In this document: in pieces, positions 1 through 37,148 of the stretch
Layout of the letters: each line of letters begins with the position of its first letter
How positions within the stretch are numbered: position 1 is the stretch's first letter
NCBI GenBank assembly: GCA_046760505.1
Contig: JBHIEG010000019.1
Coordinates: 1-37,148, forward strand
Length of the DNA: 37,148 nt
Reading direction: 5' to 3'
Origin: CAYFZR01 sp046760505 [NCBI: Candidatus Hydrothermarchaeota archaeon]
Lineage (GTDB): Archaea; CAYFZR01
Translations under genes and position numbers: made by a program
Notes under the pieces: model-generated
The model's input: only the letters and a program-made list of their open reading frames with translations
The model's database searches: none
Told to the model about the DNA's origin: nothing

Positions 1-71
1 TTTTAAGAGCGAGAAAGAGCAGAAAACGGTCTTACATCGTTAATAAAATAATTTTGGATAGATTTGCGGAT

Positions 72-130
72 GCAACGAGCCACGTTGCGTGGAGCGAGCC
101 ACGCTCCATCGAACTTTTCCTAAAAGTTCG
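72..130 (+). promoter_or_regulatory. Three tandem hairpins in the leader of topA
   Basis: Three perfect inverted repeats stand in a row in a locally GC-rich patch. Stem 1 is GCAACG/CGTTGC at 72-88. Stem 2 is TGGAGCG/CGCTCCA at 90-108. Both have the same five-base loop AGCCA. Stem 3 is CGAACTTTT/AAAAGTTCG at 110-130 with loop CCT. The strand CGTTGC recurs at 129-134 and CGCTCCA at 149-155, so the 5' arms of stems 1 and 2 each have a second possible partner. The block ends about 60 bases before the preferred topA start, which suggests a transcribed leader or a terminator of an upstream gene outside the window. Function is unknown. Confidence 0.6.
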
Positions 131-193
131 TTGCGGATGGATGGGTAACGCTCCATGAAAACAAATAAATGTGAGCCCCCTACCAATGGTTCT

Positions 194-2242
194 ATGAAAA
201 GCATACTCATCATCACAGAGAAACCAAAGAGCAGTTTGAGGATTGCGAGTGCATTAGCTGATGAAAAGCCCATAAAAAGAATAGAAAAAAAGGTACCGTA
301 CTACGAATTTTACAGAAATGGAAATAAAATCTTTGTTTGTTCGGCAATTGGCCATCTCTTTACGCTAAAACAGTCTTCTTCAAAATGGGATTATCCTGTG
401 TTCGATGTGGAGTGGATACCAAGATATCAGGTAAATAAAAGGGACTCTTATGTAAAGAATTACGCTAACCTAATAAAAAAATTAGCCAAGAAGGCTGACG
501 AATACATTATAGCAACTGATTACGATATTGAGGGAGAACTCCTAGGATACAACATACTTCGGTTTTTGTGTGACGAAAAAAAATCATTGAGAATGCATTT
601 TTCCACTCTCACAAAGCCTGAACTAATTAAAGCATTCAATAACCTAGAAAATCTTAATTACAGACTTGCAGATGCTGGAGAATGTAGGCACATGTTAGAT
701 TGGTTTTACGGAATAAACATTTCCAGAGCACTATCATTATCTCTAAAAAGAAGTTCAAATCATTTTGCAATACTGAGTACAGGGAGAGTTCAAGGTCCAT
801 GTCTCAAAATATTGGCTGAAAGAGAGAAAGAAATAAAGAGATTTAAGCCTAAGCCCTTTTGGGTAATTTATCTTGTATTTTCTTCAAATGGCGATGAATT
901 CCTGGCAAAGCATGAAAAAAATATTTTTACTGAAAGAGAAGAAGCAGAAAAAGTATTAAAGGAATGTGTATCCAAAACTGCTCGCGTCACAGAAGTTTCA
1001 AAAAAGAGTTTCAAACAAAGCCCTCCGTATCCCTTTGATCTTACGTCTCTGCAGGGCGAGGCGTACTCAAAGTTAGGATTATCCCCAACCAAGACTTTAA
1101 GTACTGCTCAGTCCCTCTATGAATCTGGTCTAATATCTTATCCTAGAACTGCGTCTCAGAAACTTCCTCCCACCATAGATTATGGGCGTATCATCAAATC
1201 CATACACAAGAATCCTATGTTTAACGAATTTACAGCAAAACTTATTTCAAAAGAATTAAAACCAAATGAGGGTAAAAAAGAAGACCCTGCTCATCCCTCT
1301 ATTTACCCTACCGGTGAAATGCCCGTTGATTTAAGAAGAGACGAACTAAGATTATACAAGTTAATAGTACATAGATTCCTGAGTGTTTTTGGAGATCCAG
1401 CCATAAAGGAAAGTGTAAACATAGTACTGGAACTGGATGGTCATAAATTTTATCTAAAGGGCATCAATTTAATAGAAGAGGGTTGGTTAGCTCTTTATGG
1501 AGAATTTGCAAAGAAGGAAGAAGCAGTCTTGCCTGATTTAAACACTGGTGACGAGATACTAGTTAAAAAGGTAGAAATTCAAGAAAAAATGACAAAACCA
1601 CCTTCAAGGTACAATCCTGCAAGTATCATACGCGAATTGGAAAAAAGAGGGCTTGGAACAAAGGCAACAAGAGCAATGATATTGGATACACTTTTTAAAC
1701 GAGGTTACATCAGAGGCAGGCAAATTGAGGTAACTGAATTAGGCGAAGCGGTCGTTGAAGTCTTGCTGAAACACGTCCCTGAGATCGTTAGCGAAGAATT
1801 GACAAGAGAATTTGAAAAGAAAATGAATGCAATAGAGAGTGGTGGTCTAAGAAAAGAGGATGTAATCGACGAAGCCAAAGAAAAACTGACTTCAATACTG
1901 GAAAAGTATAAACAAAAAGAAACGAAAATCGGAGAAGAACTTGGAAGAGCAATAAACTCGTATTACGCGAAAAGGTACATCTTAGGAAAATGTCACAAAT
2001 GCAATGGAAACCTTAGGATAGTGAGATCAAGAAAAACAAAAAAGCGCTTTATCGGATGCTCAAATTATCCAGAATGCAATGAGAGTTATCCACTGCCTCA
2101 GAGGGGAAGATTAAGCACTGCCAACAAAAACTGTCCCCGGTGTAATCTTCCTATGATTAGGACTGGTGGGAGAAAAATTAAGGAGATTTGCCCAAATCCC
2201 TTTTGCGATTCAAATAAAGACTCTGTATCACAAAAATTTTAG
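194..2242 (+). CDS. topA: DNA topoisomerase I, archaeal type (type IA)
   Basis: A type IA topoisomerase relaxes negatively supercoiled DNA through a 5'-phosphotyrosine intermediate. The N-terminus ITEKPKSS opens the TOPRIM domain, and the metal-binding acidic triad is D109, D111 and E113 in TDYDIEGE. The catalytic tyrosine is Y316 in the SYPRT motif. From about residue 600 to the end there are zinc-ribbon elements with CHKC, GCSNYPEC and CPRC pairs. The length of 682 residues is normal for archaeal TopA. An in-frame ATG lies upstream at 155, but the family starts immediately before the ITEKP strand, so 194 is preferred; neither start has a clear Shine-Dalgarno. The stop overlaps the convergent next gene by 4 bases. 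Family assignment is secure. Confidence 0.95.
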   Translation: MKSILIITEKPKSSLRIASALADEKPIKRIEKKVPYYEFYRNGNKIFVCSAIGHLFTLKQSSSKWDYPVFDVEWIPRYQVNKRDSYVKNYANLIKKLAKKADEYIIATDYDIEGELLGYNILRFLCDEKKSLRMHFSTLTKPELIKAFNNLENLNYRLADAGECRHMLDWFYGINISRALSLSLKRSSNHFAILSTGRVQGPCLKILAEREKEIKRFKPKPFWVIYLVFSSNGDEFLAKHEKNIFTEREEAEKVLKECVSKTARVTEVSKKSFKQSPPYPFDLTSLQGEAYSKLGLSPTKTLSTAQSLYESGLISYPRTASQKLPPTIDYGRIIKSIHKNPMFNEFTAKLISKELKPNEGKKEDPAHPSIYPTGEMPVDLRRDELRLYKLIVHRFLSVFGDPAIKESVNIVLELDGHKFYLKGINLIEEGWLALYGEFAKKEEAVLPDLNTGDEILVKKVEIQEKMTKPPSRYNPASIIRELEKRGLGTKATRAMILDTLFKRGYIRGRQIEVTELGEAVVEVLLKHVPEIVSEELTREFEKKMNAIESGGLRKEDVIDEAKEKLTSILEKYKQKETKIGEELGRAINSYYAKRYILGKCHKCNGNLRIVRSRKTKKRFIGCSNYPECNESYPLPQRGRLSTANKNCPRCNLPMIRTGGRKIKEICPNPFCDSNKDSVSQKF

Positions 2243-2775
2243 TCCAGATTTTCCAAGAGATAAAGATTATCCCTTATGTTCTTCATTATTTTTACCTCAT
2301 CGCCAACGAAGACCGGTATCTTGCTTGCATTGCAGAATTTTGCCGCGTCCTCTTCTATCTCCTTTGAGAATATCCATCCTTTTCCGAGAACATCATAAAA
2401 TTTGCTCCACGTTGCCATTGCCTCTCTTAAGTTCAAATAGTCCACGTACTCCACGAGTATGTTTCTTGTTCTAGATTTTTGTTTTTCAATTTTAAGAAAG
2501 AAATTGTGCAGAACTCCTGACTTCCCCTGAACTCTTGGAAACATCTCCACGTTGTATCCTAAACGCCCAAAGAATTCCTCCCAGTCTCCTAGAATTCCAT
2601 TAAAATCATTTCTATCATTTTCAGGTACAACTGTATCTTCCCAGCCGTCTAATTCAGCAAATTTTAAGTTACTGGCTCCCACTTCATAGAGGGATCTTGG
2701 AATCTTTTCTACCTTATATGCCCCCTTGACCTTACTCTTCACATGGTATAATCCTTCTTTCTTATTCCATAACAA
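2239..2775 (-). CDS. Hypothetical protein, about 178 residues
   Basis: I do not recognise this protein. It is soluble, with no signal peptide, membrane segment or metal motif. It is rich in aromatic and acidic residues, with a WEDTVVPENDRNDF stretch near the middle and an alternating beta/alpha pattern (RNILVEYVDYL, then KIPVFVGDEV near the C-terminus). The C-terminal KIPVFVGDEVKIMKNI could be the last strand and helix of an alpha/beta fold. Two starts are possible: GTG at 2784, which lies inside GGGTG, and TTG at 2775, which sits 6 bases after GGGTG; I chose the TTG. It converges on topA with a 4-base stop overlap, so the two are not co-transcribed. Confidence 0.7.
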   Translation of the reverse strand: MLWNKKEGLYHVKSKVKGAYKVEKIPRSLYEVGASNLKFAELDGWEDTVVPENDRNDFNGILGDWEEFFGRLGYNVEMFPRVQGKSGVLHNFFLKIEKQKSRTRNILVEYVDYLNLREAMATWSKFYDVLGKGWIFSKEIEEDAAKFCNASKIPVFVGDEVKIMKNIRDNLYLLENLD

Positions 2776-2784
2776 GTTTTTCAC

Positions 2785-3060
2785 CCAACAGAAAATAATG
2801 AGGGACTAATATTTAATTATTTCCCCTAATATTCATTTATTTATGACATACGTCTGACATTAGAAAGAAAATTGGAAAAGAGCCAAGAATTTTAATACAA
2901 TCCATATTCTATCCCATGCAAGCACTTACAAGATTTATGGAAATCCTTGAATAAGTAAAACAGGTCCAAACTAATATAACTCACTTTTAGAATAATCATT
3001 CTTTTTTATACAAAAAGCATTCATATAATGAATGAGAGGGATACAAAAATCTATATATCC
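2785..3060 (+). promoter_or_regulatory. Intergenic region with kaiC-like gene promoter and a palindrome
   Basis: This gap of about 310 bases has no credible gene. A TATA-like ATCTATATATCC lies at 3049-3060, giving a predicted transcript start about 15-20 bases before the ATG at 3099. Just upstream is a perfect inverted repeat, CATTCAT-ATA-ATGAATG, at 3018-3034, in a position suited to an activator or repressor. The rest is AT-rich without visible structure. The promoter call is by eye. Confidence 0.4.
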
Positions 3061-3098
3061 TAAATTATAAAATAGTATAGTACTGTGGGTGTACAGAA

Positions 3099-3824
3099 AT
3101 GAAAAAGATTTCCTCGGGTATTTCAGGGTTCGATCAAATATTGGGTGGTGGATTGCCAAAAAACAGATCAATCTTGATAACCGGAAGTACTGGGACTGGA
3201 AAGAGTATATTCTCCACTCAATTCTTGTACAAGGGCGCTCTTCTAGGAGAGCCTGGAGTGCTTGTAACATTAGAGGAAAGACCTCGGACCATACGGGAAA
3301 ACATGTTACAGTTTGGATGGGACTTAAAGGAACTTGAAAAACAGAAATTATTTGCGATTATAGATGCCTCAGCCGCTAGAGTCGGAATTCCGACGGATGA
3401 GACCTATGTTGAGATGAGACCTTTTGAACTGGATGGATTGTTGGAGACAATAAAGAAGGTAATTTCTGAAATATACGCTGAAAGATTGGTTGTAGATTCC
3501 CTAAATGCCATAGCACTCCAATACGATACGGAATTTACAATGAGAAGAGAACTGCTTCGCTTCATATCAATTATTGAAGATTTCGGTTGTACTGCCCTGT
3601 TCACCACGGAAACTGAGCCCCAAACAAGGAGTCTATCAAAACATGGGATAGAGGAGTACATAGTCTCAGGGGTTGTTCAACTGCTTCTCCGTGAAAAAGG
3701 TGGCAAGTTAAGGAGAAGCCTTTTAATTCACAAAATGAGGGGAGTAGGACATAGCCTAAAGAGACATCCTTTTGAAATAACGAACGAGGGAATCGTGGTT
3801 TATCCCGAGGAAGAAGTTTACTGA
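3099..3824 (+). CDS. KaiC-like RecA-superfamily ATPase, single domain
   Basis: This is a single-domain KaiC/RadA-like ATPase of the group common in archaea and often linked to signalling; it is not a circadian two-domain KaiC. The N-terminus has the family pattern ISGFDQILGGGLPKNRS. Walker A is G29-S36 (GSTGTGKS), the catalytic glutamate pair is E59-E60 in TLEE, and Walker B ends at D133 in RLVVDS. The 241-residue length matches one KaiC domain. A thioredoxin-like gene starts 12 bases after the stop, so the two probably form an operon. The biological role in this genome is not shown by the sequence. Confidence 0.9.
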   Translation: MKKISSGISGFDQILGGGLPKNRSILITGSTGTGKSIFSTQFLYKGALLGEPGVLVTLEERPRTIRENMLQFGWDLKELEKQKLFAIIDASAARVGIPTDETYVEMRPFELDGLLETIKKVISEIYAERLVVDSLNAIALQYDTEFTMRRELLRFISIIEDFGCTALFTTETEPQTRSLSKHGIEEYIVSGVVQLLLREKGGKLRRSLLIHKMRGVGHSLKRHPFEITNEGIVVYPEEEVY

Positions 3825-3836
3825 CTTTTGAGAACT

Positions 3837-4106
3837 ATGGTAAAGATAGAAGTTTTTACTTCTCCAACTTGCGTTTATTGCCCATATGCTTTAGACATCG
3901 TGACAAAAGTTGCATCGAAATTTAAGAATGTCTCAGTGGAAGAAGTCGACATTTCTGATCCGATTGGCAGGATAAGAGCCATCAGCTACGGTATCGACGT
4001 TACTCCAACAATAGTGGTAGATGGAATCGTTAGATTTGTGGGAGTACCTGATCCTACTGAATTGGCCCGTGTCTGTGAACAAGAGCTTAAGAAGAGAAAG
4101 AAATAA
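3837..4106 (+). CDS. Thioredoxin/glutaredoxin-like small redox protein
   Basis: An 89-residue protein with a thioredoxin fold: strand VKIEVFTSPTC, a redox-active C12-V-Y-C15 pair followed by proline, then the cis-proline loop in DVTPTIVVDG and a C-terminal helix. It resembles the small archaeal glutaredoxin-like proteins (MJ0307 type) that act as thiol-disulfide reductants. A TTG at 3828 is also in frame, but the ATG at 3837 starts exactly at the first strand and is preferred. It is probably co-transcribed with the KaiC-like ATPase. The physiological reductant and targets are unknown. Confidence 0.85.
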   Translation: MVKIEVFTSPTCVYCPYALDIVTKVASKFKNVSVEEVDISDPIGRIRAISYGIDVTPTIVVDGIVRFVGVPDPTELARVCEQELKKRKK

Positions 4107-4154
4107 TCGAAAGATATTTATTCGAATCTTATTAAATCTCTTATGTGATCTTTA

Positions 4155-5471
4155 ATGAGATGGTTATTCCTGTTGATTTTGTTAATTGGCTTTGCCTATG
4201 CTAAGCCAGAAATTGTGGTGAAAAAGCATATTTCTGACGATTCTATTAAAGTAAATGGGTCTACTCAAGTTACAGTAAGAATTTCAAACGAAGGAGACGA
4301 TACCGCTTTAGATATAAATGTTAATGACCCAATACCTGATGATTTTGAGCTGAACGGTGAAAGGGCTTGGCCTGACAAATTAGAGGCAGGCAAAACAGTG
4401 GAGATCGTTTACTTCTTGAAGGCCTTAGCCGAAGGTTCTTATCATGTGAGTCCAACTAGCATTAAATACGAGGATTCCAGAGGCAATGAATACACCTCAG
4501 TATCAGAACCCTCCGACATAAGAGTCTGGAGCAGAGATACGGTTTTCACCATAATGAAGAAGGTTGATAAAAAGGAGGTGCCAAAGGGAGAGAAATTAAC
4601 CGTTATTATAGAACTTGAGAACCTAGGAAATAGGAGAATAGAGAATATCAACGTAGAGGACACCGTGCCAGAGGAATTTGAGATCTTGGAAACAGATTTA
4701 GGTGCCATTAAAATAAATTTTATCGGGAGAAAAGGCACTGCCAGAGCGGATTTTGATCCTTTAAACTACAAAGAGATTCGATATACTTTAATGGCTAAAT
4801 CAGAAGGCTCTATAACGCTTGAACCTGCCGTAGTAAGGTATGAATATGCTGGGGAAACTATTGAAGAAGAGTCAAATAAGGTTACAGTGACGGTAGGTCC
4901 TTATAAACCCCCGGAAGAGGAAAAACCTGAAGAAAAACCCAAGAAAAACATCACCAAACCAATAAAAAAAGAAGCAAACATAATTGTAATGAAACAGGTG
5001 GAAAAAAACATAATTGAAAAGGGCAATAGCGTTAGGGTGACGATAAAGATAAGAAATGATGGCACTGGAGAAGCGAAAGGATTAAGAGTACTGGACACTG
5101 TTCCAGAGGGATTCAGTCTGATATCAGGATCTACAACAAAGACATATTCCTCGCTAATGCCAGGGTCTGAAGTGGAGTTTAGCTACCTCGTTGAATGTGA
5201 CAAACCCATGAACTACACCCTCCCAACTGCTCAAGTGGTCTTCAACGATGAATTAGGGACTCATAGCGTAAAATCAAATGAATTAGAAATATCGGTGATC
5301 GAAACAGGAATAAAACTCCCAGAAATACCATGGAAGAGGATTGGGATCGGTGTAGTGGTTGTGGCCCTAGCACTGGGCATTGTTTTAGGAATAACAAGAA
5401 TGTCGACTCAGAAGAGGCCAAAATACGGATATAGGAAGACTAGAAGACCGCCAGGCCTAGGGAGAAGGTGA
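4155..5471 (+). CDS. Secreted surface protein with DUF11-type repeats and C-terminal membrane anchor
   Basis: A Sec signal peptide (hydrophobic LFLLILLIGFAYA, probable cleavage before KPE) is followed by three Ig-like repeats of about 110-120 residues. Each carries the DUF11/CARDB signature: a KKxxSDDS-type opening, 'xVTVxIxNxGD', then 'VxDxVPEGF'. The repeats begin near residues 20, 133 and 274. A proline/lysine/glutamate-rich hinge at about 250-272 separates repeats 2 and 3. A transmembrane helix (IGIGVVVVALALGIVLGI) near residue 400 and a very basic tail place the body outside the cell. The gene follows the thioredoxin-like gene after 48 bases. It overlaps a convergent gene by 15 bases. 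The ligand or role is unknown; cell-envelope adhesion or scaffolding is an inference. Confidence 0.85.
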   Translation: MRWLFLLILLIGFAYAKPEIVVKKHISDDSIKVNGSTQVTVRISNEGDDTALDINVNDPIPDDFELNGERAWPDKLEAGKTVEIVYFLKALAEGSYHVSPTSIKYEDSRGNEYTSVSEPSDIRVWSRDTVFTIMKKVDKKEVPKGEKLTVIIELENLGNRRIENINVEDTVPEEFEILETDLGAIKINFIGRKGTARADFDPLNYKEIRYTLMAKSEGSITLEPAVVRYEYAGETIEEESNKVTVTVGPYKPPEEEKPEEKPKKNITKPIKKEANIIVMKQVEKNIIEKGNSVRVTIKIRNDGTGEAKGLRVLDTVPEGFSLISGSTTKTYSSLMPGSEVEFSYLVECDKPMNYTLPTAQVVFNDELGTHSVKSNELEISVIETGIKLPEIPWKRIGIGVVVVALALGIVLGITRMSTQKRPKYGYRKTRRPPGLGRR

Positions 5472-6536
5472 TATATAGGATTTTAAATAAGAAAACAAGT
5501 CTTTGAACAGGAAAATTATTTTATTTAACAACCTTTTTCTTCTCATTACTACGCTGCTTGTCTTTTCTTCCGCTTCTTTCCTGGCTGATTCTGCCAAATC
5601 GTACGCAGTATCTGCTATAGCCTTCGCGCTATCGTACTCTCCATTCATGTAGGCATCATATGCCTGGGTGTGCCTCTCTTCTGCCATAGAGAGTTGTTTT
5701 TCTGCTAGGGAAACATCAATTTTTCTTTGCTTTGCCTCGCTTATAGCGCCTCTAGCCTCAAATATCTTGTTTTTTGCCCTTTCCAATGCATTGCTTGCAT
5801 CAGCTATTTTTGCCCTTAATTGTTCTTTTTCCTTTCCAACTTCTATTTGCTCATATTTAACGTATATTCTATCTAGGCGGGGAGAACTGTATCTGAAGTA
5901 AGGTGGATTTAGTTGAATTGTTTCCGGTTTATCGTAGATGTCCTTAGGGATAACGTCCGGAGGCAGTACGAGGTCAAATTGTTTAATTTCAGGCATATCT
6001 TCTCCATTGTACTTCACGTAGCCTGGCAGGTATATGTGGCGGGAAAATGTTTCGTAGATCTTTGATGTATCGAAGTATGCAGTATTTTCTACCTTTTTAA
6101 CTGCGTTTAACAGTGTGTACTCCCAGTATAGTCTTTTATTTTTATCATCGAATACTAACAATGGTTTTTTTATTTCTAAAATTTTTTTGAGCTCTTGATA
6201 TCCTATGCTTTCAGTGTAAGGACCTCTGTTAAGATTGTTGTAGTCTTCTGCGCTTAAGAATGAGCTCACTCTGACCTCAGCCGCTCCGGTTTCGGATAGG
6301 TGAACGCTCACTATGATGGTATAATCTCCCTTAACATCCGAATTTCCACCGTATGGTGAATACGCAATCGAACAACCTATCAAAAATAATATAGTGATGA
6401 ATTGACAAAACCTATGAGTTAGGCGTGAGATGATAATGGAGAATGAGATGGAAGAATATGAAAAATCCCTCAAGTATTTTTTTACTGGATTTTTTTCTTT
6501 CTTCCTAGTTTTTGGCCTAATAACCACGAAGACCAC
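5457..6536 (-). CDS. Secreted lipoprotein with C-terminal coiled coil; start unresolved
   Basis: The mature part begins after a lipobox-like ITILFLIGC (cysteine near residue 55 of the long frame). A beta-rich domain follows (DYTIIVSVHLSETGAAEVRV to YIYLPGYVKYN and DLVLPPDVIPKDIY), then a helical hairpin or coiled coil of about 90 residues with repeated SxAEKQLSMAEERHTQAY-like heptads. The C-terminus is basic and amphipathic. The problem is the start: no ATG, GTG or TTG lies just before the lipobox. The only in-frame candidates are GTG at 6536 and TTG at 6473, both inside the divergent gene that starts at 6436. The end overlaps the DUF11 gene by 15 bases. The family is not recognised. Confidence 0.65.
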   Translation of the reverse strand: MVFVVIRPKTRKKEKNPVKKYLRDFSYSSISFSIIISRLTHRFCQFITILFLIGCSIAYSPYGGNSDVKGDYTIIVSVHLSETGAAEVRVSSFLSAEDYNNLNRGPYTESIGYQELKKILEIKKPLLVFDDKNKRLYWEYTLLNAVKKVENTAYFDTSKIYETFSRHIYLPGYVKYNGEDMPEIKQFDLVLPPDVIPKDIYDKPETIQLNPPYFRYSSPRLDRIYVKYEQIEVGKEKEQLRAKIADASNALERAKNKIFEARGAISEAKQRKIDVSLAEKQLSMAEERHTQAYDAYMNGEYDSAKAIADTAYDLAESARKEAEEKTSSVVMRRKRLLNKIIFLFKDLFSYLKSYISPSP

Positions 6537-7149
6537 CCTTTTATACAGTCTCTTATATGGTTACGTGGAGAGCAGGATTGTGGAACCTATATCTAGTATT
6601 GGAGAAGATGTCCTCTCTCTTTTTCTTTATATATCACTAAACAATGTTTTCGTAGTATTTATGCTTATTGTAGGTTCGATTTCCTTTCTATCTCTTGAGT
6701 TTTGGCTCATGAAATTCGAGACTTTTAGAAAGTATGGAAGAGGATCTTTGAGGGTAAGAGAAGAAATTCTTTTAATGGCGAGAAGAATCTCCCCAGATAT
6801 AAAAGATTACAAAGATGTTATCCTTTACGTTACACCAGCGACAATTCTCTTCCTGAATGGAGGTATTTTGGGAGGTTTGTTCGGATGTGTCCTTGTTCAG
6901 GAAGGCATCTCTGAGTTGATAAGATCATTTTTAACATTGTTTCCTCACGGTCTTATTGAGATACCTGCGATAATTATCGCTGGAGGCAGGGGGTTCATCA
7001 ATGCAAAGAACTTCAGCTCATATGATAAACCGGAACATTTTTTACATCGCGCAAAAATTTATTATAGAAAAAGTTTCTGGAAAGATTCATTTCCCATAGT
7101 ATGTTTGATATTGATTGGAAGTGCATTAGAAGCAATTAAGGCTAGCTAA
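6436..7149 (+). CDS. SpoIIM/DUF95-like integral membrane protein
   Basis: A 237-residue polytopic membrane protein of the stage II sporulation protein M-like (DUF95) family, which is widespread in non-sporulating archaea. Helix 1 is YFFTGFFSFFLVFGLIT. The typical NNVFVVFMLIVGSISFL helix follows, then a soluble loop, a glycine-rich helix LNGGILGGLFGCVL, the conserved segment FPHGLIEIPAIIIAGG, and a last helix SFPIVCLILIGSALEAI. The ATG at 6436 is preferred because GTGAG at 6425-6429 lies 6 bases before it; ATG 6430 is the alternative. It is followed after 12 bases by the PHP gene. Function in archaea is unknown. Confidence 0.85.
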   Translation: MENEMEEYEKSLKYFFTGFFSFFLVFGLITTKTTLLYSLLYGYVESRIVEPISSIGEDVLSLFLYISLNNVFVVFMLIVGSISFLSLEFWLMKFETFRKYGRGSLRVREEILLMARRISPDIKDYKDVILYVTPATILFLNGGILGGLFGCVLVQEGISELIRSFLTLFPHGLIEIPAIIIAGGRGFINAKNFSSYDKPEHFLHRAKIYYRKSFWKDSFPIVCLILIGSALEAIKAS

Positions 7150-7161
7150 ACGGTGATTATC

Positions 7162-7746
7162 ATGAAAGTGGATCTCCATGTTCATACGACAAAAGGCTCG
7201 CCCTGTTCAAAGTTAACGCCAAAAGAACTTGTCCTAAGAGCCAGAGAACTTGGACTGGATGGAGTGTGTATAACTGAGCATGGTAACTTTAATGGAAAGA
7301 AGATAAGAAGTTCTGACCAAGATTTGATCATATTGTACGGTGTGGAGATAAGAAGTAACCAAGGAGACTTCTTAGTCTATGGATTAGAGGATAGCATACC
7401 CTTTGGAGATGCCCAAACAGTTATAGATGAATGCAAAGGCATGGGATGTGCTATATTCGTGGCCCATCCTTACAGGTTCTCGGTACCCAGCCTTGGAGAT
7501 CTCATATACGAACTAAAGGACTACGACGGAATAGAAGTTCTAAATGGGAATGCAACTAAAGATCAAAATTTTTCCGCTAAAAAAGCACAAAAAGACCTGA
7601 AATGTAAGGGTATAGGCGGAAGCGATGCTCATGACAAAAAAAAGATCGCTAAATACGTTACTGTTTTTGAAAACGAAATAAAAAACGAGGATGACCTAGT
7701 AACCGAGTTGATTAAAGGAAAATATTATCCAAAGCCATTTTTTTAA
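7162..7746 (+). CDS. PHP-domain phosphoesterase
   Basis: A 194-residue single-domain PHP protein, a metal-dependent phosphoesterase of the histidinol phosphatase/polymerase family. The metal ligands are visible: H6 and H8 in DLHVHT, E39 and H40 in ITEHGN, the histidine in VAHPYRF, and the D-A-H of GGSDAHD. The start is ATG 7162, because GGTGAT at 7152-7157 is a well-placed ribosome binding site 4 bases upstream; the GTG at 7153 lies inside that site. It is in an operon with the SpoIIM-like gene. The substrate is not evident; small archaeal PHP proteins are usually nucleotide or sugar phosphate phosphatases. The stop overlaps the convergent next gene by 4 bases. Confidence 0.9.
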   Translation: MKVDLHVHTTKGSPCSKLTPKELVLRARELGLDGVCITEHGNFNGKKIRSSDQDLIILYGVEIRSNQGDFLVYGLEDSIPFGDAQTVIDECKGMGCAIFVAHPYRFSVPSLGDLIYELKDYDGIEVLNGNATKDQNFSAKKAQKDLKCKGIGGSDAHDKKKIAKYVTVFENEIKNEDDLVTELIKGKYYPKPFF

Positions 7747-8594
7747 TGAATCCCTTCAATAATATTTTTAAGGAAGTAATAACCTTTCTTTGCCCTTAAT
7801 CCACCATTTACGTGTCCATTCAAGATTTCGGGTATTACAGAGATGTTCCTCTCTAAATCTTTAATTTTTGAGAAAAATTCCTCAAAATTCACCTCTCCTG
7901 TATTTGGCATGAGTCCTTCATTGCTTAAGCCTCTTGCATCCGATGCATGGATATGAACTATCCACTTTTTCAGTTCTTCAACGTAACTTATCAGATCTTT
8001 GTTCTCATAATTACAGTGCAATTTAGCATGCGATATATCAAAGGTAAGATAGAATTCATGGAGCTCGGTTATCACATTCATGTCCTCCGCATTTAAAATG
8101 AAATTCCCCTGCCAAAGTTCATTGTTCCACATCCTGTATAAATTTGGTAGATTCTCCAGTGTCATAATCACTTCATTCGTGCTAAAAAACGATATTGATT
8201 CTAAAAAATTTTTTATAAGGATTCGTTTATCAATTTTTTCATTATAAATCCCTCCAGGATGTATTACAATTAAAACATTGGATGAAAATAATTTTGACAA
8301 TCTTTCCCCGATTTTTATTGTCCTTTGAACTAAGAAGATACTTTTTTCCTTTATCCGTTCGTTTTCAGAGGAAAGATCAACTAAGACGCCTTTGTGGATG
8401 TACTCTGGTACATGAACCGCTAAAACATCTATGTTATAGTTAATGACTTTTTTTAAACGAGATAATTGTTTTTCAAAGAACTCGGTCAAGTCTTCTGAAT
8501 TCTGATGTAGTTCCACAACCTGAGGCTTTATTTTTAAGTATTCGTCTATATCTCCCGGTCTCCAATGAACCTTAAACCCGAGTAAGAACTCCAT
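7743..8594 (-). CDS. Xylose isomerase-like TIM-barrel protein (AP endonuclease family 2 fold)
   Basis: A 283-residue TIM-barrel protein of the sugar phosphate isomerase/epimerase and endonuclease IV superfamily. Recognisable strand-end motifs are VVELHQNS, VLAVHVPEYIHKG, VLIVIHPGG, MTLENLPN (the metal-binding glutamate), LTFDISHAKL (aspartate and histidine), IVHIHASDARG and VIPEILNG. Those carboxylates and histidines would form the divalent-metal site. Members include sugar epimerases, hydroxypyruvate isomerase-like enzymes and DNA repair nucleases; the sequence alone does not pick one. It stands alone on this strand, diverging from sppA across only 50 bases that contain a TTATAAAA stretch. 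Confidence 0.75.
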   Translation of the reverse strand: MEFLLGFKVHWRPGDIDEYLKIKPQVVELHQNSEDLTEFFEKQLSRLKKVINYNIDVLAVHVPEYIHKGVLVDLSSENERIKEKSIFLVQRTIKIGERLSKLFSSNVLIVIHPGGIYNEKIDKRILIKNFLESISFFSTNEVIMTLENLPNLYRMWNNELWQGNFILNAEDMNVITELHEFYLTFDISHAKLHCNYENKDLISYVEELKKWIVHIHASDARGLSNEGLMPNTGEVNFEEFFSKIKDLERNISVIPEILNGHVNGGLRAKKGYYFLKNIIEGIH

Positions 8595-8644
8595 GCATAG
8601 TTGTTATAAAAAAGTTTATTTATCTTTTGAGCCTGAGTTAAAAC

Positions 8645-9547
8645 ATGAACAGAATTACAAAAATAATCATAGCAACAAGCGTTTTTATCCTAATAATCCT
8701 ATTATCCCTCAGCGCGATTATAGTATCTAAGCAAAATCCAATCTTCCAAGAATCTATTGTGATAATACCGATAGAAGGTACCATATCAACCTCCTCCTCA
8801 CAATCTTTATTCGCTTCAGTCGCAAGCGATGAAAAGATAGTAAAAGAGATAGAGAAAGCAAATAAAGATCGAAACATCAAGGCGATTATACTCTCCATAA
8901 ACAGCGGAGGAGGCTCAGCTGTGGCGAGTGCTGAAATAGAAAGAGCCATTAAAAGAAGTGAAAAGCCTACAGTTGCTTTAATAAGAGATGTTTGTGCTTC
9001 AGGTGCTTACTGGATTGCGTCCGCAAGCGATAAGATTGTTGCAGATCCTAACTCAATAGTCGGGAGTATTGGAGTAATCTACATTCATCCAGATTATTCA
9101 AGGCTTTTCAATGAAACGTTGAAGATGCGATATGAGATAGTGAAAGGAGGGGAATACAAAGATATGTCCTTACCTTTTAGATCTATGACTGAAGAAGAGA
9201 AAGAGATGTGGGAATCCATGGTACAGGGGATCTATGATAATTTCATTGAGACTGTTGCAAAAAATAGGAAAATGGATGAATCTGTAGTAAGAGAAATAGC
9301 CGAAGGCAAGTTGTACTCGGGTGAGCAAGCGAAAGAAATCGGATTGGTAGATGAACTAGGTGGAGAGAAAGAGGCTATAGAAATAGCCAAAAAGCTTGGT
9401 AATATCAAGGGAAAACCTTACATTAAGCGTGTGGGTAAGAGGACTCCCTTGGAGGTATTTTTAGGTGCATTCGCCTATTATCTAGGATTGGGAATTGGAG
9501 ACAGTATCCTCAATCACAATATCGATTTTAACCGCTTTATCGTTTGA
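8645..9547 (+). CDS. sppA: Signal peptide peptidase SppA-type serine protease (S49)
   Basis: A 300-residue, single-copy (short) SppA protease anchored by one N-terminal transmembrane helix (IIIATSVFILIILLSLSAIIV), with the catalytic domain outside the cytoplasm. The fold signature INSGGGSAVAS appears at about residues 85-95. The nucleophile is S119 in CASGAYW and the general base is K172 in GGEYKDM, giving the Ser-Lys dyad of family S49. These enzymes cleave leftover signal peptides in the membrane. The C-terminal IGLVDELGG motif is intact. It is monocistronic: its stop is 4 bases from the end of the convergent purD. Confidence 0.93.
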   Translation: MNRITKIIIATSVFILIILLSLSAIIVSKQNPIFQESIVIIPIEGTISTSSSQSLFASVASDEKIVKEIEKANKDRNIKAIILSINSGGGSAVASAEIERAIKRSEKPTVALIRDVCASGAYWIASASDKIVADPNSIVGSIGVIYIHPDYSRLFNETLKMRYEIVKGGEYKDMSLPFRSMTEEEKEMWESMVQGIYDNFIETVAKNRKMDESVVREIAEGKLYSGEQAKEIGLVDELGGEKEAIEIAKKLGNIKGKPYIKRVGKRTPLEVFLGAFAYYLGLGIGDSILNHNIDFNRFIV

Positions 9548-9551
9548 TCTC

Positions 9552-10880
9552 TCACATCCCGATGGTCTTCCTAAATCTCATACCCCTAAAGTGAATCTTT
9601 TTGATCTCTCTGTATGCGATTTCTCTTGCTTCTTCTAAAGTTTTTCCTCTTGCAACAAGGGTAAGGACTCTTCCGCCGGTGGTATATATTTTCCCATCTT
9701 CATTAAATGCAGTTCCATTATGAAAAATCAGGCAATTCTTATCAACCTTCTCCAGCCCGGTTATTAGTTGATTTGTATGGTGTCTCCCTGGATAACCTTC
9801 AAACCTTCCTATTCTTCCGCTTACAGCACAAATACCCAAATGATAAGTGGGATCCCATTCTAGGTTTATTTTATTTAGTTTACCTTCCAAAATAGCCTCT
9901 GAGATGTCACACATGTCTGTTTTCAATCTGGGAAGTATTACCTGCGCCTCAGGATCTCCCATTCTAACGTTTATTTCTAAAACATAGGGGTTCTTCTCTC
10001 CATTCTCTTTACAGATCATAAGGCCAAAGTAAATGATTCCTTTGTACTCAATTCCCTTCAATTCTCTAAACTTTTTAATTGTTGGTATTGCTATTTTTTC
10101 CATTATTTTATCTTTCAATTCTTCATCCAACCATGGATGAGGTGAGTAACCACCCATTCCCCCTGTATTGGGATTTCGATTACCAAAAGATCTCATTGAC
10201 AATCTATCATCTTCATCAAAAGCGCGCTTGTAGTCTTGAGCAGCCTCCATGGGAAGAATTGTTTTGCCATCGGTAAATGCGAAGAACATCAGTTCCTCTC
10301 CATACAATCTTTCTTCGATATCAACCTTATTTCCTGCATCGCCAAATATTCTTTCGACCATTATCTCATCTATGGCGAGCAAGGCATCATCTAACGAATT
10401 GCACACAATTGATCCCTTTCCAGCAGCCAGTCCATCTGCTTTTACAACAACGTTTTTTCCTGTCTCACTGATAAATTCCCTAACATAGTCCTTTGCATCC
10501 TCTGGATTGTCAAAGTTCTTGTATCGAGCGATCGGAACTCCTATTTCTTTTAAAAAATCCTTGGTAAAGCACTTGCTTCCTTCAAGTATGGTGGCCTCTT
10601 TGGTAGGTCCTACGATGGGTAAACCTGCATCTTCGAATACATTAACGATACCTTTCGAGAGATAGCCTTCTGGACCAACAAATGTTATATCTATGTCTTT
10701 TTTGAGTGCAAAATTTACCATTTCATCGATTGATTCGATGGGAACCTGCTCACACTTTCTTAAAAGAGAGCTGCCCGCATTTCCCGGCGCAACGTACACT
10801 TTTGACACTCTAGGACTTCTTGCGAAAGAATAGGCAATTGCATTTCCTCTTCCGCCCTTATCAACAACCATGATGCGCAA
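9552..10880 (-). CDS. purD: Phosphoribosylamine-glycine ligase (GAR synthetase)
   Basis: PurD joins 5-phosphoribosylamine and glycine using ATP in purine synthesis. The N-terminus VDKGGRGNAIAYSF is the archaeal variant of the family opening. The ATP-grasp domain follows, with VVKADGLAAGKGS at about residues 145-157, then the metal-binding MEAAQDYKRAFDEDD, the NTGGMGGYSPHPW loop, and VLEINVRMGDPEAQ. The C-terminal domain ends in RKTIGM. Length (442) is normal. The start is probably TTG 10880, because the family has a few residues before the first strand and GGAG lies 10 bases upstream; ATG 10871 is the alternative. It stands alone, with its own promoter. Confidence 0.94.
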   Translation of the reverse strand: MRIMVVDKGGRGNAIAYSFARSPRVSKVYVAPGNAGSSLLRKCEQVPIESIDEMVNFALKKDIDITFVGPEGYLSKGIVNVFEDAGLPIVGPTKEATILEGSKCFTKDFLKEIGVPIARYKNFDNPEDAKDYVREFISETGKNVVVKADGLAAGKGSIVCNSLDDALLAIDEIMVERIFGDAGNKVDIEERLYGEELMFFAFTDGKTILPMEAAQDYKRAFDEDDRLSMRSFGNRNPNTGGMGGYSPHPWLDEELKDKIMEKIAIPTIKKFRELKGIEYKGIIYFGLMICKENGEKNPYVLEINVRMGDPEAQVILPRLKTDMCDISEAILEGKLNKINLEWDPTYHLGICAVSGRIGRFEGYPGRHHTNQLITGLEKVDKNCLIFHNGTAFNEDGKIYTTGGRVLTLVARGKTLEEAREIAYREIKKIHFRGMRFRKTIGM

Positions 10881-10890
10881 GTCGCTACCG

Positions 10891-10926
10891 CTCCTTCTTC
10901 AAGGGCGTTTTTAACTAAATATATTA
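10891..10926 (-). promoter_or_regulatory. purD promoter and ribosome binding site
   Basis: Reading the minus strand, TAATATATTT (10926-10917) is a good archaeal TATA box. It predicts a transcript start near 10895, and GGAG at 10894-10891 would then sit at the very 5' end of a roughly 15-base leader before the TTG at 10880. Farther upstream, 10927-10975 is an unusual run of CTACCC/ACTAC-like repeats on the plus strand. Confidence 0.4.
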
Positions 10927-11098
10927 CCCCACTTAATACTATACTACCCTACTACCCCGGCAAGACTACTCTAACCGTAACATACTCCAATTATACTAAC
11001 TAGCTTAGCGCACGAAGTTTGGATTTTTTATAACAATAGACGATATTAAATTTTTCTGTTAGAGATTTTAATTTTGAACATAGGAAATTTAATGATAC

Positions 11099-11644
11099 TC
11101 ATAATTTCAGGTTACTCTGAAATGCCTTAAATAATTCATCATCGTATCCTACAAGGATTACTTTACTGAATGCTCCTTCATTTTTCTCCAAAAAATCAAC
11201 TATTTCTTCAATCATGAGTTTCGCTACTTTATTTTTTTCTAGTCCTCCGACTCCTGTTCCCATGCCTGGTATTGCCATTGTCTTTATATTTTTTTTCAGA
11301 GCGCAATTTAAAGAGGCTCTTAATGCTTTTTTCACATTCCCATAGGTTGTTGGCATGCTCGGCTCTTCCATAGTTGGAGCATGAATTATGATTTTGGCCC
11401 TAAGTTTTCCGGCAGGAGTGCATATAGCAGACCCTACCTCTATAGGGGCTCTCTCCATTGCTAACATTTCTATTTCATCGCCACCCTTATTCTTTATGGC
11501 AAGTGCCACTCCACCACCCATTGTTCCATAAGAATTTGCTGGATTTACTATTGCCTCTACGTCTAATTCAGTAATGTCGCCTTTTAAAACAGAAATTTCC
11601 GTTCCCTTCACGATCATATGATTCCCGATATCTACTGTATCCAC
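11099..11644 (-). CDS. Macro-domain protein (ADP-ribose binding or hydrolysing)
   Basis: A stand-alone macro domain of about 180 residues. The signature is complete: VLKGDITELDVEAIVNPANS, then the glycine loop TMGGGVALAI, IIIHAPTM, and the PGMGTGVGGL loop that holds the distal ribose and phosphates. Archaeal relatives bind ADP-ribose and often remove it from proteins or process ADP-ribose-1''-phosphate. A GTG at 11644 opens the frame; ATG 11617 (before IVKGTEISV) is another possible start. The gene lies 18 bases after the ACT gene, so it may be the last cistron of the paaK-paaK-ACT operon. A functional tie to that operon is not obvious. Confidence 0.9.
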   Translation of the reverse strand: MDTVDIGNHMIVKGTEISVLKGDITELDVEAIVNPANSYGTMGGGVALAIKNKGGDEIEMLAMERAPIEVGSAICTPAGKLRAKIIIHAPTMEEPSMPTTYGNVKKALRASLNCALKKNIKTMAIPGMGTGVGGLEKNKVAKLMIEEIVDFLEKNEGAFSKVILVGYDDELFKAFQSNLKL

Positions 11645-11662
11645 CCTAAATCAAAAATAAAT

Positions 11663-12091
11663 TTAAAGAGAGTAAACCTCTTCAGGCGTCAATAACCTGA
11701 AGTTGGCTTCGATCAGGATGTTCTTTGCTTTCTCTATATTGTCAACTCGGGCTATTAGCACCGCTTTGTTCGCCTCCCTCTCAAGGAGTGCATAGGCATA
11801 TTCTATGTTTATTTGGCTGTCTCCTAATATTCCTGCTACCTCAGCAAGGCTTCCTGGTTCATCTCCCATTTCTACTGCGAGAACATCAGTTATAGCAGAT
11901 GTGTAACCTTTTTCTCTTAATATATAATTTGCTTTTTCTGGGTCGTTCACGATGAGCCTGACAATTCCAAATTCACCTACCTCCGCGACAGAAAAAGCTC
12001 TTATGTTAATTTTTTCATCTCCCAGAGCCTTGCTGACTTTTGCCAAGGTTCCGGGTTTGTTTTCAACAAACACAGAGACTTGCTTGACCAA
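11663..12091 (-). CDS. Tandem ACT-domain regulatory protein
   Basis: A 142-residue protein made of two ACT domains. The first begins KQVSVFVENKPGTLAKVSKAL and the second VLAVEMGDEPGSLAEVAGIL; each has the glycine-containing ligand loop between strand 1 and helix 1. ACT domains bind amino acids and control enzymes allosterically. Genes of this type commonly sit beside paaK and ior genes in archaea, so sensing an aromatic or branched amino acid is a reasonable inference. The start is TTG 12091, supported by a strong GGAGGTG five bases upstream. It follows the first paaK by 15 bases in the same operon. Confidence 0.9.
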   Translation of the reverse strand: MVKQVSVFVENKPGTLAKVSKALGDEKINIRAFSVAEVGEFGIVRLIVNDPEKANYILREKGYTSAITDVLAVEMGDEPGSLAEVAGILGDSQINIEYAYALLEREANKAVLIARVDNIEKAKNILIEANFRLLTPEEVYSL

Positions 12092-12106
12092 CTTTACACC
12101 TCCGTA

Positions 12107-13414
12107 TCAGAATAATTTTTCCTTCCTTAGATCAATTACTCTAACAGCCTTTCCTTCAGATCTAGGTATGCTCCCGGGTTCCACGAGTTCCACTTCAGTA
12201 GAGACGCCTAAAACATCCTCTAGTTCGGACTCCACTTTTTTCTCAAACTTGATTAAATCATCAAGTTTATCGCTAAAGGTTTCTTCTGTTACCTCTACCT
12301 TCACTAAAAGTCTATCGAGGATATCCTTATCTACTATTATCTGATAGTTCTCCCCGATCCCAGGTATCTTCATGAGAACCTGCTCTATCTGACTGGGAAA
12401 AACATTCACACCGCGTATTATTAGCATATCGTCACTTCTTCCCTGAACCCTTAGCATTCTTGGATGATAGCGACCGCATGCACATTCTTCCTCATCAATT
12501 ACAGAAATGTCCCTTGATCTGAAACGCAAAAGGGGCACGGCTTCTCTCGTTAGCGTGGTAAAGACTAACTCTCCTCTCTCACCACTTTCAAGAATCTCGC
12601 CGGTTTCAGGGTCTATTATCTCTGCTATGAAATGGTCTCCCCAAACATGAAGTCCTCTCTGCTCCTCGCACTCCATCGCAACTCCGGGACCCCAGATCTC
12701 AGATAGCCCATAGACATCTATCGCAGTAAGATTCAGAGCATCTTCTATCTTTTTTCTGGCAGCCTCAGACCAGGGTTCGGCTCCAAAGATTCCTATTCTA
12801 AGTTTAAGATCTTTTTTGGGATCTACCCCTTCTTCTTTGGCTACTTCGGCTAGGTAGAGGGAGTAAGATGGAGTGCACGCAAGTGCGGTGGAGCCCATAT
12901 CGCGCATTAGGGTAACCTGTCTTTTCGTGCCTCCAGCGCTAGCAGGAATTATTTTACATCCAAGTAATTCTGCTCCGTAGTGAAAACCTAAACCTCCCGT
13001 AAACAGTCCATAACCATAAGATATCTGAAGAATGTCCTCTTTTGTAACTCCTGCAGTGACTAATCCTCTTGCCATAAGTCTAGACCAAGTCTCTATGTCT
13101 TTTCGAGTATAGCTTACTACAGTGGGTTTTCCTGTAGTTCCAGAACTTGCATGGAACCTCACTATTTCGCTCAACGGTACTGCTTGGATCCCATACGGAT
13201 AGTGAGCTCGCAAATCGTCTTTAACCGTGAATGGAATTTTACTCAAATCATTTAAACCTTTTATGTCGTCCGGATCAATACCGCATTCCTTAAATTTCCT
13301 TCTGTACATGGGTATTTTCTGATAGCAATACTTTACTACCTTCTTCAATCTCTCTTCCTGTAGATTTTTTATATCTTCCAGCCTCATCTTCTCAAGTTCT
13401 GGCTCGAAATACAC
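12107..13414 (-). CDS. paaK: Phenylacetate-CoA ligase family protein (copy 1)
   Basis: An AMP-forming aryl-CoA ligase of the PaaK family, 435 residues. It has the AMP/phosphate loop [10 protein letters not shown] at about residue 90, the adenine-binding [11 protein letters not shown], the hinge region [18 protein letters not shown] with its cysteine pair, and the C-terminal domain with the catalytic lysine in [12 protein letters not shown]. Expected reaction: aryl acetate + ATP + CoA to aryl-acetyl-CoA + AMP + PPi. The start is GTG 13414 with GGAGG 7 bases upstream. It is 15 bases from its paralog and from the ACT gene, so one transcript carries all three. Exact substrate is unknown; phenylacetate and indoleacetate are likely. 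Confidence 0.9.
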
Positions 13415-13429
13415 AGGAATTCCTCCATA

Positions 13430-14731
13430 CTAAATTTTTCTAAGATCTAATATACGCTGTGCCTTTCCTTCTGAGCGAGGAATTGATCCCGGCTCAACCA
13501 AGTTAACTTTTGCTCTTACGCCAAGAGCGTTCTTCAGATTTTCCTCTACTTTTTCCTTTATTCTTAGCAAGTTATCTCTCTCCCCAGTAAAAATCTTTTC
13601 GTTTACCTCTATATTTATTTTCAACTGATCTAGCATGCCAGACCTATCAACGATGATCTGGTAATGATCTTCTACACCTGGAATACGCATAAGAACCTGC
13701 TCTATCTGACTGGGAAAAACATTCACACCGCGTATTATTAGCATATCGTCACTCCTCCCAATGAGTCTCGATATCTTGGGATGAGTTCTCATGCAACCGC
13801 ACCTGTCCTCATCGTATAGAAAGGATATGTCTCCTGTCCGGTATCTCAGAAGAGGCATGGCTTCCTTTGTAAGGGTTGTAAAAACGAGTTCTCCCTCTTC
13901 ATTTGTATCTAAAACTTCCCCGGTTTCAGGATCAACGACTTCCAAGAGAAAATGATCCGTCCAGACGTGCATCCCATCCCTCTCTTCACACTCTACGGAG
14001 ACTCCAGGACCGCAAAGCTCTGACAGTCCATAGTTGTCATATGCTACAATTCCATAGGCGTCTTCGATCTTTTTACGCATGCTCTCAGACCAAGGTTCTG
14101 CACCAAATATAGCCCTTTTGACGTTAAATTCAGATACATCAATCCCTTCGTTTCTTGCATATTCTGCTAAATAGAGAGCATATGAAGGTGTGGAAGAAAA
14201 GGCTGTAACACCGAGATCTCGCATCGTCATTATCTGCCTTGCTGTATTCCCAACGCCAGAGGGAACCACCGCTGCTCCTATTTTTTCAGCACCATAGTGA
14301 AAGCCCAATCCGCCTGTAAAGAATGCATAGTTGTAAATTAACTGGAGTATATCCTCTTTTTTAATTCCTGCGCACGTTAAAACTCGGGCCATAAGCTCTG
14401 TCCAGTTATTAATATCCTCTTTCGTATACGTGACCAACACAGGTTTGCCGGTTGTCCCTGAAGATGCGTGAAACCTCACGATCTCTGATATCGGTACTGC
14501 AAGGAAACCATAGGGATAACTCGATCTAAGATCTTCCTTGGTTGTAAAAGGAATTTTTGAGAGGTCTTCAAGTTTCTTTATACTTGAGGGATCTAAACCT
14601 ATCCTGTCGAATAGATTTTTATAAAAGGGCGAATTTTTATAGGCGTAACCCACGATTCTTCTCAGTCTTTTCTCCTGCAATTCCCTAAGTTCTTTGCTAG
14701 GGAGTGTCTCCATACTCTTGTTCCAGAACAT
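13430..14731 (-). CDS. paaK: Phenylacetate-CoA ligase family protein (copy 2)
   Basis: A second PaaK-type ligase, 433 residues, closely related to the downstream copy. It has the same phosphate loop ([10 protein letters not shown]), YGLSELCGPGV, a RYRTGDISFLYDEDRCGCMR hinge and [12 protein letters not shown] at the C-terminus. The pair arose by tandem duplication. They differ where the substrate pocket is expected ([14 protein letters not shown] in copy 1, [14 protein letters not shown] in copy 2; SAGGTKRQ against GVGNTARQ), which may mean different aryl substrates. ATG 14731 is preferred over GTG 14740 because it aligns with the start of copy 1, though no strong ribosome site separates them. 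This is the first gene of the minus-strand operon, diverging from hemE. Confidence 0.88.
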   Translation of the reverse strand: MFWNKSMETLPSKELRELQEKRLRRIVGYAYKNSPFYKNLFDRIGLDPSSIKKLEDLSKIPFTTKEDLRSSYPYGFLAVPISEIVRFHASSGTTGKPVLVTYTKEDINNWTELMARVLTCAGIKKEDILQLIYNYAFFTGGLGFHYGAEKIGAAVVPSGVGNTARQIMTMRDLGVTAFSSTPSYALYLAEYARNEGIDVSEFNVKRAIFGAEPWSESMRKKIEDAYGIVAYDNYGLSELCGPGVSVECEERDGMHVWTDHFLLEVVDPETGEVLDTNEEGELVFTTLTKEAMPLLRYRTGDISFLYDEDRCGCMRTHPKISRLIGRSDDMLIIRGVNVFPSQIEQVLMRIPGVEDHYQIIVDRSGMLDQLKINIEVNEKIFTGERDNLLRIKEKVEENLKNALGVRAKVNLVEPGSIPRSEGKAQRILDLRKI

Positions 14732-14812
14732 GGGTACCACTCTCTATGAGCCGAAATTAACCTATAAATAATATTTGGGGTGCTCGATGAAATAATTTTT
14801 AATAAAATAATC

Positions 14813-14858
14813 TTTATAATCTTTATGTAATAAGAAAAAGAAAATAAAGATAAAGAGG
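14813..14858 (+). promoter_or_regulatory. hemE promoter and ribosome binding site
   Basis: A TATA-like TTTATAAT lies at 14813-14820, which predicts a transcript start near 14843. AGAGG at 14854-14858 sits 6 bases before the hemE ATG. The other half of this divergent region has a TATA-like ATTATTTATAGG on the minus strand near 14762-14773, suited to the paaK operon. Confidence 0.4.
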
Positions 14859-14864
14859 AATTGA

Positions 14865-15899
14865 ATGGCGAGAAAAGATCGATTTATCAATGCATGCTGG
14901 CAAGAACAAGTAGACTGTACGCCAGTATGGATTATGCGCCAGTCAGGAAGATATTTGAAAGAATATCGGGATATACGCAAAAAATACTCATTTATGACTA
15001 TGTGCAAAACGCCGTCATTGGCTACTACCCTCACCCTGCTCCCTGTTTATAAAATCGAGGTTGATGCAGCGATCCTATTTTCCGATATACTCATCCCTCT
15101 TGAGGCAATGGGAGTTGAAATAAGATTTATCGACGGAAAGGGTCCAGTTATACTGAATCCAGTTCGAAAAAGCGAGGATTTAGACTCCTTAAGGATTATT
15201 GATGCCCAACAAGATGTACCCTTTGTAATTGAAACCATAAAGTTAGTTCTGAACAAATTAGATGGAGAAGTGCCTCTAATAGGATTTTCAGGGGCTCCAT
15301 TTACGCTCGCAAGTTATCTGGTGGAAGGCGGTTCGTCTCGCCACTATCTAAAGATAAAAAGTATGATGTACAATGACCCTGTAACCTATGAAACCATGAT
15401 GGATAAAGTAGTGGAGACGATAATATCCTATTTAAACGCCCAGATTAAAGCAGGAGTGCAAGCAATTCAAATTTTTGATTCCTGGATAGGTTGCTTTTCT
15501 CCGCAAGATTATGAGAAGTACGTGATGCCTTACACTAAGAGAGTCATTGAAGGTTTGGAGAGAGATGATGTGCCAGTAATCCATTTTGCAACGGGAAGTG
15601 CCACGCTCCTTGAGTTCATGAAAAAAGCTGGCGGCGAAGTCATAGGCATAGATTGGCGAATAAACATAGATGATGCATGGAAGATTATAGGCTACGACAA
15701 GGCAATCCAAGGAAATCTAGATCCGGCGGTCCTCTTTGCATCTAAGGATGAAGTAGAAGAAAGGGTGAGAGACATATTAATGCGCGTAAACAACAGACCG
15801 GGACATATTTTCAATCTAGGTCATGGAGTCCTTCCTAAAACGCCAGTAGAAAACGTTATCACCATGGTTAGAGCAGTTCATAAGTATAGCGCTAGGTAG
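14865..15899 (+). CDS. hemE: Uroporphyrinogen decarboxylase
   Basis: HemE converts uroporphyrinogen III to coproporphyrinogen III by removing four carboxylates. The N-terminus RFINACWQEQVDCTPVWIMR and the RQSGRYLKEYR motif (the substrate-binding arginine region) are typical, and the catalytic aspartate is D74 in LFSDILIP. GFSGAPFTLASYLVEGG, IQIFDSWIG and FNLGHGVLPKTPVENV complete the family motifs. Length (344) is normal. It starts the operon hemE-hemH-hemY; hemH starts 27 bases after its stop. Its presence indicates the classical route to heme rather than the siroheme-dependent one used by many archaea. Confidence 0.97.
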   Translation: MARKDRFINACWQEQVDCTPVWIMRQSGRYLKEYRDIRKKYSFMTMCKTPSLATTLTLLPVYKIEVDAAILFSDILIPLEAMGVEIRFIDGKGPVILNPVRKSEDLDSLRIIDAQQDVPFVIETIKLVLNKLDGEVPLIGFSGAPFTLASYLVEGGSSRHYLKIKSMMYNDPVTYETMMDKVVETIISYLNAQIKAGVQAIQIFDSWIGCFSPQDYEKYVMPYTKRVIEGLERDDVPVIHFATGSATLLEFMKKAGGEVIGIDWRINIDDAWKIIGYDKAIQGNLDPAVLFASKDEVEERVRDILMRVNNRPGHIFNLGHGVLPKTPVENVITMVRAVHKYSAR

Positions 15900-15926
15900 C
15901 GATAGATTATATTAGTGAGGAAAAAA

Positions 15927-16871
15927 ATGAAAAAGGACAAGAAAAATACGATAGCTGTTCTCTTACTGGGCTTTGGTGCACCAGATTCTCCCCTAGCGAT
16001 AGAGCCCTTCTTGAGAAATGTTTTTTCTCATGCAAAGGTTGAAATTACTGATGAAAAAATCAGAGAAACACATCGAAAATACGAATTAATTGGTGGCAGT
16101 TCTCCTCTTCTTAAAATCACAAGAGAACAAGCCTCATTGCTCGAGAAAAAACTTAATTCTGAGGGTGGAAATTTCAAGGTTTATATAGGCATGCGTTACT
16201 GGCACCCTTTTATTCATGAAACTGTAAAGGAAATCATCAACGACGAAATCACCAATATCATTGCCTTAAGTTTATCTCCTTTTTATTCGAAAATAACGAC
16301 TGGGTCAAACATAAGAGAACTAAAAAGAGTTCTTTCAAAATATGAAAAAGAGATTAAAATCACCTACATAGATAGCTGGTACGACAACCGATCTTATCTT
16401 AATGCTCTATCTGAAAAACTAAGGGAAGGATTATCTCTATTTCCGGAGGATAGGCGCAGTAATGTTCAGGTAATATTCAGTGCTCATAGCCTACCAAAAA
16501 AAGTGATTGAAGAAGGAGATCCATATTTAAGACAACTGGAAACCACTATTAAAGAAATTATTAAGCAAACAGGTCCTATTTCATGGCATCTCTCCTTTCA
16601 AAGTCGAGGCGCTTCCGGAGAATGGCTAGAACCCGAAACCGACGTATTAATCGAAAAACTCGCTGAAAAAAATTGCAGAGAAATTTTATTGGTTCCAATA
16701 AGTTTCATATCTGATAACATAGAAATATTGTACGATATTGATATAGTTTTTCAAAAATTGGCAGAATCTAGGGGAATTACACTTTGTAGAACCTCGTGCT
16801 TCAACTCTTCACCAGAATTCATCGATGTTCTCCATAATGTGGTGATTGAGCATATTGATAGAAATAGGTGA
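15927..16871 (+). CDS. hemH: Ferrochelatase
   Basis: Ferrochelatase inserts Fe2+ into protoporphyrin IX, or into coproporphyrin III in the coproporphyrin-dependent route. The 314-residue protein has the opening VLLLGFGAPDSP, the conserved histidine H187 in SAHSLPKK, the WHLSFQSRGASGEWLEP segment, and the metal-path glutamate E266 in FISDNIEILYDID. No [2Fe-2S] cysteine set is evident. GTG 15915 is also in frame, but GTGAGG at 15915-15920 is the ribosome site of ATG 15927, which is therefore the start. The stop codon lies inside the GGTGAT ribosome site of the next gene. Confidence 0.94.
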   Translation: MKKDKKNTIAVLLLGFGAPDSPLAIEPFLRNVFSHAKVEITDEKIRETHRKYELIGGSSPLLKITREQASLLEKKLNSEGGNFKVYIGMRYWHPFIHETVKEIINDEITNIIALSLSPFYSKITTGSNIRELKRVLSKYEKEIKITYIDSWYDNRSYLNALSEKLREGLSLFPEDRRSNVQVIFSAHSLPKKVIEEGDPYLRQLETTIKEIIKQTGPISWHLSFQSRGASGEWLEPETDVLIEKLAEKNCREILLVPISFISDNIEILYDIDIVFQKLAESRGITLCRTSCFNSSPEFIDVLHNVVIEHIDRNR

Positions 16872-16880
16872 TACGTTCAG

Positions 16881-18308
16881 ATGAAAAATATGAGGAAGGT
16901 AATCATTATCGGCGCGGGTATCACTGGCTTATCAACCGCGTATTATCTCCAAGAAAAAGCTGGAGATGAAATTGACTTTATTATTCTAGAAAAAAGAGAT
17001 CGACCTGGGGGCGTAATAGTAACAGAAAGGATTGATGGTTTTATAATAGAAGGAGGTCCTGATACATTTGTAAGCGAAAAACCTTGGACAGTAAAGCTCA
17101 GCAAAGAATTAGGCATCGAAGATCGACTTCTTAACAGTAACGAAGATATTAGAAAGACTTTTATTTTTTCCGATGGAAAGCTCAGAGAATTGCCCGAAGG
17201 AATCATGATGATGGTTCCGATAAAAGTAATCCCATTCCTTAAAAGTGATCTGATATCATGGCCAGGCAAAATTCGCGCCTGCTTAGATCTCTTTTTGCCA
17301 AGAAAAAACTATGAAGATGAAAGCCTTGAAAGTTTTGTCAAAAGACGTCTTGGTAAAGAAATCCTCGAAAAAATAGCTGAACCTCTTATAGCAGGAATTC
17401 ACGCATGCGAACCTGAGAATATGAGTCTTAAGAGTACATTTCCAAGATTTATAGAATATGAGAAGAACTATGGAAGTCTTATAAGAGGAATGCTTGCTGC
17501 AAAGAAAGAAATGGAAACTTGGAAGAATAACAAATCAGAGAAAAAATTGACATTCTTCATGTCCTTTAAAGGCGGAATGCAAGAACTCGTCGATGCTCTG
17601 GTCTCTGCATTAGCCAAAAATATCTTTTTGAATAAAAAGGTGACCCGGGTCGATAAAATAGAAACTTCTGAGACAATCAAATACCTTGTGCATGTCGAAG
17701 GAAACTCTCCAATTTTAGCAGACGCTGTTGTTTTTACGACGCCCTCTTACATAACTGCTAAAATTCTGGGCGAACTTGATAAATCTCTGGCAAATAAACT
17801 CAACGAAATAACATGGGTTTCTTCTGCGACAATATCTCTGGGGTACAAGAAATCTGATATAAACCATCCGCTCAAAGGATTTGGATTTGTTGTACCCAGA
17901 GTTGAGAATCGAAAAATCAAGGCAGTGAGCTGGAATACTTCAAAATTCAATTACAGAGCACCAGAAGGACATGTCCTGCTTAGATGTTTTATTGGAGGTC
18001 CTAGAAAAGAGGATTACGTTGATCTTGATGATGAATCTCTGATAAAACTTGCTAGAGAAGAGTTAAAAGAAATTATGGGCATAGATGCTGAACCCGTTAT
18101 AACCAGAGTATACCGATGGAAAAAAGAAATGCCCCAGTACAAAGTTGGTCATAGCGAAAGGGTCAAGGCAATCGAGGAGATGTCAAGCAAGCATCCAGGA
18201 CTATACATTACGGGAAGTTCATATTATGGAGTTGGAATAGGTGATTGCATTCGATGCGGAGAATTAACCGCTGAAAAAATTATAGAACAGTTTAAAAAAT
18301 CCCTGTAA
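16881..18308 (+). CDS. hemY: Protoporphyrinogen/coproporphyrinogen oxidase, FAD-dependent (HemY type)
   Basis: An FAD enzyme that oxidises a porphyrinogen to a porphyrin with six electrons removed. The N-terminal Rossmann motif VIIIGAGITGLSTAYYLQ binds FAD, followed by ILEKRDRPGG and the substrate-domain motif GFIIEGGPDTFVS. The C-terminal FAD motif is GLYITGSSYYGVGIGDC. Length (475) fits HemY. Its ribosome site GGTGAT at 16868-16873 lies 7 bases before the ATG. The gene order hemE-hemH-hemY is the same as in Firmicutes such as Bacillus. Whether the substrate is proto- or coproporphyrinogen cannot be told from the sequence; no hemQ/chdC is in the window. Confidence 0.92.
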   Translation: MKNMRKVIIIGAGITGLSTAYYLQEKAGDEIDFIILEKRDRPGGVIVTERIDGFIIEGGPDTFVSEKPWTVKLSKELGIEDRLLNSNEDIRKTFIFSDGKLRELPEGIMMMVPIKVIPFLKSDLISWPGKIRACLDLFLPRKNYEDESLESFVKRRLGKEILEKIAEPLIAGIHACEPENMSLKSTFPRFIEYEKNYGSLIRGMLAAKKEMETWKNNKSEKKLTFFMSFKGGMQELVDALVSALAKNIFLNKKVTRVDKIETSETIKYLVHVEGNSPILADAVVFTTPSYITAKILGELDKSLANKLNEITWVSSATISLGYKKSDINHPLKGFGFVVPRVENRKIKAVSWNTSKFNYRAPEGHVLLRCFIGGPRKEDYVDLDDESLIKLAREELKEIMGIDAEPVITRVYRWKKEMPQYKVGHSERVKAIEEMSSKHPGLYITGSSYYGVGIGDCIRCGELTAEKIIEQFKKSL

Positions 18309-18341
18309 CATTTTTGTCATCATTTATTATTATGAACACCG

Positions 18342-18428
18342 AAATTTATTTATAAATTTTCAGTTTCTTTAGTTAGCAGCATGCTATGGTTTATCATAGC
18401 ACGTTCTGAAAAAAAAGGTGAGGAGGTG
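18342..18428 (+). promoter_or_regulatory. livK promoter palindrome, leader hairpin and strong ribosome binding site
   Basis: A perfect palindrome AAATTTAT-TT-ATAAATTT (18342-18359) covers the TATA-like stretch TTTATAAAT. A second perfect inverted repeat, TGCTATG-GTTTAT-CATAGCA, follows at 18382-18401, where the transcript start and leader should lie. AGGAGGTG at 18421-18428 is a full-strength Shine-Dalgarno, 6 bases before the TTG start. The order palindrome, hairpin, ribosome site suggests control by a DNA-binding repressor or an RNA structure; I cannot tell which. Confidence 0.5.
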
Positions 18429-18434
18429 TAAGGA

Positions 18435-19748
18435 TTGAAAAATAGATCAAAACTAGCGATAGCAGCCTTGGTAATAACGAGCGTCATTCTATCGGGTTGT
18501 GTAGCCCCAACGGAAGTGCCAGGAAAAATAAAAATAGGCATAGTGGCTCCATTGACCGGAAAAGCAAGTACAACCGGAGATGATATGTGGAACTGTGCTC
18601 AACTAGCTGCTGAGGAGATAAATAAGGCAGGAGGAGTTTTTGTAAAGGAAAAAAATGCTAAACTTCAAATTGAACTAATCCCGGGGGACACAGAATCCAC
18701 CGTAGATGGCGGAGTCAAGGCGGTAACTAAACTCATAACGGAAGACAAAGTTGACATTTTGGTTGGAGGATTTTCCAGTGCAATAACTCTAGCTGATCAA
18801 AAAATAGCAATTGAACACAACGTTCCTTTCGTCATAACCGGTGCCTCTGCCCCGCAGGTAACAAGGAGAACTGACCTCGATACCTCATACATGTTCCACC
18901 ACTGTCCTACAACGGATGATTATCCTGAAGAGACTTTACTTTTCGTTAATGAAGTAATTAAGCCTGCTATTGATAAAAAGTTTGGATTTCCGAAGGATAG
19001 AAAGTTAAGGCTGGCAGTCCTGTATCAGGATAGTGGATATGGAAGAGGAGTGAAGGCCGGCATTGAGAAGGCGATAGAGAAGCATAATCTACCCATTGAA
19101 ATAGTCGCTTCAGAAGCATTCAAAATGGGAGAAACAGATTTTCGAGCACCACTTACTGTAATAAAGGCGGCTAAACCAGACGTAGTTTATCCTGCTGGTT
19201 TCCTGAATGAGCAGGCCCCAATCGTGATCCAGGGAAGAAAAGATGTTGGTCTAGATACGATTTACTTATCTGTGGAGTGCAACGACGATCCAGATTACTA
19301 CAAGGCCGTAGGAAAATGGGGTGAATACTCAATTCAAGAAAGCCGATTTAGCCCGTACACAACTCCAGCCGGAACCATTAAAGATTCTGTAACTAAGTTC
19401 AAGAGCAATTATAGAGCCAAATACGGCAAAGAGCCAAGCATGATGGGAGCCTCTACCTATGAGGGAGTTTACATTGCAGCAAAGGCGATTGAAATTGCAG
19501 GTAGCTTGGATAAAACAAAGATTCGCGAAGCGCTAACAACTCTAGAAGTACCTCAGATGGTTGAAGCTATGCAGGGTGGAAAAATTAAATTCTCACCTGA
19601 TTACAGAGAAACCAAGTTCCAGCTCTACATGGAACAACTATTCTGGAACGAAACCTTGGGAGAATGCAGGCCGAAGATAGTATGGCCGGATAATCTAAAA
19701 GAAGCTGACTTCGTACTTCCGGAGTGGTACAAACCCGGAAGCCCATAA
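18435..19748 (+). CDS. livK: ABC transporter substrate-binding lipoprotein, branched-chain amino acid type
   Basis: A 437-residue periplasmic-binding-protein-like receptor of the LivK/HAAT family. The signal peptide ends in the lipobox VILSGC, so C22 is the lipidated residue. The mature protein starts with the family pattern KIKIGIVAPLTGKASTTG, then a Leu/Ile/Val-binding type I fold with LAAEEINKAGGV, DKVDILVGGFSSA and RLAVLYQDSGYGRG. The start is TTG 18435, set by a strong AGGAGGTG. It leads livH and livM, with a T-rich stretch after its stop that may reduce transcription into the permeases. The ligand may be a branched-chain or aromatic amino acid, or an aryl acid given the ior/paaK neighbours. 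Confidence 0.92.
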   Translation: MKNRSKLAIAALVITSVILSGCVAPTEVPGKIKIGIVAPLTGKASTTGDDMWNCAQLAAEEINKAGGVFVKEKNAKLQIELIPGDTESTVDGGVKAVTKLITEDKVDILVGGFSSAITLADQKIAIEHNVPFVITGASAPQVTRRTDLDTSYMFHHCPTTDDYPEETLLFVNEVIKPAIDKKFGFPKDRKLRLAVLYQDSGYGRGVKAGIEKAIEKHNLPIEIVASEAFKMGETDFRAPLTVIKAAKPDVVYPAGFLNEQAPIVIQGRKDVGLDTIYLSVECNDDPDYYKAVGKWGEYSIQESRFSPYTTPAGTIKDSVTKFKSNYRAKYGKEPSMMGASTYEGVYIAAKAIEIAGSLDKTKIREALTTLEVPQMVEAMQGGKIKFSPDYRETKFQLYMEQLFWNETLGECRPKIVWPDNLKEADFVLPEWYKPGSP

Positions 19749-19750
19749 TC

Positions 19751-19768
19751 TTTATTTTTTTTATTTTT
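19751..19768 (+). terminator. T-rich tract after livK
   Basis: The stretch TTTATTTTTTTTATTTTT directly follows the livK stop. Archaeal RNA polymerase terminates at T-runs, so this may end part of the livK transcripts and make the receptor more abundant than the permeases. No hairpin precedes it. Confidence 0.4.
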
Positions 19769-19787
19769 CGTTGTTGGATGTGTGAAT

Positions 19788-20669
19788 ATGTCATTTGATG
19801 CCGGGATATTATTTCAAGTTGTTTTTTGGGGTCTTTATGCTGGTTGTATTTATATACTCCTAGCCACAGGATTGACCATTATTTTTGGTGTTATGAAGAT
19901 AGTTAACTTTGCACACGGAGAACTGCTAATGCTAGGATCCTATGTAACATTCTGGGCTGTTACTTTGTTAGGAATCAACCCATATCTTGCTATGATATTC
20001 TCGATGATAACGCTAGGAATCCTAGGGATTGGAATTGAAAGACTTTGTTTCAGGCCAATTCTAGGTACAGGCAAGCTTAATGAAATTTTTCTGAGTTTAG
20101 GGTTGATTTTCTTCTTCCAAAATCTGGCTGCAAAGTTATGGGGCGCAGATTTTAGGAGCATACATAGTCCTTATGAGTCCATATTGATTCCCATAGGGTC
20201 CGCGAATCTTCCATTTGACTATCTGGTAATTATGATAGTTACTTCCTTTATACTTTTGATTCTTCACATTTTTCTTAAAAAAACTTCAATTGGAAGAGCA
20301 ATCCGGGCTACAAGTCAAAATAGGAAAGCCGCAATGCTCATGGGAATAAATGTAGAGCGCGTGGATATGCTTACCTTTGGTTTGGGCTCTGCATTGGCAG
20401 CCGCTGCGGGAAGTTTATGGGTTGTAGGGGGACTCTCGTTCAATCCTTACATGGGGACTACTCCAGCGATTAAGGCATTTGCAGTCATAATTCTGGGTGG
20501 ATTAGGAAGTATTCCAGGCGCTATAGCTGGTGGGCTTACATTAGGTCTTGCAGAGAATATAGCCGCTTACTTAGGGGGCGGTGCTTGGAAAGACGCAACA
20601 TCTTTCGCTATTTTAATTGCTGTACTGGTAATAAGACCGACCGGCATATTTGGTGAGAGGGAGGAATGA
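19788..20669 (+). CDS. livH: Branched-chain amino acid ABC transporter permease LivH
   Basis: A 293-residue inner-membrane permease of the LivH family, with about eight hydrophobic helices. The N-terminal GLYAGCIYILLATGLTIIFGVMKIVNFAHGELLMLG is the family hallmark. RAIRATSQNRKAAMLMGINV is the cytoplasmic coupling segment that contacts the ATPase, and VIILGGLGSIPGAIAGGLTLGLAE is the conserved C-terminal segment. ATG 19788 is preferred over GTG 19782. Its TGA overlaps the upstream ATG of livM in the form ATGA. Confidence 0.93.
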   Translation: MSFDAGILFQVVFWGLYAGCIYILLATGLTIIFGVMKIVNFAHGELLMLGSYVTFWAVTLLGINPYLAMIFSMITLGILGIGIERLCFRPILGTGKLNEIFLSLGLIFFFQNLAAKLWGADFRSIHSPYESILIPIGSANLPFDYLVIMIVTSFILLILHIFLKKTSIGRAIRATSQNRKAAMLMGINVERVDMLTFGLGSALAAAAGSLWVVGGLSFNPYMGTTPAIKAFAVIILGGLGSIPGAIAGGLTLGLAENIAAYLGGGAWKDATSFAILIAVLVIRPTGIFGEREE

Positions 20670-20674
20670 TCTTT

Positions 20675-21628
20675 ATGAAAATAGATAAGAGACTTTACCT
20701 GGGTTTAATGGCTCTTTTAACAGGACTCCTTGCACCCTTCATCACCAATATGAGTCCTCATATAATAAGAGTTCTGACCATAATGCTTATTTTCATCATG
20801 TTCTCAACTGCATGGAACCTATTGACATACTCAGGGCAAGCATCATTGGGTCACGCTGCATTTTTTGGTATTGGAGGATATACATCGGCTTTAATCGCAA
20901 AGAATTTAGGCCTGCCCCCTTTTTTTACCGTTTTGATTGGTGGGTTATTAGCAGGCATCGCGGGAATCCTAGTTGGACTTACATGCATTAGGTTAAGAGA
21001 ATGGTTTTTGGCCATGGTTACATTCGGTTTTGCGATAATTGCGCAACCTTTAGCAGGTATACAATTTGAGAGATGGACCGGGGGTTGGGATGGTATGTCT
21101 GCACCACGGTTTGTTGCGGCTTCAAATCCTCTTTACTACGTTTATGAATACTACATAATCCTCGCCTTTACCCTAGGGGTGATAATTTTAGCATATGTTA
21201 TAATGAAATCGAAAATCGGAATTGCATTTTCCGCGATTAGAGAAAACGAATTAGAGGCGAAAACCATAGGAATAGACGTTACAAAATATAAACTTCTTGC
21301 TTTTGCAATAAGTACATCAATAGCAGGAGTTGCAGGAGCCTTTCAAACCCATAATTTTTCTTACATAACTCCGGGGATATTTGGCATTGATATCTCTTTT
21401 TGGCCTGTAATTTACTGCATCAGCGGAGGGCTGAATACCCTGGAAGGTCCGATAATAGGTACAATAGTAATAACATTTATATGGGAGGGTCTTAAGACCC
21501 TGGGCTGGACATTTGAACGTTTTATCCTTATAGGCATTATATTGATACTGGTGGTCATATTTTTACCTAAGGGCTTTGTCTCTGTTTTAAAAAAACCTAA
21601 GGAAATAAAAACTTACATTCCAAGATAG
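20675..21628 (+). CDS. livM: Branched-chain amino acid ABC transporter permease LivM
   Basis: A 317-residue LivM-type permease with eight or nine membrane helices. It shows SGQASLGHAAFFGIGGYTSAL, the coupling segment FSAIRENELEAKTIGIDV, and the ISGGLNTLEGPIIG motif near the C-terminus. Two ATGs are in frame, 20666 and 20675; GGGAGG at 20659-20664 is correctly spaced only for 20675. It pairs with livH to form the membrane channel. Its 3' end overlaps the convergent livF by 16 bases, so the ATPase genes are not part of this transcript. Confidence 0.93.
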   Translation: MKIDKRLYLGLMALLTGLLAPFITNMSPHIIRVLTIMLIFIMFSTAWNLLTYSGQASLGHAAFFGIGGYTSALIAKNLGLPPFFTVLIGGLLAGIAGILVGLTCIRLREWFLAMVTFGFAIIAQPLAGIQFERWTGGWDGMSAPRFVAASNPLYYVYEYYIILAFTLGVIILAYVIMKSKIGIAFSAIRENELEAKTIGIDVTKYKLLAFAISTSIAGVAGAFQTHNFSYITPGIFGIDISFWPVIYCISGGLNTLEGPIIGTIVITFIWEGLKTLGWTFERFILIGIILILVVIFLPKGFVSVLKKPKEIKTYIPR

Positions 21629-22317
21629 GCTTCCTTTATGTGATCATTTTTCAGCAGTTCCTTTCCCTTTCCTTCCATGATGATTCTACCTGATTCTAGC
21701 ACATATCCTCTATCAGCAAGTTCTAGGGATTGGAACACGTTTTGTTCAGAAAGTAAAATTGTTACCCCTTCCCTATTAAGCCTCTCAAGCTGTCTATAGA
21801 CCTCATGAACCATTATGGGTGCCAGCCCGAGAGATGGCTCATCCAAAATGAGGAATTTGGGTCTTAACATTAAACTTCTTGCTATTGCCAGCATTTGTTG
21901 TTCTCCACCGCTCAGGGTACCAGCGAGCTGGTTTTTCCTTTCTTCTAGCACTGGAAAGATCTCAAAAACCCAATCAAGAATTTCTTTGACTTTCCGATCA
22001 TCTTTGATAGTGTATGCGCCCAAAAGGAGATTTTCTATTACTTTCAGGTTGGGAAAGAGGCTTCTACCCTCTGGAACTAAGGAAATTCCTTTTTTAACAA
22101 TGCTATAGGTTGGTAATTTGCTTATCTCTTCGTTGAGGAATTTTATTCGCCCGGTAGTAGGTTTAAGAATTCCCAGAAGAGTATTAATTATTGTGGTCTT
22201 CCCAGCGCCGTTGGACCCTATTATGGAGACAACTTCTCCCTCGTAAACTCTGAATGAAACGCCCCAGAGGACCTGAATGTTGCCGTAGTGTACATCTATG
22301 TTCTCGACCTCTAACAA
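21613..22317 (-). CDS. livF: Branched-chain amino acid ABC transporter ATP-binding protein LivF
   Basis: A 234-residue ABC ATPase of the LivF type. Walker A is GSNGAGKTT, the Q-loop follows in SLVPEGRSLFPNL, the signature is LSGGEQQMLAIAR, Walker B is LILDEPSLGL, and the H-loop region is degenerate (LLSEQNV, with glutamine and asparagine where many ABC proteins have histidine), as is common in LivF. The start is TTG 22317 with GGAGG 8 bases upstream. It is the second gene of the minus-strand pair livG-livF, separated from livG by about 27 bases. Confidence 0.92.
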   Translation of the reverse strand: MLEVENIDVHYGNIQVLWGVSFRVYEGEVVSIIGSNGAGKTTIINTLLGILKPTTGRIKFLNEEISKLPTYSIVKKGISLVPEGRSLFPNLKVIENLLLGAYTIKDDRKVKEILDWVFEIFPVLEERKNQLAGTLSGGEQQMLAIARSLMLRPKFLILDEPSLGLAPIMVHEVYRQLERLNREGVTILLSEQNVFQSLELADRGYVLESGRIIMEGKGKELLKNDHIKEAYLGM

Positions 22318-22344
22318 ATTTAATTCCTCCGAATCCGAGTCAAT

Positions 22345-23073
22345 TCACCATAAAAATCTCTCTCCCAAGTAGGATTCAATAACTCTCTCATCAGTAGAAA
22401 CCTCCTTTGGAGTTCCCTCCGCTATCTTTTCTCCCTGGCTAAGTACTACTATTCTATCCGAAACTCCCATGATTATCCTCATTATGTGCTCAATCATAAG
22501 TATTGTGATGCCTCTCTTCCGTATTTTGTGAATTAACTTCACAGCACTGGCTCCTTCCGTAGGATTTAATCCTGTCGTGACTTCATCTAAGAGCATGAGA
22601 TCAGGATCTGTTGCTAATGCTCTTGCCAGTTGAATGCTTTTCAACTCAACAAAGTTTAAGTTACCTACCGGAAGATCGACCTTTTCGTTTGGAAATCCTA
22701 TAAATTCTAAGATCTCGTAGGCTCTTTCTCTTGCTTCTTCCTTACTGATTTCCTCAGATCTTCCAAAAAGGGATCCCAACATAACGTTTTCAATAGCACT
22801 CATCTCCGTAAATGTCTGAACTGACTGAAAAGTTCTTGCAATTCCTTTTTTACAGATCTGATTTGGCTTCAGTCCGCTGATTTTTTCTCCCTTAAACAAT
22901 ACCTCGCCTGAATCAGGCCGGTATATTCCGCTTATTATGTTCACCAACGTAGTCTTGCCTGCGCCATTTGGTCCTACTAGTCCGATTATTTCTCCCTCAT
23001 TTATTTTGAGGGAAACATTGTTTACAGCTATAAGTCCACCAAACCTCTTTGTAACACCTTTAACTTCGAGCAA
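22345..23073 (-). CDS. livG: Branched-chain amino acid ABC transporter ATP-binding protein LivG
   Basis: A 242-residue LivG ATPase. Walker A is GPNGAGKTTLVN, then the family's GIARTFQSVQTF Q-loop and the H-loop MIEHIMRIIM. The ABC signature is divergent: LNFVELKSIQLARAL replaces the usual LSYGQQ form, and Walker B continues LLDEVTTGLNPTE rather than LDEP. From memory a LivG subgroup has this ELK-type signature, so I read it as a variant, not a defect. GTG 23082 opens the frame, but it lies inside GGTG; TTG 23073, 6 bases after GGTG, is the better start and matches the family N-terminus. Confidence 0.9.
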   Translation of the reverse strand: MLEVKGVTKRFGGLIAVNNVSLKINEGEIIGLVGPNGAGKTTLVNIISGIYRPDSGEVLFKGEKISGLKPNQICKKGIARTFQSVQTFTEMSAIENVMLGSLFGRSEEISKEEARERAYEILEFIGFPNEKVDLPVGNLNFVELKSIQLARALATDPDLMLLDEVTTGLNPTEGASAVKLIHKIRKRGITILMIEHIMRIIMGVSDRIVVLSQGEKIAEGTPKEVSTDERVIESYLGERFLW

Positions 23074-23247
23074 CCAGCGCACCTTTCTTCAAAATTTACT
23101 AACTTAAAATAAAAAATTTTCTGTGCATTTCATTTGGAGAATAATCTTTTTTTAGCCCTACTTTTAATTCAGAATACATGAGCCAGAGCATTTTTCTGCG
23201 TGAAGTTTACATATGTGATCTTAAGAAGTTAGGAAGGGGAAGAGAAA

Positions 23248-25068
23248 ATGGCAAGACCAGACATTTTGAATGGGGAAACTGGAGAGAAGGTATTTTTGCT
23301 TGGAAATGAGGCAATAGCAAGAGGCGCTATTGAGGCTGGCGTAAAAGTTGTGGCTTCATATCCCGGGACTCCGTCTTCTGAAATTCTCGAATCAATAGCA
23401 CGCGTAGCCAAGGAACTCAATATCCACGCTGAGTGGAGTGTGAATGAAAAAGCTGCCTTAGAAATTGCTGCCGGCGCCTCATATTCTGGAGTAAGGGCGA
23501 TGGCATCAATGAAACACGTTGGAGTTAACGTTGCATTGGATGCCCTAGTTACACTCGCCTATACAGGCGTTAGAGGTGGACTGGTTATCGTTTCGGCCGA
23601 TGATCCTTCTGCTCATAGCTCACAAAACGAGCAGGACAATAGACTCATTGCAAGATTTGCCAAAATATTTTGCCTCGAGCCTTATGACCCACAGAGCGCT
23701 AAGGATTACACTAAAAAAGCCTTTGAAATTTCAGAGAGATTCGAAATACCTGTTATGCTCAGAACAACCACAAGGGTAAGTCATGCGAGAGGAGACGTAG
23801 AGTTCGGTGAAGTTATCCACCAAAAAAAGGCAAATTTTAAGAAAGATCCTAAGAGATTTGTTTGCGTGCCAGCACATTCCAGACCGCTTCATGCAAATCT
23901 TAACAAAAAACTTAAGGACATGGAGAAATATTCAGAGGAAAGCGAGCTCAATTACTCAGAAATCAACGATAAACTTGGTGTTATCTCGTCTGGTGTTTCT
24001 AGGAACTATGTGAGAGAAGCTCTCCATCTACTAGGATTAAAGGCATCTGTATTCGAAATAGGTATAACCCACCCCCTTCCAAGGAAAAGGCTTATAGATT
24101 TTCTGAACAATGTTGAAAGAGTTTTGATTGTCGAAGAACTCGAACCTTACATCGAAGAATATGTAAAATCCCTTGGTACCGGAATTAAGATAGATGGTAA
24201 ATCTCTATTGCCAAGAGAATTCGAATTAAGCGTGGATATAGTCAAAAAAGCCATATCCGGTTTAGTAGGCATAAGCCATAAGGAGAGTAAAATAGATGTA
24301 ATTGATATCCCCTCAAGACCTCCTGTAATGTGTGCAGGATGCCCGCACAGGGCTGTTTTCTACGCTCTAAAGAAAATAACAAAGAAGAAGATTTATTCCG
24401 GTGATATAGGGTGCTATACCTTGGGTGTATCAGAGCCTCTAAAGACTATAGACACCTGTCTATGCATGGGCGCTGGAATAAGTCTCGGAGCAGGATTGTA
24501 TCACGCTGGAGTAGAAGATAAAATTGTAGCAATAATCGGAGATTCAACATTTTTACATGCAGGAATGACAGGTTTGCTAAACGCGGTATACAACAATGCA
24601 AACATTACCATCGTCATATTGGATAATATGGGCTCTGCCATGACCGGGCACCAGCCCCACCCGGCGGTTGGAGTTACCGCAACCGGAGAAAAAACTTTTA
24701 AGGTAGATTTCGAGCAGATTGCAAAGGCGCTTGGTGCAGGTTTTGTTGCAAAAATAAAACCATTTGATCTCGAAGATTCTATAGAAACCCTTAGAAAGGC
24801 ATTAGATTTTAATGGCGTTTCAGTGGTCATCGCAGAAGAGCCCTGTGCATTGGTAGCGAAAAAGCTTAACCTGTGGAAGAGCCCTTATCGTGTTGATAGA
24901 GATAAATGCGATGGATATCTCTGCCATGAATGTAGAGCATGTGTATTTTTGATCGACTGTCCAGCGATAAATTGGGAAAATGGGAAGGCAAAAGTAATAA
25001 GGGAACTTTGTAGTGGATGCGGCTTGTGCTTCAAGATATGTCCAAACAATGCGTTTGTGGTGGATTAA
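23248..25068 (+). CDS. iorA: Indolepyruvate ferredoxin oxidoreductase, alpha subunit
   Basis: The large subunit of an enzyme that converts aryl pyruvates to aryl-acetyl-CoA with reduction of ferredoxin (or the reverse). Domains in order: pyrimidine-binding domain (EKVFLLGNEAIARGAIEAGV), a TPP-binding domain near the centre with CAGCPHRAVFYAL and SGDIGCYTLGVSEPL, then GDSTFLHAGMTGLLNAVYN for Mg-TPP binding. The last 60 residues are a ferredoxin domain for two [4Fe-4S] clusters (CHECRAC...C and CSGCGLCFKICP). At 606 residues it is normal. It diverges from livG and is followed by iorB one base after its stop. GGAAGGGG lies upstream of the ATG. Confidence 0.95.
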   Translation: MARPDILNGETGEKVFLLGNEAIARGAIEAGVKVVASYPGTPSSEILESIARVAKELNIHAEWSVNEKAALEIAAGASYSGVRAMASMKHVGVNVALDALVTLAYTGVRGGLVIVSADDPSAHSSQNEQDNRLIARFAKIFCLEPYDPQSAKDYTKKAFEISERFEIPVMLRTTTRVSHARGDVEFGEVIHQKKANFKKDPKRFVCVPAHSRPLHANLNKKLKDMEKYSEESELNYSEINDKLGVISSGVSRNYVREALHLLGLKASVFEIGITHPLPRKRLIDFLNNVERVLIVEELEPYIEEYVKSLGTGIKIDGKSLLPREFELSVDIVKKAISGLVGISHKESKIDVIDIPSRPPVMCAGCPHRAVFYALKKITKKKIYSGDIGCYTLGVSEPLKTIDTCLCMGAGISLGAGLYHAGVEDKIVAIIGDSTFLHAGMTGLLNAVYNNANITIVILDNMGSAMTGHQPHPAVGVTATGEKTFKVDFEQIAKALGAGFVAKIKPFDLEDSIETLRKALDFNGVSVVIAEEPCALVAKKLNLWKSPYRVDRDKCDGYLCHECRACVFLIDCPAINWENGKAKVIRELCSGCGLCFKICPNNAFVVD

Positions 25069-25069
25069 A

Positions 25070-25669
25070 ATGAAAACAGGCTCGAAGACAGATATATTAA
25101 TAGCAGGCGTAGGTGGACAGGGAATACTTCTTACCGCAAACATGATAGGTCGCACAGCGGTAAAGATGGGTTTCAAAGTTAGAGGCGCTGAAACCCATGG
25201 CATGGCCCAAAGGGGGGGGAGCGTGGTTTCCCATATCAGAATCGGAAATATCGCAAGTCCGCTCATTCCTCAAGGGGAATGTGACTTTATGCTTGGTTTC
25301 GAGCCTGTCGAAGCGCTTAGAAACGTCTATTTTTTGAATAAAAACGCTAAGGCAATAGTTAATAGAGAAATGATCCCGCCTGCATCACTAAGAGACCCGT
25401 GGAAGTATCCAAGGTTAGAGGATGTGATTAAAAATCTCTCCGAATACTGCGAGTTAATTCTCCTAGATGCATCGTCTATTGCTTCAAAAACAGGAAATCC
25501 ACTCTTCATAAACATGGTCATGCTTGGAGCACTTTCCTTATTTCTGGAGTCTATCATCCCTGAAGAGAAACTCAGGGAAACGATAGAAGAAATAATACCA
25601 AAAAAGACGGTTGATGCTAACCTAAAGGCCTTTGACCTCGGAAGAGAAGAGGTGAGAAAAAAACTCTGA
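25070..25669 (+). CDS. iorB: Indolepyruvate ferredoxin oxidoreductase, beta subunit
   Basis: The 199-residue gamma-domain subunit that completes IorAB and contacts CoA and TPP. It starts TDILIAGVGGQGILLTANMIGR and contains the conserved AETHGMAQRGGSVVSHIRIG motif. The start is ATG 25070, one base after the iorA stop; a longer frame reaches back to 25013 but overlaps the iorA ferredoxin coding region. Translational coupling to iorA is likely. The next gene starts 9 bases after its stop with its own ribosome site, so it belongs to the same operon. Confidence 0.94.
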   Translation: MKTGSKTDILIAGVGGQGILLTANMIGRTAVKMGFKVRGAETHGMAQRGGSVVSHIRIGNIASPLIPQGECDFMLGFEPVEALRNVYFLNKNAKAIVNREMIPPASLRDPWKYPRLEDVIKNLSEYCELILLDASSIASKTGNPLFINMVMLGALSLFLESIIPEEKLRETIEEIIPKKTVDANLKAFDLGREEVRKKL

Positions 25670-25678
25670 GGTATCTTT

Positions 25679-26773
25679 ATGGTGACAGCGTTTGTAGGGC
25701 TTCCCTGTCAGATTCAAGCGTTGAAAAAGGCTAATATCATGTTAAATAAGTTCAAGGATACTTTTTCAATTGGACTCTTCTGCAGGGAAAACTGGTGCTA
25801 CTCTTGCATGCGCGCGTTAGTGGAAGGAGACCATGGCATAGACCTCAGTTCTGTTAAAAAGTTCGAGATAAAAGGAAACAGTATGCTAATAAGCTATAAC
25901 AGAGAGGTAATTGAGATACCACTATCCGAATCAAGGCCATATGTAAGATTATGCTGCCAAGTTTGCTTAGATTTTTCTTCTGAACTTTCAGACGTTTCCG
26001 TAGGATCATTAGGCTCGCCTAACGGCTGGTCAACCCTTATTCTACGAACAGACTATGGAATTAAAATAGTGGAGGGCGCAAAAAAAGAGGGTTACATCGA
26101 AGTAAGATCAATAAAAGATTCCGGAATCAGATCAATACGTAATATATCCCGAGAAAAAAAGGAAGAAAGTCTAAAAGAGGCTAAAGTGATGGAAAAGAGT
26201 GGAATAAATGTTCCTCACATCCTTACGAAGGATGATATAGATCTGGAAGATTTTAAATACTATTCTAAAGATAAAAATTTTTCTGATTTGGAATTTAATG
26301 TCGTAGATAATGGCTTCTGCGTTTCATGCGGTACATGCGCTGCTATTTGCCCATATGACGTCCTCGAATTGCCCAATGAAAGACCTCGTTTATTAAAAGC
26401 ATGTCCAAGTGGATGCAACCTTTGTTATCTCGCTTGTCCAAGAACCTCTTTCCAGATACCTGCAATAGAAGAGAAAATTGAATTTGCCTCTAGAATCAGG
26501 GATGAAGACCTTGGTTATTATGCAAAAATCCTAGCAGCAAGAACCAAGGTTAGTTCCATTAAAGGACAGGACGGCGGCGTAGTGACCTCTCTCTTAATGT
26601 ATGCTTTAGACTCAGGGCTGATAGAAAGTGCAGTTACCGTAACTCATGGAGACATGCCTTGGAAACCAAAGGCTACAATCGTAAAAAATAAGATAGAACT
26701 GCTCAAAACTTCTGGAAGTATTTACTCGGTGTCCACTACAATGCAGAGTTTAAGAGACTCTTTTATTAAATAA
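25679..26773 (+). CDS. FrhB/FdhB-family iron-sulfur flavoprotein with circularly permuted domain order
   Basis: The family normally runs ferredoxin domain, FrhB N-domain (QDGGVVT), FrhB C-domain (VGTPCQI). Here residues 1-140 are the C-domain: VGLPCQIQALKK with C10, GLFCRENWCYSC with C35/C40/C43, CCQVCLDFSSELSDVSVGS. Residues 214-253 hold two cluster motifs (C214-C217-C220-C224, C242-C246-C249-C253). Residues 280-364 are the N-domain (GQDGGVVTSLLMYALDSGLI, SGSIYSVSTTMQSLRDSF), ending where the C-domain would begin. TGAGGT at 25667-25672 is a proper ribosome site 6 bases before the ATG, so this looks like an expressed gene, not a remnant. Relatives bind FAD and pass electrons between ferredoxin, F420 or other acceptors; here it may serve IorAB. 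Confidence 0.85.
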   Translation: MVTAFVGLPCQIQALKKANIMLNKFKDTFSIGLFCRENWCYSCMRALVEGDHGIDLSSVKKFEIKGNSMLISYNREVIEIPLSESRPYVRLCCQVCLDFSSELSDVSVGSLGSPNGWSTLILRTDYGIKIVEGAKKEGYIEVRSIKDSGIRSIRNISREKKEESLKEAKVMEKSGINVPHILTKDDIDLEDFKYYSKDKNFSDLEFNVVDNGFCVSCGTCAAICPYDVLELPNERPRLLKACPSGCNLCYLACPRTSFQIPAIEEKIEFASRIRDEDLGYYAKILAARTKVSSIKGQDGGVVTSLLMYALDSGLIESAVTVTHGDMPWKPKATIVKNKIELLKTSGSIYSVSTTMQSLRDSFIK

Positions 26774-26916
26774 GTAGATAGATTGTGCTTTTTGGTTAAA
26801 TCTCATTTCAAGAGGGTTATGTTAACTATCTTTCAACACATAAATTCTAAAATAAATATAAATTTAATGTAAAATTAATAGAGAAAACAGCAAGATATTT
26901 ATGAATTTAATCACAA

Positions 26917-26974
26917 ACTATTTTTAAGAGATTGTTAATACAATCTCAAAAAAAACAAAATTTAAAAAGGAGGT
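26917..26974 (+). promoter_or_regulatory. Promoter and operator-like inverted repeat of the Rieske operon
   Basis: The 200-base gap after the FrhB-like gene has no gene. A TATA-like CTATTTTTAAG (about 26918-26928) is followed at once by a perfect inverted repeat GAGATTGT-TAAT-ACAATCTC at 26928-26947, between TATA box and expected transcript start. That is the classical place for a repressor site. AGGAGGT at 26968-26974 is the ribosome site, 7 bases before TTG 26982. Confidence 0.5.
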
Positions 26975-26981
26975 TGTGGCC

Positions 26982-27305
26982 TTGGGAGAAGAATGGTGGA
27001 AAATTCCAAGTCCAAGTTTCACATTCCTAGTCGCTTTATTAGTTGGCTTACTCGGAGGAAAATTATTTACCAGCCTTACGGCAGCAACAATCAGCATTCC
27101 TCTGAGCGTAAGTACAAATATTCATGGTCTCGTATTTAAGACGGTTATACTTTTTGTATACGGTGCTCTTTTCGTTTTCCTATTTGGAGGTCATGAAAAA
27201 GAGGAAATATACTTGTTTATAAGAAACTTAAAGCCAACGATCCTTCACGGAGCAATATTAGGTATCGTTCCAATAATCGTGCCTGTCATCATTGGTCTGC
27301 TTTAA
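26982..27305 (+). CDS. Small three-helix membrane protein next to the Rieske gene
   Basis: A 107-residue membrane protein with three hydrophobic segments: SFTFLVALLVGLLGGKLF (about residues 11-29), FKTVILFVYGALFVFLFGG, and TILHGAILGIVPIIVPVIIGLL at the C-terminus. A short charged loop HEKEEIYLFIRNLK lies between the second and third. There are no heme-ligand histidine pairs of cytochrome b type. The start is TTG 26982, set by AGGAGGT 7 bases upstream; GTG 26976 is too close to that site. It precedes the Rieske gene by 27 bases in one operon, so it may be a partner or quinone-site subunit, but I do not recognise the family. Confidence 0.7.
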   Translation: MGEEWWKIPSPSFTFLVALLVGLLGGKLFTSLTAATISIPLSVSTNIHGLVFKTVILFVYGALFVFLFGGHEKEEIYLFIRNLKPTILHGAILGIVPIIVPVIIGLL

Positions 27306-27332
27306 CGCCTACAAAATTCAGGGAGGAATTAC

Positions 27333-27818
27333 ATGGCTAGAAAAGGGATAACCCGAAGATACTTCCTGTATTTACTTGGAGGCGGTGCCATTGCATCGTA
27401 TGCAATGGCTTTTACGGGTGCTTTAATAAAATTTGCTTGGTCACCAAAGTTACGAGCAACGGCATCCCAAAGTGAAGTTGAAATTGCAAAATCTGGAGAA
27501 ATTCCGGTAGGTGAAGCAAAGCTTTTCAAGTTCCAGGGTAAGCCCTCTATACTCATCCATCTAAGCGATGGCTATTATGCATTTGGAGCAGTTTGCACGC
27601 ATCTTGGCTGTGTTGCCAAATGGAAAGATCTGGAAAACAACGAGGTCATATACTGTCCGTGCCACATAGGAAAAATAGACCCAAGAACTGGAGAGGTTCT
27701 TGCAGGTCCAATACCAAGCCCATATCCTAAAATAATTATCGAAGAAAAGGAAGGGGCTATATTCGCCAAGGGATGGAAAGATCCCGAGTACGTTAAATCG
27801 CTCCCCATGTATGCATAA
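27333..27818 (+). CDS. Rieske [2Fe-2S] protein with Tat-type membrane anchor
   Basis: The N-terminus TRRYFLYLLGGGAIASYAM is a twin-arginine motif followed by a hydrophobic helix, so the folded domain is exported and probably stays anchored. The cluster ligands are in CTHLGC and CPCHIG, the two-Cys two-His Rieske set, followed by the conserved GPIPSPYPK proline loop. At 161 residues it is like the Rieske subunits of quinol-oxidising bc-type complexes. The ribosome site GGGAGGA lies 6-7 bases before the ATG. No cytochrome b or c gene lies in the window, so the partner is either elsewhere or not a conventional bc complex. A small anchor-like protein is encoded downstream. Confidence 0.93.
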   Translation: MARKGITRRYFLYLLGGGAIASYAMAFTGALIKFAWSPKLRATASQSEVEIAKSGEIPVGEAKLFKFQGKPSILIHLSDGYYAFGAVCTHLGCVAKWKDLENNEVIYCPCHIGKIDPRTGEVLAGPIPSPYPKIIIEEKEGAIFAKGWKDPEYVKSLPMYA

Positions 27819-27826
27819 ACCAAACC

Positions 27827-27840
27827 TTTTTATTTTTTTA
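27827..27840 (+). terminator. T-rich terminator after the Rieske gene
   Basis: CTTTTTATTTTTTTA follows the Rieske stop by 8 bases. Such T-runs are typical archaeal termination signals. A TATA-like AGTATAAG at about 27909-27916 then suggests a separate promoter for the next small gene. Confidence 0.4.
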
Positions 27841-27944
27841 AATCTTAAAGTATTTTGAAATAATCGTAAAAAATATCTCAATTTTGGTTCAAAAAAAGAA
27901 AAATTGATAGTATAAGAGATAGAAATTAGTTATTGGGAATTGAA

Positions 27945-28049
27945 ATGGCAATAAATGGGAAATATTTTGTTCTTGGCTTAGCAGGATTGGCAATGGTAAC
28001 GTACGCCCTTGCTTTAACAGGCATCCTCATAAGATTTCTGTTTACCTGA
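27945..28049 (+). CDS. 34-residue membrane microprotein resembling the Rieske anchor
   Basis: ATG 27945 to TGA 28047-28049 encodes a single hydrophobic helix with a lysine near the N-terminus and an arginine near the C-terminus. Aligned without gaps to residues 8-36 of the upstream Rieske protein, 13 of 29 positions are identical by hand count: Y-F at the start, L, G, A, then YA-A-TG-LI-F. The twin arginines and the whole Fe-S domain are absent. It may be a duplicated, free-standing anchor, or a small subunit packing against the Rieske helix. The short length leaves room for chance, but the ungapped match and adjacency support it. A weak G-rich site (TTGGGAATTG) precedes the ATG. Confidence 0.55.
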   Translation: MAINGKYFVLGLAGLAMVTYALALTGILIRFLFT

Positions 28050-28089
28050 AAGAGTCAATTTAAATTTATTTTATTTTTTATCAATCTTT

Positions 28090-28362
28090 TTAACTCGTTC
28101 TTGTTTTGTTAAATAGTTCCTCCCCATCTTCTGTTAATCTATAAAACTTAATTCTCTTAAAATCTGATTCAACCTCTTCTATCAGTCCTTCTCTCTTTAA
28201 AAGTTCTATTTCATACTTTACGGTACCCCATTGCATGCCTATTCTGTTAGAAATCTGGTTTATATTTAATAGGCCATAATCTGAGTTTTTCAAGGCCCTC
28301 AAAATATTGATTCTTGTCGACCCACCTCCGCTTATAAGAAGTGTCAATTTTGACTTGGTCAA
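28090..28362 (-). CDS. Winged-helix transcription regulator, paralog 1
   Basis: A 90-residue ArsR/PadR-like winged-helix protein. The recognition region is QISNRIGMQWGTVKYEIELLKREGLIEEV, followed by a wing KRIKFYRLTEDGEEL. No metal-binding cysteines and no effector domain are seen. The start is TTG 28362 after GGGGGAG. Two close paralogs lie at 28809-29084 and 30716-30988. A perfect inverted repeat with an 11-base spacer sits 27 bases upstream of the start, so self-regulation is plausible. A stretch of 66 bases (28165-28230) is identical to paralog 3. Confidence 0.88.
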   Translation of the reverse strand: MTKSKLTLLISGGGSTRINILRALKNSDYGLLNINQISNRIGMQWGTVKYEIELLKREGLIEEVESDFKRIKFYRLTEDGEELFNKTRTS

Positions 28363-28388
28363 ATCGACTCCCCCATCACATCTTGTAT

Positions 28389-28415
28389 AAATTGTAATTA
28401 ATTTTAATACAATTT
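28389..28415. promoter_or_regulatory. Operator-like inverted repeat upstream of winged-helix paralog 1
   Basis: AAATTGTA - 11 bases - TACAATTT is a perfect 8-base inverted repeat, 27 bases upstream of the TTG start of the minus-strand regulator. Paralog 3 has a similar arrangement with the same 11-base spacer. The half-site ATTGT also occurs in the Rieske operon repeat. Confidence 0.45.
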
Positions 28416-28487
28416 CACACTCATTTTATATAAATTTTGTTATTACAAATTTTACAAGTTTAATTAGGGCATGTATAAAAGATTTTT

Positions 28488-28533
28488 AATAAGCGAGTTA
28501 TAATGGAGCTTCTTTTATTATAAGCGGCTTATA
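28488..28533. promoter_or_regulatory. Two copies of a 15-base palindromic site, 31 bases apart
   Basis: TATAAGC-G-GCTTATA at 28519-28533 is a perfect palindrome and overlaps a TATA-like TTATATTT. A second, imperfect copy, AATAAGCGAGTTATA at 28488-28502, matches it at 12 of 15 positions. Start-to-start spacing is 31 bases, near three helical turns, so a dimeric protein could occupy the same face of the DNA. They precede the small zinc-finger gene at 28587. Confidence 0.45.
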
Positions 28534-28586
28534 TTTTTTCTTAAAAATAAAAAAAGTCAAATATAACAAAGTTATTTTTGTGATGT

Positions 28587-28751
28587 ATGAAAAAGAAACG
28601 CTGTGCGGTGTGTGGCGAAGTGGTCGGAAGAAGAACTGGTACCCACTATGCCAATAGGCTCATTCATAAGCGATGTGTGGGCATGGCTATCATAATTCAG
28701 AAGTGTCAAATGACAAGAAAAGGTGATCTTACTCTCACGTATACGTTATAA
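28587..28751 (+). CDS. 54-residue cysteine-rich (zinc-finger-like) basic protein
   Basis: ATG 28587 to TAA 28749-28751. The protein has CAVCGEVVG (C6, C9), H20, H27, C30 and C40, a spacing that could form a treble-clef or similar zinc site, and many lysines and arginines (KKKR at the start, GRRTG, HKRC). It is probably a small nucleic-acid-binding protein. TGTGATG directly before the ATG resembles the GGTGAT ribosome site. The coding-like GC content differs from the very AT-rich flanks, which supports a real gene. The family is not recognised. Confidence 0.6.
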   Translation: MKKKRCAVCGEVVGRRTGTHYANRLIHKRCVGMAIIIQKCQMTRKGDLTLTYTL

Positions 28752-28808
28752 GACCTGATACCATCACACATCATTCAACAATGTCTATGAATCCAAAATA
28801 AAACTCAT

Positions 28809-29084
28809 TCAGGAAGTTGAGGTCTTTTTCAGCAATTGCTTACAGTTTTCTGTTAATCGATAGAACTTAGTTCTCTTATGATCTGTTTTCACTTCTTCTA
28901 TCAGTCCTTCCCTCTTTAAAAGTTCTATTTCATACTTTACAGTGCCCCACTCCATGCCTATTCTGTTAGAAATCTGGTTTGTATTCAGTAGACCGAATTC
29001 CGAATTGTTTAGTGCCTTAAGTATCTTCAATCGGGTCTCTCCACCTCTACTCAGAAGGACTATTTTTGATCTGATGTGATCCAA
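28809..29084 (-). CDS. Winged-helix transcription regulator, paralog 2
   Basis: A 91-residue paralog of the regulators on either side, with the same QISNRIGMEWGTVKYEIELL helix-turn-helix and a KRTKFYRLTENCKQLL wing. It carries one cysteine near the C-terminus that the others lack. The start is TTG 29084 with GGGGAGA upstream. Its upstream region, 29122-29160, matches that of paralog 3 in nearly 40 bases. A 61-base segment of its N-terminal half (28964-29024) is identical to paralog 3. Confidence 0.88.
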   Translation of the reverse strand: MDHIRSKIVLLSRGGETRLKILKALNNSEFGLLNTNQISNRIGMEWGTVKYEIELLKREGLIEEVKTDHKRTKFYRLTENCKQLLKKTSTS

Positions 29085-29121
29085 TGTCTCTCCCCTTATT
29101 TTTATATTTGTTCAAAATAAC

Positions 29122-29160
29122 TTATCGATTATTTTTATTTATAGATTTATTTTATGAATG
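29122..29160 (-). promoter_or_regulatory. Promoter block shared with paralog 3
   Basis: This block begins TTATCGATTA and ends TTTTATGAATG on the plus strand. It matches 31053-31092 with one gap and a few changes. Read on the minus strand it contains CTATAAATA, a good TATA box, 52 bases from the TTG start of paralog 2. Conservation beyond the TATA box means either a recent duplication or a shared regulator. Confidence 0.5.
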
Positions 29161-29249
29161 ATTAGTTTAGAGCCATTTCAGGTTCTTTTTAAGAATTTTT
29201 AAGTTAGTTGATCTACTTTGAAGGCATTTTTTATCGCTATTAATGAGTA

Positions 29250-29639
29250 TCAATCAACCTTGGATAAGATTGAATGGAAATTACAGGTATTACACCTCTG
29301 TACGCATATTTCAGCATGAATTTTGCAAAATTCTTCGCTTGATCTGATTATTTCACACACTTCGCAAATTTTAGACAGGGAAATCATTGGATCAAACTTC
29401 TCACTCATTATATTTTCTTCAATTTCATGGATAAGATTTAGGACCTCTTCTTTTTTTGCAATTTCAGTCCAAAATGCATGTTTTCCACTCATATAGTGAC
29501 ATATGGCTGGTTGTGTGACTCCTAATTTCTCAGATACTTCATTTTGTGACATCCCGTATTTTTGAATCAAGTCTCTTGTTATTATAGACCTTATGGTAGG
29601 AAGCACCTTCTTTACAACAATTTCACACGGAGGTCTCAT
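29250..29639 (-). CDS. HTH transcription regulator with C-terminal cysteine cluster
   Basis: A 129-residue archaeal regulator with an XRE-like helix-turn-helix at about residues 29-55 (YGMSQNEVSEKLGVTQPAICHYMSGK). The C-terminal half has eight or so cysteines and a histidine arranged as CEVCEII, FCKIHAEIC, CNTC, a pattern suited to an Fe-S cluster or zinc and thus to redox or metal sensing. The opening MRPPCEIVVKKVLPTIRS is typical of an archaea-specific group. The start ATG 29639 has GGAGGT 6 bases upstream. An ACAAT-AA-ATTGT site lies about 30 bases upstream and recurs before the next small gene. Its target is not known. Confidence 0.88.
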   Translation of the reverse strand: MRPPCEIVVKKVLPTIRSIITRDLIQKYGMSQNEVSEKLGVTQPAICHYMSGKHAFWTEIAKKEEVLNLIHEIEENIMSEKFDPMISLSKICEVCEIIRSSEEFCKIHAEICVQRCNTCNFHSILSKVD

Positions 29640-29667
29640 ACCCTACCTCCATTTTTGTATATATTTT

Positions 29668-29686
29668 AACAATAAATTGTAATAAA
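29668..29686. promoter_or_regulatory. Operator-like site AACAATAAATTGTAATAAA, copy 1
   Basis: It contains the inverted repeat ACAAT-AA-ATTGT and lies 29 bases upstream of the Cys-rich regulator's ATG. It matches the site at 29986-30004 in 17 of 19 positions. A related imperfect repeat, TTGTTA-8-TAACAA, lies at 29705-29724. It may be an autoregulatory operator or an unusual core promoter. Confidence 0.45.
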
Positions 29687-29815
29687 AAATTTTATTATAT
29701 AATTTTGTTAGAGAATTTTAACAATAAAAGGGTTTAGTTTTTTAGGAATAATTTTAAAATGATTTTAAATTCTTTTTTCACTTTTTCAGAATTTAATAGA
29801 CGTAAAAGTCAGGCA

Positions 29816-29959
29816 TTAAATGCCTTGCATTTTCCTTATACTTCCAAGACCTTTGACTAATGTAGGGCCGGAACATTCCGGACATGGAGCATTTCGGAGT
29901 AACAAACTACCTGCGGATTGACTGAATTCATATCCGCATCTTTTACATTGAAATATCAA
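29816..29959 (-). CDS. 47-residue zinc-ribbon protein
   Basis: TTG 29959 to TAA 29818-29816. The protein has CKRCGYEF near the N-terminus (C5, C8) and CPECSG (C26, C29), a four-cysteine zinc ribbon or rubredoxin-like knuckle pair, followed by a basic tail. A GGTGTGG site 7 or so bases upstream supports the TTG start. It lies upstream of, and in the same direction as, the Cys-rich regulator, but each has its own copy of the shared upstream motif. The role is unknown; small zinc ribbons often assist transcription or ribosomes. Confidence 0.65.
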   Translation of the reverse strand: MIFQCKRCGYEFSQSAGSLLLRNAPCPECSGPTLVKGLGSIRKMQGI

Positions 29960-29985
29960 ATTCCACACCTTTGATTTATTTATTA

Positions 29986-30004
29986 AACAACAAATTGTAG
30001 TAAA
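29986..30004. promoter_or_regulatory. Operator-like site AACAACAAATTGTAGTAAA, copy 2
   Basis: It lies 27 bases upstream of the zinc-ribbon gene start, nearly the same distance as copy 1 from its gene. The rest of this gap to 30259 holds only AT-rich sequence and, at 30225-30233, a TATA-like CTTATAAAC for the next gene, whose GTG would then be nearly leaderless. Confidence 0.45.
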
Positions 30005-30259
30005 TTTTAATAAGATTTTAGAACGTATATAGGTTTAGTTTATTTTAAATGAGTTTAGATGATTTTTTTAATTATTTTAGAATTTTTAACAATTCAAAAA
30101 GTATTTTTCAACTCAGAAAAAAATCAAAATAATCTTCTTTTCCTTTTAAATTGTATTATTTTTTTTAAATTTTTTAAAAAACTGATAACAGAGTTATAAA
30201 AGAAATAATAAAGTTATAGGAAAGCTTATAAACTAGAATCTCCATAATTCTGGTAGTGA

Positions 30260-30628
30260 GTGGATAAATTGCCAAGTACTTCAGGTGAACATTTGGAGTT
30301 AAGGAAGTTGCTGAAAACCACAGGAGAATACCCTGAGAAGCCAAACAAAGAGAACTTCTGTTCAGTATATCTCATAACAGGAGAAATCATACATGGCCAG
30401 ATTGACAGCGAGAGTGAGTACCCTTATATCCATGTGACAACGCCCGAGAAAATTTATTTCATTCATGATAATTCCATCATAAAGATAGAGATGCCGACGG
30501 ATGAGCATCTGGATGAATACAAGAAAGAAATAGAAAACATGGATAAAGAAGAAAATGGTTCTCAAGGTAAAGAAGATACAGACAAAGAGAATAAAGAACC
30601 TTTCCGACCAGAACTCATATTCGAGTAA
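30260..30628 (+). CDS. Small acidic protein with an Lsm/SH3-like barrel
   Basis: A 122-residue protein. Residues about 34-77 alternate short strands: FCSVYLITGEIIHGQI, YPYIHVTTPEKIYFIHDNSIIKIE. The pattern 'V-LxxG-xxxGxI' followed by a short hairpin resembles Sm-like or Hfq-like small barrels that bind RNA, but I cannot confirm the fold. The C-terminal 40 residues are highly acidic and lysine-rich (NMDKEENGSQGKEDTDKEN), probably disordered. GTG 30260 or TTG 30269 could be the start; no clear ribosome site is seen, and a TATA box at about -30 suggests a leaderless transcript. Family not recognised. Confidence 0.65.
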   Translation: MDKLPSTSGEHLELRKLLKTTGEYPEKPNKENFCSVYLITGEIIHGQIDSESEYPYIHVTTPEKIYFIHDNSIIKIEMPTDEHLDEYKKEIENMDKEENGSQGKEDTDKENKEPFRPELIFE

Positions 30629-30715
30629 TACAAATTCCCACGGATGTAAAATTTTTTGATTGATATGAGTCTCAAGTAAACTAAATTATTTGACAAGACG
30701 AATCACTGATTTAGG

Positions 30716-30988
30716 TTAATCTGATATTCTTTTGGATAATTCCTTCCCTATATCTGTCAACGTGTAAAATTTGGTTCGGTGGTGTGATTCAACCTCTTCT
30801 ATCAGTCCTTCTCTCTTTAAAAGTTCTATTTCATACTTTACGGTACCCCACTCCATGCCTATCTTGTTAGAAATCTGGTTTGTATTCAGTAGACCGAATT
30901 CCGAATTGTTTAGTGCCTTAAGTATTTTGGCTCGGGTCTCTCCACCTCTGCTCACGAGAAGAATTACCTTGGGTCTTATCGGATCCAT
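30716..30988 (-). CDS. Winged-helix transcription regulator, paralog 3 (mosaic)
   Basis: A 90-residue paralog of the two regulators at 28-29 kb, with QISNKIGMEWGTVKYEIELL and a TKFYTLTDIGKEL wing. Its DNA is a mosaic: 30785-30850 is identical to paralog 1 over 66 bases, while 30865-30925 is identical to paralog 2 over 61 bases. The switch falls between 30851 and 30864. The start ATG 30988 follows GGGGGAATGTT. Upstream lie a 7-base inverted repeat with an 11-base spacer and the promoter block shared with paralog 2. Gene conversion or unequal recombination among the copies is the simplest account. Confidence 0.88.
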   Translation of the reverse strand: MDPIRPKVILLVSRGGETRAKILKALNNSEFGLLNTNQISNKIGMEWGTVKYEIELLKREGLIEEVESHHRTKFYTLTDIGKELSKRISD

Positions 30989-31006
30989 AACATTCCCCCA
31001 ATTGCG

Positions 31007-31092
31007 ATTGTTGCGAAAATTTTACAACAATTCGTTATGATTTCAACATATTTTATCGATTAATTTCTATTTATAGGTTCATTTTATAAATG
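31007..31092 (-). promoter_or_regulatory. Inverted repeat and promoter of winged-helix paralog 3
   Basis: ATTGTTG - 11 bases - CAACAAT at 31007-31031 is a perfect inverted repeat 19 bases upstream of the start. The block 31053-31092 shares nearly 40 bases with the paralog 2 promoter and contains CTATAAATA on the minus strand (31076-31068), a good TATA box. Confidence 0.5.
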
Positions 31093-31218
31093 GTGAGTTG
31101 TAAACGTTTTTTTATCAATTACAAAACTTTTTTATATTATTTTCAGAAAAATTTCCCAAAACCCGGTTATACAAAAACTAACTGACAAAGAATATGCACA
31201 AATTTTGCGTGATCAATC

Positions 31219-31371
31219 TTATTTACTGGCAAGTTCTTCTAAAACTTCTCTTGGCAATTTTTTCGCTATATCTATCTTCTTGGGACACTTTCCCAACTTT
31301 ATATTTCTTTCTTTCGCTGCCTGCTTAAGATCTGCCATCTTAACATTTTTTATCAGTTTCTCAATATCCAT
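31219..31371 (-). CDS. 50-residue basic helical protein, SAP-like
   Basis: ATG 31371 to TAA 31221-31219, with GGAGGT 7 bases upstream of the ATG, which makes this a convincing gene despite its size. The pattern 'MADLKQAAKERNIKLGK' then 'KKIDIAKKLPREVLEELA' is a helix, an extended loop and a helix, like SAP or HeH motifs that bind DNA or RNA. One cysteine is present. It is near no gene it could be translationally coupled to. The function is unknown; the SAP reading is an inference. Confidence 0.65.
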   Translation of the reverse strand: MDIEKLIKNVKMADLKQAAKERNIKLGKCPKKIDIAKKLPREVLEELASK

Positions 31372-31460
31372 TTGTAAACCTCCAATCTTGTCAAATCTTG
31401 TAAGTCAAATCTTATAAACAATTTTCAATATTAAAATCTTGAGTCTCTCATATTAGGTTT

Positions 31461-32441
31461 CTAGTATAAGGATCTAGAGATTATCGGAACCAAAGCCATT
31501 AAAACACACTGTTCAGTCAAAGAAAGACGATCTGTTATTCCCTTAGAAAGAAAACCTATGGCTCCTTCTTTTTCTCCAATTTTATTTATACCTGATACTT
31601 TTTCCATAATCTCTTCCATCTCTTTACCATTCAAAATCTCATCGATAACTCTTTTGGGTACCTCAAACCCAGGACTGCTGCCCACAAATACCTTGCCTTC
31701 CTTGTCTATTATGGCACACCACTGAACATCAACGTAACCTGTGCTCGCATGAGGATTTTTTGTTAACCCGGCTTCTATTCCAACACCAAAATCAGCACCA
31801 GTCTTGTTTAACGCTTCTTTTCCTCTCTTTATTGCATTTATCAATATCTCATCGTTAAAGGGTTGAAGCGGAGTATCAACCCTGCAAGAGATAATTTCCA
31901 CATTTTCAAATACTCTTTTAAAAATTTTTCTGGTTGCTTCTATTTTCACGGGATTTTTTGAGCCTACCGCAACTTTTATTTTGTTGTTTCTGTCAAGAAT
32001 TATGTTGCCTTTCTCATCTATCTCGCCCTTCCTTATTCTGGTAGTGGATATTGGATTTCCATTTTTTGCCTTTACCATTCCAACTTTTATAATTTCCAAA
32101 GGTTTAAGCCCTCTTTCTGCCCTAACCCTGTTTACCTTAACTCCTTCCATATATGTTTCCTCAGAAACTATTAAGACGTCAAAATCACCTCCTTTAGTTA
32201 ATTTAAGTGGATCTTTTAATTCAATGATTTCATATTTACCGGAATACCCTTTATGGTCCAAAAATTTCTCTAGATTCTTTTTTCTTTCATTATAATTATG
32301 GATTAAATGGTTTTTTTCTATTAACTCATCGGCTAACAGGCCTATTGTCAAAAAATCTCCCACTTCAAATGCCTTATTAAATAATTTTTCATGTCCTAGA
32401 TGAATTATATCAAATGTGCCTCCAATAACGACTTTTTTCAT
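31461..32441 (-). CDS. Phosphopantetheine adenylyltransferase fused to DUF84 (inosine/xanthosine triphosphatase-like) domain
   Basis: A two-domain protein of 326 residues. Residues 1-150 are an archaeal CoaD-like adenylyltransferase: VIGGTFDIIHLGHEKLF holds the HxGH nucleotidyltransferase motif, and ISTTRIRKGEI is the second ATP-binding motif; it makes dephospho-CoA from 4'-phosphopantetheine. Residues about 155-326 are a DUF84/YjjX-type NTPase: KVAVGSKNPVKIEATRKIF, FGVGIEAGL, GAIGFLSKG and LTEQCVLMAL, which removes non-canonical purine triphosphates. GGTGAT at 32445-32450 is correctly spaced for ATG 32441 rather than ATG 32444. It is tightly coupled to the upstream KH/PP-loop gene, whose stop lies in the ribosome site. 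Confidence 0.9.
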   Translation of the reverse strand: MKKVVIGGTFDIIHLGHEKLFNKAFEVGDFLTIGLLADELIEKNHLIHNYNERKKNLEKFLDHKGYSGKYEIIELKDPLKLTKGGDFDVLIVSEETYMEGVKVNRVRAERGLKPLEIIKVGMVKAKNGNPISTTRIRKGEIDEKGNIILDRNNKIKVAVGSKNPVKIEATRKIFKRVFENVEIISCRVDTPLQPFNDEILINAIKRGKEALNKTGADFGVGIEAGLTKNPHASTGYVDVQWCAIIDKEGKVFVGSSPGFEVPKRVIDEILNGKEMEEIMEKVSGINKIGEKEGAIGFLSKGITDRLSLTEQCVLMALVPIISRSLY

Positions 32442-32445
32442 CATA

Positions 32446-33465
32446 TCACCTTAAGATTGAGTATATCTGTTTTAAAGCTTGTCCAGGCTCCATTATACCT
32501 GCTCTTGTTTTTCTCAGAATCCTCTGAATGGAATATCTTCTGAGATGAGGATGTTTTTTATGTACTTCTCTAAGAAGGGGGCAGGCATACCCAAAACTAG
32601 GAATTTCTATACCTATTTTCTTGAGTAATTCTTCACCCTGCCCTTTTTTTAGAGAAAGAGCCGCCAATAAATTTATTCTAACCAAATCTCTATTTATTAC
32701 CTTTATAGCCTGAGTTCCAGTTGGTAGAAGGTTCCCGAACATTATCAATGGAATTTTTTCCCTGATGTTGTATTCGTAGAGGCTTTTCTTGAGTTCAGCA
32801 TGACATCTCCCGCATGGATGAATATGTCCCTTCAAAGCCTTTTCCCATATTTCTTCCAAGGAATGGGGAGGATCCAGATAATAATGGGGAACATCTAACT
32901 CCTTAACAACGAATTCAATATTCTCCTTTAATTGAGAAGGAAGCACAATGGTTCCAGGATCCATGGTTATGGCGATGGGGTTCATACCTGCCATTTTTGC
33001 TATGGCTAATGTGCTTGAACTGTCTCCTCCCCCAGAGAGAGCTATCGTAGTCAAATGACTTTCACTCTCTTCATTCACAGGAAGATCAGGAAAAAAATCT
33101 GCATTTTCCAACAAAGGTAATACATAATTTTTAAGACTAAACTTGACCTTCTTAGACACATCAGAATTAAGAACTTCCTTTAATTTACCTATAGATTCTT
33201 CTATTCTTATCCTTCTTACTATCAGATCTGTCTCTGCTTCTACATGGATCTGACCTATGTTTAACATTTCTTTTAATCTTCCAACTACCCATCCTCCTGG
33301 ACCTATGATTACCGCCTTGTCGGATCTATCTGTAGCTACAATCAACAGTAAATCTTTATCCTCATTGTATTCGACCCTTGAAATACTGGGGGTAGAAGAT
33401 GCTATCATGCCTAATTCTTTCCTAATATCATCTATTAGTCCAAGAATCTCTTCCTTTGAGTACAT
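32446..33465 (-). CDS. KH-domain plus PP-loop ATPase (TtuA/Ncs6-like, predicted RNA-modifying)
   Basis: A 339-residue protein. The N-terminal 120 residues include a KH-like RNA-binding motif (AVIIGPGGWVVGRLKEML, the GxxG loop). From about residue 135 there is a PP-loop ATPase with the pyrophosphate loop TTIALSGGGDSSST, then HPCGRCHAELK (two cysteines) and GYACPLLREV (a third), as in tRNA-thiolating enzymes that use a cysteine pair or an Fe-S cluster. RNA modification, probably sulfur insertion, is a good guess, but the substrate is unknown. It is between MCM (90 bases upstream) and the PPAT fusion, with a 1-4 base link to the latter. Confidence 0.85.
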   Translation of the reverse strand: MYSKEEILGLIDDIRKELGMIASSTPSISRVEYNEDKDLLLIVATDRSDKAVIIGPGGWVVGRLKEMLNIGQIHVEAETDLIVRRIRIEESIGKLKEVLNSDVSKKVKFSLKNYVLPLLENADFFPDLPVNEESESHLTTIALSGGGDSSSTLAIAKMAGMNPIAITMDPGTIVLPSQLKENIEFVVKELDVPHYYLDPPHSLEEIWEKALKGHIHPCGRCHAELKKSLYEYNIREKIPLIMFGNLLPTGTQAIKVINRDLVRINLLAALSLKKGQGEELLKKIGIEIPSFGYACPLLREVHKKHPHLRRYSIQRILRKTRAGIMEPGQALKQIYSILR

Positions 33466-33555
33466 CGTATATTTTTGTACTCCTTTTACCTCTTATATTT
33501 TCACCTTGCATAATTATCTAAAGATGAAAAATAAGTTTGATCAAACGCAAAATTT

Positions 33556-35589
33556 TTATACTCTCTTTATATGCCCTCTTTTAGGCTCAAAAATCTCTCC
33601 TCTCTGTCTGAGAATCTCAATTATCTCCTTTGTCCTTTCTTTATCAATGCCCCTATTTTCTGCCTCCGCGATTATCTCTTCAACAGGCAGTATCTCTCCC
33701 AGACTTTCTTCCAACTCTTTGATGATTTCATGAATTACTTTGATCCTGTCTCTCTGTGTTTTTGTCGTTCCTACCATTATCTTATCTATATCTATTTCCC
33801 CAGTCTCTGGATCGATGCCTATTTCCTTTAAGCAATGTTCCACTATTCTAATTACCCTCTCTACATCTTCCACTCTCACGAAATTATCAAGGCGGGCACG
33901 TGCTGATGCCTCAGCAAGTCTTATAACTGCTTCTAGCTGTCTGGCTGTTATAGAGATAGCTGCTTCCTCTTTTTCTCCTTTTTTTCTCATTTTTACGTAA
34001 AAATCTTCTAGAATCTTTGCCGCATCATCCGTTAATACGGGTTTAATTCTTTTGGAGTAGGCTATGTATTTCCTTAAAAGATCTATCGGGATGGGGGGTT
34101 TTATTTCCTCTTCGCCCATTTGATGTACCTTTATTATATGTCTGGCTAGCGCCCGATCCCTCTCTTCATCAGGACGGTCTGAAAGTGCAAATATGAGATC
34201 GAATCTACTCAATAAAGTGGGTGGAAGGTTTATTTGGTCGGCTATTGGTAAATAGGGATCAAATCTACCATATTTTGGATTTGCTGCGGCTAATACTGCA
34301 CATCTTGCATTTAGAGTAGCCATTATACCTGCCTTGGCAACGGACACCGTCTGCTGCTCTAAAGTTTCATGCATAGCAGATCTATCTTCGTTTCTCATCT
34401 TATCAATTTCATCTATGCAGGCGATTCCTTTGTCTGCTAAAACCAATGCTCCTGCTTCTAAAGTCCATGAACCTTCTCCAAAATCATCTTTTATTGCAGA
34501 AGCAGTTAATCCTGCACCAGTAGCACCTCTTCCTGATGTATAGATACCTTTTGGTGCTAAATGGCTTACATAACGTAGTAATTGAGACTTTGCAATGCCT
34601 GGATCTCCTATTAAAAATATGTGGATGTCTCCTCTAATTTTTGTATCATCAGGTAACTTCTTAGGAACTCCTCCAAATAACTGGAGGATAATGGCTTCCT
34701 TTGCCATCTCGAATCCGAATATGGAGGGTGCAATAGAATCGAGGATTCTCTGGTATATATCTGGCTCTGATGCGAGTTCTTTTATCACTCTTTCGTCTCC
34801 CTCACTTATCTCCAATTCTTCAAACTCTTGTTCTATTGGCTCAATGTAATTTGCCTCTAGGAAAAGTTCAAAAACAGTAGATCTCCTCCCTCTAACCGAT
34901 GTCCTGAGAACGCCGTTTACTATAACCTTATCTCCGGGTGATGCCACTCCAGTGAGATCGTCCTCGACGAAAACATCGATCTGAATAGGATGTTCCCCTC
35001 CGGGTAGATCCTCAAAAGATTCTTGGACTCTTAACTTTTGAGAGTCCACGAACTTAGACTTATTGACCATCAATCTGAAGGGGCCCCTTCTTCCACACTC
35101 GCACTCATATGGCTGTTTTATTTGACCTGTAGTTTGAATTACGGTTATTTCGGAGCCACACCTCTGACACTCAAAAACGCCCTCAACTAATTTCGGTCTG
35201 ATATCCGTGACCTTTCTCACAAGCGATTCAAATGATATGAAGGTTTCAATGTCTTTGTTTCTCAGATCTCGAAGCTTCTTTTTCTTAGGTAAATTTTCAA
35301 ATCTGATGTTTATTTCGACGTCTTCCTCTTCAATGGGCAGATTAAGTTCCTTTAAGGCTAGTTTTGCTGCCTCAATCGTGACGTCTGGGGCCCTGATCAA
35401 ATCATCCGTTAGCGTGGCATCGTATCTATCCAAGTCGTTACAGTTTATTACCAGGGAACGTTTTTCCGGATAACTTTTAGCCACCTCTAGTATTGCTCCA
35501 TAGTAGTATCTTCTGAAAAATTCCTCGAACTTCGGGATCAGGTCCTCTTTTTCAATAAAGGACTCTTCATACGCAGATATTTCGCTCAT
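33556..35589 (-). CDS. mcm: Replicative DNA helicase MCM
   Basis: The archaeal minichromosome maintenance helicase that unwinds DNA at the fork as a hexamer. The N-terminal domain carries a zinc motif (CQRCGSEI then CECGRRGPF, about residues 139-166). The AAA+ core has Walker A GDPGIAKSQLLRY, Walker B GIACIDEIDKM, the sensor AAANPKYGRF and the arginine finger in LLSRFDLIFAL. The C-terminal end is a winged helix (LPVEEIIAEAENRGIDKERTKEIIEILRQ). Length 677 with no intein. ATG 35589 is preceded by GTGGATATGC, a weak ribosome site. It may head the operon with the KH/PP-loop gene. Confidence 0.97.
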   Translation of the reverse strand: MSEISAYEESFIEKEDLIPKFEEFFRRYYYGAILEVAKSYPEKRSLVINCNDLDRYDATLTDDLIRAPDVTIEAAKLALKELNLPIEEEDVEINIRFENLPKKKKLRDLRNKDIETFISFESLVRKVTDIRPKLVEGVFECQRCGSEITVIQTTGQIKQPYECECGRRGPFRLMVNKSKFVDSQKLRVQESFEDLPGGEHPIQIDVFVEDDLTGVASPGDKVIVNGVLRTSVRGRRSTVFELFLEANYIEPIEQEFEELEISEGDERVIKELASEPDIYQRILDSIAPSIFGFEMAKEAIILQLFGGVPKKLPDDTKIRGDIHIFLIGDPGIAKSQLLRYVSHLAPKGIYTSGRGATGAGLTASAIKDDFGEGSWTLEAGALVLADKGIACIDEIDKMRNEDRSAMHETLEQQTVSVAKAGIMATLNARCAVLAAANPKYGRFDPYLPIADQINLPPTLLSRFDLIFALSDRPDEERDRALARHIIKVHQMGEEEIKPPIPIDLLRKYIAYSKRIKPVLTDDAAKILEDFYVKMRKKGEKEEAAISITARQLEAVIRLAEASARARLDNFVRVEDVERVIRIVEHCLKEIGIDPETGEIDIDKIMVGTTKTQRDRIKVIHEIIKELEESLGEILPVEEIIAEAENRGIDKERTKEIIEILRQRGEIFEPKRGHIKRV

Positions 35590-35730
35590 GCATATCCACT
35601 TAAACCCGCTACTAATTAATGTTTACTGCGATTATATTAAATTTTCCTTTCTTTCAAGATTATAAATTACAGAAGATTATAATTGAGTAATTTTTCGGAT
35701 CTTTTCCATGAACGAAGGAAAAAAAATGTT

Positions 35731-36987
35731 TTACCCCTTAATCCTTCTGAACAAGCCAAACACGATCATGGAACCCAATATTAAACCAATACCGCTCTTC
35801 CATATTTTTGCTTTCATAGAAAGATCTTCTAGTTCTTTTTGTTTTTGCAGTATCTTCGTCTGATATACTTCGTACCAGTCCCTATACAGTCTAGTATCGT
35901 TTTTGTAATAATCCGCCAATCTTTTTTTATCGTTTGCCTTCTTCATGAGTTCGTACATCTCTTTTTGTTTACTCTCAACCCGTTGGGAATAATAATAGAC
36001 TTCTTTCTGATATTGGATCAATCTAGATTCGTAAAATGTTTTTTTAACATTTTCTGTAGTATCCAAAGTTGTTTTTGCCCAAGAAATTGCTTTAATATAG
36101 TCACCTTTTTCAAAAGAACTTAATGAAACCTTCAACTGATACTCCGCTCTGGATAGTTCTTCATCGACCTCGCCAACATTCTCTCCGCTCTTTTTTGCTC
36201 TTTCCACTGACTGTTTCAGTGCCCATACCGCTCCACTCGCCTCATCCACAAAATTTTTAGCGTAGATTCTTTCATCCTCTTTAAGCGAATTATATGCCTC
36301 TTCAGCAAGGGAACTGGCCTTCTTATATTCCTGTGCAGCATTTACAAGGTCATCTTTTTCAAAAAGTGTCTCCGCTGTCAAAAATATTTTTTTAGCTGAA
36401 CTTATCAACTCTCTAGGCTTAGATGTCGTTATTCCTACGTTTCTCACGCTCATTATCTCTCTTTCCACTCTATCAATGTTTGTCTTCGCAAGATCCCTTA
36501 AAAAAATGACAGCCTCTGGCGAAGTATCCAAAATTTTTTTCGAATCAGACAACCTTATGGGTATTCCACCAGATTTTAGTTCCTGCTGAATAAAATAATC
36601 CGTGTTCTGTTTAATTTCATCATAACCTAATAGATGGATACGTTTGTCTATCACAACATAAGGAACAATAAGCCCTGGATTATTCTTTTTATACGAACTT
36701 ATGAAGTAGTCCTTGTTTTCTGGTATGTCTGTGTTGATTTTTCTCACTACAACGTTATCTCCCCATCTATCCTGAAGTTTTTCAAAGAACATCTCTTTTG
36801 CAAGGAGTTTACACGCTGCGCATTCCTCATTCCAGAAGTATTCCACCAAAACTGCGTTTTTAATTTCTTCATAATTTTCTCCAGAAATCCAGTCCATAGT
36901 TGAGCTTGAATCTTTTCCATGGTGATGTACCTGAGCATAGGCGATGCTGATAGCAAGCAGAAGCGAAATTAGGATTTCTTTATTAAT
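35731..36987 (-). CDS. Secreted thioredoxin-like protein with coiled coil and C-terminal membrane anchor; probable ATT start
   Basis: The frame from ATG 36897 lacks a signal peptide, but the frame continues upstream and reads a perfect one: ATT AAT AAA GAA at 36987 gives MNKEILISLLLAISIAYA, with cleavage before QVHHHG. GGGGGT lies 6 bases before that ATT. No ATG, GTG or TTG lies between the upstream stop and ATG 36897. The mature protein has a thioredoxin fold with a CAAC pair (NEECAACK) and a long helical region with repeats such as SAKKIFLTAETLFEKDDLVNAAQEYKKA, then a C-terminal transmembrane helix (SGIGLILGSMIVFGLF) and RRIKG. Extracytoplasmic disulfide or thiol chemistry is likely. Confidence 0.8.
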   Translation of the reverse strand: MNKEILISLLLAISIAYAQVHHHGKDSSSTMDWISGENYEEIKNAVLVEYFWNEECAACKLLAKEMFFEKLQDRWGDNVVVRKINTDIPENKDYFISSYKKNNPGLIVPYVVIDKRIHLLGYDEIKQNTDYFIQQELKSGGIPIRLSDSKKILDTSPEAVIFLRDLAKTNIDRVEREIMSVRNVGITTSKPRELISSAKKIFLTAETLFEKDDLVNAAQEYKKASSLAEEAYNSLKEDERIYAKNFVDEASGAVWALKQSVERAKKSGENVGEVDEELSRAEYQLKVSLSSFEKGDYIKAISWAKTTLDTTENVKKTFYESRLIQYQKEVYYYSQRVESKQKEMYELMKKANDKKRLADYYKNDTRLYRDWYEVYQTKILQKQKELEDLSMKAKIWKSGIGLILGSMIVFGLFRRIKG

Positions 36988-37148
36988 TTCACTACCCCCT
37001 TTTAAACTAAATTTTTATAAATATACTATCTAAGCATAAGATAATTGTCTATTCATAAATAAGATATTTATAGGTAGCGATATTTTTTTGAATAATATAT
37101 ATCTCTCGAATGAAGAATATAATAGATAGATAACTACACGGTAGATAA

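What the first reader, a model, noticed from the sequence alone, without database searches (positions are those of the whole stretch)
25679..26773. FrhB-family protein with circularly permuted domain order in the ior operon
Seen: this ORF starts with the family's C-domain (VGLPCQIQALKK, CCQVCLDFSSELSDVSVGS), continues through two ferredoxin motifs, and ends inside the N-domain (GQDGGVVTSLLMYAL ... SLRDSFIK). In FrhB/FdhB proteins the order is ferredoxin, N-domain, C-domain. Joining the present C-terminus (SLRDSFIK) to the present N-terminus (VTAFVGLPC) restores the normal continuous sequence, so the cut is exactly at the domain junction. The gene has a well-spaced ribosome site and follows iorB by 9 bases, so it looks expressed. 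Inference: a real circular permutation, made by tandem duplication and trimming, giving an electron-transfer subunit dedicated to indolepyruvate ferredoxin oxidoreductase.
Basis: partly seen in the sequence, partly recalled or inferred. Interest (0 to 1): 0.82.

Follow-up and report, generated by a model that had tools for sequence, protein, structure and literature searches.

The report
Circularly permuted F420-reductase in ior operon
This archaeal gene encodes an electron-transfer protein whose domains run in rotated order; the rotation is genuine, old and shared by many archaea, and here the protein probably carries electrons from aromatic amino-acid breakdown to the coenzyme F420.

Summary
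ORF 25679-26773 (364 aa) matches PF04432 at residues 4-147, ferredoxin motifs at about 208-256 and PF04422 at 285-358: C-domain, ferredoxin, N-domain. No in-frame N-domain lies upstream. It is not an artefact or a local oddity: collinear relatives occur in 19 of 23 genomes of a related archaeal phylum and 123 of 151 genomes of another, apparently methanogenic, phylum, some on single contigs of 1.2-2.9 Mb. The 52 examined are cut in the same linker, some with extensions, and one origin is not rejected (p-AU 0.416). The rotation is already in print for one member: a 2013 eLife figure legend notes it for the M. marburgensis F420-dependent glutamate synthase subunit. Neighbours in the 52 loci: 2-oxoacid:ferredoxin oxidoreductase 17, glutamate synthase 15, Mtd 9, molybdopterin oxidoreductase 5, none 5, IOR 1 (the window). 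One relative is fused to PorB. Best reading: an F420-reductase module taking electrons from indolepyruvate oxidoreductase. That partnership rests on this operon alone: 8 of 23 related genomes have IorA, none beside a permuted gene. No usable structure model was obtained.

The parts
25679..26773 (+). Permuted FrhB-type protein, 364 aa, order C-domain / 2x[4Fe-4S] ferredoxin / N-domain
25688..26119 (+). FrhB_FdhB_C domain (PF04432), residues 4-147, with Cys10, Cys35, Cys93 and Cys96 at the positions of the FrhB [4Fe-4S] ligands Cys104/134/192/195
   Evidence: ligand list from PMC3591093; correspondence read by me from the alignment (M. barkeri FrhB) and the spacing of the ligand numbers
26300..26446 (+). 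Ferredoxin-like segment, residues 208-256; cysteines 214/217/220/224 and 242/246/249/253
26531..26752 (+). FrhB_FdhB_N domain (PF04422), residues 285-358, with the GQDGGVVTSLLMYAL stretch that corresponds to the FAD-pyrophosphate helix of FrhB
25668..25672 (+). GAGGT, likely ribosome-binding site overlapping the iorB stop, 6 bases before the ATG
   Evidence: read from sequence
23248..25068 (+). iorA, indolepyruvate:ferredoxin oxidoreductase alpha subunit (TIGR03336, 810.5 bits, cut-off 650.9)
25070..25669 (+). iorB, beta subunit (TIGR03334, 208.8 bits, cut-off 205.8); ATG at 25070 is likelier than the listed GTG at 25013
   Evidence: start choice is inference

Best explanation
The gene encodes a member of a permuted (C-domain, ferredoxin, N-domain) branch of the FrhB family of FAD / [4Fe-4S] F420 reductases. 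The two FrhB halves, joined in the opposite order through the ferredoxin, fold into the usual F420-reductase unit. In this organism it is the electron-accepting subunit of indolepyruvate:ferredoxin oxidoreductase: electrons from oxidative decarboxylation of aryl-pyruvates pass from the IorA clusters to its ferredoxin domain, then to the C-domain [4Fe-4S], FAD and F420. Shown: domain order, conservation, retained cluster and FAD-helix residues, operon position. Inferred: fold, cofactor content, complex with IorAB, use of F420, direction of electron flow.
For: Domain order. 27 columns are invariant among 20 diverse permuted proteins chosen from the 52, including Cys10/35/93/96 and the ferredoxin Cys214/217/220/253. 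Collinear relatives: 19 of 23 genomes, 123 of 151, 38 of 394 in a broad sample that includes the 19. Tight operon with iorAB. Permuted relatives sit beside 2-oxoacid:ferredoxin oxidoreductase genes in 17 of 52 loci; in 16 of these the porC match begins within 6 bases of the stop. In one draft genome the protein is fused in frame to PorB, the TPP-binding subunit. Precedent: standard-order FrhB-type subunits bound to CO dehydrogenase and formylmethanofuran dehydrogenase reduce F420 (PMC11493965, abstract and passages). Passing electrons from a ~-500 mV 2-oxoacid couple to F420 (~-340 mV) is downhill (potentials given for pyruvate in PMC9012536, section read).
Against: The IOR link is seen once: 8 of 23 genomes of the phylum have IorA (E <= 1e-60) and none has a permuted gene beside it. 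The window protein's sister pair is next to mtd, not a 2-oxoacid oxidoreductase. No whole genome is held for the window, so a separate por operon with its own copy cannot be excluded, nor F420 biosynthesis checked. A purified pyruvate oxidoreductase did not use F420 as donor or acceptor (reported in PMC9012536). The single-sequence structure prediction failed (mean pLDDT 37.4), so the fold is untested.
Confidence: 0.6

Rival explanations
1. A free-standing ferredoxin:F420 oxidoreductase that happens to be co-transcribed with iorAB and serves several ferredoxin-linked enzymes rather than binding IOR.
For: Neighbours of the branch vary widely (2-oxoacid oxidoreductase, glutamate synthase, Mtd, molybdopterin oxidoreductase, none). 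A soluble FpoF with ferredoxin:F420 oxidoreductase activity is cited for Methanosarcina mazei (PMC9012536 passage).
Against: In-frame fusion to PorB and the near-constant placing directly before porC (16 of 17) suggest tight partners.
Confidence: 0.25
2. The two domains are joined wrongly by assembly, or the gene is a decaying fragment.
For: None found; the window has no reads to map.
Against: The same order at the same linker occurs in independent genomes, including single contigs of 1.2-2.9 Mb. The frame is uninterrupted and the cluster ligands are kept.
Confidence: 0.01
3. A fusion of the C-half of one FrhB gene to the ferredoxin-N half of a neighbouring, different FrhB gene, not a permutation of one gene.
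For: Adjacent standard-order pairs exist: L164 and L165 each hold two complete ferredoxin-N-C genes in a row, and L099 a C-half gene followed by a complete one. Losing the stop between such genes and trimming would give C-ferredoxin-N.
Against: Quick trees of the two halves each need only 2 label changes and force 1, so both halves look like one branch; they do not show which standard gene each half came from.
Confidence: 0.12

Closest known systems
F420-dependent glutamate synthase F420 subunit, MTH193 / MTBMA_c06440 (ADL58239); apparently FGltS(II)-alpha of PMC3448663
   Same: Same permuted order: the eLife 2013 legend (PMC3591093) says the C-terminal 83 residues align with the FrhB N-terminus and the N-terminal 182 with the FrhB C-terminus. 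It falls in the same tree group as the window protein if the G281/G347 loci are these genes, which I infer from contig lengths and the GltB neighbourhood.
   Different: About 40% identical to the window protein (G281, G347); partner is split glutamate synthase, not IOR.
Permuted FrhB heading porCDAB operons in the phylum of G001
   Same: Same architecture; 16 of the 17 por-linked proteins (15 from this phylum, one from G029) share a 20-row clade with the window protein (99/95); partner is also a 2-oxoacid:ferredoxin oxidoreductase.
   Different: Partner is POR-type, not IOR; 39-48% identity. The 17th, the PorB fusion L098 from G045, is 36% identical and lies outside the clade.
FrhB6 of ANME-1, clustered with pyruvate ferredoxin oxidoreductase (PMC9012536, section read)
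   Same: FrhB family protein tied to a 2-oxoacid oxidoreductase; F420 reduction proposed.
   Different: The section says nothing of domain order; I did not examine these sequences.
CODH zeta subunit and FwdI of Ca. Ethanoperedens (8riu, 8rja; chain assignment inferred)
   Same: 8riu_B is the best PDB match; a ferredoxin plus F420-reductase unit giving an oxidoreductase F420 as acceptor, shown biochemically (PMC11493965 passages).
   Different: Standard order ferredoxin-N-C.
FdhB of F420-dependent formate dehydrogenase
   Same: Same three parts.
   Different: Order N-C-ferredoxin: by profile in L151, and in L152 and L153 by N and C profiles plus cysteine motifs read in the tail. FdhB, FpoF-type and the permuted type thus show all three rotations; homology of the FdhB ferredoxin was not tested.

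Membership tests
FrhB/FdhB family of F420 reductases | PF04432 and PF04422 both above cut-off | tested here: met
   130.5 and 71.3 bits against cut-offs 23.3 and 22
FrhB/FdhB family of F420 reductases | N-domain before C-domain | tested here: not met
   C-domain first; 48 standard-order relatives for contrast. Pfam defines the family by domain content, so it is filed as a permuted branch, not as FrhB itself.
FrhB/FdhB family of F420 reductases | Four Cys ligands of the [4Fe-4S] cluster (FrhB Cys104/134/192/195) | tested here: met
   Cys10/35/93/96, invariant in 20 permuted proteins; ligand list from PMC3591093
FrhB/FdhB family of F420 reductases | Binds FAD and reduces or oxidises F420 | not testable with these tools
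   Needs biochemistry; the FAD-helix motif is kept
Permuted (C-ferredoxin-N) FrhB branch including the GltS subunit | C-ferredoxin-N order with the cut in the N/C linker | tested here: met
Permuted (C-ferredoxin-N) FrhB branch including the GltS subunit | Groups with the other permuted proteins in a tree | tested here: met
   Inside the 50-row permuted clade (88/92, not starred); one clade of all 52 not rejected, p-AU 0.416
F420-dependent glutamate synthase (FGltS II) | GltB-type partner beside the gene | tested here: not met
   No GltB match near the gene in the window
Indolepyruvate:ferredoxin oxidoreductase operon | IorA and IorB equivalogs above cut-off | tested here: met
   TIGR03336 and TIGR03334
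Indolepyruvate:ferredoxin oxidoreductase operon | Accessory FrhB-type gene is a regular operon member | tested here: not met
   No permuted match near iorA in 8 of 8 loci of the related phylum; iorB follows iorA in 7, the eighth contig ends about 1 kb downstream

The most novel reading that the evidence does not exclude
The C-ferredoxin-N proteins form one ancient branch of F420 reductases that archaea use as a plug-in cassette, making different ferredoxin-linked enzymes (pyruvate-type and indolepyruvate oxidoreductases, glutamate synthase, a Nap-like molybdenum enzyme, an Mtd-linked system) run on F420. The window shows the first F420-linked indolepyruvate oxidoreductase, and the free C-terminus created by the permutation is what allows fusion to the TPP subunit.
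Probability: 0.4. Interest if true: 0.6.

Novelty: new variant of a known kind. Interest (0 to 1): 0.42.

Why it matters
It shows that the F420-reductase sequence exists as a natural circular permutation in most genomes examined of one archaeal phylum of apparent methanogens and of a second phylum, where the papers I saw treat such genes simply as FrhB or FdhB homologues. If the partners are real, F420 rather than ferredoxin would be the acceptor for several 2-oxoacid oxidations, which changes reconstructed electron budgets of uncultured archaea. A homologue exists in Methanothermobacter, so the fold and the reaction can be tested directly.

Tried and rejected
Misassembly or pseudogene: rejected by the conserved order in many independent genomes. 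Tandem duplication leaving duplicated linker at both ends: the N-terminal extension of the 487-aa form scored little better than shuffles against the standard linker profile (L061: 24 of 200 shuffles reached it); low counts were seen in four related Mo-cluster proteins (L034, L035, L067, L069: 5-22 of 200), which is weak over 52 rows; the first attempt failed on a program option. Structure: AlphaFold2 on the single window sequence gave mean pLDDT 37.4 and was not used for a fold search. Viral and phage collections: no relative. Plasmids: 8 records with a match; the best 5 were fetched and all are standard ferredoxin-N-C, the other 3 were not checked. Single-protein scans of genome contigs: no relative for the permuted protein, three for IorA. 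Hits at G114, G629 and G639 that cross stops are adjacent standard-order genes, not permuted. Rows dropped: L099 from the permuted set; seven loci (L002, L031, L047, L099, L116, L122, L143) from the half-trees. Limits of absence: at most 5 candidates per genome were scored, 13, 8 and 10, with cut-offs of 1e-35 to 1e-42 in the last three, so diverged members could be missed. Of the permuted matches I examined neighbourhoods only for the genomes already fetched. Naming the phylum of G001: a name look-up of the record title found nothing, so it is left unnamed. One search listed L156 on the wrong strand; one search replaces it.

Full report
What is there. Pfam places FrhB_FdhB_C at residues 4-147, ferredoxin-type motifs at about 208-256 and FrhB_FdhB_N at 285-358. 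NCBIfam gives coenzyme F420 hydrogenase beta subunit models as the best matches, below their whole-protein cut-offs and in two stretches. Against solved structures the halves match one chain in swapped order: for 8riu_B, query 200-352 aligns to residues 8-161 and query 4-175 to 179-351. In the chains whose two halves were printed the N-domain precedes the C-domain; I saw no solved permuted member. The frame opens 9 bases before the ATG and the window holds no second FrhB fragment, so nothing is missing upstream.

It is conserved. An IorA search led to one archaeal genome, G001. In the 23 held genomes of its phylum, 19 contain at least one stop-free match spanning the window protein in its own order; G013, G014, G019 and G023 have only matches in two pieces. 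In a sample of 394 relatives 38 genomes have such a match: those 19 and 19 others, one of which (G196) is flagged with a stop although its frame of 365 codons is open; G114, whose match crosses a stop between two genes, is not counted. In the phylum of G281 it is 123 of 151 at E <= 1e-35, each best match spanning at least query 30-342. In two other phyla it is rare: 0 of 227 once two stop-crossing hits are set aside and 1 of 196, with cut-offs that could miss diverged members. Carriers include single contigs of 1,751,377, 1,853,160, 1,767,403 and 1,243,342 bases. From recall, not from a call, these lengths are those of Methanothermobacter thermautotrophicus Delta H, Methanobrevibacter smithii, Methanosphaera stadtmanae and Methanothermus fervidus; that the phylum is methanogenic rests on this and on the glutamate-synthase literature below. 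Misassembly cannot explain this distribution.

One cut, perhaps one origin. My own profiles sorted 100 FrhB-family ORFs into 52 permuted and 48 standard; the 52 are all the stop-free collinear matches plus the window. In the standard ones 5-21 residues (median 10) lie between the N and C profile matches; in most permuted ones the chain ends 1-9 residues after the N-domain and the C-domain begins within a few residues of a start codon, so the cut is in the same helix-strand linker. Exceptions are the 487-aa forms, with about 30 extra residues in front and about 90 behind, L028 with 12 behind, two ORFs cut by contig ends (L033, L036) and the PorB fusion. In a tree with all proteins put in one order, 50 of 52 permuted rows form one clade (88/92, short of the program's star) and two long-branch rows, L072 and L098, are unresolved. 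Only 7% of bootstrap trees have all 52 on one side of a branch, but holding them together is not rejected (p-AU 0.416). This does not prove one origin. Quick trees of each half alone need two changes and force one.

Neighbours. In the 52 permuted loci, tblastn found 2-oxoacid:ferredoxin oxidoreductase genes in 17, glutamate synthase in 15, mtd in 9, a molybdopterin oxidoreductase cluster in 5, ior in 1 (the window) and none in 5, one of which (L064) ends at a contig edge. Pfam confirms the representatives: POR, Fer4, POR_N/PFOR_II, TPP_enzyme_C, MTD, Molybdopterin, multihaem cytochrome, GATase, GXGXG and Glu_synthase. In L098 the permuted protein continues in frame into a TPP_enzyme_C domain, directly after porC, porD and porA matches; the contig ends inside it and this is one draft genome. 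The window protein's sister pair (L011/L012) is beside mtd. IorA (E <= 1e-60) is present in 8 of 23 genomes of the phylum at 61-64% identity; none lies near a permuted gene by position, iorB follows iorA in 7 of the 8 loci, and no permuted match lies within the 0.8-1.5 kb held behind iorA. In several the gene after iorB is something else. So the IOR pairing is so far seen only in the window.

How it probably works. The four cysteines that bind the FrhB [4Fe-4S] cluster (104, 134, 192, 195; PMC3591093 passages) correspond to Cys10, 35, 93 and 96, all in the C-domain and invariant in 20 aligned permuted proteins. The FAD-pyrophosphate helix of FrhB (27GIVTGLLAYAL) corresponds to about residues 300-310 in the N-domain. 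The active site is thus built from both halves, which the permuted chain links through the ferredoxin. Electrons would run from IorA clusters to the ferredoxin, to the C-domain cluster, FAD and F420. Precedent in standard order: F420-reductase subunits bound to CO dehydrogenase and formylmethanofuran dehydrogenase, with measured F420 reduction (PMC11493965 abstract and passages). Reducing F420 (about -340 mV) from a 2-oxoacid couple (about -500 mV, given for pyruvate) is favourable and would favour oxidation; the same section reports that a purified pyruvate oxidoreductase did not use F420 (PMC9012536 section 31). The fold, cofactors, complex and direction are inferred; the only structure job was unusable.

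What is already known. [quoted passage not shown] PMC3087415 (passages) lists the gene as MTBMA_c06440 / MTH193 and says proof by purification and sequencing remains. PMC3448663 (passages and section 11) calls the F420 subunit of FGltS(II) an FdhB homologue that departs in sequence from Fsr-N. So the rotation is in print for one protein. Searches of the open-access library: FrhB with 'circular permutation', 0 papers; F420, 'circularly permuted' and hydrogenase, one paper whose title concerns domains of unknown function in marine metagenomes (listing only); permuted/FdhB/F420/domain architecture, 3 papers with unrelated titles (listing only); 'F420-dependent glutamate synthase', 5 papers, of which I saw passages of all five; indolepyruvate, oxidoreductase, F420 and FrhB, 3 listed and not opened. 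In what I saw there is no description of the permuted branch as a family or of an IOR pairing; unopened papers, supplements and subscription journals may hold one.

Three rotations. FdhB-like ORFs run N, C, then ferredoxin-type cysteines (L151 by profile; L152 and L153 by N and C profiles and cysteine motifs read by eye); FpoF/Fsr-type ones run ferredoxin, N, C; the permuted ones run C, ferredoxin, N. All three rotations of one cyclic order therefore exist in archaea. Whether the FdhB ferredoxin is homologous was not tested.

Lineage of the window. No genome is held for it. Its MCM helicase has its six best matches of 394 genomes in the G001 phylum, at 53-56% identity, but other genomes are nearly as close (G352 55%, G126 54%) and 9 of the 23 gave no match at 1e-200. 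It is a distant member or neighbour of that phylum, not more than that.

Verdict. Observation confirmed; interpretation partly supported. A conserved, partly known permuted F420-reductase branch, here with a new neighbour.

Noticed in passing
L060, L062, L063, L067, L069 (e.g. L060:3812-11358): A permuted FrhB lies against a NapD-like gene in a cluster with a molybdopterin oxidoreductase and, where the contig goes on, a multihaem cytochrome; in L060 two Fer4/Fer4_5 proteins lie between: a possible F420-linked molybdenum enzyme.
   Followed up: partly
L058, L061, L065, L066, L068, L070, L071: A permuted form of about 487 aa with an N-terminal extension and a ~90-aa C-terminal tail sits directly before mtd, whose product itself uses F420 (recalled); the reason for the pairing is unclear.
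   Followed up: partly
L098:5060-6667: Permuted FrhB fused in frame to the TPP-binding PorB subunit after porC-porD-porA; truncated by the contig end.
   Followed up: yes
L099, L164, L165: Adjacent FrhB-type genes: two complete standard-order genes in a row in L164 and L165, a C-half gene before a complete one in L099; loss of the stop between them would give a C-ferredoxin-N stretch.
   Followed up: partly
window:12107-14740 (-) and 18435-23082: Two phenylacetate-CoA-ligase-like genes with an ACT-type gene, and branched-chain amino-acid ABC transporter genes, flank the ior region and fit aromatic/branched amino-acid catabolism (by eye; two of them checked).
   Followed up: no
window:28090-28362, 28809-29084, 30716-30988 (-): Three similar ~90-aa winged-helix-like proteins in 3 kb (by eye).
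   Followed up: no
window:26976-27818: A 109-aa hydrophobic protein without a Pfam match followed by a Rieske protein.
   Followed up: no
window:14865-18308: hemE-, hemH- and hemG-like genes in a row in an archaeon (named by eye).
   Followed up: no
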